Notes: generated by a model from the sequence alone, not told the origin. Counted from the stretch's first letter, positions 1-44,513 are shown. The stretch: 44,513 bases of DNA from a virus (IMGVR_UViG_3300008113_000095:1-44513); one strand, 5' to 3'. Translations and numbers: made by a program.

Positions 1-855
1 TGCTTTACTACCGATAGGAACAGTCATCTTAATTCTATACTGAGCATTCATTACGTTCCAGATAATTCTAGAATGCTCCATTATTTTTAATAAGTTGTAT
101 GATCTTATTAATCTTTCAGAATAAGATACTCTAGATACTGTATTTGCTTTAGAATATGAAATGTAAATTACTTGAGCATCTAAAAGTTTTCTTTGTCTTG
201 TTGTTTCACCATAATATTGCCACCAGATAGTTTCTCTTGTTCCGTCTGGTTTTCTCTCTATCGCAGGTGTTAAACTTACAGCATCCAATTCTTTGAATCC
301 CACTATGTCCTTACCATCGCTAGAATATATTATCTCAAATGCTAAGAATCCTTCAACTAGTAATTGTCTAAAATATTGCCAAGCACTTATGCCATTAGTG
401 AAATTGTGTAGAACGTAAAGTTTTCTGAAATTGTTTCTCATAGCCTTTACTACGTCCTCCTTAAGATCCATATTCATCATCGCAGGATGACAAAAGAAGT
501 TCTTCTCATCATAAACTATACCTTCATCACAGATAGTGTCTAAGATGTACTCTATTTCAGCATTTAATGCAAAAGTTCTTAAAAAATCTCTTTTATATGG
601 ATAATCCTTATCGAAATATGCGATATACTTCCTATTGGTTGTATCCTGGGCTGCTATACTATAAATGAAATCCTCGTCATTATCTGTAAATCCGAATCTT
701 TCTCTCATATTGGCTTCGGATACACCTATCGCCATAGAGTCCTGGATAACCATATCCTTATATTCCATTCCAAAAGATCCTAATCCACTAATAGTTTTTA
801 AGATCCTAGAAATGTTAGGATTAGCCTTACCTATGTTGTCTAAAAATCCTGCCAT
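1..855 (-). CDS. gp20: Portal protein paralogue B (T4 gp20-like), 3' end cut by window
   Basis: My own translation from the ATG at 855 to the left edge gives 285 uninterrupted codons starting MAGFLDNIGK, so this is the N-terminal half of a larger gene. It aligns along its whole length with the complete portal gene just upstream: shared stretches include YIAYFDKDY, EYILDTICDE, VGFKELD and RIIWNVMN, with about half the residues identical by eye. In T4-type phages the portal is a dodecameric ring at one capsid vertex through which DNA is packaged and ejected. It lies 6 bases downstream of the first portal gene, same strand, so it is probably co-transcribed. No frame break is visible in the part present. 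Whether it is full length cannot be seen. Confidence 0.85.
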   Translation of the reverse strand, partial: MAGFLDNIGKANPNISRILKTISGLGSFGMEYKDMVIQDSMAIGVSEANMRERFGFTDNDEDFIYSIAAQDTTNRKYIAYFDKDYPYKRDFLRTFALNAEIEYILDTICDEGIVYDEKNFFCHPAMMNMDLKEDVVKAMRNNFRKLYVLHNFTNGISAWQYFRQLLVEGFLAFEIIYSSDGKDIVGFKELDAVSLTPAIERKPDGTRETIWWQYYGETTRQRKLLDAQVIYISYSKANTVSRVSYSERLIRSYNLLKIMEHSRIIWNVMNAQYRIKMTVPIGSKA

Positions 856-861
856 TATATT

Positions 862-2475
862 TTATAGTTTAAATTCTCCAGCGTCTCCACTAGCTTCTGT
901 TGATCCACCTTCTTCTCCGCTAGTTCCTGCTTCTTCCTCCGCTTTCTTTTTCTCTTCAGCAGCTTTTTTCTTAGCTTTATTGTTGTCTAATAGATCCTGT
1001 CCTTTAACTCCTAGCCATCTATCAACTAAGAAATCCATATTGAAGTATTTTTTACCTTCGGAATTCATAAGTCCAGATATTTTAATAATCTGATCTTTTC
1101 TTGCTAAAAGAACTTCCATTTCTTTAGCTTCTCTAAAAATGTTTTCTTTTACGTAATCAAGTCCAAATTCAGATTTAATTAGATAATCTTTCTTCAAGTG
1201 GGGAAAATCTAAACAGAATTGTACCCAAAGTGGTTTCATTAATATGTCCTGGTATATGGATCTTAATCTGTTTATGAATTTTGAGAATCTTATTTCTTCT
1301 TGATCTAAACCTTCTGCTGTAAACGTAATAGTACCTTCGGATCCTGATTCTTCTCTACCGAATCTGGTAGCAGGTATCTTAGAGTCCATTCTTAATTTAT
1401 TAGCAAAATATTTAAGAACTGTTGTATCGGAGAATGCCGTAGCATCACCACCCCCAGGTAAAGGCTGTATATCCGGTGTACCGTTAGGAGACGAAGGCAT
1501 TAAATAGTTTTTAAAGAATTGTATCTTCGGTCTACCATCAACTGTTAATTCTCCACTGTCAGTATCTAATCTGATATCTTCTTTGTAGATAGACATAAGT
1601 TCACCCAATGTTTGTTTAGCTTTCTGTGGAGATCTAGTACCTATAGGAACTGTCATTGCCATCCTGTATGATGAGTTCATTACGTTCCATATAATTCTTG
1701 TGTGTTCCATAATCCTTAATAGATTAAAAGAACGTATCATTCTCTCACAGTAACTAACTCTTGATGATGTTCCACCTCCTTTTGCGTAACTTATATAGAT
1801 AATCTGTGAATCGTATAATTTTCTTGTTAGTGTTGGATTATCCGGGTATTGCATCCAGATATCAACGAAACTTCCATCTGGCTGTGCTTCAACTGTAGGT
1901 ACTAATGAAGCAGGATCCAATTCTTTAAATCCTACGATGTTTTTCCCCTTTTTGTCAAATACAATCTCAAATGCTATTATTCCATCAACTAAGAATTTTC
2001 TAAAAAGATGCCAAGCAGAGATGTCCTGATTAAATCCAAATAAATTGTATATTTCTTTATATCTCTTTTGCACCTTCTCGTATGTCTCTTCATCAACATC
2101 ATCATGATTCATAAAAGAGAAATATCCCCAGAAGTTCTTTTCATCATAAACTATAGATTCATCACATATAGTATCTAGAATGAATTCTATCTCCGGGTTT
2201 TGCGCAAATCCTTGGAGATAGTGTCTTTTGTTCTTATAATCCTTATCGAAATAAGCAATATATTGTTTTGTAGTAGTATCAGCTCTTCTTAAACCAAAAA
2301 GAAATGATTCGTCTTTAATCCCACCTTTCTGTAAAAACTGAGCTTCTGTTATACCTACAGCTTGTGAATTTTTAACAACAAGATCCTCATAGGCCATACC
2401 AAAGCTACTTACCTTCTTGATGTTCTCTATAATCGAATTGAAAAAAGATTTTTTATCGTCAGTAAATCCTGCCAT
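862..2475 (-). CDS. gp20: Portal protein (T4 gp20-like)
   Basis: 537 residues, close to the T4 gp20 length (524). The family pattern is visible: a helical stretch with RIIWNVMNSSYRMAMTVP (about residues 262-280), then an extended loop and PDIQPLPGGGDATAF, corresponding to the T4 segment ending TLPGADN, then LKYFANKLRMDSKIPATRFG, the usual position of the LxVPxSR motif. The C-terminus (about 500-537) is a low-complexity K/E then E/G/S tail. It forms the DNA-packaging ring and the docking site for terminase and neck. The start ATG overlaps the stop of the preceding gene as TAATG, suggesting translational coupling. A second portal-like gene follows immediately. Confidence 0.9.
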   Translation of the reverse strand: MAGFTDDKKSFFNSIIENIKKVSSFGMAYEDLVVKNSQAVGITEAQFLQKGGIKDESFLFGLRRADTTTKQYIAYFDKDYKNKRHYLQGFAQNPEIEFILDTICDESIVYDEKNFWGYFSFMNHDDVDEETYEKVQKRYKEIYNLFGFNQDISAWHLFRKFLVDGIIAFEIVFDKKGKNIVGFKELDPASLVPTVEAQPDGSFVDIWMQYPDNPTLTRKLYDSQIIYISYAKGGGTSSRVSYCERMIRSFNLLRIMEHTRIIWNVMNSSYRMAMTVPIGTRSPQKAKQTLGELMSIYKEDIRLDTDSGELTVDGRPKIQFFKNYLMPSSPNGTPDIQPLPGGGDATAFSDTTVLKYFANKLRMDSKIPATRFGREESGSEGTITFTAEGLDQEEIRFSKFINRLRSIYQDILMKPLWVQFCLDFPHLKKDYLIKSEFGLDYVKENIFREAKEMEVLLARKDQIIKISGLMNSEGKKYFNMDFLVDRWLGVKGQDLLDNNKAKKKAAEEKKKAEEEAGTSGEEGGSTEASGDAGEFKL

Positions 2476-3068
2476 TAAACTTGTGAATTTTTATTATATA
2501 TCTCACCTATCTGGGTCCCTTCAATTGACCTAGTGTCGAGATATACTATTTTAGTCCAATCCTGGAAAGGAATTTCAATAACATCCCTTACTTTTTTTAA
2601 ATCCCATGATCTATATGAATGTTTAAACGGTATTCCTTTAAGAATTGTATCTAATATTTGGTACTCTGTTCTAAGTGGAACTTGTCCTCTTGCCTCACCA
2701 TTATCTGACATTTTTATGTTTTTTTCAATCTGATCTTGAAAAACACTTTGTATTCTAGTGAAGAAAGCAATTCTAAATATTGGCGGAATAAGAATTAAAT
2801 CCATACCGTTAAATAAATTCTTGTCTTGATAGTTTTGATATCCAGTAAAGAATATTACTGGCCTTTTGTTAATATAGCTTTTACCTTTTTCTAGTTTATC
2901 GTTATACTCGAAAGAATATACCTTACCTGGTAAAAAATTTAAAGGATTGAATGTATCTCTTTGATTTACGTAGTTTTTTGTCCAGTGCATAAAAGATGCC
3001 TCTGGTAACGAAGATAATCCTGATACGGACAACTTGTAATTATCAAAAGATTTATTGAAGGGTTCCAT
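2475..3068 (-). CDS. Conserved T4-type head/tail-region protein of unknown role
   Basis: 197 residues; no firm assignment. The central part contains a short beta-rich module with LPGKVYSFEY (about 46-55), KRPVIFF and then GMDLILIPPIFRIAFFTRI. This resembles, from memory, a family of uncharacterised proteins of T4-like marine phages with a pattern like F-P-L-V-I ... G-L-N-x-H-Y-L-P-P. It is joined by TAATG overlaps to both gp4 upstream and the portal downstream, so it is part of a tightly coupled head operon. In T4, gp4 is flanked by gp2 (DNA-end protector) and gp53 (wedge); I see no convincing match to either. A structural or head-completion role is an inference from position only. Confidence 0.6.
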   Translation of the reverse strand: MEPFNKSFDNYKLSVSGLSSLPEASFMHWTKNYVNQRDTFNPLNFLPGKVYSFEYNDKLEKGKSYINKRPVIFFTGYQNYQDKNLFNGMDLILIPPIFRIAFFTRIQSVFQDQIEKNIKMSDNGEARGQVPLRTEYQILDTILKGIPFKHSYRSWDLKKVRDVIEIPFQDWTKIVYLDTRSIEGTQIGEIYNKNSQV

Positions 3069-3553
3069 TATCTAAGTATAAAGCTTTCGTTAATAGCTCC
3101 AAATTTATATCCCCTTGATTCTGCAAATCTACTAGCAGCTTCGAATTTAGCTCTATTGGTTATCCAGATTTTTAATTTCTCGTTATAAGATCTTATTTTT
3201 TTCTCTGTTAGGTTTCCAACAGGTTCTTGCGGTCTTTTGTGTAGTGCGTACTGGTCCTCTGGTTTTATCTCTATTAGCCAGTTCTCTAACACATCTCCTT
3301 TTTGTACTTGAATATAATAATCTACGAAGTATTTATGCTCTTTTTTGTCTATTGGTGACCAATAAGGAATGCAAGTGGGTTCTGAACTCCATTTAACTAT
3401 ATTGGGATTGATATCGCAATACTGACAGAATTTCCTTTCCCAAGAACTTCTATAGATGATGCTGTGTATATCACCAATATACTTTCCTGGGTTCACTGGA
3501 AAATATTTTCCAGATTTCCACTTTCCATTAGGCTTTAACTTCTTTATATCCAC
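3068..3553 (-). CDS. gp4: Head completion protein / nuclease-fold (T4 gp4-like)
   Basis: 161 residues (T4 gp4 is 150). Visible landmarks are YRSSWERKFCQYCD (about 34-47), IPYWSP, a YFVDYY strand with an acidic residue (about 75-80), and WLIEIKP (about 92-98). The E...D...ExK arrangement is that of the TnsA-like/PD-(D/E)XK nuclease fold to which the gp4 head-completion family belongs. In T4, gp4 acts after packaging to finish the head before tail joining. It sits 2 bases downstream of the gp55-like gene and overlaps the next gene as TAATG. I am confident of the family; nuclease activity is not established for this protein. Confidence 0.85.
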   Translation of the reverse strand: MDIKKLKPNGKWKSGKYFPVNPGKYIGDIHSIIYRSSWERKFCQYCDINPNIVKWSSEPTCIPYWSPIDKKEHKYFVDYYIQVQKGDVLENWLIEIKPEDQYALHKRPQEPVGNLTEKKIRSYNEKLKIWITNRAKFEAASRFAESRGYKFGAINESFILR

Positions 3554-3555
3554 AA

Positions 3556-3912
3556 TTATACATTATAATTGGAATTCTCTTCTCTAACTATTCTTGAAAA
3601 TGGTATAGTTTTAGGAGCTTTAGGTGGATGAATTTTTTTCCAACCTTTTTTCATTCCATTATGTGCTATCTGAGATATAAAAGCGAAAGGATTATCAGAT
3701 TTCTCCGGATCGTATCTGTTCCAATATTTTATTAGATCTTCTAATCCTGAAGATATACAATCTTCACGATCCTCATTATCTCTATAGGAATGTGTCTTAG
3801 ACATACCGTTAACGATAAGAGTAAACATTTTTACAGTTTCGTCTGTTAATTGGCCTTTCTCCTTGCTTTCTTGAAGAGCTCTTTTTAGTTCTTTGTTTTT
3901 AACGTAGATCAT
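3556..3912 (-). CDS. gp55: Late sigma factor (T4 gp55-like)
   Basis: 118 residues, shorter than T4 gp55 (185) but with the same core: MIYVKNKELKRAL at the start, then EDCISSGLEDLIKYWNRY and DPEKSDNPFAFISQIAHNGM (about 54-90). That is a sigma region-2-like segment with the FDPEKSxNPFAYxTQI signature typical of T4-type late sigma factors. It would direct host RNA polymerase to late promoters with a short -10-like box only. No region 4 is present, as in T4 gp55. The ATG at 3912 overlaps (ATGA) the stop of the ATG-less ORF at 3909-4160, so it may depend on frameshifting or read-in from upstream. Candidate target motifs are listed as promoter features. Confidence 0.82.
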   Translation of the reverse strand: MIYVKNKELKRALQESKEKGQLTDETVKMFTLIVNGMSKTHSYRDNEDREDCISSGLEDLIKYWNRYDPEKSDNPFAFISQIAHNGMKKGWKKIHPPKAPKTIPFSRIVREENSNYNV

Positions 3913-4160
3913 TCTTGTGTAGGAATATTATTTTGGAGTTTTTCTATTTGTTGTTCTAAATTTATCCTTAATTCATCCAAATTTTTCCTAGAATTTCTAA
4001 TTGTCTCTATACCTATTTTACCGTGTTCCTCGCTAGAAGTTTCCAATTCTTTTATTTTTTCTAGGCAATCTTTTAAATCGTCTAAAACAAAAATGAGTCT
4101 GTTGCCAATTCCATCTTCTGGAGATTTGTCAACAGACTCAAATATTTCGGTTTTATTTAC
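3909..4160 (-). CDS. ATG-less coiled-coil ORF, probable -1 frameshift extension of the 774-residue protein
   Basis: Hand translation shows 83 open codons from 4160 to the TGA at 3911-3909, with no ATG or GTG; only two inner TTG codons exist. The product is charged and helical (LDDLKDCLEKIKELE, then NLDELRINLEQQIEKL), a likely coiled coil. It begins in the -1 frame exactly at the end of the 774-residue gene, at a run of nine A ending in G. In the zero frame this reads AAA AAG followed by TAA, which makes an in-frame A AAA AAG heptamer. The ORF ends in an ATGA overlap with gp55. A fused product would be about 857 residues. An alternative is one under-called A in the run, which would simply make one gene. 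Confidence 0.6.
   Translation of the reverse strand, partial: VNKTEIFESVDKSPEDGIGNRLIFVLDDLKDCLEKIKELETSSEEHGKIGIETIRNSRKNLDELRINLEQQIEKLQNNIPTQE
4094..4140 (-). promoter_or_regulatory. Stem-loop downstream of slippery A-run
   Basis: An 11-bp perfect inverted repeat, arms 4094-4104 and 4130-4140 (core arm GAGTCTGTTG), with a further C-G and two A-T pairs possible after one mismatch. The loop is 25 bases. On the minus strand it starts 19 bases after the A AAA AAG heptamer (4166-4160), as expected for a frameshift stimulator although the spacer is longer than usual. The strand after the stem reads ATTTTTGTTTT, so an attenuator or terminator between the two genes is the alternative. Confidence 0.55.
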
Positions 4161-6481
4161 TTTTTTTTTGTCTTGGATCCTGGAGCGGATGAAAGGTTTG
4201 CTACCTTATCATCTTCTGCGAATCTTTTTCCATTCTTTTTGCTATGTCCTTGTGGTTCAGCAAAATTGAAATCATCTTCGTCTTCCATAAATCTTTTAGG
4301 CTTTGCAGCTTTAGGATTAGGAGCTTTCTCTATGTGAGAATTCTTTTGATTCTCTTTAAGAGTTGCTAATTTCATATTTTTGTTATCTTCTATGAATTTA
4401 GCAGATCCTTTAACCGAAGCGCTTGGTGCTTTAGCAAGATCTAAATTAGAAAGATCGTCTATGAATTTTTTACCAGATTTACCGTTATTCTTGCTTGGAA
4501 GATCTGCCATGTTAGCAGATTTAGCTTTAATACCTCTACCAGTTAGAGGAGCTTTTTTTCCAGATTTAGGAGTATCTGACATAGTTCCTTTTTGGTCGTC
4601 TATAAATTTAGGAGAAGATCCAGTCTTTTTGTCCGGAGCTGCAGCCATATATTTTTTAGAAAGACTTTCTATTCTAGAATCTTTGTGTTTACCACCTTTA
4701 GTACCAGGAGCTTCTGCAAAATTTTGGCTAGACTCGTTTGTATATTCAATGTCTAAGCTTGGAGTTTTGATGTCGTATCTGTCAACTTCATCATTTAAAT
4801 CCTCAACATCAGAGAAGAAATATTCACCAGTTTTTCCTTCTTGGAATAAAATAGTATAAGTCTTAGAATTACCATCAACTCCAATTACTCTTCCTTTGTT
4901 ACCGTTTCTTTTAATTCTTACTTCTGTATCGATAGGATATCCAAGATCTTCATTTACTGAAGGAACCTCTTTAGCAGATTTTTCAAATCTTGAAATCTCA
5001 ACGTTGATTTGGTTCCAACGGTCTTTAAGGTTTTCTAATTCTTCTTCAAGTCCTTCCTCTAGTGCAATAAATTCCGATGATCTAGTAAGTAATGGATTAA
5101 CTTCTTTAGCATTAGCTAATTTGTTTAATTCATTTTCTAAGATTTCTATATTCTTAATGATTTCATTCTTATCATTCTTCATCACACTTAAGAAAGCTTT
5201 TTCACCTTCTAAGAATTCAGTTAAAGATTCAGAGATATCATACTTAATAAAATCTTGAACGATGTTAATAGCTTGAGTTGCATTAGCCTCGTAGATTTTA
5301 TTTAATTTCATTGCTGGGTTAACAGTTTGAACATAGATTTTAGAACCAGTCTTAAATATGTTAGCTTCAACACCTTCGTAAACTTTAGATTTAATTTTCT
5401 TAGCAAAATCTAAATCTACGATCTCATCAGCATTGTTTACTATATAAACCGCCTTGTTGATTCTATTATTTGCACTTTCAAGTAAAGTGTTAGTAGAGAT
5501 ACTAACAGCTACAGGAACGTCTTCTTCTCTGATTTTCTTACCATCAAAATAAACTTCCTTAGATTCGTTAGTGTATACTATTTCTACCTTACTGTTTCCA
5601 ATGCTTAGAGAGATTTTGTTATCGTCTATTTTAACATCTCTATCTTCTATCATATTAGCTTGATTAGCTAATACAGTAGGAACCTCTTCAACTTGACATT
5701 CTTCGATAGTTCCTTGATTCTCGTCGATTTTTAAGAATTTTCCTGAAGAATAAAATACTGTTTCATTCTCGTTAACATAAATAGGAGAATATAAATTCTT
5801 AACCTCACATACGTTATTATCGAATCCTACATTGAATTTACCAGAATTTTCATTCTCATAGATCGATAAGAAACTAACAAGATTTCTAACCATCGGGTTA
5901 AATCCAAATCTTTTGATTCCATGAATAAGAGAATCTGTTGTTCTGTTTTCAGAAACTAACCAATTTTTCATTTGATCGGTAGCATCAGAGAAAAGTTCTC
6001 TACCAGGAGCATTTTTCATTGTCTCGTAAGTTTTAAGAACTTCGATTTCTCTTCTTCTAGAATCGTATGTATTAGTTAAGTTTTCTAAAACTGGAGTAAC
6101 TGAAGTTTCCCAAGAAAAAGATCTAAGATCGTTAAGGAAATCCTCAAAAACGAAAGCTTCAGATATACCTTTACCTACTAATAAATGATCGTATTTATTT
6201 AAGAACATCTTACCTGCAGGAAGTTCATTCAAAGATGAATTCTTCAAAGCTGCAACAGTATTGATAAGTCCAAAAGTAAATTCAGTTCTTGATTTAGATT
6301 TAGCAGAAATATCTGGCATCTGAGATTCATTAAGCATTTGAGCAGTAGCTCCTGTAAGGAAAGTAGAAGCAACAGGTGCTTTTTGAGCTCCTAATCCTGC
6401 CCACTCTCTTAAAGAATCAGCGGCTTTCTTAGAAGTCTCCATGTTTAATCTGTTGATCTCTGGATTAATATTGTTTTCCAT
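4157..6481 (-). CDS. Large virion/scaffold-type protein with KOW-like domain and C-terminal linear-motif repeats
   Basis: 774 residues; family not recognised. Residues 1-420 look globular and mixed alpha/beta. About 425-510 is a long charged helical region. About 518-565 is KOW/Tudor-like (VRIKRNGNKGRVIG, then TYTILFQEGKTGEYFF). From 576 to the end there are about seven copies of a motif: basic G/S/K linker, then K/R-F-(I/M/A)-(D/E)-D, then 6-8 residues and a hydrophobic (L/M)AxAP box. Examples are KKFIDDLSNLDLAKAP and KRFAEDDKVANLSSAP. The position between the fibre genes and the head genes suggests a virion or assembly role. A GATATATAC box lies 18 bases upstream of the ATG. The 3' end carries the frameshift signal described separately. 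Confidence 0.7.
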   Translation of the reverse strand: MENNINPEINRLNMETSKKAADSLREWAGLGAQKAPVASTFLTGATAQMLNESQMPDISAKSKSRTEFTFGLINTVAALKNSSLNELPAGKMFLNKYDHLLVGKGISEAFVFEDFLNDLRSFSWETSVTPVLENLTNTYDSRRREIEVLKTYETMKNAPGRELFSDATDQMKNWLVSENRTTDSLIHGIKRFGFNPMVRNLVSFLSIYENENSGKFNVGFDNNVCEVKNLYSPIYVNENETVFYSSGKFLKIDENQGTIEECQVEEVPTVLANQANMIEDRDVKIDDNKISLSIGNSKVEIVYTNESKEVYFDGKKIREEDVPVAVSISTNTLLESANNRINKAVYIVNNADEIVDLDFAKKIKSKVYEGVEANIFKTGSKIYVQTVNPAMKLNKIYEANATQAINIVQDFIKYDISESLTEFLEGEKAFLSVMKNDKNEIIKNIEILENELNKLANAKEVNPLLTRSSEFIALEEGLEEELENLKDRWNQINVEISRFEKSAKEVPSVNEDLGYPIDTEVRIKRNGNKGRVIGVDGNSKTYTILFQEGKTGEYFFSDVEDLNDEVDRYDIKTPSLDIEYTNESSQNFAEAPGTKGGKHKDSRIESLSKKYMAAAPDKKTGSSPKFIDDQKGTMSDTPKSGKKAPLTGRGIKAKSANMADLPSKNNGKSGKKFIDDLSNLDLAKAPSASVKGSAKFIEDNKNMKLATLKENQKNSHIEKAPNPKAAKPKRFMEDEDDFNFAEPQGHSKKNGKRFAEDDKVANLSSAPGSKTKKK

Positions 6482-6499
6482 TTTTAAATTGCTTTTTTA

Positions 6500-6510
6500 G
6501 TATATATCTA
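6500..6510 (-). promoter_or_regulatory. Candidate phage promoter TAGATATATAC
   Basis: A copy of the recurrent GATATATA(A/C) motif 18 bases upstream of the ATG at 6481, with an A-rich leader between. It resembles the T4 late box TATAAATA. Confidence 0.45.
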
Positions 6511-6528
6511 TTCTTTTTTAGATTTCTT

Positions 6529-8571
6529 TTATAATCCATACAGTTCTCTATTTGCATTAAAATTAGTTAATACGTTGTCAGAACTCAATGCGGATCCATA
6601 TATTCTTGCTATTCCTATTTTTCCGTTGAAATATTGTGAATATTCTCCATTATTATAACTACCCAAATAAAGATTTGCTGTTGTGTTTAATATTGAAGAA
6701 AAACTATGCGTAGTAGTTGACTGTTCAACCCCGTTAACATAGGTAATAATATTGTTATTTGCAACATTATTAAAAACATATGTTAATTGATACCAAGATC
6801 CTAAATTTAGTGCATAGCTAGAAGTATTAGTAGCAGTTGATCCGTCACCGAAATCAGCACGTACAGAACCATTAAGAACGCGTACTGCGTAGCATACATC
6901 TCGTGATGCTCCACCTGGATCAAACTTACCCAAAATTACCTGACTACCTGTTGATCCTGTCTGATTAACCCATACTTCTATAGTCCAATCTCCTGAACCA
7001 GGTTCTAATAGAGCATTATCTGAAATAGAAACCTGTGAATTCGTACCATTATATGTAAAACTAGGGTAATTAAACGTTACATTTGACATTGTACCATTTA
7101 ACGAATTCCCTGATAAATCGTTAACTGTTGTACCAGATCCGGGATAGCTTGTTAGATTGTCTGGATTAAAATATAGCCTTAAATTACTAGTAATGAAATT
7201 GGAATTCGTATAAACATGCTTTAAAGCATCATAGTTTTGTTTAATCTGTGCAGATGTTAATTTAGTATTATATAGCATCATATTTCCAACATAACCAAAA
7301 GGCTGACCAGCTAAATCATTATTACCTAACCCCCAATGTGTAGTTCCACCAGATCCATAAGAAATTGAGCTTCCTACCTGTGAGTCATTTATATAGAATG
7401 TTTGAGATGAATTATCACCAACAACTGAATATTGAACCCAAGTGTCTCCTAAAGATGAAAGGTCATATCCGGAGCTTCTGAAAGCAGTGTCCCAATATCC
7501 TAATATATTTGATCCATCAGGAATAGTAATTGGTGTGTATTTAGGGGAGTTTGTATAGAGAAGTGTTCTGAATGATGAATTACTACTAAGAATTCTAGCC
7601 CAAACAACATATGTATATCCGGTTGTAGGTAATGTCGGACCTGTACCATCAACTACAATTCTTTTATTTACTGTAGTACAATCAAAAGATTTAACTCCAT
7701 AAAGATTGGTGAATGCAGCTCCACTAGTTAAAGTATGTGTATAATTGTTACCGCTCATATCACTTACTGATGTGCCCGAAACAAAACTTTGTGGATCATT
7801 AGCATCTATCCAAATTAGCATATTATCTGCATATATGTAATTTGACTTAGTAGCATTATAATTATTAAGTATTTGTTGTTGACTAAGAACCCTATTATAT
7901 ACGTGGAAATCCCCAACTTTAACTTTTGCATAAGACCCATCACCCATGTTGGTAAAATCAGCAGCTGCAATTCCGTAATGTAGACCTGCACTTCCGCTGT
8001 ATGGGGCTGATCTTGTTAAATTAAGAGATCCTGCTAATTGAGCATTAACATATGCCCTTAATGTTGTACCATCGTATGTTAATCCTACGTAGTACCATTC
8101 ATTTATAGGTGTGCTAATTGACGATGTCAATGAAGTTACACCTGTTCCTGTCCATAGACCAAATTTTAATGATCCCGATACCATTTCTATTTGTGCATCG
8201 TGCCAAGATGTATTAAGTGTTGCCGATCCTTGCTCTGTTATAATAACACCATTATCCTGAGGGTATATCCAAATAAAATATGATATAATACTAGATGTAT
8301 TTGCTGGTGATAAATCGGGATTTAATGATGTATTTGTCATTAAATAATCATTGGTACCATCGAAGTTAATATATCCATTGGAAGAAAATCCAGGGCTATT
8401 TAATAGACTTCCGTTGCTGTTTCCTTGTAAGTCAACAACTGTGGAAGTTCCATTATAGGTATCTCGATTTTTTATCTCATATCTTAGGATTAATCCATTA
8501 GTAAGAAATCCTTTAATTGTACTAAAAAAATTAGATAGAGGCCCAGAAAAACTTGATAATCTGCCCAGCAT
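6529..8571 (-). CDS. Triple LamG-domain adhesin / receptor-binding protein
   Basis: 680 residues with three successive concanavalin A/LamG-like modules of about 210 residues (about 25-243, 247-455 and 458-680). Each begins with a strand leading to L(I)LRYE, MLIWIDAND or LRLYFNPDN. Each contains a short DLQGN, DMSGN or DLSGN box, and a fold-typical WY.VGLTYDG-like or WTIEVWV strand. Each closes with a helix: QQQILNNYNATK, SAQIKQNYDALK, SDNVLTNFNANRELYG. LamG modules bind carbohydrates and are common in tail fibres of phages of Bacteroidota and marine hosts. It follows the collagen-like gene by 2 bases, so the pair probably forms a fibre shaft and a binding tip. T/S/N-rich composition, no signal peptide. 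Confidence 0.8.
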   Translation of the reverse strand: MLGRLSSFSGPLSNFFSTIKGFLTNGLILRYEIKNRDTYNGTSTVVDLQGNSNGSLLNSPGFSSNGYINFDGTNDYLMTNTSLNPDLSPANTSSIISYFIWIYPQDNGVIITEQGSATLNTSWHDAQIEMVSGSLKFGLWTGTGVTSLTSSISTPINEWYYVGLTYDGTTLRAYVNAQLAGSLNLTRSAPYSGSAGLHYGIAAADFTNMGDGSYAKVKVGDFHVYNRVLSQQQILNNYNATKSNYIYADNMLIWIDANDPQSFVSGTSVSDMSGNNYTHTLTSGAAFTNLYGVKSFDCTTVNKRIVVDGTGPTLPTTGYTYVVWARILSSNSSFRTLLYTNSPKYTPITIPDGSNILGYWDTAFRSSGYDLSSLGDTWVQYSVVGDNSSQTFYINDSQVGSSISYGSGGTTHWGLGNNDLAGQPFGYVGNMMLYNTKLTSAQIKQNYDALKHVYTNSNFITSNLRLYFNPDNLTSYPGSGTTVNDLSGNSLNGTMSNVTFNYPSFTYNGTNSQVSISDNALLEPGSGDWTIEVWVNQTGSTGSQVILGKFDPGGASRDVCYAVRVLNGSVRADFGDGSTATNTSSYALNLGSWYQLTYVFNNVANNNIITYVNGVEQSTTTHSFSSILNTTANLYLGSYNNGEYSQYFNGKIGIARIYGSALSSDNVLTNFNANRELYGL

Positions 8572-8573
8572 AA

Positions 8574-9494
8574 TTATACGAATGTATTTATTTGGCCTAG
8601 AACCTGAGCCCAGTCACTACCACTTCTTATAAAAGTAAAACCAACTACGTCTACTTGATTTGAAGATCCTACTGCTGATCCTCCTGCCCATTTGATTGTT
8701 TTTGAAACACCACCTATTTGTAGTGCAGTAGGAATATATGCAGTAGCTCCTTGATTAATTAAAATAGATACTGTTATTGCTCTATTGTTATCAGTAGGTA
8801 AGTTTGTAAAGTTTGCAGTGAAGTTGGTAGTTGCTGATGAATGATACCATATTGATCCCGTTGAAAAATCATATGTTATCGTTGAAGAGTTAGCTACACT
8901 TGAATTTATTACTTCTATTACTTCTGCAATATTAGTAGATCCAGAAACTGTAAGATCCCCTGATAACGATAAGTCTGTGCTAGGAGATGTTCCTGACGAC
9001 CCTGATGTTCCTGAAGATCCTGATGTTCCAGAAGGACCGGAAGTACCACTAGTTCCTGAAGATCCACTAGTTCCACTATTTCCTGAAGATCCACTAGTTC
9101 CTGAAGATCCACTAGTTCCTGAAGATCCACTAGTTCCTGAAGATCCACTAGACCCACTAGTTCCTGAAGACCCACTAGACCCACTAGTTCCTGAAGATCC
9201 TGGAGATCCACTAGTTCCTGAAGACCCACTAGTTCCTGAAGACCCACTAGTTCCTGAAGACCCACTAGTTCCTGAAGTTCCTGAAGACCCACTGGATCCA
9301 GAAGTTCCGGAGGTACCACTAGACCCAGAAGATCCGCTAGTTCCAGATGTTCCAGATTCTCCTGTTGGACCTGCGGAAACTATTGTTGATTGAGGAAATT
9401 TGGCTGTTGATCCGTTATGTAATCCCAATAAAAAATCACCATCGTTGAATCCGTCTGCTTGAGGATAATTAGATATAGGCCTTTTTCTGTTCAT
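8574..9494 (-). CDS. Collagen-like fibre protein
   Basis: 306 residues. Residues 1-40 are an N-terminal domain (FNDGDFLLGLHNGSTAKFP) of the type that attaches phage fibre proteins. About 41-170 are near-perfect Gly-X-Y triplets, nearly all GTS or GSS, starting GPTGESGTSG; this should form a trimeric collagen helix. About 171-306 is a C-terminal beta-rich domain (LSGDLTVSGSTNIAEV to the end) probably acting as trimerisation head. Collagen-like proteins with this layout are common in phage tail fibres. The underlying DNA is a long tandem repeat, so copy number may vary between relatives. Antisense frames open through the repeat are shadows. Confidence 0.85.
   Translation of the reverse strand: MNRKRPISNYPQADGFNDGDFLLGLHNGSTAKFPQSTIVSAGPTGESGTSGTSGSSGSSGTSGTSGSSGSSGTSGTSGSSGTSGSSGTSGSSGTSGSPGSSGTSGSSGSSGTSGSSGSSGTSGSSGTSGSSGTSGSSGNSGTSGSSGTSGTSGPSGTSGSSGTSGSSGTSPSTDLSLSGDLTVSGSTNIAEVIEVINSSVANSSTITYDFSTGSIWYHSSATTNFTANFTNLPTDNNRAITVSILINQGATAYIPTALQIGGVSKTIKWAGGSAVGSSNQVDVVGFTFIRSGSDWAQVLGQINTFV
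8985..9365 (-). repeat. Tandem 9-base-type repeat encoding Gly-Thr-Ser/Gly-Ser-Ser
   Basis: The plus strand repeats units such as ccactagttcctgaagat and close variants. This encodes the collagen-like triplets on the minus strand. The array is degenerate at its edges and most regular between about 9050 and 9270. Confidence 0.85.
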
Positions 9495-9509
9495 TTTAAT
9501 TTTTTTAAT

Positions 9510-10064
9510 TTATTCAGACATTATAAAGTCTCCACCTTCCGATACTATAAAATCTCCAGAAGGGCTAGGTGTAGTTGAAAATCCTCCACCCAATATAACC
9601 TCTATATTAACTCTAACAGAGTGAGGATTATAAAGTATCATTCCTCCTTGATCGAAAAAAGGCGATTCTATATCACTACCATTTGGATCTAAGTCCCATC
9701 CTCGGTTGTAAAAATATGGAGATAAATCTGAAGGATTACCAGTTAAAATGGTTAAATTTGCCATCGGTAAATATCCTCCATCGTATATTATATTGATAAA
9801 TCTATTGGAAACTGGTAGTGTTGATGGATATGTTGCTTTAATCATTATGAAAGAAAGCTCTCCTAATCCTTCAGAATTTAGGATAAGACTTGAATTTCCA
9901 TATACACATCCGCTAAAGCTAGAATAATTATTCAGAACTATATCTGTGTCGCAGAGACTGATTTCTCTCAATACTGTTGTACCTCTTACTACCTGAAGGT
10001 TACATCTTTGGAATATAGCTCCTTCAAATTGTATTGTGTTACATACTATCGGTGGTGTAGCCAT
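9510..10064 (-). CDS. Virion-type structural protein, paralogue 1
   Basis: 184 residues, function not recognised. It is a beta-rich protein with FQRCNLQVVRGTTVLREISLCD near the N-terminus, a central YPSTLPVSNRFINIIYDGGYLP segment, then GWDLDPNG and GGMILYNPHS. The upstream neighbour shares the same landmarks in the same order, so the two are tandem paralogues. The C-terminus ends in a GDFIVSEGGDFIMSE duplication. It is placed directly upstream of the fibre genes and joined to its paralogue by a TAATG-type overlap at 10064. A fibre-attachment, neck or decoration role is an inference. Confidence 0.6.
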   Translation of the reverse strand: MATPPIVCNTIQFEGAIFQRCNLQVVRGTTVLREISLCDTDIVLNNYSSFSGCVYGNSSLILNSEGLGELSFIMIKATYPSTLPVSNRFINIIYDGGYLPMANLTILTGNPSDLSPYFYNRGWDLDPNGSDIESPFFDQGGMILYNPHSVRVNIEVILGGGFSTTPSPSGDFIVSEGGDFIMSE

Positions 10065-10648
10065 TAGTTAAAAACGAATATTTCTAGTTCAGTCTTATAA
10101 GTATCGCTGGGATTACTGAACAAGATCCCGCCAAAATTTAGATTTGGTGAAGTTATTGGTGGATAAGGTTGTGGGCTAAAATGTGGAGTTGGTGGATTAT
10201 TAGAAAAATAACTCAAATCCCACCCTTGCCAAGGTATATCAGGTTCTGTTCTACCGGTTAACACCATTAATGTGTGTATAGGATAAACACCTCCCTTATA
10301 TTCCCAATTCATATATCTTTCCTCAGATGGGTGATTTTTTTCGTACTTCACCTTTACAACGATCATCTGAACCTCTCCTTGAGCTTGACCGACTTCTGGT
10401 GCAGTCAATGTGTACATCCCAGAAGGCGCTAATGTTATGCTTCTTTTTAAAGAACCCCCACATCCTCCCAGTTCCGAACTTCCTAAAGATTCCAATTTAA
10501 AATCACATAGTGATATAGTGGAAAGTATATTAGAACCTTCCTTTATATCCAAATTGCACGATTGAAAATATGCTCTCCTGTAAACTGCAGGATTACATTC
10601 CAGGTATTTTATATTCCTTGGATCTGTGGTGTAAACTTTATTAATCAT
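10064..10648 (-). CDS. Virion-type structural protein, paralogue 2
   Basis: 194 residues. It shares with the next gene FQSCNLDIKEGSNILSTISL-CD (about 28-50), the ERYMNWEYKGGVYPIHTLMV segment, GWDLSYF and a closing GGILFSNPSDTYKTELEIF strand. The C-terminal third is proline-rich (PPTPHFSPQPYPPITSP). No signal peptide or membrane segment. The ATG overlaps the stop of the membrane-protein gene upstream (ATGA), so these genes are read together. Family unknown; likely a virion protein because of its place in the fibre cluster. Confidence 0.6.
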   Translation of the reverse strand: MINKVYTTDPRNIKYLECNPAVYRRAYFQSCNLDIKEGSNILSTISLCDFKLESLGSSELGGCGGSLKRSITLAPSGMYTLTAPEVGQAQGEVQMIVVKVKYEKNHPSEERYMNWEYKGGVYPIHTLMVLTGRTEPDIPWQGWDLSYFSNNPPTPHFSPQPYPPITSPNLNFGGILFSNPSDTYKTELEIFVFN

Positions 10649-11907
10649 TTTAAACTAGTTGGGTCAATTTCTCCACCTGGGTTTTTTCTAAATTCACTTC
10701 TAGAATATTCCGCTCCTGGATTTTCTCTAAATTTATTCCTTAGAACTTTTTGGTTTTCTAACTGAATATGATCATTATATTTATCAACTTCTTCCTCATT
10801 ATTCTCTTTTTCTTTCTCTTCAGAAATTTCAGAGATTTTTAATCCGTTGGGTTCTTGATCTTTATTGAAAGATAAATCAATCTTTTCCTCTATTTCGGGT
10901 TTATCTTCTTCGATTTTTATTTCCTGAATAGCTACTGGCTCTTCAACCTTTACCTCTGGTATAACTGCAGGTTCTTCTACCTCTACGATTTTTTCAGCAG
11001 CTAATTCTTCTTTTTTTCCTGGAAATATTTTTTTCCACCATTTTTTTAGAAAATCAAGTTTCATCTCTCTTTTATTTTTTGTTGTTTTTTCTTTTTTTTC
11101 TTCGTTCTCGTCCTTTGTCATTTCGAAAGCGAAGTTTGCAGCTATTACTAGAGCTATTGCTAATGGGTCAAATACTAGCATTAGTATTATGATGTACCAA
11201 TTCACAACCTTATCTATACTAGATCCGGTTAAAGTAGCAATGTATTTTAATGGACCGACCTCTTTAGCTATATCAGCATTAGATGATATCCCCATTTTCT
11301 TTTCTTCAATGGATGATATCTTAGAGTTTTTGGATGATATAGAGTCATTCAGGGTGGATATTTCTATGTCCATTCTTTTTATCTCCGAGTCAACGTCCTT
11401 AATTTGTTGTCTTACAGCACCAGTAGGTTTAGATTTACTGATTAGAACATCTTGTGTTGATTGTAGGTTGGTTCTTATTGAAGTAAGTTGTGTTAATCTA
11501 GTACTTTTCTGATTTATCTGTCTTTCGTAGTTCTTGATCTCATTATTAACTATCGAAATATCCTTATCTAATATTTCTATGTTTTTATCTTGATTCTGAA
11601 CTTTAAAAGAAGTTTCTTGGTATGCAGATGAAAGGAATCCGTAAATACCAGCAGAAGTGATTATAATAAGGATTAGAGTAGCTATAGAAAGGTATATCTT
11701 TAATCCTAGATTTAATTTTTTCCAATATTGGTAAAGTAGTGAAGCTGTTACTAATTTAGCAAATTCTAAACTTCCTGCTAACACCATAACTTGTAGTGAA
11801 GCACCAGCAAACATCTTTCCTAGACCCGACACAGAATAAAAAGCAGCCGATCCAGAAACAGATAGGGCAGAAAGTGCTATTATCCAAGGTAATAATTTCT
11901 TTTTCAT
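10645..11907 (-). CDS. Membrane protein with long periplasmic/cytoplasmic coiled coil
   Basis: I take the ATG at 11907 (MKKKLLPWIIALSALSV), not the GTG six codons earlier, because a GATATATAC box occupies 11914-11924 just before it. 420 residues. Hydrophobic segments lie near 4-24, 32-55 and 70-95. A strong coiled coil follows (about 100-200, NKNIEILDKDISIVNNEIKN-like heptads). Another membrane segment is near 232-262 (VVNWYIIILMLVFDPLAIAL). The tail is a highly charged K/E/P-rich cytoplasmic region with VEEPAVIPEVKVEEP repeats. No known family is recognised. It could act at the host envelope. The transcript probably starts right after the terminator at 11931. Confidence 0.65.
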   Translation of the reverse strand: MKKKLLPWIIALSALSVSGSAAFYSVSGLGKMFAGASLQVMVLAGSLEFAKLVTASLLYQYWKKLNLGLKIYLSIATLILIIITSAGIYGFLSSAYQETSFKVQNQDKNIEILDKDISIVNNEIKNYERQINQKSTRLTQLTSIRTNLQSTQDVLISKSKPTGAVRQQIKDVDSEIKRMDIEISTLNDSISSKNSKISSIEEKKMGISSNADIAKEVGPLKYIATLTGSSIDKVVNWYIIILMLVFDPLAIALVIAANFAFEMTKDENEEKKEKTTKNKREMKLDFLKKWWKKIFPGKKEELAAEKIVEVEEPAVIPEVKVEEPVAIQEIKIEEDKPEIEEKIDLSFNKDQEPNGLKISEISEEKEKENNEEEVDKYNDHIQLENQKVLRNKFRENPGAEYSRSEFRKNPGGEIDPTSLK

Positions 11908-11913
11908 ACTTAT

Positions 11914-11924
11914 GTATATATCCA
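11914..11924 (-). promoter_or_regulatory. Candidate phage promoter TGGATATATAC
   Basis: A copy of the GATATATA(A/C) motif ending 6 bases before the ATG at 11907, immediately downstream of a strong terminator. This is a typical unit boundary and decides the start of the 10645-11907 gene. Confidence 0.5.
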
Positions 11925-11930
11925 CAAAAA

Positions 11931-11953
11931 AAGACTGAGATAAACCCAGTCTT
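11931..11953 (-). terminator. Intrinsic terminator
   Basis: Arms AAGACTG and CAGTCTT with a 9-base loop, followed on the minus strand by a T run. It ends the transcript of the 11975-12475 gene. Confidence 0.75.
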
Positions 11954-11974
11954 CCTTTTATTTTTTAAAAATAA

Positions 11975-12475
11975 TTATTCAATTTCAATTCCTTGCTCAG
12001 CAGCTGCAAGTTGTTGCTCAAGATCCTTAATTACTAAGTTATCTTGTTGAATTAATGCTAAAGTTTCTTCAAATGTTTTCCAAAGATCTATGAAAGATTC
12101 AATCTCTCTAACTCCTTTTCCTTCCATTTTCAAAACGAAATAATGAGAAGCCTCAACTTCTAAGTTAGTAAAATAAACAACACTGTCTTTAATACCTTCC
12201 TGTTTTACCTCATTAATTCTTTTTAAGATTTCTTTAACTCCAAGAGCTTCTTTAGATCTCCATTGAACCTCCTCAGTCATATAAACCTCGAATCTATGTA
12301 AAAGCTGGTCAGTCATAGAAACTGCATACTCTTTATTTCTCAAGCTTTCTTTATAATTTTGTAGATCCGCCTTGATAGACTCAACTTTCTCAGTGTCTAC
12401 ATTTTTTATAAATTGCTCTAACTTTTCTTCGTTTTGAGCTTCCAATTCTGCTTCTAATTGTGAATTTTTTGCCAT
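11975..12475 (-). CDS. Hypothetical helical/coiled-coil protein
   Basis: 166 residues, strongly charged and almost entirely helical. It starts MAKNSQLEAELEAQNEEKLE and ends with VIKDLEQQLAAAEQGIEIE; both ends look like coiled coil. A middle segment, SVVYFTNLEVEASHYFVLKM, is the only clearly buried-looking part. No catalytic motif and no known family. It follows the nuclease gene by 18 bases and is followed by a terminator, so it closes the operon that begins with the dCMP deaminase group. It may be an oligomeric accessory or virion protein; I cannot tell which. Confidence 0.6.
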   Translation of the reverse strand: MAKNSQLEAELEAQNEEKLEQFIKNVDTEKVESIKADLQNYKESLRNKEYAVSMTDQLLHRFEVYMTEEVQWRSKEALGVKEILKRINEVKQEGIKDSVVYFTNLEVEASHYFVLKMEGKGVREIESFIDLWKTFEETLALIQQDNLVIKDLEQQLAAAEQGIEIE

Positions 12476-12493
12476 TTTGTTTATTTTTTATAA

Positions 12494-13279
12494 TTATACA
12501 TTTGTATTCAAATAAGTTTCCGGTATTCCATTTATTTCTCTGAATTTTTTAGCAAGATCTATGAATTGACCTAAATAGTGTTTCAATTCATAATCATAAA
12601 CAGTAAATGTCTGGATGTCTGATTTTTGCTCATTTGATATTCTTATTCTTCCTTCCTTAGGAACTTCCTTATATTTTTCAGCACACATGAACATATATGC
12701 AGAAATCTGAAGTTTGTATCCTAGTATATCATCCTCATCCTTAGGTGATGTTGACGATTTAAAATCTTCCACTATTAAATCCCCTTTAATATCTCTATAT
12801 ACAAAGTCGCATGCACCTGCCCATCCTCCTTTAAATGTTGTATAAAGAAAAGCTTCATTGTCTACAACTTCTTCGATGTTTTCCCAGAACATATCATGAT
12901 AAAAATTCCAGAAAAGATCTCTTCCTTTATTTACATATCCTAGATATTTTCCATCATCTCTTCTAGATTCCTCTATGGCATAGATCTGTGCTTTCTTTAA
13001 TGATCTATCAACGTCTTTTTCTTTTGCCCATTCTAAAAGAAATAATTCTAACATTCTGTGCATGATGGTTCCTCTTTCAGCAGCATCATACATTATTTTA
13101 TCCCATCTCTTCTCTCCAAATTCTTCTCTCAGTTTCTCGTATTTTTCGTTTTTTACTAATTTAAGAATAGTAGTAACAGATGGCAAAATTAAAGGAGCGT
13201 TACCCGCTCCTTCAACTACGTATGCTCTTCCCCAAGGAAATGCTTGACGACTTATTTGTATGTCTTTAGATAATAACAT
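12494..13279 (-). CDS. PD-(D/E)XK superfamily exonuclease (Cas4/RecB-nuclease type)
   Basis: 261 residues. The RecB-nuclease motifs are in order: AAERGTIMHRMLELFL (about 66-81, with the His of motif I), GAWxGACDFV-like segment WAGACDFVYRD (motif II Asp about 158), LIVEDFKSS (E/D-x-K about 171-174) and YKLQISAYMFM (about 188-198, QxxxY motif). These make up a metal-dependent single-strand or end-processing DNA exonuclease active site. Similar genes are frequent in T4-type cyanophages and other large phages. Unlike true Cas4, no Cys cluster for an Fe-S centre is present. The C-terminal 14 bases overlap region is with the upstream 153-residue gene. It probably functions in DNA metabolism or recombination. 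Confidence 0.8.
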   Translation of the reverse strand: MLLSKDIQISRQAFPWGRAYVVEGAGNAPLILPSVTTILKLVKNEKYEKLREEFGEKRWDKIMYDAAERGTIMHRMLELFLLEWAKEKDVDRSLKKAQIYAIEESRRDDGKYLGYVNKGRDLFWNFYHDMFWENIEEVVDNEAFLYTTFKGGWAGACDFVYRDIKGDLIVEDFKSSTSPKDEDDILGYKLQISAYMFMCAEKYKEVPKEGRIRISNEQKSDIQTFTVYDYELKHYLGQFIDLAKKFREINGIPETYLNTNV

Positions 13280-13727
13280 TTATCAGAGATTTTATTAGGC
13301 CAAATACCCAAGATATGAATTCAAATTTGTATTGTGTCCACCACAGGATCAAAAGCAAAATCAATCTATAGATTATCCATCTTACTGAAAGCCTTTGAAA
13401 GTATGGGGAATACACAAGAAGATACGATACTGAATTCGGTATAGGTGTTATACTTGGTGCTATAACTTCCTGTAGATTTAAACTAGTAAGGTATTCATTT
13501 AGAGGCCTAGACTCTTCTAAAACATAGGCTGGTCTAATCTCTTCTGGCGAATCTGGAGAGTAAATTACTTCTGGTGGAAGATTAACAACTGTGTATATTC
13601 TTCCGACCCAATCTACTCTCAGTTTGTGTTTTTGCCAGTCAACAGAATTAATGTTTTTCTTTATAGTTCTTCTTATAAAGAAATAGTTTCTGATGTCATT
13701 TATAACTCTTTTAAACGGATATTTCAT
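13266..13727 (-). CDS. Hypothetical protein with C-terminal membrane segment
   Basis: 153 residues. The N-terminus is basic (MKYPFKRVINDIRNYFFIRR), followed by a folded stretch with WVGRIYTVVNLPPEVIYSPD and the proline-rich APSITPIPNSVSYLLVYSPY. The last 40 residues are very hydrophobic with charged flanks (IIYRLILLLILWWTQYKFEF, then ISWVFGLIKSLINVII), probably one or two membrane helices. No family is recognised. The end overlaps the start of the nuclease gene by 14 bases. The membrane tail points to a role at the host envelope or in anchoring phage complexes. Confidence 0.6.
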   Translation of the reverse strand: MKYPFKRVINDIRNYFFIRRTIKKNINSVDWQKHKLRVDWVGRIYTVVNLPPEVIYSPDSPEEIRPAYVLEESRPLNEYLTSLNLQEVIAPSITPIPNSVSYLLVYSPYFQRLSVRWIIYRLILLLILWWTQYKFEFISWVFGLIKSLINVII

Positions 13728-13761
13728 ACCAATTATATCTAACTATAAGGAAAAGTTACAA

Positions 13762-14382
13762 TCAATCGTTAAACGTCAAATTAACGCCTGGAAACATCTC
13801 CCTAACTTTTAATCTTGCTCTTCTAATTCTAGTTGCAATAGCTCTTTTCTTCATTCCGTACTTATCAGCAATTTCCTGATATTTCATTCTTAGTATCTCA
13901 CGGTCTATTAGAATGTCTTTATAAATCTCAGGTAATTCCTTCATCTTTTCAACAACGTTTTCGTATAGGTCTTCCATCTCGTCGCTATCTACTGGGATGT
14001 AGTCATAATCTGAATCCAGAGTTATCTGCGATGTTTGTGCAGGTGAAACGTAATCGTCACTATCATCATTACTCTTTACCATTTCATGTATCATAGGCAT
14101 ATAGCGGTCTTCGTTTTTCTTTATTACTAAAGATTCGTTCCTTGCTATATTGTATACCCAAGTAGAGAAATTACCTCTAGATGGGTCATATTGTGATATT
14201 TTTGTCCATATCTTAGCCATCGTGTTAGAAACAGCATCTTCTGCAGCTTCCTGCTCTACAAGGATAGATTTACAGTGATTTAGTAATCCTGGTTTAATTC
14301 TCTTATATAATTCTACAAAGTCTTTCTCAGAAGATGTTCTCATAAAACTCTCCGCCAATTCCTGAATGTTCTTTACTGCCAT
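13762..14382 (-). CDS. ECF-like sigma-70 family factor
   Basis: 206 residues with both sigma domains. Region 2 is around 18-95: ELYKRIKPGLLNHCKSILVE then AAEDAVSNTMAKIWTKISQY and GNFSTWVYNIARNESL, the ECF-type signature. Region 4 is around 140-195: MKELPEIYKDILIDREILRM then YQEIADKYGMKKRAIATRIR, a helix-turn-helix for -35 recognition. The acidic linker between them (NDDSDDYVSPAQ...DSDEME) is long. It is quite different from the gp55-like factor, so the phage seems to encode two sigma factors. It could drive early or middle genes or compete with host factors. It sits 31 bases downstream of the dCMP deaminase gene. Confidence 0.82.
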   Translation of the reverse strand: MAVKNIQELAESFMRTSSEKDFVELYKRIKPGLLNHCKSILVEQEAAEDAVSNTMAKIWTKISQYDPSRGNFSTWVYNIARNESLVIKKNEDRYMPMIHEMVKSNDDSDDYVSPAQTSQITLDSDYDYIPVDSDEMEDLYENVVEKMKELPEIYKDILIDREILRMKYQEIADKYGMKKRAIATRIRRARLKVREMFPGVNLTFND

Positions 14383-14412
14383 ACTATTAAATTTTTATTA
14401 GTTTATAAATTA

Positions 14413-14853
14413 TTAAATTTCCATTTTTTTTATTTCTATTCCAGCTTCCTCCAAAAGTTTAAAAGAATCAGTTTTTCTATAAACTTCTGAATATACAACT
14501 CTTTTAATCCCTGCCTGGATTATAAGCTTTGCACAGTCAAAACAAGGAGATAACGTCACATATAATGTAGCATCCTCCGAACTATTAGTACTTTTTGCTA
14601 TTTTTGTGATGGCATTAGCTTCTGCGTGTAAAACAGTACTCAAAGTATTATTGTCGCAATCTTCACAACCGTTATCGAATCCTGAAGGAGTTCCGTTGTA
14701 ACCATCGGAGATAATTCTCCCATCTTTAACAATCAGACATCCTACCTGACTTCTCTTACAGTATGAATTTTCAGCCCATACTTTGGCCATCCGTAAATAT
14801 AAAAGGTCTATCTTATCCTGCTTGTGATGGGGTAGGCTCAGATTGTTCTTCAT
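14413..14853 (-). CDS. cd: Deoxycytidylate (dCMP) deaminase
   Basis: 146 residues from the ATG at 14853 (a TTG one codon earlier is possible but unlikely). The zinc-binding deaminase motifs are plain: HAEAN (about 76-80, Zn ligand His and proton-shuttle Glu) and SPCFDCAKLII (about 102-112, two Zn cysteines). The start RMAKVWAENSYCKRSQVGCL and GYNGTPSGFDNGCEDC are typical of the dCMP deaminase family, including T4 Cd. The reaction is dCMP to dUMP plus ammonia, supplying dUMP for thymidylate synthesis. It overlaps the upstream 91-residue gene by about 40 bases. A thymidylate synthase-family gene is elsewhere in the window (40243). Confidence 0.93.
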   Translation of the reverse strand: MKNNLSLPHHKQDKIDLLYLRMAKVWAENSYCKRSQVGCLIVKDGRIISDGYNGTPSGFDNGCEDCDNNTLSTVLHAEANAITKIAKSTNSSEDATLYVTLSPCFDCAKLIIQAGIKRVVYSEVYRKTDSFKLLEEAGIEIKKMEI

Positions 14854-15088
14854 CAACAGAATCTTTCAAAGGTGTAACTTCTATTTTAAAACGTTCAACA
14901 ATATGGAATGTGTCCATAAGCCTAAAAGCACCTAAAAGATTCAAAATTTGATTAATCTCTTCCTCATTAAATTCAATTTTTCCCTCGTCTTCGATAAGAT
15001 TTAAGCATTCTCTATAGCCACCATAGCCATTAAGAAACTCAGATAAAGTAGCTTTAAGCTCCTTTGTAATCTCGTAATTCTTACTCAT
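14813..15088 (-). CDS. Small hypothetical protein
   Basis: 91 residues, acidic and helical: MSKNYEITKELKATLSEFLN then NEEEINQILNLLGAFRLMDT, ending in a disordered EEQSEPTPSQAG tail. No family is recognised. It is the first gene of its unit: a TATATTTG box lies 28 bases upstream and a hairpin just before that. Its 3' end overlaps the dCMP deaminase start, implying coupled translation. A role connected with nucleotide metabolism is only a guess from position. Confidence 0.6.
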   Translation of the reverse strand: MSKNYEITKELKATLSEFLNGYGGYRECLNLIEDEGKIEFNEEEINQILNLLGAFRLMDTFHIVERFKIEVTPLKDSVDEEQSEPTPSQAG

Positions 15089-15115
15089 ATTAATTTATTT
15101 TTGGTTTATTTATTA

Positions 15116-15123
15116 CAAATATA
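15116..15123 (-). promoter_or_regulatory. Bacteroidota-type -7 element TATATTTG
   Basis: It matches the TAnnTTTG consensus of Bacteroidota housekeeping promoters, 28 bases upstream of the ATG at 15088. A T-rich GGGTTTAC segment lies about 20 bases further up, where the -33 element would be. It suggests early expression by host polymerase of the dCMP deaminase group. Confidence 0.4.
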
Positions 15124-15134
15124 CTAATTTTTCT

Positions 15135-15155
15135 CCTAAATGTAAACCCCTTAGG
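15135..15155 (-). terminator. Weak hairpin at end of the 15151 gene
   Basis: Arms CCTAA/TTAGG with an 11-base loop, overlapping the stop codon of the 15151-17088 gene and followed on the minus strand by AGAAAAATT. Only five base pairs, so a weak call. Confidence 0.3.
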
Positions 15156-17088
15156 CGAATTTTTTTTCGTTAGGGATAACAATTAAAGGATTTTGGAGCG
15201 TGGAATTAAGCTGACTTAGGATCGTTACCATTCTTTTTATATTCTCCTGCATTTCCTTTTCTGCTTTTTGTCTTTCCATTTTTTCCTCCTCTGTTTCTGG
15301 GATTGCTTTTACCTGATCATCACCAGTTTTTTGAGTAATCTCCTGTGTTTTATTTTCTGTTGCTTGTGTCTCCGTTTTATTAATTGTTTGTGTCTTCTCT
15401 GGAGTAGTCTCCGTTTTATTTTGTTCTGCTTCTTTATCTAAACTAGGAATTACACTAGATAGATTTTGCGTTATTGTTTCTTTTATAGGAGTAGAAACAT
15501 TAGAAGTTTCATTAGATTTAGAAATTGTTGAAATACCCTCCTCTAATTTAGATGTCAATTGACCAGCAGATACACCCGGAATTTCACCTCCCCCTACTTT
15601 TTCTATTACTGATTCAAGTTTACCCCCAGAAGATTCCATTACTCCTCCAGCACCTTTTGCAAGATCAGCATATTTTTTACCGAATAAAGATTCAAACATC
15701 CCTAATTTTGATTCCTTTTTTTCTGCGGAAGGCTCAGTGCTTGTGGGTGTAGCAGTAACATTAGATCCTGCAGATCCTTCTATTGAAGGAGTTGTTGAAA
15801 GAGCTGTAGATCCTGATTCCGTTATTGTTGGTGCGGATGAGACTGCTAATGTTGTAGGGGATTCTCCTGTATCCAATTTAGAAGCTTCTGCTAGACCTTC
15901 TAAGGACTGAACAGTATTTTCTGCTGGAGATCCTGTAGTAATATTAGTGTTTGTAATATTAGATATTTCAGTTTTTATTTCTGCAGTTTGCTCTTTTTTA
16001 CCCTGGTCTGGTGTAGCAATTGGTGAACCCTCTATAGCTTTAACCTCTTCTTTAGCCCCTGTTTCATTTGTTTTTGTTTCTGTAACTGGTGCAATGGATG
16101 TAGCAGTAGTCTCCATAGATGTGGATGAGGCCTTAGTATTATCTAGATTTTCCCCAGATTTTACTTGTTCTACAGCTGTAATTGTACTTTCGTTCTTAGG
16201 AGATACCGTTGTATTTTCACTCGGTGTTTCTTTTTTCTCTACAACCTCATTTAATTTTTCACCTGTAGTTTCTGTTTTCGATACCTCTTTTTCTGTTTTT
16301 GAAATAGTTTCGCTCTTAACAGATTCTATAGCATTACCTTTATTTGATGCTTTAGCCGCTAGTTTGTCCGTATTAGATTCATATCTTTCGGACATTGCTG
16401 TTGTGCTCTCATTTTTTATACCTTCGAGTTCTAAGATTTTTGCAAGAGCAGATATTAATGCGTTATCTTCTGTAGTATATTGAGGAGCAGCATTTTCTTC
16501 ACTATTATTAATAGAATCTAGCTTAGAAAATAATCCATCAATGATAGTCTCAAAATTGAATTTTTCATTATTCATTTTCTTATCAAATTCAGCAACTATG
16601 CTATCGTATCCTTTAAATGATTCTATTTCTTCACGACCTATTTTTTCTGCTAATTGTGTTACTGTTCCAGATTTTAAAGTTTCTGTATTTTTAATTTTTG
16701 TGGCTGCAGAATTGGATGCCATTTCAATAATTTCCTTACCATCTACAGTCTTACCCGCCTCTATACCTTTTTTTATTGATTTCTTATCCCTCGATGAATT
16801 AGATTCGGATTCCCTGTAAAATACAGATGATCTATCAATACCTGGATCTATCTTTTTTAGCGCCTCATCATATTTTTCGTCGTAAAATTTTATAGCTTTA
16901 GCCTCTATATCTTCAACAGATTTTTTTTGCTCCTTCAAATCCTCGTCAACTGTATTCCCTGTAACTTGACCCCCCATAGTTACCATCGATCTTAATTGTG
17001 AATCGTATTTAGCTCTGTCAAATCCTCCATCTAATTTAAATACTGGGATTTTCGAGTCTTCTTCCGGGTTTTTTCCTTCCTCTGCCAA
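15151..17088 (-). CDS. Long low-complexity structural protein, possible tape measure
   Basis: 645 residues from a TTG start; no ATG fits as well. It starts MAEEGKNPEEDSKIPVFKLD and is then mostly T, S, E, K and N with long runs such as TETTGEKLNEVVEKKETPSE. A more ordered part, GMFESLFGKKYADLAKGAGG, lies near 470-490. The end, MVTILSQLNSTLQNPLIVIP, is hydrophobic. T4 gp29 is 590 residues, and tape-measure genes usually follow the tail-tube and tail-chaperone genes. The order here is gp19, gp26/gp51-like, then this gene, which fits. However, it lacks the usual long hydrophobic helices, so tape measure is an inference. It has its own promoter-like AGGTATATAA right after a terminator. Confidence 0.5.
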   Translation of the reverse strand: MAEEGKNPEEDSKIPVFKLDGGFDRAKYDSQLRSMVTMGGQVTGNTVDEDLKEQKKSVEDIEAKAIKFYDEKYDEALKKIDPGIDRSSVFYRESESNSSRDKKSIKKGIEAGKTVDGKEIIEMASNSAATKIKNTETLKSGTVTQLAEKIGREEIESFKGYDSIVAEFDKKMNNEKFNFETIIDGLFSKLDSINNSEENAAPQYTTEDNALISALAKILELEGIKNESTTAMSERYESNTDKLAAKASNKGNAIESVKSETISKTEKEVSKTETTGEKLNEVVEKKETPSENTTVSPKNESTITAVEQVKSGENLDNTKASSTSMETTATSIAPVTETKTNETGAKEEVKAIEGSPIATPDQGKKEQTAEIKTEISNITNTNITTGSPAENTVQSLEGLAEASKLDTGESPTTLAVSSAPTITESGSTALSTTPSIEGSAGSNVTATPTSTEPSAEKKESKLGMFESLFGKKYADLAKGAGGVMESSGGKLESVIEKVGGGEIPGVSAGQLTSKLEEGISTISKSNETSNVSTPIKETITQNLSSVIPSLDKEAEQNKTETTPEKTQTINKTETQATENKTQEITQKTGDDQVKAIPETEEEKMERQKAEKEMQENIKRMVTILSQLNSTLQNPLIVIPNEKKFA

Positions 17089-17100
17089 AATATTTTTTAT

Positions 17101-17110
17101 TTATATACCT
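17101..17110 (-). promoter_or_regulatory. Candidate phage promoter AGGTATATAA
   Basis: It lies between the terminator at 17111-17143 and the TTG start at 17088, 12 bases upstream, and is a variant of the GATATATA(A/C) motif. Confidence 0.4.
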
Positions 17111-17143
17111 AAAAACCCAAAAAGTCTATCTTTTTGGGTTTTT
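17111..17143. terminator. Strong bidirectional terminator
   Basis: Perfect 14-bp inverted repeat, arms 17111-17124 and 17130-17143 (AAAAACCCAAAAAG and its complement), loop 5 bases. It overlaps the last codons and stop (17126) of the gp51-like frame, so the stem is partly coding. Confidence 0.75.
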
Positions 17144-17431
17144 AAATGAGAATGCTTCAACCATATCTCCTTGTTCGTTTTTACTATTTTCTCTTTCTAT
17201 TTTCTCGTTTAATTTATCTATAAACAATTGATACTCATAAAATGGAAGGTTCTCTATGTTATCTACATTTAATTTGAACTCATCCCATAATCTAAATTTG
17301 ATCTCAAAGTAGTTGTCCAAAGATATCTGAAATAATGAAAAGAGATCTGTACCCTCCGGGAAAGGTAATATCTGCTGTGACCTCCCCCTCACAGCTTTCA
17401 CATTTTGTATAGATTCTAGCTTTTGTCGCAA
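17126..17431 (-). CDS. gp51: Baseplate hub assembly protein, second frame (T4 gp51-like)
   Basis: 101 codons are open from a TTG at 17431, but no ATG exists until the last 15 residues. It overlaps the gp26-like gene by 128 bases in the +1 frame. Its body, DNIENLPFYEYQLFIDKLNE (about 55-74), is the motif I associate with the C-terminal part of T4-type baseplate-hub proteins and tail assembly chaperones. Reading the upstream gene and slipping +1 at TTT CCC G (17363-17357) would give a smooth junction ITFP-EGTDLFSLFQI. I think this is the C-terminal half of a frameshift product rather than an independent gene. A one-base sequence error is the alternative. Confidence 0.6.
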   Translation of the reverse strand: MRQKLESIQNVKAVRGRSQQILPFPEGTDLFSLFQISLDNYFEIKFRLWDEFKLNVDNIENLPFYEYQLFIDKLNEKIERENSKNEQGDMVEAFSFKNPKR

Positions 17432-18356
17432 AATTTATTTTTTCTGTAATTTGATCGGCAATTGAAAATTGTAAAGGAGTCCAATCTAGTGATGCTCTTT
17501 CGTACTGATCATATAGTTTTTCGTCCAGTCCTCTCCAATCCGGTATGATAAAGGTAGCAACTTTTGCGAAACTTTCATCGAATTTTTTCCCTTTTTTTCT
17601 TTTTTCATTGATAATTTTTCTACAGATAGTAGTAACACCAACGGTAGGGATATAAAGATCCATCTCCTCACTTCCGTCTTTTGGGATGAATTTAAAAGAA
17701 TATGATTCCCTATTATATCTCTTTAATATTTCTGGATCTACTACAAAACTGTCAAGAAGATTAGATTTTAATTCGATTCTATCAGGAACTTCACATTCTT
17801 CTTTTGTACAATTTTTAGTTACCGGAAGAAGTATTCTATTTTCTCCTTTAATGAAAGTCATGTCTCTAATTGACATAATAACGAAGAATCTGTCCTCATA
17901 CCATAGATCATAAGGTTCTAAAAATCCTCCATTCCATCTAATCTTCATACATTTAGATAAGATAGTGTTTAGTTTCTCATCAAGATCTATCCTATCATTA
18001 TCATCCACTGTTGAAAATTGTCTAATTTCTCTGACACCCGCAGATTTTATTGCAATCTCAAATCCTTCAGGATACCCAAACCCTTTAGATGGTAATACCT
18101 CAGGTGGCAAGTTTTTCCATTCGGCTTCCATTCCTAAAGGATTTCTTCCGACATTTGCTCTACCTAGATTATTAGGCTGGGAGTTAACAGGATTTGTTCT
18201 GGGATCAAATTGAGGTTCTGTTTTATTATCGATCCAATTCGGTATCTCGAAATTATCGACATCCTTGTCTTCCTCTACCTGATCATATTGGAATTTAGAT
18301 TCCGATTCTCTTCTATTGAGCTGGTTCAACAACTCGTCATCAATTCTATCAGTCAT
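17304..18356 (-). CDS. gp26: Baseplate hub subunit (T4 gp26-like)
   Basis: 350 residues, longer than T4 gp26 (208). The first 75 residues are charged and disordered. The family core starts with LPSKGFGYPEGFEIAIKSAG (about 88-107) and continues with VREIRQFSTVDDND, a calcium- or helix-rich LDEKLNTILSKCMKIRWNGG, LWYEDRFFVIMSIRDMTF, a Cys pair CTKEEC and, near the end, CESCEGEVTADITFP. That domain order (LPS-G-YP, then a Cys-containing strand) is typical of hub/assembly proteins of T4-like marine phages. The zero frame ends at 17304 shortly after ITFPGG, and the alternative frame continues. It is about 20 bases from the membrane-protein gene upstream. Confidence 0.7.
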   Translation of the reverse strand: MTDRIDDELLNQLNRRESESKFQYDQVEEDKDVDNFEIPNWIDNKTEPQFDPRTNPVNSQPNNLGRANVGRNPLGMEAEWKNLPPEVLPSKGFGYPEGFEIAIKSAGVREIRQFSTVDDNDRIDLDEKLNTILSKCMKIRWNGGFLEPYDLWYEDRFFVIMSIRDMTFIKGENRILLPVTKNCTKEECEVPDRIELKSNLLDSFVVDPEILKRYNRESYSFKFIPKDGSEEMDLYIPTVGVTTICRKIINEKRKKGKKFDESFAKVATFIIPDWRGLDEKLYDQYERASLDWTPLQFSIADQITEKINFATKARIYTKCESCEGEVTADITFPGGYRSLFIISDIFGQLL

Positions 18357-18377
18357 ATATTAAATTACTTATTACTT

Positions 18378-18623
18378 TTACTCTTCTTTTTTCTTTTGTT
18401 TCTTATCAGATGATAAAAAGAAATAAAAACCAAAGAAAACAGCCGAAAGGAAATAAAAAATTGCTACTGTATGCCAATAGGAATTTGTTAATTTCGTGAT
18501 TGCTGCGAAAAGGATATCGAACCCGAAGGGGTTGAAGAAAGTCGCTAATATTAAACAAACTGAAGCAGTTCTTTTTCTTCTTACTTGATTCACTATCTTC
18601 GTCCATGTTATTTTAATATCCAC
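18378..18623 (-). CDS. Small membrane protein, two helices
   Basis: 81 residues from a GTG at 18623. Helix one is about 20-42 (TASVCLILATFFNPFGFDIL) and helix two about 50-70 (HTVAIFYFLSAVFFGFYFFL), with a KKQKKKEE tail that should stay in the cytoplasm. NPFGFD...W...FYFLS..FFGFYF recalls small membrane proteins found next to tail genes in several T4-like phages, function unknown. The overlapping same-strand frame at 18406-18606 is richer in K/S/F and looks like a shadow. It sits between the tail tube terminator and the hub gene. Confidence 0.6.
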   Translation of the reverse strand: MDIKITWTKIVNQVRRKRTASVCLILATFFNPFGFDILFAAITKLTNSYWHTVAIFYFLSAVFFGFYFFLSSDKKQKKKEE

Positions 18624-18650
18624 ATTTTTGTTAATTCCTACGAAAACAAA

Positions 18651-18678
18651 AAATGGAGACTTTGTCGAGTCTCCATTT
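18651..18678 (-). terminator. Strong intrinsic terminator after tail tube genes
   Basis: Perfect 11-bp stem, arms 18651-18661 and 18668-18678 (AAATGGAGACT and complement), 6-base loop, followed on the minus strand by TTTTTTGTTTT. It ends the sheath/tube transcript. Confidence 0.8.
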
Positions 18679-18698
18679 ATATATTAATTATTATTTGA

Positions 18699-19277
18699 TT
18701 AGTTAAAAACGTCCTCGAAATAATCAGCTCTAAAAGATAATGCTATCTTATGAGGTGTAGTACCGTTAGTGTAATCAAGATCTAAAGATTTGATCTGATC
18801 AACAGGGAAGCAATTAAGAAGTTTAATTCTTCTGAAAACGTCTCCTTGTTTGTTAAATACTGATATTAGTATATAAGTACCTCCAGCATATACAGATTTA
18901 ATACCCATAGCACCTGTTAGAGGATTGTAAACTAAATCTGACCACTGACGTAAGCTTTTGAATACGTAGTTACTGTTATTGTCGTCTAAGTTAGTTTCAA
19001 ATTCAATTCTAACTTTAACACCTGTATCGTCAATTGCTCCTCCAGCATATCTTCTCTTAGAGAATTTATATCTTTGCTCTAGTGGTTGTGGGTTTTTATC
19101 TACTGTTATACCAGATACAGATAAAACGTTTTCTACTAGAAGAGTTCTCCCAGGGTTTCCTACTGGGTTAGAAACACCTACAGGAGGCTGTATAATAACT
19201 TCGAACTGGTTAAGGTATACCGGTTCGTATAATTGTACTGCTGCCTTTGCTGATGTAAAATGTGGTAATCCTGCCAT
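18699..19277 (-). CDS. gp19: Tail tube protein paralogue 2 (T4 gp19-like)
   Basis: 192 residues (T4 gp19 is 163). The tube-fold landmarks are clear: YLNQFEVIIQPP, then LSVSGITVDKNPQPLEQRYK (the VSG loop of contractile tail tubes), LRQWSDLVYNPLTGAMGIKS (about 100-120), FNKQGDVFRRIKLLNCFP and a final FRADYFEDVFN. It is about 60 percent identical by eye to the preceding gene. Tube hexamers stack inside the sheath to form the DNA channel. It lies 14 bases downstream of paralogue 1 and before a strong terminator. Paralogue 2 may be a special ring (tail tip or terminator) or a regional tube variant. Confidence 0.88.
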   Translation of the reverse strand: MAGLPHFTSAKAAVQLYEPVYLNQFEVIIQPPVGVSNPVGNPGRTLLVENVLSVSGITVDKNPQPLEQRYKFSKRRYAGGAIDDTGVKVRIEFETNLDDNNSNYVFKSLRQWSDLVYNPLTGAMGIKSVYAGGTYILISVFNKQGDVFRRIKLLNCFPVDQIKSLDLDYTNGTTPHKIALSFRADYFEDVFN

Positions 19278-19291
19278 TTCTAATTATTTAT

Positions 19292-19864
19292 TTAAATAAA
19301 CACGTCATCAAAATAATCTACCGCCCATGTCATTTGAAGCTTATAGATCGATGTCTGTGTATAGTTTAACTGCATTTCACTAATAGGAGACATTGGAAAA
19401 CAATCTCTTAGATTTATCTTTCTGAATATGTCACCTTGTTTATTGAAAACATTTATTAAGATATTACCAGTATAGTTAGCTTTAAGTCCCATAGCACCTG
19501 TTAAAGGGTTGTATATTAAATCTGACCACTGACGTAAAACTCTAAAAGCGTACATCGAGTTGTCGTTATTAAGGTTGACTTCAAAGTCTAACTGTACATC
19601 AAGACCTGTTCTTTGTGGAGCAGCTCCTGAATAATATCTTTTAGCAAATTTATATTGCTGTGTGATTTCCCCTGGGTTTTGGTCTACTTGTAGTCCAGAA
19701 ACACTAGTTACCTGTTCTAGTAATATATTTGCACTCCCTGGATTCCCAGCTGGGATAGCAATCCCAGTGGGAGGGGTAATACTTACTTCAAACTGGTTTA
19801 GGAAAACCGGCTCGAATTTATTAACCGAAGCCTTTGAACTTGTATAATGTGGTAATCCTGCCAT
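19292..19864 (-). CDS. gp19: Tail tube protein paralogue 1 (T4 gp19-like)
   Basis: 190 residues. It has the same fold signature as its neighbour: FLNQFEVSITPP, VTSVSGLQVDQNPGEITQQY, LRQWSDLIYNPLTGAMGLKA, FNKQGDIFRKINLRDCFP and a WAVDYFDDVFI end. It follows the tail sheath gene by about 45 bases, as in the T4 18-19 order. A TATATAAAATAAAAAC leader directly precedes the ATG at 19864. I take this copy as the major tube protein because it is first, but abundance cannot be judged from sequence. Confidence 0.9.
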   Translation of the reverse strand: MAGLPHYTSSKASVNKFEPVFLNQFEVSITPPTGIAIPAGNPGSANILLEQVTSVSGLQVDQNPGEITQQYKFAKRYYSGAAPQRTGLDVQLDFEVNLNNDNSMYAFRVLRQWSDLIYNPLTGAMGLKANYTGNILINVFNKQGDIFRKINLRDCFPMSPISEMQLNYTQTSIYKLQMTWAVDYFDDVFI

Positions 19865-19909
19865 GTTTTTATTTTATATATTTACTTTCGAATTTTCTAT
19901 TCAAATTCA

Positions 19910-22900
19910 TTAGCTGAATTGGATAAATCCTCCTGAAGCTATACCACCAGTTCTAGTAACAGTCATTCTATTGATGAATTTGTGAATACCTCTTGCAGGT
20001 TCGATGATTACGTCGATAATACCGATGTTTTGATCGATTATTGCAGGTGTATTGTTTGAAGAATCCATAATAGTTAAGAAGTTATAAATACCTCCAACTG
20101 ATCTTACCCCAGAAAGGTAGTTATCTACCAATGTCTTAATTTCAAGTCTTACGTTGTCTTCGTTGAAATCAAATACGTAGTTAGATAATATCTCTTCGAT
20201 AGCAGATTCTACAGTAATTAATAGGTCTCTTACGTGTAAGTTGTTGAATGCAGAGTTTGTTCTTTGGTAGCTTGTTTGGTTACCGTAGATAACGATTCCA
20301 ACACCTCTCTTACGAATAATAGGGTTGATCCCGAATGGCTCTAAATATTCTCTATCTTGTATGTCAAAGTCATACTCAAGACCTACTAAGTTACTAGCAG
20401 ATATAATACCTCTCTTAAGACCTGCCACGATTGAATAAGGTTCTCCTGTAATAAATTTACGGATGAAGTTATTCGAAACGTAAGGTGAAGGTGGAACGTT
20501 TAAGTTCTTGTTGTTTTCTCTGATCGTTAAGAACGGTGCAAAGAATCCAGAGAATTTAGCTCCTAAATCTTCATCAGGTAAAGAGAAAGTAAATGAAGGG
20601 TTTAAACTTAAGTTACCTCCGTCTGCAATATATCTAGCTTGTAAAAGCGGTGCAGGATCTGTTGAAGTAGGTGCAGATGTAAATCTAGGATCTACAGAAT
20701 CTGAAAACTTCTTCATAGAAGGCACGTTACAGATAGCTAAACATTTTTGTCTGTTTTTAGCTAATTTAGTAAGCTGATATTTACAGTTTGGTTGAATACC
20801 TCCGTCAAATGTATCTACGATGTATCTGAAAGTAATAACATCTGTATCAGCTAAAGTTCTAGCTAAGTTTGTGTTATAAAGAACGTCTAAGATCTCATTC
20901 ATTCTGTTGTCTGTTCCGTTAGGCATAGAAGCCGCTTTGATATCAGCACCAGGAAGATATGTGAAGTTAAAGTTCTTAACAAACTCTTGTATATTTTTAA
21001 ACTTCCAAACTCTAGTAGTTAAACCAGGGTAAAGTTTTATAGGTCTCTCAGTCTTAACTTGTACAGTGTAAGTTCCAGGAGAAGTAGCAGAAGCTACTGT
21101 TTTAACCTCGAGTACTCTAGTTAATCTTGATTGAAGATTCTCTGTAATAGGATTATCGTATATCTGAACGTCTGTAGATACTAATAGATCTCCAACTTTT
21201 ATCTTAGAAGAGTTTGCAACAGCAGTTGTTAATTCTATGATATTAGGTTGTAACTGTGTAATAATATCAACATAGTCGCTTATGTTACCGTTTGTTGAAA
21301 CGACATTAAAGCTTGTTCCTGAAGATTGGTTAGCTCCTGTAGGAAGAGAAGTTATGTAAGTAGTATCCCAAGTTGCTACTGCTTCTGGAGTTGTGAATGT
21401 ACTCTCTGCGTATGCTCTACAAGATAAGATAGCAAATCCATCTCTATCTACATTTTTCTCGAATTTCAAGTATTGTAGTAAAGAACCAGTATCATCTTTC
21501 CAATCAATATCACCATCACCGATGTTACCTTTAACCCAGTCTCTGTACATAGGAGAGTTTTCATAAGCTAAATATGAATCAGTTCCTACTGGAACGTCTG
21601 GTGAAAAGTAAACATCATCATTATCAAAATAATCAGGTGTACCGATTTGGTAAGCATTCGCTGTACTTTTATTTGTTATGTCATAAGGCTCAACATAAGT
21701 AGTAGAAGCTGAAGAACTTACTAATGGATGGCTTAGTCTTAATCTAACTTGTTGTCTAACACCAGATGCTAAAGTTGAATTAGTAATATATTTGCTTTCT
21801 ACAACTTTTAATTTAACTAAGTCTCCTTCATAGAATCCTAAGTATCCAGGAGTAGGTAAATTAGAAGTTACTTTTCCTAATACCCATCTCTCTGCAGGAG
21901 CTGTGTTAGAAACTGTAACGAATGATTTTAAAGTTGATACTTGGTCATCATGATTTAGAGTGGAAGTAAATTTAGAATCTAAGTATATTAATCCTCCGTC
22001 TCTTAAAGAAGAGCTATAAGTATCAAATAAAGATGCAGGAATACCAGCATCACCAGTAGCATTGAATAATGTATCTTCTAATAAAGTACCTGTCTCTGGA
22101 AGAATATCCATGTTACCACTAGGTGAAACGTTATCCTCTATCTCTGTACCTCCTGTAGATCCACCAACGTTTTTATAGTAAGTGTAATCAGCGAATAAAT
22201 TTTGGTTATAAGATAAGAAGTTTAAGTTCTTAGGTGTTCCTGTGATATCTGCATCAGGACCTACCTCATCAACCAAATGGTGACCAACTAAGTCAAAAAC
22301 AGAAGAATTGCTTTCTAAATCATCTAAAGCCTCTTCGTTAACAGCACAGAAGATACCTGTAGTAGGTGTCTGGTTGTTAATAAGAGTTTGGATATATCTT
22401 AAAGTTCCGTTTTGGTCTGTAAAGTTAGGTACAATAGTACCAGTAACAGTTAGAACTAAATTAACACCATCAAGAGCTAAGAAATCGTCTATTCTAGATT
22501 TTATAAATCCTTTTGGAGTAAAGTAAGAACTGTATATAGGATCATTAGCTAAAGCTTGATAATCTGTCCAGTTACCACTAACAGCTATAACATCTATAAA
22601 CCAATCCGAAAGATAATCGTATTGATTCATATATGAAGGCACATTACTAGGTCCGAAATATTCTCTAGCAGTTATATCAAAACCTTTAAGAGGAAATCTA
22701 GAATCTAATGATTTTCTAACTATGATACTAACGTGAGAATCCCCAAGGTTAACCAAGCTGAATAATTTTCTGTTATCAGGTTGAGATCCAGAATTATCCT
22801 CTGTAGCAATTAAATAGTTAGTATCAGGGAACCAGAATTTCTCCTTGTTATAGTAAGAAGATAATAACTTATCTTGTTTTGTTAAAGGATCTGAATATCC

Positions 22901-23308
22901 GCCAGTTGCGTTTGCACCGTTTTGTTCCTCAGTATCTACAGAGAAAGCTCTATATCTAGCTACGTCTGCACCTGCAGCAAAGTTTGGATCATCATTTTCA
23001 TCTACCGAATTATTTAAAATTCTAAGATTTAAAGCAAAGATAGGTCCACTTTGTAAACATACAAGCGAAGATCTGTGGAAGAATGATCCCTTTTTCTCTA
23101 AAGCCTTATCTATTCCACCGAATACCTCTTGAAAAGTAGTGATGTCCGGGCAATAAACTGGAGTATTGAAAGGACCAATATTAGAATAACCAACAACCAA
23201 TCTAATCGTCGATGGATTTATAATAATATTTTCACTAGCATCAAATTCCAATGTATAAACCCCAGATGCCTTAAATTGGGATAAATCAAGTTTGACTTGT
23301 TTTGCCAT
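19910..23308 (-). CDS. gp18: Tail sheath protein (T4 gp18-like), unusually long
   Basis: 1132 residues, against 659 in T4. The N-terminus has the sheath pattern STIRLVVGYSNIGPFNTPVY with DITTFQEVFGG (about 30-65). The conserved C-terminal sheath domain includes EPFGINPIIRKRGVGIVIYG (about 985-1005), NLHVRDLLITVESAIEEILS, LVDNYLSGVRSVGGIYNF and the final DVIIEPARGIHKFINRM strand. The extra length sits in the middle (about 130-800) and is probably surface-exposed insertion domains. It contracts to drive the tube through the envelope. Expressed from a leader with a GATATATAC box at 23360 and a TATAAATA box close to the ATG. Confidence 0.93.
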   Translation of the reverse strand: MAKQVKLDLSQFKASGVYTLEFDASENIIINPSTIRLVVGYSNIGPFNTPVYCPDITTFQEVFGGIDKALEKKGSFFHRSSLVCLQSGPIFALNLRILNNSVDENDDPNFAAGADVARYRAFSVDTEEQNGANATGGYSDPLTKQDKLLSSYYNKEKFWFPDTNYLIATEDNSGSQPDNRKLFSLVNLGDSHVSIIVRKSLDSRFPLKGFDITAREYFGPSNVPSYMNQYDYLSDWFIDVIAVSGNWTDYQALANDPIYSSYFTPKGFIKSRIDDFLALDGVNLVLTVTGTIVPNFTDQNGTLRYIQTLINNQTPTTGIFCAVNEEALDDLESNSSVFDLVGHHLVDEVGPDADITGTPKNLNFLSYNQNLFADYTYYKNVGGSTGGTEIEDNVSPSGNMDILPETGTLLEDTLFNATGDAGIPASLFDTYSSSLRDGGLIYLDSKFTSTLNHDDQVSTLKSFVTVSNTAPAERWVLGKVTSNLPTPGYLGFYEGDLVKLKVVESKYITNSTLASGVRQQVRLRLSHPLVSSSASTTYVEPYDITNKSTANAYQIGTPDYFDNDDVYFSPDVPVGTDSYLAYENSPMYRDWVKGNIGDGDIDWKDDTGSLLQYLKFEKNVDRDGFAILSCRAYAESTFTTPEAVATWDTTYITSLPTGANQSSGTSFNVVSTNGNISDYVDIITQLQPNIIELTTAVANSSKIKVGDLLVSTDVQIYDNPITENLQSRLTRVLEVKTVASATSPGTYTVQVKTERPIKLYPGLTTRVWKFKNIQEFVKNFNFTYLPGADIKAASMPNGTDNRMNEILDVLYNTNLARTLADTDVITFRYIVDTFDGGIQPNCKYQLTKLAKNRQKCLAICNVPSMKKFSDSVDPRFTSAPTSTDPAPLLQARYIADGGNLSLNPSFTFSLPDEDLGAKFSGFFAPFLTIRENNKNLNVPPSPYVSNNFIRKFITGEPYSIVAGLKRGIISASNLVGLEYDFDIQDREYLEPFGINPIIRKRGVGIVIYGNQTSYQRTNSAFNNLHVRDLLITVESAIEEILSNYVFDFNEDNVRLEIKTLVDNYLSGVRSVGGIYNFLTIMDSSNNTPAIIDQNIGIIDVIIEPARGIHKFINRMTVTRTGGIASGGFIQFS

Positions 23309-23330
23309 TTTTAATTTTTATTTATATTCG

Positions 23331-23352
23331 AAGAAGTTCTTTTAGACTTCTT
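23331..23352 (-). other. Leader hairpin of the sheath gene
   Basis: Seven-base-pair stem (AAGAAGT/ACTTCTT), 8-base loop, between the candidate promoter and the sheath ATG. There is no T run after it, so it is more likely an mRNA stabiliser or leader structure than a terminator. Confidence 0.35.
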
Positions 23353-23359
23353 TTTCTAT

Positions 23360-23370
23360 GTATATATCAT
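23360..23370 (-). promoter_or_regulatory. Candidate phage promoter ATGATATATAC
   Basis: GATATATA(A/C) motif, 51 bases upstream of the sheath ATG and just after the terminase stop. A second box, TATAAATA, identical to the T4 late consensus, lies nearer the ATG (about 23319-23327). Confidence 0.45.
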
Positions 23371-23377
23371 TCTTCCT

Positions 23378-25183
23378 TCAAGAATCAAGGAGTCCATTCA
23401 AGAAAGAATAGTTTGAAATGTCATTTGTTTTAGTTTCTGTAGAATCTTTTGTCTCATTTAACCTTTCTTCTATCAATTTTCTGAATTTTTCTGGGATAAT
23501 ATCATAAAGATCCATAACAGTATCTTGGAAATCCCCGTTATCAAATACACAATTAATATTAACAAGTGTCATAGCTTCATCATCTTTTCCGATTTGACTA
23601 GAAAAACTACCATTAGGATTTATTCCAAAATTTGCTAATTCGTGTATTCCGTTCTTATTAGAAGGAATAATCTTATATCCTCTGGTGTTTATCTTCAAAT
23701 CGTAACAAAACTTTTCTTTATTCTTAACGGTTAATTTTACTCCAGGCTTTAATTTAGAACTTGCCTCAGAATGTTTAGTATAAACAAACATCTCATCAAA
23801 GAAATCCTCTACATCAAGAAGTTTATCCATTAGCATCTCGCCTTTATGATCTAATTCAAGTACTATTCTTGTATTATCTACGCCTAGAACATGAAGTATT
23901 AATATTTCTAGAAATGCTTTAAATTCGTCTATTTCGATAATATTAGATCTGAATATTCCGACCTGTAGTAGACAGAAGAAATCACTCTCATCCTCGAAAA
24001 ACCTTTTATTCTTAATTACACTACTAGGCATAGGTGTAACTTTAAATATGTTTGCAACTGAATAGTCACCTCCACCTCCACCTGCAGTATCTATGGATAT
24101 GTAAAATCTTTGTCCATCTTTTTCAAATACCGAAGTCGGATCAAACTTAGGATGCCATATTAGATTAGAATAATCTATTGGACTATTTTCAAAAGGAGAT
24201 AATTCATGGAATGTAAACTGCTCTTCTGAATTTTTAAGTCTCTTAAGTGTATTGGAGTCTAATAATAATCTTGATGATGATAAGAATTGACAACCATATT
24301 CTTGGTTAAAGTCTTCCTCAGATCCGAGTGCAGCAATTTCCTTTCTTTTCCATTCCTCGTCTCTCCCCGGAACTTGCCACCATTCGACTCTAATTGGATT
24401 AAACTCATTTTCCCCTTCTACAGCTCCTTTGTAGATCTCCCAGAATTTGTTCATTCCGTTAGGGGTGGATGTTATAATAACCCGTGCAATTTGTGAAGAT
24501 GATATAGTAGGATAAACAGATTTAAAGAATTGATTAATAAAGTTAGGGTTAATGTGAGCAAACTCATCCATGTATAACATATGAATTGTATAACCGATTG
24601 ATGATGTCTTAGTTGTTGTTTTAGCCATTATTCTACACCCATTATCAAACTTCATGGTCATAACGTTATAAACAACTAAGCCAGGTTTTAAGAAGAAAGG
24701 AAGTCCTTTCATGATAACCTTTATCTTATCCATTAACTCAGCAGCAGTATCACCAATATTAGCCATAATCATGGCATTTTTCTCAAAATTGAATAGAAGA
24801 TACCACAATAGAAAAATTGAAGATGTTATGGTCTTACCCGATTGTCTAGGTGATACAAAAACATTTTTTCTGTGATGCTGATATTGGTTTAGAATTTGTA
24901 TCTGGTAATCCCTTAATTTAATTTGCCTAATACCTTCATCTGTCATTACGTGGCAATAATTGTTAGCAAAATAAACAACATCCTCAGCACATTTTTTTAT
25001 TTCCTCTAATTCCCATTCAGTGTATTCAAAAAGTATATTACCACTTCTTAATTCTGGGTCATTCTCGTGAAATGGATTATCAACATCCTTGTAATCTATA
25101 CCATTCTCCTCTGCGTTGTATATAAGCTTATCAACTTTTGCAGTAGACCAGAAATTACTGGCGCCATTCTCTAATTTAGCCAT
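23378..25183 (-). CDS. gp17: Terminase large subunit (T4 gp17-like)
   Basis: 601 residues (T4 gp17 is 610). ATPase domain: Walker A SPRQSGKT (111-118), Walker B LYMDEF (203-208), coupling motif IITSTPNG (about 236-243). Nuclease (RNase H-like) domain: YISIDTAGGGGGDYSV (361-376, first catalytic Asp) and VLELDHKGEMLMD with its acidic pair further on. It is the motor that cuts concatemers and pumps DNA into the prohead through the portal. It is followed by gp18 and preceded by the gp16-like gene at 2 bases spacing, as in T4. All key residues are present, so it should be active. Confidence 0.96.
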   Translation of the reverse strand: MAKLENGASNFWSTAKVDKLIYNAEENGIDYKDVDNPFHENDPELRSGNILFEYTEWELEEIKKCAEDVVYFANNYCHVMTDEGIRQIKLRDYQIQILNQYQHHRKNVFVSPRQSGKTITSSIFLLWYLLFNFEKNAMIMANIGDTAAELMDKIKVIMKGLPFFLKPGLVVYNVMTMKFDNGCRIMAKTTTKTSSIGYTIHMLYMDEFAHINPNFINQFFKSVYPTISSSQIARVIITSTPNGMNKFWEIYKGAVEGENEFNPIRVEWWQVPGRDEEWKRKEIAALGSEEDFNQEYGCQFLSSSRLLLDSNTLKRLKNSEEQFTFHELSPFENSPIDYSNLIWHPKFDPTSVFEKDGQRFYISIDTAGGGGGDYSVANIFKVTPMPSSVIKNKRFFEDESDFFCLLQVGIFRSNIIEIDEFKAFLEILILHVLGVDNTRIVLELDHKGEMLMDKLLDVEDFFDEMFVYTKHSEASSKLKPGVKLTVKNKEKFCYDLKINTRGYKIIPSNKNGIHELANFGINPNGSFSSQIGKDDEAMTLVNINCVFDNGDFQDTVMDLYDIIPEKFRKLIEERLNETKDSTETKTNDISNYSFLNGLLDS

Positions 25184-25185
25184 AA

Positions 25186-25956
25186 TTAATCAAATAATTC
25201 GTCTTCTATTTCAAAGTCTGAATCTTCATCTCCACCAGATAGATCTGATGTTCCTCCAAACTTAGTTCTAGGGTTTATTAAGCTATCGTCTGGTGTTTCC
25301 TTAACTATTTCAGCGTCTTTTACCATACTTCCACCTTTCATAACATTCTGTAAATTCTCCATCAGGGATCTTGTACCTCTTGCTTTGAGAAGCTCTGTAT
25401 TTTCTTGACTTTGTAATATGTTACCGTTCTCGTCAAATTGTAGATCACCTCCTTTTTTGATCTCTTCAGACTCAACTTTCAATTGCTTATAGTTTTTCTC
25501 CATCTGTGTCATATACGAAGAAAAATTCTTAGGCATTTGCATTATCTGGTTTTGTAACTGAGCCAAAACTTCAAATAGCCTTGGTTCAACCCTTCCAGAA
25601 TCTATTTCCTCTATTAATTTAGATATAGCATGCTGTGCAGTTCTTATTTGAAAGGCCATGGTAGAAATACTCATGGCATCTATCTTCTGTTTATGTTTAA
25701 TATAAGAATCCTCAGATACACTTTCCATATCATTGTAAAATTTAGAAAGTGAATCTAATATAGCTCTAGCTTCTACCTCTACCTCAGTTTTAACAGCATC
25801 TATCTTTAATTCTCTGTGAGGTTTTATTGGTGGTATATCAGGAGTACTTAGTCCTGAAAGCATTTCATCTGCCAACACTATGCTATCTAGCTTATCTTTA
25901 AGATTAAGCTCTTGCTCCTTGGAGAGATTTGGTGTTTTGGGTTTTCTTCTTGGCAT
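25186..25956 (-). CDS. gp16: Probable terminase small subunit (T4 gp16-like)
   Basis: 256 residues, mostly helical. Core about 75-170: MAFQIRTAQHAISKLIEEID then GRVEPRLFEVLAQLQNQIMQ and NYKQLKVESEE. It has the T4 gp16 layout (N-terminal helix pair, a SG-P-(R)-x-(Y/F)-EVLxxL box, a coiled coil). The C-terminal 70 residues are acidic and disordered (GGDEDSDFEIEDELFD). It sits directly upstream of gp17 with 2 bases between, the canonical position. The small subunit recognises DNA and stimulates the motor. The call relies on position plus the helical pattern, not on a unique motif. Confidence 0.68.
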   Translation of the reverse strand: MPRRKPKTPNLSKEQELNLKDKLDSIVLADEMLSGLSTPDIPPIKPHRELKIDAVKTEVEVEARAILDSLSKFYNDMESVSEDSYIKHKQKIDAMSISTMAFQIRTAQHAISKLIEEIDSGRVEPRLFEVLAQLQNQIMQMPKNFSSYMTQMEKNYKQLKVESEEIKKGGDLQFDENGNILQSQENTELLKARGTRSLMENLQNVMKGGSMVKDAEIVKETPDDSLINPRTKFGGTSDLSGGDEDSDFEIEDELFD

Positions 25957-25961
25957 AATCG

Positions 25962-28151
25962 TTATCTGTTTCTGGCAACTTTAGGAAGTTTCAATACAGG
26001 TTTAGCATTATCTATTATTATTGCTAATTGTGCATCTCCTACTATATTTTGGTTTAGTATAGTAGATTGTTTTTCCTCTTCTACCATTTGTTTAAAAAAT
26101 CTAAAATTAGTCACCCATAATGGAGATGACTTAGTTTTATACGAATAATTGTTAGTTCCGTAGAAAGGACTATCATAGTCCTCTTCTATAACCGGAGGTA
26201 TATTAAAAGTATATGTCTGAGTAGTTACACCATCTAATGAATGAACTAAGCTAAGATCCGATGTCTGTGTAGCCGGATTATCTGGATCATATGTAAGTCT
26301 CCAAACTTTTAAAGAATATTGTTTAAATATGTTTGAAAAATTAAATACAAATCCATACCAATCGTCAGTTGTAGGTATAAAATTACCTAGTGTACTTGCT
26401 ATACCAGCTCCAAAAGGAGATGAGATCTCTAGATTATTTATCTTTATTCTAAAACTTCCTGTTTGTATATAGCTGTTATCTGTTGGACTAGTTATTGCAT
26501 TAGATCCACTCCATATAAAATCTATCAGTAGACCTTGTCCGTTATAGTATCCATCAAAAAGCGTTCTTGCCTGAGCTTTTTGCATTTTCCATCCAGCAGT
26601 AGAAACTGGAGCAGAAGCACCCGAATCCTTTATTTTGAATCTGTATGCGTCAATAACTTCTATAACCTCAAATCCACCGGATCTTACCTCGTCTCCTAAT
26701 ATAGAGACATACCCATTAGGATTTTCACCAGTTGTTAGCTTATGAACTATCGGATAAGTTGTATATGTTATTGTGTCAGTTCCTATAGAATCTATAGTTA
26801 TTGGTACCTTAGCAGCTGCCTTTGGTACTAATTTGCTTCTATCTAGATAATTTCTAGTTCTAAACCAACAAAGGAAAGATCTTTCGTCATTAGAAGTTAA
26901 AACTGGATCTGCTTTCCATCTAACTGCATCTCTCTCTATTTGTAATAATGCTGGAGATGAAGGATCTACCTGATTCTGCGGATCGTTAAATATCTTATCT
27001 AGATCGTAATAATTGTTGAAAACTATCGTCCAGTTGTTGTTTAGATCGTATTCAATTATAGGAAGATCTTTGTTTATGTATGATCTTATAGGATCTTCCA
27101 ATCTTCTCTGTGAAGTGATCGCATATTGTTGAGGCTTTGTTAATTCTACCTCCTCGTCTTTCACTTGTTCGCCAAATAAATCATTCGTGTTTACTGTGTA
27201 ATCTAACAATGCAGATTGAGCAGCAGGATCGGTCCACGTTGTATTTTTTTGTACATCGTATTTAACTAATTGTATTTTAAAATATACTGGATAGTTGTTT
27301 ACGTCTCTGAAAACGTACATTGAATCTATTCTGTATATTCTATTAGTTAAAGGGAAATAAATAATATCTCTCTTTCTTGGTTGTGATCCTTTACCAAATA
27401 TACTTTCAAAATATTTTCTATCTATGTGTATTTCGAATGGTTGATTGAAGTTTAATCCCCAAGAATCAAAAGTTAAAGCAGCATCTGGAAATTGATTATT
27501 TGGTACCATTACCTTCACGCATTTTTCATCAACCACGTCAAAAACTGTATATTCTTTTAGTACTACATCCTTTCCTCTACCTTGAGGCTGTACTGAATAA
27601 TAAATTACCTCATGCCCAAATATATTGTTAACAATCTTACTTAGGTCTTGATAAAGATTTACTGCTCTGTTTACGTCGTATGGTCTAAATGTAAAATCAC
27701 AATCAGAGAAAACTATTGGATAGTTTGTCAATTCTTTACTACATAAAGGAGCTGGTGGATTACTCATTAAACTTCTAGGATCCACGTTTTCGTAATTTAA
27801 ATTCAGCTCAAAGTCTAGTAGGATTATAGCAGGACTCAAAGAAGTTCCTGGAGGATAATAAGGACTAGCATTTTCGTCTGAAGCTGCTGTTAATCTTACT
27901 TCTACCCAAAAATCATTAGAAGGTGATAATTGTAAAGAATCTATTGATTGCTGGGTCAGTGGCGTCCATAAGGACCAATTAGATCCGTTTATACTCCATC
28001 TGTATTCCAGATAAAGAAAAATGTGTGGTGGATCTTCCCCACTAGTATCTATAGTCCATCCACCAAAGCTCTGTACTTTTTTGAATGGTTCCGACCAGGA
28101 TATTATTCTGTAGTTCCCGATCGCAGAAAATTCTATTGCGGTTTCTGCCAT
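25962..28151 (-). CDS. Large virion protein with neck (gp14-like) segment
   Basis: 729 residues. The N-terminus has an Fn3-like sandwich (LEYRWSINGSNWSLWTPLTQ). The segment about 255-312 (FGKGSQPRKRDIIYFPLTNR then YPVYFKIQLVKYD) resembles the GDxIYFPLT...FYQ...Y pattern of T4 neck protein gp14. The last third is a beta sandwich with FDGYYNGQGLLIDFIWSGSN and KQYSLKVWRLTYDPDNPATQ that looks LamG-like. It occupies the place between gp15 and gp16, where T4 has none, while gp14 normally lies before gp15. I therefore call it a neck-associated structural protein with moderate confidence. Separate promoter-like TGATATATATT lies just upstream, shared with the divergent gene at 28190. Confidence 0.5.
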   Translation of the reverse strand: MAETAIEFSAIGNYRIISWSEPFKKVQSFGGWTIDTSGEDPPHIFLYLEYRWSINGSNWSLWTPLTQQSIDSLQLSPSNDFWVEVRLTAASDENASPYYPPGTSLSPAIILLDFELNLNYENVDPRSLMSNPPAPLCSKELTNYPIVFSDCDFTFRPYDVNRAVNLYQDLSKIVNNIFGHEVIYYSVQPQGRGKDVVLKEYTVFDVVDEKCVKVMVPNNQFPDAALTFDSWGLNFNQPFEIHIDRKYFESIFGKGSQPRKRDIIYFPLTNRIYRIDSMYVFRDVNNYPVYFKIQLVKYDVQKNTTWTDPAAQSALLDYTVNTNDLFGEQVKDEEVELTKPQQYAITSQRRLEDPIRSYINKDLPIIEYDLNNNWTIVFNNYYDLDKIFNDPQNQVDPSSPALLQIERDAVRWKADPVLTSNDERSFLCWFRTRNYLDRSKLVPKAAAKVPITIDSIGTDTITYTTYPIVHKLTTGENPNGYVSILGDEVRSGGFEVIEVIDAYRFKIKDSGASAPVSTAGWKMQKAQARTLFDGYYNGQGLLIDFIWSGSNAITSPTDNSYIQTGSFRIKINNLEISSPFGAGIASTLGNFIPTTDDWYGFVFNFSNIFKQYSLKVWRLTYDPDNPATQTSDLSLVHSLDGVTTQTYTFNIPPVIEEDYDSPFYGTNNYSYKTKSSPLWVTNFRFFKQMVEEEKQSTILNQNIVGDAQLAIIIDNAKPVLKLPKVARNR

Positions 28152-28159
28152 TTTGGCTA

Positions 28160-28182
28160 ATCTTTTTAATATATATCAGAAA
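28160..28182. promoter_or_regulatory. Divergent promoter region
   Basis: The 38 bases between the minus gene (ATG at 28151) and the plus gene (ATG at 28190) contain TTTAATATATATCAG. It reads as GATATATATT toward the left gene and TAATATATAT toward the right, so one AT-rich box may serve both. Confidence 0.35.
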
Positions 28183-28189
28183 AACATAT

Positions 28190-28591
28190 ATGAAAAGATT
28201 AAGAGCAAACATTGACAAATTTAATTTTGGTCAACTTACTTCAAATTCTGATGGAAAAACATCAGGAAGCGGTACAGCTGGACTTTATATAGTTGCTGTT
28301 GGTGGTTTATGCTTCCTTATAGGTTCAGTTAAAATATTCTTTGGTGGAACTGGCGACGTACTTTCACAATCTATTATATTGGTTGGTATTGGTACAGCTT
28401 TGCTTGGATATAGAAAATCTAAGGATGCTAAAATTGTTGATATTGATGTAGATGAGTCTAAAGATTCTGTGGTAGATAACATTACTACTGATGTTAATCC
28501 ACAAATTACTGATTCTGTAACATCTGTAATTACTCCAATTGATGATCAATCATCTGATGATCCTAAAAACTATGATCAAATAAATTCTTAA
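28190..28591 (+). CDS. Small two-helix membrane protein (plus-strand insertion)
   Basis: 133 residues from the ATG at 28190; longer upstream starts would run into the divergent gene. The N-terminus is basic (MKRLRANIDKFNFGQLTSNS). Two glycine-rich hydrophobic segments are at about 25-47 (GTAGLYIVAVGGLCFLIGSV) and 55-75 (SQSIILVGIGTALLGY). A disordered, acidic D/S/T/V tail (DIDVDESKDSVVDNITTD) follows. No family is recognised. It interrupts the virion operon in the opposite orientation, so it is probably an accessory gene. Its stop codon overlaps the stop of the convergent gp15-like gene in TTAA. Confidence 0.65.
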   Translation: MKRLRANIDKFNFGQLTSNSDGKTSGSGTAGLYIVAVGGLCFLIGSVKIFFGGTGDVLSQSIILVGIGTALLGYRKSKDAKIVDIDVDESKDSVVDNITTDVNPQITDSVTSVITPIDDQSSDDPKNYDQINS

Positions 28592-29424
28592 GGATTCGAA
28601 GGTGCAGCTCCGGTTGCACCAGTTTCCCCCATTACATCTTTTTTAATGTCATAAACTCCTAGACCTTGTATTATAGTACTATTGTCCTCTGGGGCTTTTC
28701 CAAACTCTACATTAGTTCTTATACCTCCTTGCATTAGATTTCCTCTGAATCTTTCTGTAGTTTTATCTATATCTGGCAAATAAGTCTCTAACTGCATAGA
28801 AAAACTTAGAGTTATAGCTTCACCTCTTTGTGATCCGTAAGACATCGTGAAGTTGTTTGGCTGTTTATCAGGAACTGAATCGTCTAAACTAACCTGAACA
28901 GGTATTCTAAATCCTTTATAATAAAAATAATATACAAATCTCTTATAAAGTATTTCTAATACACTTTGTTGTATCTTGAAAGCATCTAATGTAGTATCAG
29001 CTTTCATTTTTGCATTTATTGATATATTTAATGGTATTGGATAGAAATAAGAAGAATAAGTAACCATCTCTATACCAGTATCTTTCTCTACCTCCTTAGC
29101 ATAAGATCCTCTGACAAACTTTGTTGTTGCTGATCCTGTGTCTATTCTAACCGCACCCATTTCTAGAACACCCCTCGGTACAACATCATAGTTACCCTCA
29201 GCAAATGCTGGTTTTCCGTCGCAATCTTCATAAGACAAATAAAAATCCTGCAGGAAAGGCTCATCACCAACCATGGAATAAAAGAAAGGTATGTATATTG
29301 TCGAAACCTCTTGATTATCGTCTGTTTGCTCGTAAGTTATAACTTGATTAAGTTTACTTAACAATCCGAGTATTATACCTCTAAAGAATACGTTATCAGT
29401 ATTATATTTTTCTAGAAAATTCAT
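28588..29424 (-). CDS. gp15: Tail completion / sheath stabiliser (T4 gp15-like)
   Basis: 278 residues (T4 gp15 is 272). Shared layout: FFRGIILGLLSKLNQVITYE (N-terminal helix), YIPFFYS at the T4 VPITYAS position, a VPRGVLEMGAVRID segment matching the T4 PRINLHL strand, YPIPLNISINAKMKADTTLD then FKIQQSVLEILYKRF (T4 PIKMIYELSIFTRYEDDMFQ with IVEQILPYF), and a final SMQLETYLP strand. gp15 caps the finished tail and binds the neck. A low-complexity GETGATGAAPSNP tail ends the protein. Position before the gp16/gp17 genes agrees with T4. Confidence 0.75.
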   Translation of the reverse strand: MNFLEKYNTDNVFFRGIILGLLSKLNQVITYEQTDDNQEVSTIYIPFFYSMVGDEPFLQDFYLSYEDCDGKPAFAEGNYDVVPRGVLEMGAVRIDTGSATTKFVRGSYAKEVEKDTGIEMVTYSSYFYPIPLNISINAKMKADTTLDAFKIQQSVLEILYKRFVYYFYYKGFRIPVQVSLDDSVPDKQPNNFTMSYGSQRGEAITLSFSMQLETYLPDIDKTTERFRGNLMQGGIRTNVEFGKAPEDNSTIIQGLGVYDIKKDVMGETGATGAAPSNP

Positions 29425-29428
29425 CTAA

Positions 29429-29917
29429 TTAATCTATTATTTTTCTACCTTGTACTCCTGATTGGAAATTATCATCCAATATAGGAGATGGATAAATTGG
29501 CTCATTATAGTTGTTTCTAGAAACTGCCATAGGCTTGCTTCCGTATTGATACTTATCTTTATTTAGATCTATTACTCTTATTTTATTCTGTATGTATATA
29601 GGTATATCTCTCATTTTTACTCTCATCGGAGATCTTAAAGAATTCTTATAATATGGATGTAAAAAATCTCCAGTAGCATATTCATTGTAAGAAATTTCTC
29701 TACATTGATCTATTTTAGTAGATTTTATCTTACTAAAATAATTTCTAAGCTGTTTTATTCCATCTGAAGCTGAAACTGGTACTATGAACTTATAGACAAA
29801 ATATTCTATCAGAGGAATATCTGTTGCTATAGAATCCTCTTTTACAACAAGAAAATAGCTAAAAGTGGGTTTTAGATTTCTTATTGATCTTGTATTCGGC
29901 GGATAATAAATTTTCAT
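29429..29917 (-). CDS. Hypothetical virion-operon protein
   Basis: 162 residues, basic. It starts MKIYYPPNTRSIRNLKPTFS, has a helical stretch DGIKQLRNYFSKIKSTKIDQ and ends with a proline-poor extended tail (YPSPILDDNFQSGVQGRKI). No catalytic motif. It is placed 4 bases before gp15, so a neck or tail-completion role is plausible (T4 has gp13 and gp14 here), but I see no sequence match to either. It has its own AGGATATATAA box only 3 bases upstream of the ATG, overlapping the stop of gp46. Confidence 0.6.
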   Translation of the reverse strand: MKIYYPPNTRSIRNLKPTFSYFLVVKEDSIATDIPLIEYFVYKFIVPVSASDGIKQLRNYFSKIKSTKIDQCREISYNEYATGDFLHPYYKNSLRSPMRVKMRDIPIYIQNKIRVIDLNKDKYQYGSKPMAVSRNNYNEPIYPSPILDDNFQSGVQGRKIID

Positions 29918-29920
29918 GAT

Positions 29921-29931
29921 TTATATATCCT
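29921..29931 (-). promoter_or_regulatory. Candidate phage promoter AGGATATATAA
   Basis: Strong copy of the recurrent motif, 3 bases before the ATG at 29917. If it is a -10-type box, the transcript would start at or inside the ATG, i.e. be leaderless or nearly so. It marks the switch from replication genes to virion genes. Confidence 0.5.
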
Positions 29932-31597
29932 ATACAATCTTATCGAAAGAAAGATCTGAAAAATTATTCTTCTTTGCTATTTCTATCTTGTAATCGAATA
30001 TTTCAGTAGGCATTGGAGCGTGATTTATAACAAATATATTCATTCCTAAATCATCAGATAGCTTTCTTAATGTGTTCAATATACTGTGTACCCCGTCAGG
30101 ATCGACAGAGCTGAATATCTCGTCAAGGAAAAGTATATTAACTGAAGCAAATCGTATCTTCATTAGCTTTATTACAGCTATAAGGACAGCAAAATCTACC
30201 TTCTTCATTTCTCCCGTTGATAAAGTCTGTGGTGATATTTCCTCTCCCAAATGGAATATCTGTGCATTAAATTCTTCATTGAAAACAACCTTGTAGGGTA
30301 AATGTAAAGATAGAAGGGTATTTAGTATCTCGTTGTTTAATGAAGGTAGTATAGATTTTATAGCAAGTTGCTTAACTCCCTTCTCACTTAATACCTCATC
30401 CAGAGTCTTTATCCATCCTTGGCGATCTTCGTAAACAGTTTTTTCTTGATTGAACTCGGATAGATCATCGTTTGCTTGATTTAAAAGTTTTCTTATTGAA
30501 TTAGCTTCGTCACTATTTTTAGCGGTTCTTAGATTCTTAAGTTTTTCTTTTAGTGTTCTTATTCCAGATTCTATCTTACTTCCCTTCGTTAAAAGATCTC
30601 CTTTAGAATCCTCTACAGATTTTTGTGCTTTTTTAGCATCCTCGTAATTTTTCTTAAGATCTGCTAAATCTTCCATATATTGTAGTCTAGTATTTGATAG
30701 GTCGTCAAATATCGACTTATGAAAATCCGTAGATAAGTCTGATGTACATGTTGGGCATTTATCTTCGTTATAGAGATTCATCCTAGAATCTAGTGATTTT
30801 ATTTTAGAAGCTAAATCACTATATTTCTCATAAGAATCCCTAACCAATCTTGAGATTTCATTCTCCTTGGATCTAAACTCCTTTATCTTGTCCGTGTGTA
30901 TTCTTAAAAGCTCCTGATAGTCCTCCAGTTGTTTCTCGGTCTTTCCTATTTCAGAACCAGAGTTTTCTACTATTCTTTTTTGTAGTTCATCTAATTCTTT
31001 CTGTGAAGCTGAAATAGATCTACCAGTTGCTAGTATTTCTCCGGTCAATCTATCAATATTAGATTTTATATTCTTACTTTCTTCCTTGAGAATATCTCTC
31101 ATCTCATTCAGTATATAAAATCCAAATATTTTATCTATAATAAGCTTCTTATCTGCACTACTCATTTTCAAAAAACTTTTAAAATCGTTAATTGATAATG
31201 ATATAGTGTTATTGAATACGTAATATGGTATCTTTAAAATCTCGTCGCTTAAATAATCCTGTACATTACTCTTACCAGCTTGATCGTAGATTTTACCATC
31301 GATACTTAATTGAAAAACTGCAGGCTCTAATCCTCTCTCTACTTCGTATAATCTACCATCCTGTTCGAATGATATTTTCATCCAGGCATTTTTGTTAGAT
31401 CTATTAGGAATATCCTTGAGTTTCTTTCCTTCTAATTTACCGTATAATCCAAATGTAATAACATCTGATATAGTAGATTTACCGACACCGTTTTCTCCAA
31501 AAACTTGTATCAATCCAGCTTCCTCTGGAAGTTCTAATTTTTGAATTTTGTTACCATAAGAAGCAACATTTCTCCATTCAATCTTCTTGATCTTCAT
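29930..31597 (-). CDS. gp46: Recombination nuclease subunit, SMC/Rad50-like (T4 gp46)
   Basis: 555 residues (T4 gp46 is 560). Walker A GENGVGKST (34-42), long coiled-coil arms (about 160-275 and 300-400), zinc hook CPTC (281-284) at the apex, ABC signature LSTGEMKKVD (459-468), Walker B ILFLDE (488-493) with the D-loop SSVDP. With gp47 it forms the Rad50/Mre11-like complex that resects double-strand ends to start recombination-dependent replication. The start ATG lies 20 bases inside the 3' end of gp47, a coupled arrangement as in T4. Confidence 0.95.
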   Translation of the reverse strand: MKIKKIEWRNVASYGNKIQKLELPEEAGLIQVFGENGVGKSTISDVITFGLYGKLEGKKLKDIPNRSNKNAWMKISFEQDGRLYEVERGLEPAVFQLSIDGKIYDQAGKSNVQDYLSDEILKIPYYVFNNTISLSINDFKSFLKMSSADKKLIIDKIFGFYILNEMRDILKEESKNIKSNIDRLTGEILATGRSISASQKELDELQKRIVENSGSEIGKTEKQLEDYQELLRIHTDKIKEFRSKENEISRLVRDSYEKYSDLASKIKSLDSRMNLYNEDKCPTCTSDLSTDFHKSIFDDLSNTRLQYMEDLADLKKNYEDAKKAQKSVEDSKGDLLTKGSKIESGIRTLKEKLKNLRTAKNSDEANSIRKLLNQANDDLSEFNQEKTVYEDRQGWIKTLDEVLSEKGVKQLAIKSILPSLNNEILNTLLSLHLPYKVVFNEEFNAQIFHLGEEISPQTLSTGEMKKVDFAVLIAVIKLMKIRFASVNILFLDEIFSSVDPDGVHSILNTLRKLSDDLGMNIFVINHAPMPTEIFDYKIEIAKKNNFSDLSFDKIV

Positions 31598-32690
31598 CTT
31601 CTTTAACTTGTACAGAAACTTTATGTAGCAATTTTTCTATTGCCTTGTATATTTTTGTTTTCTTATCATCTTCATAGTTACACTTATCTAAGTATAATTT
31701 AGTCAGATCTAGGATAGAAAAACTTTTACCTTCCAAATCATGGAATCCTTCGTCTACTATTTCTTGACCAGCTCCTGTAATAGGGGTGAATGATATTTTT
31801 AAAGGACTATCAACATATTCTGTTAGCAATCCTAAAGGAACTTTAACAGCTAATTCAGGATCAACCAATATGTCTATGAAATTGTTTTTAAATATAGGGT
31901 TTAATTGATCTGGTGTAGAGTTAAGAACCTGCTCGAATGTCATCCTCATAAACTTAGGTGAATGGGTATTCTCGTAGTATTCTTCGTATCCTGTTTCTAG
32001 GTCTAATACAGTTATTCCTTTTAGGTTTTCCGAATCCGATCTTGTTAATTGATAAGGAGATCCTAGCATTCTCATTTTACCAAAATTCTGAGAATAATGT
32101 ATATGTCCTGAGTATACTCTATCGAACTTATCTATATCAGAATAATCAAGCCCTTCATCAATTCTCACAAATTTGTTGAACATTAATCCCTTAACGTCAG
32201 TGTGGCAGAACATATAATCATGATTTCCTTTCACTGATGCTAAGGTTTCTCTCTCCGCTGTGTGATCTTTTCTCCAGGGCATTAGGAATATCTTACGATT
32301 TCCCATCATTATACTTTCAGGCTCTTCGTATATTTTTACTCTAGGAATCCATTTTAAAGATTTAAGAGAGTTTACCTCGTTAGTATTTTTCCCATAAATA
32401 TCATGATTTCCACAAATTATGTAGATTCCGTCTTTGAAGATGTTAGATAGTTCTTCAAATATCTCTATACCTAGATTAAGTACCCTAAGATTAAGTGATT
32501 GTCTGCTATCGTATACGTCTCCCAGGTGAACTAAACAATCACCTGGTTGATATATTCTTTTACAAAGAGGGATAAACCAATTCTTAAAGTAGTCCTCATG
32601 TATCTCTATCCAGTCGTTAGAATTGTTCCTAACTCCTAAATGAGTATCTGTTATAAATATGATTCTCTTTATGTTTGGAAACTTTTCCAT
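31578..32690 (-). CDS. gp47: Recombination nuclease subunit, Mre11/SbcD-like (T4 gp47)
   Basis: 370 residues (T4 gp47 is 339). Calcineurin-type phosphoesterase motifs in order: TDTHLG (D15, H17), HLGDVYD (about 55-61), CGNHD (93-97), FCHTD (161-165) and YSGHIH (193-198). These bind the two metal ions. The C-terminal part (about 250-370) would be the capping and Rad50-binding region. It works with gp46 on double-strand ends. The gene is joined to the 156-residue gene upstream (overlap at 32690) and overlaps gp46 by 20 bases. Confidence 0.95.
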   Translation of the reverse strand: MEKFPNIKRIIFITDTHLGVRNNSNDWIEIHEDYFKNWFIPLCKRIYQPGDCLVHLGDVYDSRQSLNLRVLNLGIEIFEELSNIFKDGIYIICGNHDIYGKNTNEVNSLKSLKWIPRVKIYEEPESIMMGNRKIFLMPWRKDHTAERETLASVKGNHDYMFCHTDVKGLMFNKFVRIDEGLDYSDIDKFDRVYSGHIHYSQNFGKMRMLGSPYQLTRSDSENLKGITVLDLETGYEEYYENTHSPKFMRMTFEQVLNSTPDQLNPIFKNNFIDILVDPELAVKVPLGLLTEYVDSPLKISFTPITGAGQEIVDEGFHDLEGKSFSILDLTKLYLDKCNYEDDKKTKIYKAIEKLLHKVSVQVKEDEDQED

Positions 32691-33160
32691 TAGAATATTT
32701 TTTTGATTCCTTTCTTACCTAAAATACCATATTTTTTATCCATTTCTTGAACTATAAGCTCTTTATATTTCATATGAATAGATTCATAAGCTTTCTGGTA
32801 ATTTATCGCTGTATAGTCACATATAGCAACAAATTTTTCGACCATACTAAACTCAGTGTCCTCCAATTCTTTCAAGATATCTTGAAATATCAGGGGTATC
32901 AAATCCTTCGGTATCTTCTTGCTAGGACTTATTACTGTCCATCTAGAAGATTGGAATATTGTGTCAATTTTATCATTAAGACTGCAAGCATAGATATAAT
33001 CCTCGTCCTCGTAAGTAACAACAGATTGTAAGCTTCTATAGTCCAAGCTAGGATCTATTTCAAACTCTTCATCCGTAGAATCATTCTCCTTCTCATCAAA
33101 TTCATTATTTAATTCTAGATCGTCTTTTTCGTCTTCAATCAGCTTTTTCTGTTTCTTCAT
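32690..33160 (-). CDS. Hypothetical acidic protein of the recombination cluster
   Basis: 156 residues. The first 40 are very acidic and disordered (DEKENDSTDEEFEIDPSLDY). The rest is folded and helical: KIDTIFQSSRWTVISPSKKI, then MVEKFVAICDYTAINYQKAY and YGILGKKGIKKIF at the end. No known family recognised. Its ATG overlaps the helicase stop as TAATG and its stop meets gp47's ATG, so it is translated within the replication operon. It could be a helicase-loading or recombination accessory factor, but this is an inference from position only. Confidence 0.6.
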   Translation of the reverse strand: MKKQKKLIEDEKDDLELNNEFDEKENDSTDEEFEIDPSLDYRSLQSVVTYEDEDYIYACSLNDKIDTIFQSSRWTVISPSKKIPKDLIPLIFQDILKELEDTEFSMVEKFVAICDYTAINYQKAYESIHMKYKELIVQEMDKKYGILGKKGIKKIF

Positions 33161-34461
33161 TACTCGTTTATTATTTCAGAAGCGGGATCTTCTGTGATCC
33201 TCATATGATTATAGTCAACCAAGAATTTTTTATAGGAATTTTTATATCCCTCGTCCCTGTTTGCTAATAACTTCAATTTATATTCTTGGTTAGTGTACAT
33301 GAGAGGATCTTGAATAATACCAAACATACCATCAACTGTAGCTACCAATCCTGATGATTCAGATGCTGAATTCATACTTAAATCTGTAGCATCGAATTCA
33401 CTTTGTTTTGTTTGTGTTGCTGTAACAATAGCCCAATGGTTTCTTTGAGCAGCAGCTCTAAGATCCTCAGCTATTTGTTTGATCTTCATGTATGTGTTTT
33501 CGGAGTTGGGATTTCTCCAGTTTTTCATGATATTGATGTAATCTATAATTACTATCTTGAATTTTATTCCCAATATTTGTTCCACTTTAGTTAACCAATT
33601 TTCGACGTCTATAGCAGAAGCCTGAGAAGTTGGAAATTCTTTAACTACAAGTTCACCTGGTGTTCTTAAATTTTCGAATGCAAGGTTGGTAATTTTTTTC
33701 TTGATTAGTTCGTCATTCTCCGCACTATCCTTATATTCTGACATCCTTATGCCTAATAAGTTAGATCCTAACCTTTTCATGTATTTTCTGTCATTCAACT
33801 CTAATGTTATGATAGCAACGTTGTTAGATGCTCTAATAGCTTGTGTTGCTATATTACCTAACCATAATGTTTTACCAACTTTAGGCTGACCTAAGAAAAC
33901 GTATAAACCTTTTGCTGAGAAACCACCACCTAAGCAATAGTCAATATATTCATATCCACTTGAGAATGTTAAGTTACTAGGCTGTTTGTGAGATTCAGGA
34001 TCTCTAAAATTTAAACCCATATCAAAAGAAAAATCAACCTTATTTCTTTCTACCACAATAGATTTGTAAGTGTTGATTACATCCTTTATGTTATCTGGGG
34101 TTACCTCAGTACTTTTTATATAATTGATAGAATCTACTGCACTTTTTTCAAGTGTCTTCCATTCAATCCAAGATTCAACATTTTGTTGTAACCATTCAGA
34201 ATCATAGTCTTCAAGTGATATAGACCACATAGAATCTAGTAGAGAATCTGTTAGCACGTCATCTATTTTAAGTAGCTTAGCTGATTCTCTTACCTGGTTC
34301 TTACTAGGTATTTGCTGGTATTTCTTCCAGAATGATTTAACTACCTTAAATGTTTCTTGAAAATCTGTATTCTTAAAATACGATGTTTCTGTTGCGTCTA
34401 TATAAGCTGGACTTTCTACGACAGCTCTAAACCAAATGTTTTCTAAATGTTGATTCTGCAT
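33160..34461 (-). CDS. gp41: Replicative DNA helicase (DnaB-like, T4 gp41)
   Basis: 433 residues (T4 gp41 is 475). N-terminal helical domain about 1-150; RecA-type motor from about 165. Walker A GQPKVGKT (191-198), strand VAIITLELND (with the conserved Glu), Walker B FKIVIIDYINIM (301-312), a DLRAAAQRNHWAIVTATQTK segment (motif H3) and NRDEGYKN near the end. It unwinds the fork as a hexamer and loads primase. It starts 2 bases after the 97-residue gene and is coupled by TAATG to the next gene. Confidence 0.93.
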   Translation of the reverse strand: MQNQHLENIWFRAVVESPAYIDATETSYFKNTDFQETFKVVKSFWKKYQQIPSKNQVRESAKLLKIDDVLTDSLLDSMWSISLEDYDSEWLQQNVESWIEWKTLEKSAVDSINYIKSTEVTPDNIKDVINTYKSIVVERNKVDFSFDMGLNFRDPESHKQPSNLTFSSGYEYIDYCLGGGFSAKGLYVFLGQPKVGKTLWLGNIATQAIRASNNVAIITLELNDRKYMKRLGSNLLGIRMSEYKDSAENDELIKKKITNLAFENLRTPGELVVKEFPTSQASAIDVENWLTKVEQILGIKFKIVIIDYINIMKNWRNPNSENTYMKIKQIAEDLRAAAQRNHWAIVTATQTKQSEFDATDLSMNSASESSGLVATVDGMFGIIQDPLMYTNQEYKLKLLANRDEGYKNSYKKFLVDYNHMRITEDPASEIINE

Positions 34462-34463
34462 TC

Positions 34464-34757
34464 TTAATAATGTGGATTATCCTTTATTTTATACCAATTT
34501 TTATTCCCTACGCTCTTCTCAGTTTTCTCAAAAATACCCTGATCAATTAATTCTTTTACTATCTTTCCGTGGGAAGATTTCTCCCATCCTGGATTTAAGA
34601 AAGAATTAAATGTTTGTTTGGAAAAGTCTCCGTCAGGTCTACCATCTCGAATTAAATATGAATTTAATTCGTAGATTAGATCTTCCTGAGTTGGATACTC
34701 AGGAAGATCCTTCCAAACTCCTAATAAATATTTTAGTTTAAGCTTGTTCTTCTCCAT
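34464..34757 (-). CDS. Small hypothetical DNA-metabolism protein, possible winged helix
   Basis: 97 residues, compact and basic. The helical stretch TQEDLIYELNSYLIRDGRPD, then SHGKIVKELIDQGIFEKTEK followed by NKNWYKIKD, resembles a winged-helix pair with a beta wing (VGNKNWYKI). It is flanked by UvsX (overlap 20 bases) and gp41 (2 bases). T4 has no equivalent here. A role as DNA-binding or helicase-loading accessory is an inference. Confidence 0.55.
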   Translation of the reverse strand: MEKNKLKLKYLLGVWKDLPEYPTQEDLIYELNSYLIRDGRPDGDFSKQTFNSFLNPGWEKSSHGKIVKELIDQGIFEKTEKSVGNKNWYKIKDNPHY

Positions 34758-35919
34758 CAGTTTCTGTTACTTCTTCGTCTTCGTCTTCTCCGTCAACTAG
34801 TGCCTCAAATTCTCTCTCATCGAATAAATCCGGGAGTTTAAAATATGGCTGAATAACTTTCTCGTCAAGAGCTTTTAGAACTTCGTCAGTAAATACCTCG
34901 GAAGTGAATATTTGTGTGGAAGGAACAGTTTTACCTAAATGTCTTACTGCCCATCTTGGTGATGATTCGTTACCTTGGAATACCATTTCTCCAGTTTTCT
35001 TATCAACTTCTAATTTACCTCTTTGGATTCCGCACGTTTCCCAAGAAACGAAATCCTGTAATCCTACATAAGCATTCATACCGTTCATAAAAGAGATATG
35101 GAATTTAACAGCGTAAGGTCTAGTAAACCTTGCTTTCTTAGGTGTAGATGTAACTATTATACCAGTTTTTGTATTGCTACCGTCTTTTAATTGTGCTTTA
35201 GAAAGCATGATAACATTACTCATTGAGAAGATAGGTCCATCACCACCTGCTGCCTCTTTAGTGGGCATAAATCCTCCAATGTTTCCTGTAGTAGTGTGGT
35301 TTGTACAAATTAAAGGAATTTTAACCCCTGTAAGGTCTAATGTGATTACACGGAATAAAGACCTTAATTCCTTAGATCTAATACCCATATCCATTGCACT
35401 TTTACCTTTAAGAGCATCTCCGGATTCTTTATCTGTTGTTAACATTCCTAGTGAGTCCAATACAAGTAAGATCTTAGGATCTGCACCATCTTTTCTGAAT
35501 CCTTTTACTTTCTCAATAAGATTTGCTGTAAAAACTTTAAAATCTGTAATAGTCTTGATTGGCTGATAACGTACCATATTAGTGTCTATACCAAATTTTT
35601 TAGCTCCTGATTTATCGATAGCACCCTCAGTATCACAATAGATAACGTTGTATCCTATTTTTTGTGCCTCTCTCACAATGTTCATACAAAGGAAAGATTT
35701 ACCTGTTTGTGGATCTCCTGCAATACCCATAGATCTGTTGTTTGCTATACCTCCGAATAAAGTTCCAGATAGCTGTGCATTCAATAGATAGTTTCCTGTA
35801 GGAATCCATTCAGTAACCTCCGAAAATTCGTTGGTTTCCAATAATGAACCCATTTCAAATCCATCTATCTTGGATAGTTGCTTGTCCAATTCCGCGAATG
35901 AAAATTCTTTCTTAGCCAT
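34738..35919 (-). CDS. uvsX: RecA-like recombinase UvsX
   Basis: 393 residues (T4 UvsX is 391). Walker A GDPQTGKS (68-75), IYCDTEGAID (about 93-102, catalytic Glu), Walker B ILLVLDSLGML (150-160), a LICTNHTTT segment (motif 4 region, about 200) and a very acidic C-terminus (EDEDEEVTETDGEEQ) typical of UvsX. It forms filaments on single-strand DNA for strand exchange. It is the first gene of the replication operon in this window; an A/T-rich leader precedes the ATG. Confidence 0.95.
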   Translation of the reverse strand: MAKKEFSFAELDKQLSKIDGFEMGSLLETNEFSEVTEWIPTGNYLLNAQLSGTLFGGIANNRSMGIAGDPQTGKSFLCMNIVREAQKIGYNVIYCDTEGAIDKSGAKKFGIDTNMVRYQPIKTITDFKVFTANLIEKVKGFRKDGADPKILLVLDSLGMLTTDKESGDALKGKSAMDMGIRSKELRSLFRVITLDLTGVKIPLICTNHTTTGNIGGFMPTKEAAGGDGPIFSMSNVIMLSKAQLKDGSNTKTGIIVTSTPKKARFTRPYAVKFHISFMNGMNAYVGLQDFVSWETCGIQRGKLEVDKKTGEMVFQGNESSPRWAVRHLGKTVPSTQIFTSEVFTDEVLKALDEKVIQPYFKLPDLFDEREFEALVDGEDEDEEVTETDGEEQA

Positions 35920-35929
35920 TTTAATTAAA

Positions 35930-36235
35930 TTATTTACTTATTTTACGTACGTGTTTTCTAATAATTTCAGAATCATCAAGATCCTCATTTTCGAATCTAC
36001 CGTCCATTTCCCTTAATATGAAAATATCCTTCCCTATATTACTAGCTATATTTTCTAACATCTCCAAATCCTTAGTTACATCTAAATCACCATACCATAT
36101 TTTACCTTCACCTAAAACAAAAACATTAGCATTAAAATAAACTTCATTCTCTGGAAATTTTTCAACGTATGAGGATTTGGAGTGCGAAACCATTCTGCCC
36201 TCCATAAGACCCTCGTTAACAAAAAATTCTTTCAT
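35930..36235 (-). CDS. Small hypothetical protein
   Basis: 101 residues from the ATG at 36235. The GTG at 36283 is possible but would place the start inside the AT-rich promoter-like TATAATAATAAA stretch and next to the terminator, so I prefer the inner ATG. It starts MKEFFVNEGLMEGRMVSHSK. A beta-rich middle, EVYFNANVFVLGEGKIWYGD, is followed by helix VTKDLEMLENIASNIGKD and an acidic tail. No known family. It precedes uvsX by 10 bases and is likely in the same transcript. Confidence 0.55.
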   Translation of the reverse strand: MKEFFVNEGLMEGRMVSHSKSSYVEKFPENEVYFNANVFVLGEGKIWYGDLDVTKDLEMLENIASNIGKDIFILREMDGRFENEDLDDSEIIRKHVRKISK

Positions 36236-36286
36236 AATCTTTATTTTTTTATTATTATACTCAGTTTTTCTGTTTTGGTCCACAAA

Positions 36287-36314
36287 AAAAGCTATTTATT
36301 TAAAAATAGCTTTT
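36287..36314. terminator. Bidirectional terminator
   Basis: Perfect 11-bp stem, arms 36287-36297 and 36304-36314 (AAAAGCTATTT and complement), 6-base loop, T/A run on either side. It lies at the end of the 84-residue gene and ahead of the next transcript. Confidence 0.65.
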
Positions 36315-36567
36315 ATATTTTTTTACGGTACTCTAAAAGTCTTATACAATCTTCGAAATTTTGTTGATTCTCGTTCCAGGATATTAATTCATCTAATGTC
36401 TTCGTTGTAAGCTCGCGGTCTTCTTTTAAAGATTCCTCAAACAAATAATCTGAGCTTAACCACAATTTAGTTTTCTTTTCCGGATCTATTGTATAGTCGG
36501 ATTTCTCCACAAACAAAAAAAATCTGCCATCAGCAGATTTTTTAATATATCTTTTAGAATTTCTCAT
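36313..36567 (-). CDS. Small hypothetical helical protein
   Basis: 84 residues. It starts MRNSKRYIKKSADGRFFLFV, with a C-terminal helix pair LDELISWNENQQNFEDCIRL-LEYRKKI. That C-terminal pattern (L..LI...E....FE.C..LL) recurs in the next gene upstream, so the two may share a fold, reminiscent of the UvrB/UvrC interaction helix, which I cannot confirm. A perfect 11-bp terminator-like hairpin falls inside the coding sequence. A second hairpin covers the start region. Confidence 0.5.
   Translation of the reverse strand: MRNSKRYIKKSADGRFFLFVEKSDYTIDPEKKTKLWLSSDYLFEESLKEDRELTTKTLDELISWNENQQNFEDCIRLLEYRKKI
36517..36543 (-). other. Terminator-like hairpin inside a coding sequence
   Basis: Arms AAAAAATCTGC (36517-36527) and its complement (36533-36543), loop 5 bases, with an adjoining T/A run. 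It falls about 24 bases after the ATG of the 84-residue gene. Confidence 0.5.
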
Positions 36568-36569
36568 AT

Positions 36570-36591
36570 CCTCTATTTATTATTATAGAGG
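36570..36591 (-). other. Hairpin directly before the start codon
   Basis: Stem CCTCTAT/ATAGAGG, 8-base loop. The 3' arm contains AGAGG five bases before the ATG at 36567, the only strong purine box of its kind here, so it may control initiation. Confidence 0.35.
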
Positions 36592-36615
36592 GATAATTCT
36601 AATAAGTTTCTAATT

Positions 36616-36900
36616 TTATCCTATAATGTTTAAAAGAGGATCTGGAGAATATAATTGTTTTACTTCGTTAGATATTTTTAGAAGATAAGCACATCTTTCA
36701 TACTCTTCCTTAGATTCGAAATGCTCTATTAATTTTTCGAAAAGATCACTTTTTACAAAATTGCGAAGCTTCCCTTCTTCTCTGAAAGCCTCTATGCCTT
36801 TGGCTCTGATGAAATCATAAAGTCTTCTTGAATCTTGATCATACGCTCTGTCAATCTCTTCCTCAAACTCGTTTATTCTTTTTATTTCTTCTGGTTCCAT
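36616..36900 (-). CDS. Small hypothetical helical protein
   Basis: 94 residues, acidic and helical. It starts MEPEEIKRINEFEEEIDRAY. The helix pair LFEKLIEHFESKEEYERCAY-LLKISNEVK resembles the C-terminal part of the neighbour at 36313. No motif of known function. It has its own unit: upstream are TTTG and TACATTTA spaced 15 bases apart, a near match to the Bacteroidota -33/-7 promoter. It is therefore a candidate early gene. Confidence 0.55.
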   Translation of the reverse strand: MEPEEIKRINEFEEEIDRAYDQDSRRLYDFIRAKGIEAFREEGKLRNFVKSDLFEKLIEHFESKEEYERCAYLLKISNEVKQLYSPDPLLNIIG

Positions 36901-36966
36901 GACTTTTATTTTTTATTATGGTTTTATAGTATAAATGTAGATAATTATTTCGGACAAAAAAAATGA

Positions 36967-37308
36967 TTATTTCTGATAATTAGTAAATATTTCCTTGCCT
37001 TTTTTTATATCGCTCTTTGCGAAAAATATAATTTTATTCTTGGATGTGTCTGTTTCCCAATCAGCATTCGATTCGTGATCTGAATGATTAAATATGCTTC
37101 CATACCCTAAGCATATCACAAGATCCTGTCCTCCTTTAGGCCAAGAAAAGAAATGATCATTCAATATCTCTGGATATGAATGGTGAGGAACTTTTATAAA
37201 ATGACACTCCTCCAATATCTCACCGCTCTTTATATTCTCGGAAGCAAAAACACCTCTTCCGTGTATATTAGAGTCATCTACGTAAATTTTACTTGATCTG
37301 TATAACAT
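36967..37308 (-). CDS. SET-domain protein (putative protein lysine methyltransferase)
   Basis: 113 residues, a minimal SET domain. Landmarks are HGRGVFASENIKSGEILEEC (16-35, the N-terminal GRGxFA and IxxGExI strands), GYGSIFNHS (68-76, the NHS cofactor-binding motif) and FAKSDIKKGKEIFTNYQ (96-112, the DIxxGEEI...Y end that contributes the catalytic Tyr). SET enzymes use S-adenosylmethionine to methylate lysines, and short free-standing ones occur in some bacteria, phages and large viruses. Substrate unknown. It reads left, divergent from the plus gene at 37383. Confidence 0.82.
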   Translation of the reverse strand: MLYRSSKIYVDDSNIHGRGVFASENIKSGEILEECHFIKVPHHSYPEILNDHFFSWPKGGQDLVICLGYGSIFNHSDHESNADWETDTSKNKIIFFAKSDIKKGKEIFTNYQK

Positions 37309-37359
37309 AACTATTAATATTATTTTTTATATAGCTATAGAACAAAAGATTTCAATAAA

Positions 37360-37370
37360 AGGATATATAA
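37360..37370 (+). promoter_or_regulatory. Candidate phage promoter AGGATATATAA
   Basis: Exact copy of the motif 12 bases upstream of the plus-strand ATG at 37383, followed by an A-rich leader. Confidence 0.5.
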
Positions 37371-37382
37371 AAATAAAAAATA

Positions 37383-38183
37383 ATGAATAATATCTTATCA
37401 ATTGAGGATTATTTAAATGAAGGCAGATCTTTTTCGCAATTTACTAATGAACAGATAAATGAGTGTTTGAGGTATCTAGATTCAGAAGATCCTGCAATAT
37501 TAGAAGCTTGGTACAATACAATTCTAGATTTTGCAGCACTTATACCTGGTGTAGGATCAATAGCAGAGGGGATAAATCTAGTTTCTTATGCTAAACAAGG
37601 AGAATATCTTTTAGCAGGTCTTTGTGCTATAGGATTAATTCCAATTTTTGGTCAATACATAGGAGCAGGTGGTTCTATATTAGTAAAAACATTAGGAAAG
37701 GGAGCTAATCTAGGAGCAGGGATATTAAAACCTTTTGTTGGTACTGTAGCTAAGTACTTCACAAAAATCGTACAATTCTTGAAGAGCTCTAAATTTTTAG
37801 CTAAATTCTCTGGAATAGCACCATTTGTTGAAAACATAATAAAAGCTCTGAAAAACTTTGTTATGCACGGGGGAAGACAGTTAGGGGAATTAGCTAAAGA
37901 CACAGCAAAAATAAAAACTCTTAAAAAGGACGTAAAAAATCTTAAACTAGGTACTAAAGCAACTGAATGGATCTTCTCTGATAAAGATAAACCAGCAGTT
38001 TCTACTTCTCCAACAACTGTAGGGAATCCAGGAACAATAAGTGATTACTCGGGATACCAAATACCTGTACCTAAGGATGCTTATATGGCATATCAAGGAA
38101 CCCCACTTAAAAATATAAGGCCATATACAGACTCTGAACTATCTCAAGCCGAAATGGCTCACAACTGGGATCAATACCTATAA
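37383..38183 (+). CDS. Protein with capsid-targeting-like N-terminus and hydrophobic Gly-rich core
   Basis: 266 residues. The N-terminus MNNILSIEDYLNE-GRSF fits the T4 capsid-targeting pattern with an LxE site at 11-13. About 45-110 is glycine-rich and hydrophobic: AALIPGVGSIAEGINLVSYA then LLAGLCAIGLIPIFGQYIGA. It resembles pretoxin-type segments of polymorphic toxins and pore-forming proteins. About 110-190 is basic/amphipathic helices and the C-terminus is proline-rich. Function unknown; an injected head protein acting on the host membrane is a speculation. It has its own AGGATATATAA promoter and a strong terminator after the stop. Confidence 0.65.
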   Translation: MNNILSIEDYLNEGRSFSQFTNEQINECLRYLDSEDPAILEAWYNTILDFAALIPGVGSIAEGINLVSYAKQGEYLLAGLCAIGLIPIFGQYIGAGGSILVKTLGKGANLGAGILKPFVGTVAKYFTKIVQFLKSSKFLAKFSGIAPFVENIIKALKNFVMHGGRQLGELAKDTAKIKTLKKDVKNLKLGTKATEWIFSDKDKPAVSTSPTTVGNPGTISDYSGYQIPVPKDAYMAYQGTPLKNIRPYTDSELSQAEMAHNWDQYL

Positions 38184-38191
38184 AAACTACA

Positions 38192-38213
38192 AACCCAGGA
38201 TTAATCCTGGGTT
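38192..38213 (+). terminator. Intrinsic terminator of the 37383 gene
   Basis: Stem AACCCAGGA with its complement, TTAA loop, followed by TTTTTT. It serves the plus-strand gene and may also work in reverse. Confidence 0.85.
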
Positions 38214-38229
38214 TTTTGTGAAATTAAAT

Positions 38230-38997
38230 TTAGATCTTACATCCACAGTTAGGACAGAATTTCCAAGTCTGTTTTTTCATTCTTGTTCCGCAATCTGTAC
38301 AATAGTTTCTAATAGAATTAGATTCCATTGGTTTTTGTGATTCCGGTAATATTCTGTATTTACAAGATTTGCTAGGGAAATAATTAAAAGTTCCGTGAGA
38401 TTGTTTAAAATCCTGATTACTTGAATCCCCCTTCTCAACCCTTCCTGTTTCTAAAGATTTAGATCCGGCTACTGATGTAGTAGTACTGTAAACAAAATTT
38501 TCGGTTGTTCCTCCAAAACATGTTGATTGTCCAGATATTCCCGAATTTCCTATTTTAGTACTGTATAAATCTCCTGTGGTATTAGGAGATCCATAAGTGT
38601 AAGTACCAATAGTAAAGCTTCTGTTGTTGTAAAAATCTTGTCTCTCCCCGTAGAATTCTACTTCTACCATTCCGTTATCCCTTACAGCATTGATTGCTTC
38701 ATCGGATTTATCTATTTCATAAGTTTCAAAAAGGAACTTATTGTTAGTTTCGATAAATCTTTCCAGATAAACTCTTTCTCCAGGTCTTAGAATGATACCT
38801 CCTCTGGAGATCTTTGTTCCATTAATTTTGATTTCTGCTAAAACCTTATCTGTTGATGGATTGAATAGTTCGATCTCGAATGTTTCACCATTTTTAAGAT
38901 AAACGGTGTCTCCATAGATCTTAGATCTATTTCTGTTTCTTGTAATGTGGGCAGTGCATCCTTCCAGACCCAACCCTGATGTTGATGAATAATACAT
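38230..38997 (-). CDS. Zinc-ribbon virion-type protein
   Basis: 255 residues. About 30-120 is a beta domain: LKNGETFEIELFNPSTDKVL then IKINGTKISRGGIILRPGER and VEVEFYGE. A family with this NG..I...G(I/L)(I/V)L.PG..V.L.R pattern is common in large phages and some giant viruses, function unknown. The C-terminus is a zinc ribbon, YCTDCGTRMKKQTWKFCPNC (Cys pairs about 232/235 and 248/251). The region between is T/S/G-rich. A 113-base leader upstream of the ATG at 38997 carries the structured GC-rich element. Likely a virion or host-interaction protein. Confidence 0.65.
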   Translation of the reverse strand: MYYSSTSGLGLEGCTAHITRNRNRSKIYGDTVYLKNGETFEIELFNPSTDKVLAEIKINGTKISRGGIILRPGERVYLERFIETNNKFLFETYEIDKSDEAINAVRDNGMVEVEFYGERQDFYNNRSFTIGTYTYGSPNTTGDLYSTKIGNSGISGQSTCFGGTTENFVYSTTTSVAGSKSLETGRVEKGDSSNQDFKQSHGTFNYFPSKSCKYRILPESQKPMESNSIRNYCTDCGTRMKKQTWKFCPNCGCKI

Positions 38998-39014
38998 AAA
39001 GATTATTTTATTTT

Positions 39015-39086
39015 GGTCCCTTCCTTCGCGTCCATTGCTGAAAACTCTACGGCTTGTTGGCCGGGAAGTGACTAGAAACCTCTAGT
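39015..39086. ncRNA. GC-rich structured element, unassigned
   Basis: By hand count 33 of 58 bases at 39015-39072 are G or C, against about one third elsewhere. Pairing seen: long-range arms 39016-39024 and 39064-39072 (8 pairs, one mismatch). They enclose a hairpin 39050-39063 (CGGC loop GCCG) stacked on the closing arm and a 25-base single strand. An adjoining hairpin, 39071-39086, has arm ACTAGA. It lies in the 113-base gap before the ATG of the zinc-ribbon gene. No coding frame and no match to tRNA, hammerhead or preQ1 aptamer cores. Could be a leader regulator or a small RNA. Confidence 0.45.
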
Positions 39087-39110
39087 TCTATTATTATATA
39101 CAGGAATTAC

Positions 39111-39386
39111 TTAAAAGTTCCCCATTCCATCAAGGGGGATGTAGGTTTTTACTAAATCTGAATGTATTATCTGCGGTATTCTTTTATAATCCTTATACCA
39201 TTTATTACAAACATATACTTCCTTACCGTCTGGTGCTTCTATTATTTCTACCACATCGTACGAAGCTTCCTCAAAAGGACCTATTGCTTTTGTAATTACC
39301 CTACCAATTACTGGCATTCTTGTGACATCTTCACCACTATATGATAGGTTTTCTTTTAAATTAAAATCTTTTATTCTCTTTAACAT
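39111..39386 (-). CDS. Small protein with capsid-targeting-like N-terminus
   Basis: 91 residues from the ATG at 39386; a GTG one codon earlier is also possible. The N-terminus MLKRIKDFNLKE-NLSY fits the capsid-targeting pattern, with LKE at 10-12. The remainder, VIGRVITKAIGPFEEASYDV then GKEVYVCNKWYKDYKRIPQI, looks like a small beta-barrel domain. The family is not recognised. It overlaps the SLT gene by ATGA, so both should be made together. An internal head protein is the favoured reading. Confidence 0.6.
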   Translation of the reverse strand: MLKRIKDFNLKENLSYSGEDVTRMPVIGRVITKAIGPFEEASYDVVEIIEAPDGKEVYVCNKWYKDYKRIPQIIHSDLVKTYIPLDGMGNF

Positions 39387-40228
39387 CACTTTACCGAATT
39401 TATTCCTAAAGGAGCAGTGTTTGGTATTACTTGCTTTCCCTTTTCTGTACTCTCTAGATCTACTTGTTGAATTCCCTGAGTCATTAATGGATTTTCAACC
39501 GAATCAAGTACACCTCTATAATATTCTAATGGTTTTTTCTCTCTGTAAGATGCAGGATCTGCAAAAGCTCCAGTGAAGTTACCTAATATGTAATTGTTTT
39601 CGTCGTCTTGCTCGTAGTCGTAGTCGAATATACTCTCTATATAGTTGTAGTAATCTTTCTTAGTTTTTTTACTATCCTCAGGGAAAGCTTTAAATGTTTC
39701 TATGTTTTTATCTATTACATATTTAGGAAATTCCCATTTCCAGTCTTTTCTTATTACTTCAGGATAGAAAGTTATTGCTGCAAAATCTCCGGGTGCTATC
39801 TCGTCCTTAAGATTCATTTCATTGAACCATAATTTATAGAATGCTTTTACTAGATCTAGCTGATCGACATTTGACATCTCTAATACTTCATTAGGAGTAT
39901 AGGTTTTTCCTGTTTCGTCGTTAGTAAAGCATTTTAGTACTGAAGGCATAAAAGCTAGTAGTCCAACTGCACCTGACATATTATCCTTGCATTTTGGATC
40001 AAATCTACTTTCGTGAAATATAGTGTGTAAAAGCCATTCAGGCTTGATCTTAAGATCCTTAGATATTCTAATTAGTTTTTTAAAGAATTGGTTTCTGTTA
40101 TCCTTAATATAGCTAGAATACGGAAGCTGTGTAACAGTCTCCATTTTATAAGATGAAGGATCAATTTTTTCAACCTTTACATTTTCAAATAATGTAAAGC
40201 TTTTAAAGTCTTTTAGATGTCTTAGCAT
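39386..40228 (-). CDS. SLT-domain (lytic transglycosylase-like) protein with capsid-targeting-like N-terminus
   Basis: 280 residues. About 60-170 is an SLT fold: IKPEWLLHTIFHESRFDPKC with the catalytic Glu at 73, then NMSGAVGLLAFMPSVL, the usual S-x-A-x-G-L-x-Q/A-x-M-P box. The N-terminus MLRHLKDFKSFTLFE-NVKV fits the T4-type head-targeting pattern with LFE at 13-15. The C-terminal 90 residues are acidic and extended. It would cleave murein, perhaps during DNA entry if packaged. The AGGATATATAC box lies 3 bases before the ATG. Confidence 0.75.
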   Translation of the reverse strand: MLRHLKDFKSFTLFENVKVEKIDPSSYKMETVTQLPYSSYIKDNRNQFFKKLIRISKDLKIKPEWLLHTIFHESRFDPKCKDNMSGAVGLLAFMPSVLKCFTNDETGKTYTPNEVLEMSNVDQLDLVKAFYKLWFNEMNLKDEIAPGDFAAITFYPEVIRKDWKWEFPKYVIDKNIETFKAFPEDSKKTKKDYYNYIESIFDYDYEQDDENNYILGNFTGAFADPASYREKKPLEYYRGVLDSVENPLMTQGIQQVDLESTEKGKQVIPNTAPLGINSVK

Positions 40229-40231
40229 CTA

Positions 40232-40242
40232 GTATATATCCT
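40232..40242 (-). promoter_or_regulatory. Candidate phage promoter AGGATATATAC
   Basis: Motif copy 3 bases upstream of the ATG at 40228, the same close spacing as at 29921. Confidence 0.5.
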
Positions 40243-41046
40243 CTATATTAATTTCTTGAGCATTGGCTTTTCAGATGCCCAAGCATGTAAAGAAGTTATG
40301 TGCATTGTTAGCATACCTGGTTTTACACCCTCCCAATTTTCAGGATCTTCCAACTTACATTGTTCAATAAGCCAGAATACTTTTTTAGCACATAAGTAAA
40401 TGTCATCTCTAAAATGTCTGAAAAAGTCACATGATCTAATGTAGTAGACTACGTGTACCCAATCCCCGCGTCTTATAAAATGATATCCTATAGTACAAGG
40501 AACTCTTTCTCCGTGAACTGTACCAGTATCTTCAGGAAACCATATTGGTAAAAATGCTTGTCTTGTAAAAGGTTCTCTAACCATTAAATCTACAACATCA
40601 CCAAAATCACCATATTGATATCTGAATCCCATTATTGGTGTATCTTCTAGTACCGTACCGTCTTTTGCTAGGTTTCTATACTTTGGCCAAATTCTTTCCG
40701 GATATGTATGTGAGAATTTCTCATTACCTCCAAATTCAGCATTATTCTTTTGCGCATAAGGCCATCTCTCGTGGGATGGGGGTGGATTTAAAGGAAATCC
40801 ACTAACTCTTTCCTCAAAATGCTCATCCGCCCAATCGAAATTAGGTTTTATTTGTTCACCTATTACGTTAATATCTTCATCCATCTGACAAGAGAACGAA
40901 AGATTCAATGTTTCGATCATGGCATATTTAGGATCATGTTTAATTTCCTTACCCTGCCATCTCTCTGTATGAACTATATAGGAGTAATCATACATTTGCT
41001 GAGCAGCCCATTTAATCACATCATTAAATCTTCCAAACTTTTTCAT
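40243..41046 (-). CDS. Thymidylate synthase-family enzyme, possibly dCMP-specific
   Basis: 267 residues. Catalytic Cys in RVPCTIGYHF (C184) and the phosphate/dUMP box YYIRSCDFFRHFRDDIYLCA (201-220), which aligns with the ThyA RSADxFLGxPFNIxxYA segment. In ThyA the Asn of PFN reads the uracil ring; here the aligned residue is Asp. Asp at this position is known to make the fold prefer dCMP, as in T4 dCMP hydroxymethylase. The reaction is therefore methylation of dUMP or hydroxymethylation of dCMP; I cannot decide. N-terminus NDVIKWAAQQMYDYS is atypical. A dCMP deaminase is also encoded (14413). Confidence 0.78.
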   Translation of the reverse strand: MKKFGRFNDVIKWAAQQMYDYSYIVHTERWQGKEIKHDPKYAMIETLNLSFSCQMDEDINVIGEQIKPNFDWADEHFEERVSGFPLNPPPSHERWPYAQKNNAEFGGNEKFSHTYPERIWPKYRNLAKDGTVLEDTPIMGFRYQYGDFGDVVDLMVREPFTRQAFLPIWFPEDTGTVHGERVPCTIGYHFIRRGDWVHVVYYIRSCDFFRHFRDDIYLCAKKVFWLIEQCKLEDPENWEGVKPGMLTMHITSLHAWASEKPMLKKLI

Positions 41047-41089
41047 CAGATATTTTTTGCTATTATACGTATTTTATTTCAATTGTTTC

Positions 41090-42157
41090 CTATTTGTTGA
41101 ATCTATCTAGTGAATTTTTAGATATATGATTAAATCTAACTTTACCTATAAATTCACCAACAGTTAAACAGTCAGTGTAGCTCATTGCAGATCTTAGATA
41201 GTCTCTAAAATTTTCACACCATCCGGTAATTGTATATTCTACTGGTTGCATTTTAGATATTCCCTCTGATGTTTTTAAATCCGTTTTTCCTAGACTTTTT
41301 TGAACCTCTTTTGTTGACATTCCTCTGAATTTCTTAAAGAATTTTCTACCAGCTTCAAATTGCAAAAGAACATCTATTGAGTACTGGTCTACTTTTCCAC
41401 CTGGTTCTGTCCAAGAATCATATTTTCTATTGCTCTCGTATGTTTCCCCGCAACTCTCTAAAGCTTTATTAAACATACTTCCAAGCATAACATAATCAGC
41501 TCCAAGTGCAAGAGCCTTTATAACATCAGCATATTTTTTAAATCCACCATCAGCAACTATTTTAGTTGTGATATTTCTTTCCTTCTGAATTTTTGCGGTT
41601 TCATGAATCAGTGAAGCCATAGGATATCCTACTCCAGTTTGGACCGTAGTTAAACACCCAGCTCCGTTTCCAATACCCATTCTAACAAAATCAGCACCTG
41701 CTTGAGCAAGAGATAAGAATGTTAGTGGATTAGCACAATTTCCTACCATAAGCACTAGAGATCTGCCATATTTTTCTTTAGCTTCTAATACCATATCTCT
41801 AACTATATCCATATGACCGTTAGCTATATCAATTAAGGCGTACGATTTTTCTCCTGGCTTAAGGTTTATATGGTTATCTAAAAATATCTCTTTAAAATCG
41901 TCTAAACCATAAGAATACCAAGTCCTATAGTCTGTTGAATAGTAATCTTTGTGGTACCCTGAAGACATTCTGGGAATAATTCCATATATTTTATTCTCCT
42001 GGAAAACTTTATAGTTAGAATGGTCTATAACAGTGTCCATCGGAGCGGTAAATAGAGGGAACATTTGTTTCTCGTCGAAAATATCGACTTTTTTTCTAGA
42101 TCTTATACTAGTGTGTAATTCCGGTTCTATCAGAATATCATCAAAGTCAAATAACAT
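41090..42157 (-). CDS. GMP reductase / IMP dehydrogenase-family enzyme
   Basis: 355 residues, the GMP reductase size, without CBS domains. TIM-barrel motifs: FDDILIEP (start), TAPMDTV (38-44), DIANGH (110-115), MGIGNGAGCLTT with the catalytic Cys (C168), VADGGFK (201-207) and LGADYVMLGSMF (218-229). GMP reductase has D(V/I)ANG at the position where IMP dehydrogenase has SSQGN, so reductase is the better fit: GMP plus NADPH to IMP. The C-terminus retains FRGMSTKE. Rare in phages; neighbouring deoxynucleotide enzymes suggest purine-pool control. It is divergent from the plus gene at 42222. Confidence 0.85.
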   Translation of the reverse strand: MLFDFDDILIEPELHTSIRSRKKVDIFDEKQMFPLFTAPMDTVIDHSNYKVFQENKIYGIIPRMSSGYHKDYYSTDYRTWYSYGLDDFKEIFLDNHINLKPGEKSYALIDIANGHMDIVRDMVLEAKEKYGRSLVLMVGNCANPLTFLSLAQAGADFVRMGIGNGAGCLTTVQTGVGYPMASLIHETAKIQKERNITTKIVADGGFKKYADVIKALALGADYVMLGSMFNKALESCGETYESNRKYDSWTEPGGKVDQYSIDVLLQFEAGRKFFKKFRGMSTKEVQKSLGKTDLKTSEGISKMQPVEYTITGWCENFRDYLRSAMSYTDCLTVGEFIGKVRFNHISKNSLDRFNK

Positions 42158-42197
42158 ATGTTTTATTTTTTATATCGATTAGGGTAATAAAAATTCC

Positions 42198-42208
42198 AGG
42201 ATATATAA
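42198..42208 (+). promoter_or_regulatory. Candidate phage promoter AGGATATATAA
   Basis: Motif copy 13 bases before the plus-strand ATG at 42222, the same spacing and leader as at 37360. Confidence 0.5.
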
Positions 42209-42221
42209 GAAAAAAGAATAA

Positions 42222-43541
42222 ATGAAAAAATCTGTACTATCATTCTTCGAATTTGTCAACGAGTCTTACGTAAAAGTATACGAGGAATCTAAGGATAATA
42301 AGGGAGAATCTAAGAAAGATGGATCTGGTGAATATAATTGGGATTTTAATTTTGAATCTGGTAAATTTCTAAAATCTGATATAGGCGAGGATTCATTGAA
42401 GAAGATAAAAGAAGATTTTAAAAAAAATATACTACCTACACTAAATGATCCTCAATATACTGGCCAGGTAATAAGTATTAATCTTATTGCATCGACTAGT
42501 AAGGTTTCTCTTGGACCTAATGCTAAAAAAGCTTTAGAAAATGCTGGATATAAAGATCCAACAAACAAAGTATTAGCAGAAGCTAGACTAGACACATTAG
42601 AATCAATAGTAAATGATTTATTGTTTGAGTATTTAGCTTCTAAAGAGGACGACAAGAAAGAATTCATTAAAAATGTAAAAAACAAAATAAAGATTAAAAA
42701 AACTCCAAAACCTAATATTGGTCCAGATTACGAAAAGGGAAAGGACGATAAGGACGACGAAAAATATAAGGCTGTTCAAAAAATATCCTCAGAAATAGAA
42801 ATTATAGGAGAAAGAATAGAAGAAGACAGACTAGTTAGCTGTGGTAAATCAACAAGAGGAACTGGTCAGAAGGGTACAATAGAGAACAATTTTGTTGGTT
42901 ACGAGAAAAATCTTTTTATTAGAACTAAGTCAGGAGATGAAATGAAAATAAAATTCGATCCATTTACAGTTCCTGACTGTTTTATATACAAATATATGGA
43001 TGAAATTAAATTATCAGTATTTAGCGGAAACTTCGGTGGTCTATTAGCACAGCCTTTTGTAGATGCTGAATTTCAGAATTATTTAAAATCTGCTAAAGAG
43101 GGTAAAGTAATTAATCCAGAAAAAAGAAATATAGGAGGTAAAGATTACATAGTTTTTGACTATAAAAAGACAATTAACGAAATATACAATAAAGATAATG
43201 CTCTAGTTAATGCAATAAATAAAAAGATTAAATCTATGGGTATAAAAGGAGATATCAAATCTCTACAACCTAAGTTTTTTGATAGCAACGGTAAAATAGA
43301 GATCTATTCTAATAAAGCTGTTAAAGATATGCCATCTAATGAGAATGTTAAGATGAATGCTTATAATAAGGAATACATTATCAAGAAAATATTACCAACA
43401 CCTCCTATATGCGATCCAGTAGAATTGGAACTGATAGTTAAAAAGAAATTTGTTAGGGATTCATTAGATCTGGTAGTATTTTCTCCATGTGCAGGAACAT
43501 CATTTTCGCTTGATTCTGTATGTAAATCTCCTAAAGGGTAA
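42222..43541 (+). CDS. Large protein with capsid-targeting-like N-terminus
   Basis: 439 residues. MKKSVLSFFEFVNE-SYVK fits the capsid-targeting pattern, with VNE at 12-14. About 70-135 is GQVISINLIASTSKVSLGPN then NKVLAEARLDTLESIVNDLL, which faintly recalls an OmpA-like fold (N-x-x-LAExR), not proven. A charged linker (KGKDDKDDEKYK) near 170 precedes a second beta-rich half (FVGYEKNLFIRTKSGDEMKI). No catalytic motif. Likely packaged virion or host-directed protein. Ends convergent with the CAP gene with a 10-base overlap. Confidence 0.6.
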   Translation: MKKSVLSFFEFVNESYVKVYEESKDNKGESKKDGSGEYNWDFNFESGKFLKSDIGEDSLKKIKEDFKKNILPTLNDPQYTGQVISINLIASTSKVSLGPNAKKALENAGYKDPTNKVLAEARLDTLESIVNDLLFEYLASKEDDKKEFIKNVKNKIKIKKTPKPNIGPDYEKGKDDKDDEKYKAVQKISSEIEIIGERIEEDRLVSCGKSTRGTGQKGTIENNFVGYEKNLFIRTKSGDEMKIKFDPFTVPDCFIYKYMDEIKLSVFSGNFGGLLAQPFVDAEFQNYLKSAKEGKVINPEKRNIGGKDYIVFDYKKTINEIYNKDNALVNAINKKIKSMGIKGDIKSLQPKFFDSNGKIEIYSNKAVKDMPSNENVKMNAYNKEYIIKKILPTPPICDPVELELIVKKKFVRDSLDLVVFSPCAGTSFSLDSVCKSPKG

Positions 43542-44082
43542 CAAACCCGAAGTCAATATTTACTATATACTCCTCTCGATCAGGTCCCATATCTTTTACA
43601 CTTCTTATTATTGATACTCCAACAATATCTATAAACTTTGCTGGTGCATCCTCTGCTAACATTATTTCCTTGTGTTTAGGGGAACTGTCAAAAGATGCTA
43701 TAATATTTTTTGCAATAGATTCGATAGATTCGTTTTTTCTAGCATCCATCGCAGGAATTGTTATCTCTCCGTAGATATTTTTATCAGGTAACATATCTAC
43801 TCTCTGCTCGAAATTTAATTCTTTAAAGTCTTTTAAGTCAAATTGTTCGTCATGTGGTAATTTATCTAGATGCACAAAATGACCTAAACTAGAGCACATT
43901 TTGATATATTTGGAATGATATAGTGCTACTCCAGATACACCGGAATCGTATTTAACAGGGCCCAATCCATGGTTTTTTCTGTAAATGTTAAGTTGCTTAA
44001 CAAATTCCAATTCTAATGCAGATTGGCTGTAAGAGCTTATTACTGAGAATAAGAATAATACCGATAAGAATAGCTTTTTCAT
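43531..44082 (-). CDS. Secreted CAP/SCP-like protein
   Basis: 183 residues. Residues 1-20, MKKLFLSVLFLFSVISSYSQ, are a Sec signal peptide with the SYSQ-type cleavage region common in Flavobacteriia. The rest is a CAP-like (SCP/PR-1) domain: LEFVKQLNIYRKNHGLGPVK (the N..R...GL..(L/V) start), ALYHSKYIKMCSSLGHFVHL (first His region), then GEITIPAMDAR and FDSSPKHKEIMLAEDAPAKF (S-x-x-H...M) and a VSIIRSVKD-like GV end. CAP proteins are extracellular; a phage copy may act in the periplasm at late infection or be a moron. Terminator candidate at 44145 separates it from the next gene. Confidence 0.75.
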   Translation of the reverse strand: MKKLFLSVLFLFSVISSYSQSALELEFVKQLNIYRKNHGLGPVKYDSGVSGVALYHSKYIKMCSSLGHFVHLDKLPHDEQFDLKDFKELNFEQRVDMLPDKNIYGEITIPAMDARKNESIESIAKNIIASFDSSPKHKEIMLAEDAPAKFIDIVGVSIIRSVKDMGPDREEYIVNIDFGFVTL

Positions 44083-44144
44083 AATGTTGTGTTTTATAAT
44101 CTAAATATAGGGAATATTCTACTATAAAAAAAATGATAACACAA

Positions 44145-44170
44145 AAAAAGCCTGGATATCCAGGCTTTTT
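44145..44170. terminator. Bidirectional terminator
   Basis: A perfect 26-base palindrome with core GCCTGGATATCCAGGC flanked by A5/T5. It lies just downstream of the partial gene at the right edge. Confidence 0.8.
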
Positions 44171-44188
44171 ATAAATAATTAATTATTA

Positions 44189-44513
44189 TTAATTTAATCC
44201 AAATGCGTCAAATCCAGGCATTGAAGATCCTCCTCCTTGATTTCCATCCGGGTTTTTAGGTTTACCGTATTTTTTAATATAATCCTGATATTCTTTTTCG
44301 GCATCCATATCATCTAGAGTTTGATTAATGATAGGATCGATTTTAGTTCTATCCTGTATTCTCATAAGTTGTTCTCTAGATTTTAATCTTTTAGTTTCCG
44401 GATCTATAGATTGTTCTAATATAGAATGGAATAATTCTAAACATTCTCTGGCAGGTTTGATTGTTGCTAGTTTTCCGTAAACTAAGAAATGTAATTGCTC
44501 TATAAAGTAAGCA
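44189..44513 (-). CDS. Hypothetical protein, 5' end cut by window
   Basis: 108 codons to the TAA at 44191-44189; the gene continues past the right edge. Hand translation shows a helical body (FIEQLHFLVYGKLATIKPAR, then LELFHSILEQSIDPETKRLK) and a C-terminal linker with GGGSSMPGFDAFGLN. No family recognised. A strong terminator follows. The PGFDAFG-type tail could be a short interaction peptide, which is speculation. Confidence 0.6.
   Translation of the reverse strand, partial: AYFIEQLHFLVYGKLATIKPARECLELFHSILEQSIDPETKRLKSREQLMRIQDRTKIDPIINQTLDDMDAEKEYQDYIKKYGKPKNPDGNQGGGSSMPGFDAFGLN

Follow-up and report, generated by a model that had tools for sequence, protein, structure and literature searches.

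Productive transcriptional slippage is known in a few bacterial genes and in insertion sequences. Slippage in vivo at runs of nine As or Ts has been reviewed as highly efficient (PMC5009743). In Thermus thermophilus dnaX, RNA polymerase slippage gives rise to two products (PMC1088944, PMC5009743), and Baranov and colleagues regarded a run of nine As that keeps its length in every homologue as very likely to serve purposeful transcriptional slippage (PMC1088944). In Shigella flexneri spa13, slippage affects the expression of spa32 (PMC5009743). Transcriptional slippage has also been suggested for a Campylobacter phage methyltransferase (PMC2853527), while our search of the literature found no structural or assembly gene of a tailed phage that has been shown to use it.

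Here we describe a run of nine As in a viral sequence of 44,513 nucleotides (IMGVR_UViG_3300008113_000095; "the window" denotes this whole stretch of DNA). The run ends a 774-codon gene, whose last codons read ACA AAA AAA AAG TAA, and it is probably a programmed transcriptional slippage site, at which we infer that RNA polymerase, and not the ribosome, slips. The features of the locus are as follows.

4157 to 6481, minus strand: gene for the 774-aa frame-0 protein (ORF 6481–4157)
4161 to 4169, minus strand: run of nine As, proposed slip site; A9 in 58 of 59 distinct relatives
4160 to 4166, minus strand: A_AAA_AAG heptamer, present in the window; last base variable among relatives
4157 to 4159, minus strand: frame-0 stop TAA, abutting the A run; TAA or TAG in 59 of 59 relatives
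3909 to 4160, minus strand: ORF of the extension (83 codons and TGA), read in the −1 (= +1 A) frame; predicted two-helix hairpin
4130 to 4140, minus strand: 5′ arm of an RNA hairpin, 11-bp stem
4094 to 4104, minus strand: 3′ arm, pairing with the 5′ arm; compensatory C-G/U-A and G-C/A-U exchanges in clade I
4084 to 4093, minus strand: T-rich tract (TTTTGTTTTA) 3′ of the stem; stem and tract read as a putative intrinsic terminator
3556 to 3912, minus strand: gene for a gp55-like late sigma factor (PHROG 234, E 1.4e-17; Sigma70_r2 above cut-off)

A sequence-only reading of this DNA had proposed a programmed −1 ribosomal frameshift here, and its geometry is exact. Specifically, the A_AAA_AAG heptamer occupies 4166–4160 on the minus strand, the G directly after the nine-A run being position 4160; starting at 4160, the −1 frame has 83 open codons, none of them ATG or GTG; its TGA (3911–3909) forms an ATGA overlap with the start codon of the gp55-like gene (3912–3556), an ATG; the extended protein has 857 residues (774 + 83); and the 11-bp stem (4140–4130 with 4104–4094) follows a 19-nt spacer. 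The coiled coil that it had seen in the extension is consistent with the structural model, a two-helix hairpin formed by residues 18–46 and 51–77 with block mean pLDDT mostly 76–94 over the helices. Searches of the extension against Pfam and PDB returned nothing above cut-off, with coiled-coil-type matches below it. One A inserted in the transcript gives the same frame, and hence the same protein, as a −1 ribosomal shift.

The genes that come after the gp55-like gene match T4 gp4-like head closure, gp2-like DNA end protector and gp20-like portal proteins (PHROG, Pfam), placing the locus in the structural region of a T4-like phage. No gp55 relative was found on plasmids. The nearest named relatives are phages of Bacteroidota: in sequence, the Prevotella Lak phages come closest, and in fold, Tenacibaculum phage PTm1 does. 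The 774-aa protein has no match in PHROG at E ≤ 0.01, reaches the own cut-off of no Pfam family, and has no match in PDB by sequence; its distant sequence relatives are found in Prevotella Lak phages and in LR756500.1, and its fold relative in phage PTm1. In the predicted model, a mixed helical/beta core that includes a long helix, confident over much of residues 70–560, is followed by a C-terminal tail, and a small Tudor/KOW-like beta domain lies at about residues 515–566. The C-terminal ~200 residues are predicted to be disordered and carry degenerate repeats (K-K-F-I-D-D...L-A-x-A-P-G). Foldseek against PDB matched the small Tudor-like domain alone, and weakly (E above 0.02), and Foldseek against BFVD matched uncharacterised phage proteins. 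Our working picture, drawn from gene position alone, is of a particle or assembly protein; a major short form and a minor long form would presumably be mixed, by analogy with the tail assembly chaperones.

To gather relatives, we scanned IMG/VR with the sigma protein, an alignment of 21 sequences, the 774-aa protein and the extension as queries; in the most distant relatives, the 774-aa protein is about 30% identical. We compared 59 distinct junctions, drawn from many metagenomes; counts over these relatives, those of stops and Val codons below included, treat related sequences as separate and are descriptive, not independent tests. All 59 junctions follow the pattern xxA AAA AAA AAN stop, with a run of nine As in 58 and of ten in one. 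The codon preceding the run is ACA, TCA, GCA, AGA, CTA or TTA, always with a final A, and the codon closing it is AAG, AAC, AAT or AAA. On a tree of 52 proteins, made with the terminal codons left out, the base after the run has changed at least five times among G, C, T and A, the codon before the run has changed at least 13 times while ending in A throughout, and the presence or absence of the run has changed at least twice. In these genes ACT, TCT and GCT are more frequent than ACA, TCA and GCA. Furthermore, a pattern scan of the whole collection for the commonest junction form found it with A9 in 45 contigs, 44 of them from this family, and with A8 or A10 in none. The 45th contig, L230, is not a family member and was set aside as an unrelated chance match. 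As judged from these junctions, the conserved unit appears to be the length of nine As rather than the heptamer: every junction contains a heptamer of the A_AAA_AAN class, but with a variable last base and with conservation reaching past it. We found no laboratory-grown phage with the A9 site in this analysis.

The alternative frame is open for 57–86 codons in all 59 relatives, and the frame obtained by deleting one A closes within 1–7 codons in the relatives listed. When stops within the 20 codons that follow the run are totalled across the 59 relatives, the −1 frame has none, frame 0 has 112 and the +1 frame has 177. For 37 aligned extensions, taken from the window's clade together with its neighbours, we obtained a pN/pS of 0.44 in the used frame versus 0.90 and 1.50 in the others, and of 0.36 versus 0.80 and 1.79 beyond extension codon 25; by this measure, the extension in the window's clade is under purifying selection. 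Its first 15 codons are poorly conserved and linker-like. In the 46 extensions that begin with Val, this residue is always encoded by GTA, although GTA makes up 43 of the 151 Val codons at other positions of the extensions; an in-frame TAA or TAG stop requires GTA here. Since both the frame-0 stop and the extension frame are conserved, both products appear to be selected, and a short and a long protein are probably both made. The comparison strongly supports frameshift recoding at the junction, and bears out the earlier proposal of a programmed event at the A run that adds 83 residues, the run and the frame both being conserved in relatives. That recoding of one kind or another takes place here is, on this comparative evidence, very likely indeed.

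We also performed a census of A runs in six long relatives, comprising about 900 kb of coding sequence. Against an expectation from synonymous shuffles, a null that preserves codon usage but not codon-pair preferences, runs of at least nine As are observed 18 times versus 102 expected, and six of the 18 are the junction site itself. Exact A7 runs are near expectation (observed/expected 0.85–1.25 by phase), A8 runs are at 0.47–0.71, and runs of at least nine As are at 0.13–0.23, depleted in all three phases. The window itself contains one run of at least nine As, the junction run, and 4.3 such runs are expected in its coding sequence from synonymous shuffles. Avoidance that depends on length and not on phase favours RNA polymerase slippage, as ribosomal slipperiness would depend on phase. 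A mild phase bias, confined to A6 and A7 (0.89 and 0.85 in phase 2, 1.24 and 1.25 in phase 0), hints at some ribosomal slipperiness too.

The relatives fall into three clades by their extensions. Clade I, to which the window belongs, and clade II share a common helical domain with invariant positions in ...LKELETSS...KIG..., while the clade III extension differs, having 57–61 residues (LKxxLSxVWxFAP...MSVAPDGK...) and a motif that resembles the repeats of the frame-0 tail. In all 36 clade I members, the extension stop shares bases with the gp55 start or abuts it (ATGA in 32, the TAATG/TGATG type in four). In clade II, the two overlap in eight of 13, and the remaining five extensions end shortly upstream of the gp55 start. 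In clade III, the extension ends ahead of gp55, with intervening genes in some members. Relatives that have no A9 run (L108, L114/L160 and L151) have extensions of 2, 3 and 24 codons, respectively. In each, pieces that look by eye like decayed extension precede gp55, and a hairpin with a T-tract, an ordinary terminator, immediately follows the stop codon. It thus appears that run and extension were lost jointly, with the terminator retained, in three independent-looking losses. Chryseobacterium phage MA9V-2 and LR756500.1 have the sigma neighbour, with the disordered tail, the A9 run and the extension all absent; the slip site therefore seems to belong to the clade bearing the disordered repeat tail.

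In the window, the stem region has a folding energy of −23 kcal/mol (z = −4.8), and z ranges from −4.4 to −6.4 in four relatives. The clade I hairpin has at least 11 pairs, with 93.8% of cells paired versus 21.8–44.8% when the partner column is slid. The stem starts 16–24 nt from the last codon of the run in clade I, about 20–28 nt in clade II and about 94 nt in clade III. Its sequence is swapped between clades (GAGTCTG versus GAGTTCG) with T-richness kept, and the T-rich tail is present in clades I and II. Rfam gave no match. The hairpin and T-tract look like an intrinsic terminator within the extension, as the layout of A-tract, stem and T-tract, the turnover of the stem and its persistence in relatives that have lost the run all fit such an element. 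It is possible, though rather unlikely, that the hairpin is instead an RNA-stability or processing element, or a part of the recoding signal that acts independently of spacing. This would suit the interruption of several T-tracts (as in TTTTGTTTTA), the weak, short tract of clade III (ATTTCTC), and the failure of a generic terminator pattern scan to list the hairpin, whose loop is above the maximum of 8 allowed by that scan. Against it stand the A-tract/stem/T-tract layout, a T-richness that stays although the stem sequence is replaced between clades, and the clean terminators at the equivalent place in relatives that have no extension.

The pattern xxA AAA AAA AAN holds two overlapping slippery heptamers, and sliding on poly-A Lys codons has been reported for translation itself (PMC4363877). 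A programmed −1 ribosomal frameshift at A_AAA_AAG, or at the overlapping A_AAA_AAA, would be stimulated by the downstream hairpin, which is strong and conserved; the correct heptamer is present in at least 46 of the 59 relatives, with a stimulator, few motifs in E. coli shift as readily as A_AAA_AAG (PMC4066793), and a related genome encodes a UUU-anticodon Lys tRNA but lacks a CUU one. We nevertheless consider a ribosomal shift unlikely. AAG is replaced by AAC, AAT and AAA with A9 intact, and non-homogeneous ZZN codons are less shift-prone in E. coli (PMC4066793). The ninth A, which no heptamer requires, is conserved, and inspection of the junction sequences by eye revealed no conserved SD-like element upstream. 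Furthermore, bacterial frameshift stimulators generally begin 5–8 nt 3′ of the motif (PMC4066793), compared with 16–28 nt or about 94 nt here, so the stem is not supported as a spaced stimulator. The homologues uphold the run, the frame and the stem of the sequence-only reading, but not the last base of its heptamer, which is G, C, T or A; with this base free, the spacing variable and the terminator outliving the run, its ribosomal heptamer with the stem as stimulator is not supported as the unit. In contrast, three properties of the junction favour the polymerase: the A9 length is kept although a ribosomal heptamer needs six As and one more base, the base after the run is free, and the codon before the run always ends in A despite commoner alternatives. 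In the mechanism that we propose, RNA polymerase would add one A to some of the transcripts as it copies A9; those with nine As would yield the 774-aa protein, with an immediate stop, and those with ten the 857-aa protein with an extra two-helix C-terminal domain. Both forms would be retained by selection, and the hairpin with its T-tract would be the intrinsic terminator of the operon, located within the extension.

We considered two further readings. If the 83-codon ORF were a separate gene, with its own unusual start or with re-initiation after the frame-0 stop, the run would be incidental. The compact conserved domain, the poor conservation of the first 15 codons and the tight packing of genes here, with overlapping stops and starts, would agree with such a gene, but it is highly improbable: an ATG or GTG occurs within the first 25 extension codons in only eight of the 59 relatives, for which reason a separate start was rejected, all 59 keep the frame open as far as the run, and it has none of the stops counted in the other two frames, and both the strict conservation of A9 and the joint loss of run and extension would be left unexplained. 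Homopolymers are prone to sequencing and assembly errors, and the true gene might then be a single open frame with ten As. This is almost certainly not the case, as A9 is agreed upon by distinct sequences from many metagenomes (59 in all, with A10 in one), the frame-0 stop is present in all 59, and the first Val is always GTA although other Val codons are used elsewhere; as a family-wide explanation, it is refuted by the scan of the commonest form, in which 44 family contigs have A9 and none has A8 or A10. When the ten-A single-frame version and the plain start codon, either of which the sequence-only reading had named as fatal to its proposal, are looked for in the collection, the outcome favours recoding: the commonest form never occurs with A10, and start codons near the run are confined to the eight relatives above.

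The length of the nine-A site has been conserved to the single base while the proteins of the family diverged to about 30% identity. The three natural losses of the run serve as controls, and the natural series of AAG, AAC, AAT and AAA after the run could be used to separate polymerase slippage from ribosome slippage. The conserved C-terminal domain of the 774-aa protein is overlooked by gene callers. In addition, the terminator-like hairpin lies in the alternative ORF beside the late sigma gene, a possible link between the choice of frame and late expression. An arrangement like that of spa13 and spa32, together with a terminator that only ribosomes in the slipped frame would cross, suggests a slippage-gated attenuator, in which the slip would double as a switch for the late sigma factor; we offer this idea as speculative and on balance improbable. 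With nine As, the ribosome would halt 16 nt ahead of the hairpin, and the folded hairpin would terminate transcription. With ten As, the ribosome would trail the polymerase through the hairpin, block termination and end on the gp55 start. If this were true, one extra A would yield the long protein and, at the same time, transcription and translation of gp55.

Among described systems, S. flexneri spa13 is alike in that transcriptional slippage lengthens the protein at its C terminus (by 112 aa in spa13, by 83 here) and in that the sequence coding for the added part overlaps the beginning of the following gene, spa32 in Shigella and gp55 here (PMC5009743). It differs in that the spa13 slip occurs early, after 58 codons, whereas the proposed slip here falls in the final sense codons of a gene 774 codons long; moreover, the present locus, known from sequence alone, belongs to a lytic-type T4-like phage and has a terminator-like hairpin within the extension. 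T. thermophilus dnaX likewise has exactly nine As on the sense strand (PMC1088944, PMC5009743), but its unslipped product is the long one, whereas here the unslipped product is short and slipping would make the long form. The E. coli dnaX −1 ribosomal frameshift shares A_AAA_AAG and a downstream stem with this locus, and the fit fails in stem spacing and motif conservation, as well as in frame 0 giving the short product here. Tail assembly chaperones of tailed phages, for instance those of the HK97-related cluster (PMC3711429), are similar in that one gene makes two C-terminal variants of a structural or assembly protein, but from an unrelated gene at a different position and by a ribosomal shift.

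Relatives that have lost the nine-A (A9) run carry GGAAACTT-type stretches, apparently decayed remnants of the extension, the ORF that follows A9 in the −1 frame. The apparent remnants, each with clean terminators upstream, are located as follows:

L151, about 7310–7560
L108, about 870–1065
L114 and L160, upstream of gp55

The clean terminator form is exemplified in the window's phage by a strong intrinsic-terminator-like hairpin:

18678–18651, minus strand, AAATGGAGACT...AGTCTCCATTTTTTG

A9 also terminates a 553-aa gene in relative G005 (L206:580–2241), which is distinct from the 774-aa gene and ends CTA AAA AAA AAT TAA. Because the −1 frame beyond this A9 meets no stop for 110 codons or more and has ATG as its third codon, the ORF may represent either a second slip site or a plain overlapping gene. 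Two further genes have A9 close to their ends: one, at L225:2956–3519, is without an extension, and the other, at L213:7353–7844 (complement), is overlapped by the next ORF as ATGA. In relative G004, 26 tRNA genes are clustered at L189:10531–19031, with UUU as the only Lys tRNA anticodon.

In the 774-aa protein, the disordered tail at the C terminus (4157–4760, minus strand) carries degenerate repeats (KKFIDDL...LAKAPS, AKFIEDN..., KRFMEDE... and KRFAEDD...LSSAPG), possibly a short binding motif in several copies. Two other genes of the window appear to encode variable adhesins or fibres:

8574–9494, minus strand, collagen-like protein with GTSGSSG repeats
6529–8571, adjoining the GTSGSSG repeat gene, 680-aa protein with repeated concanavalin/LamG-like stretches
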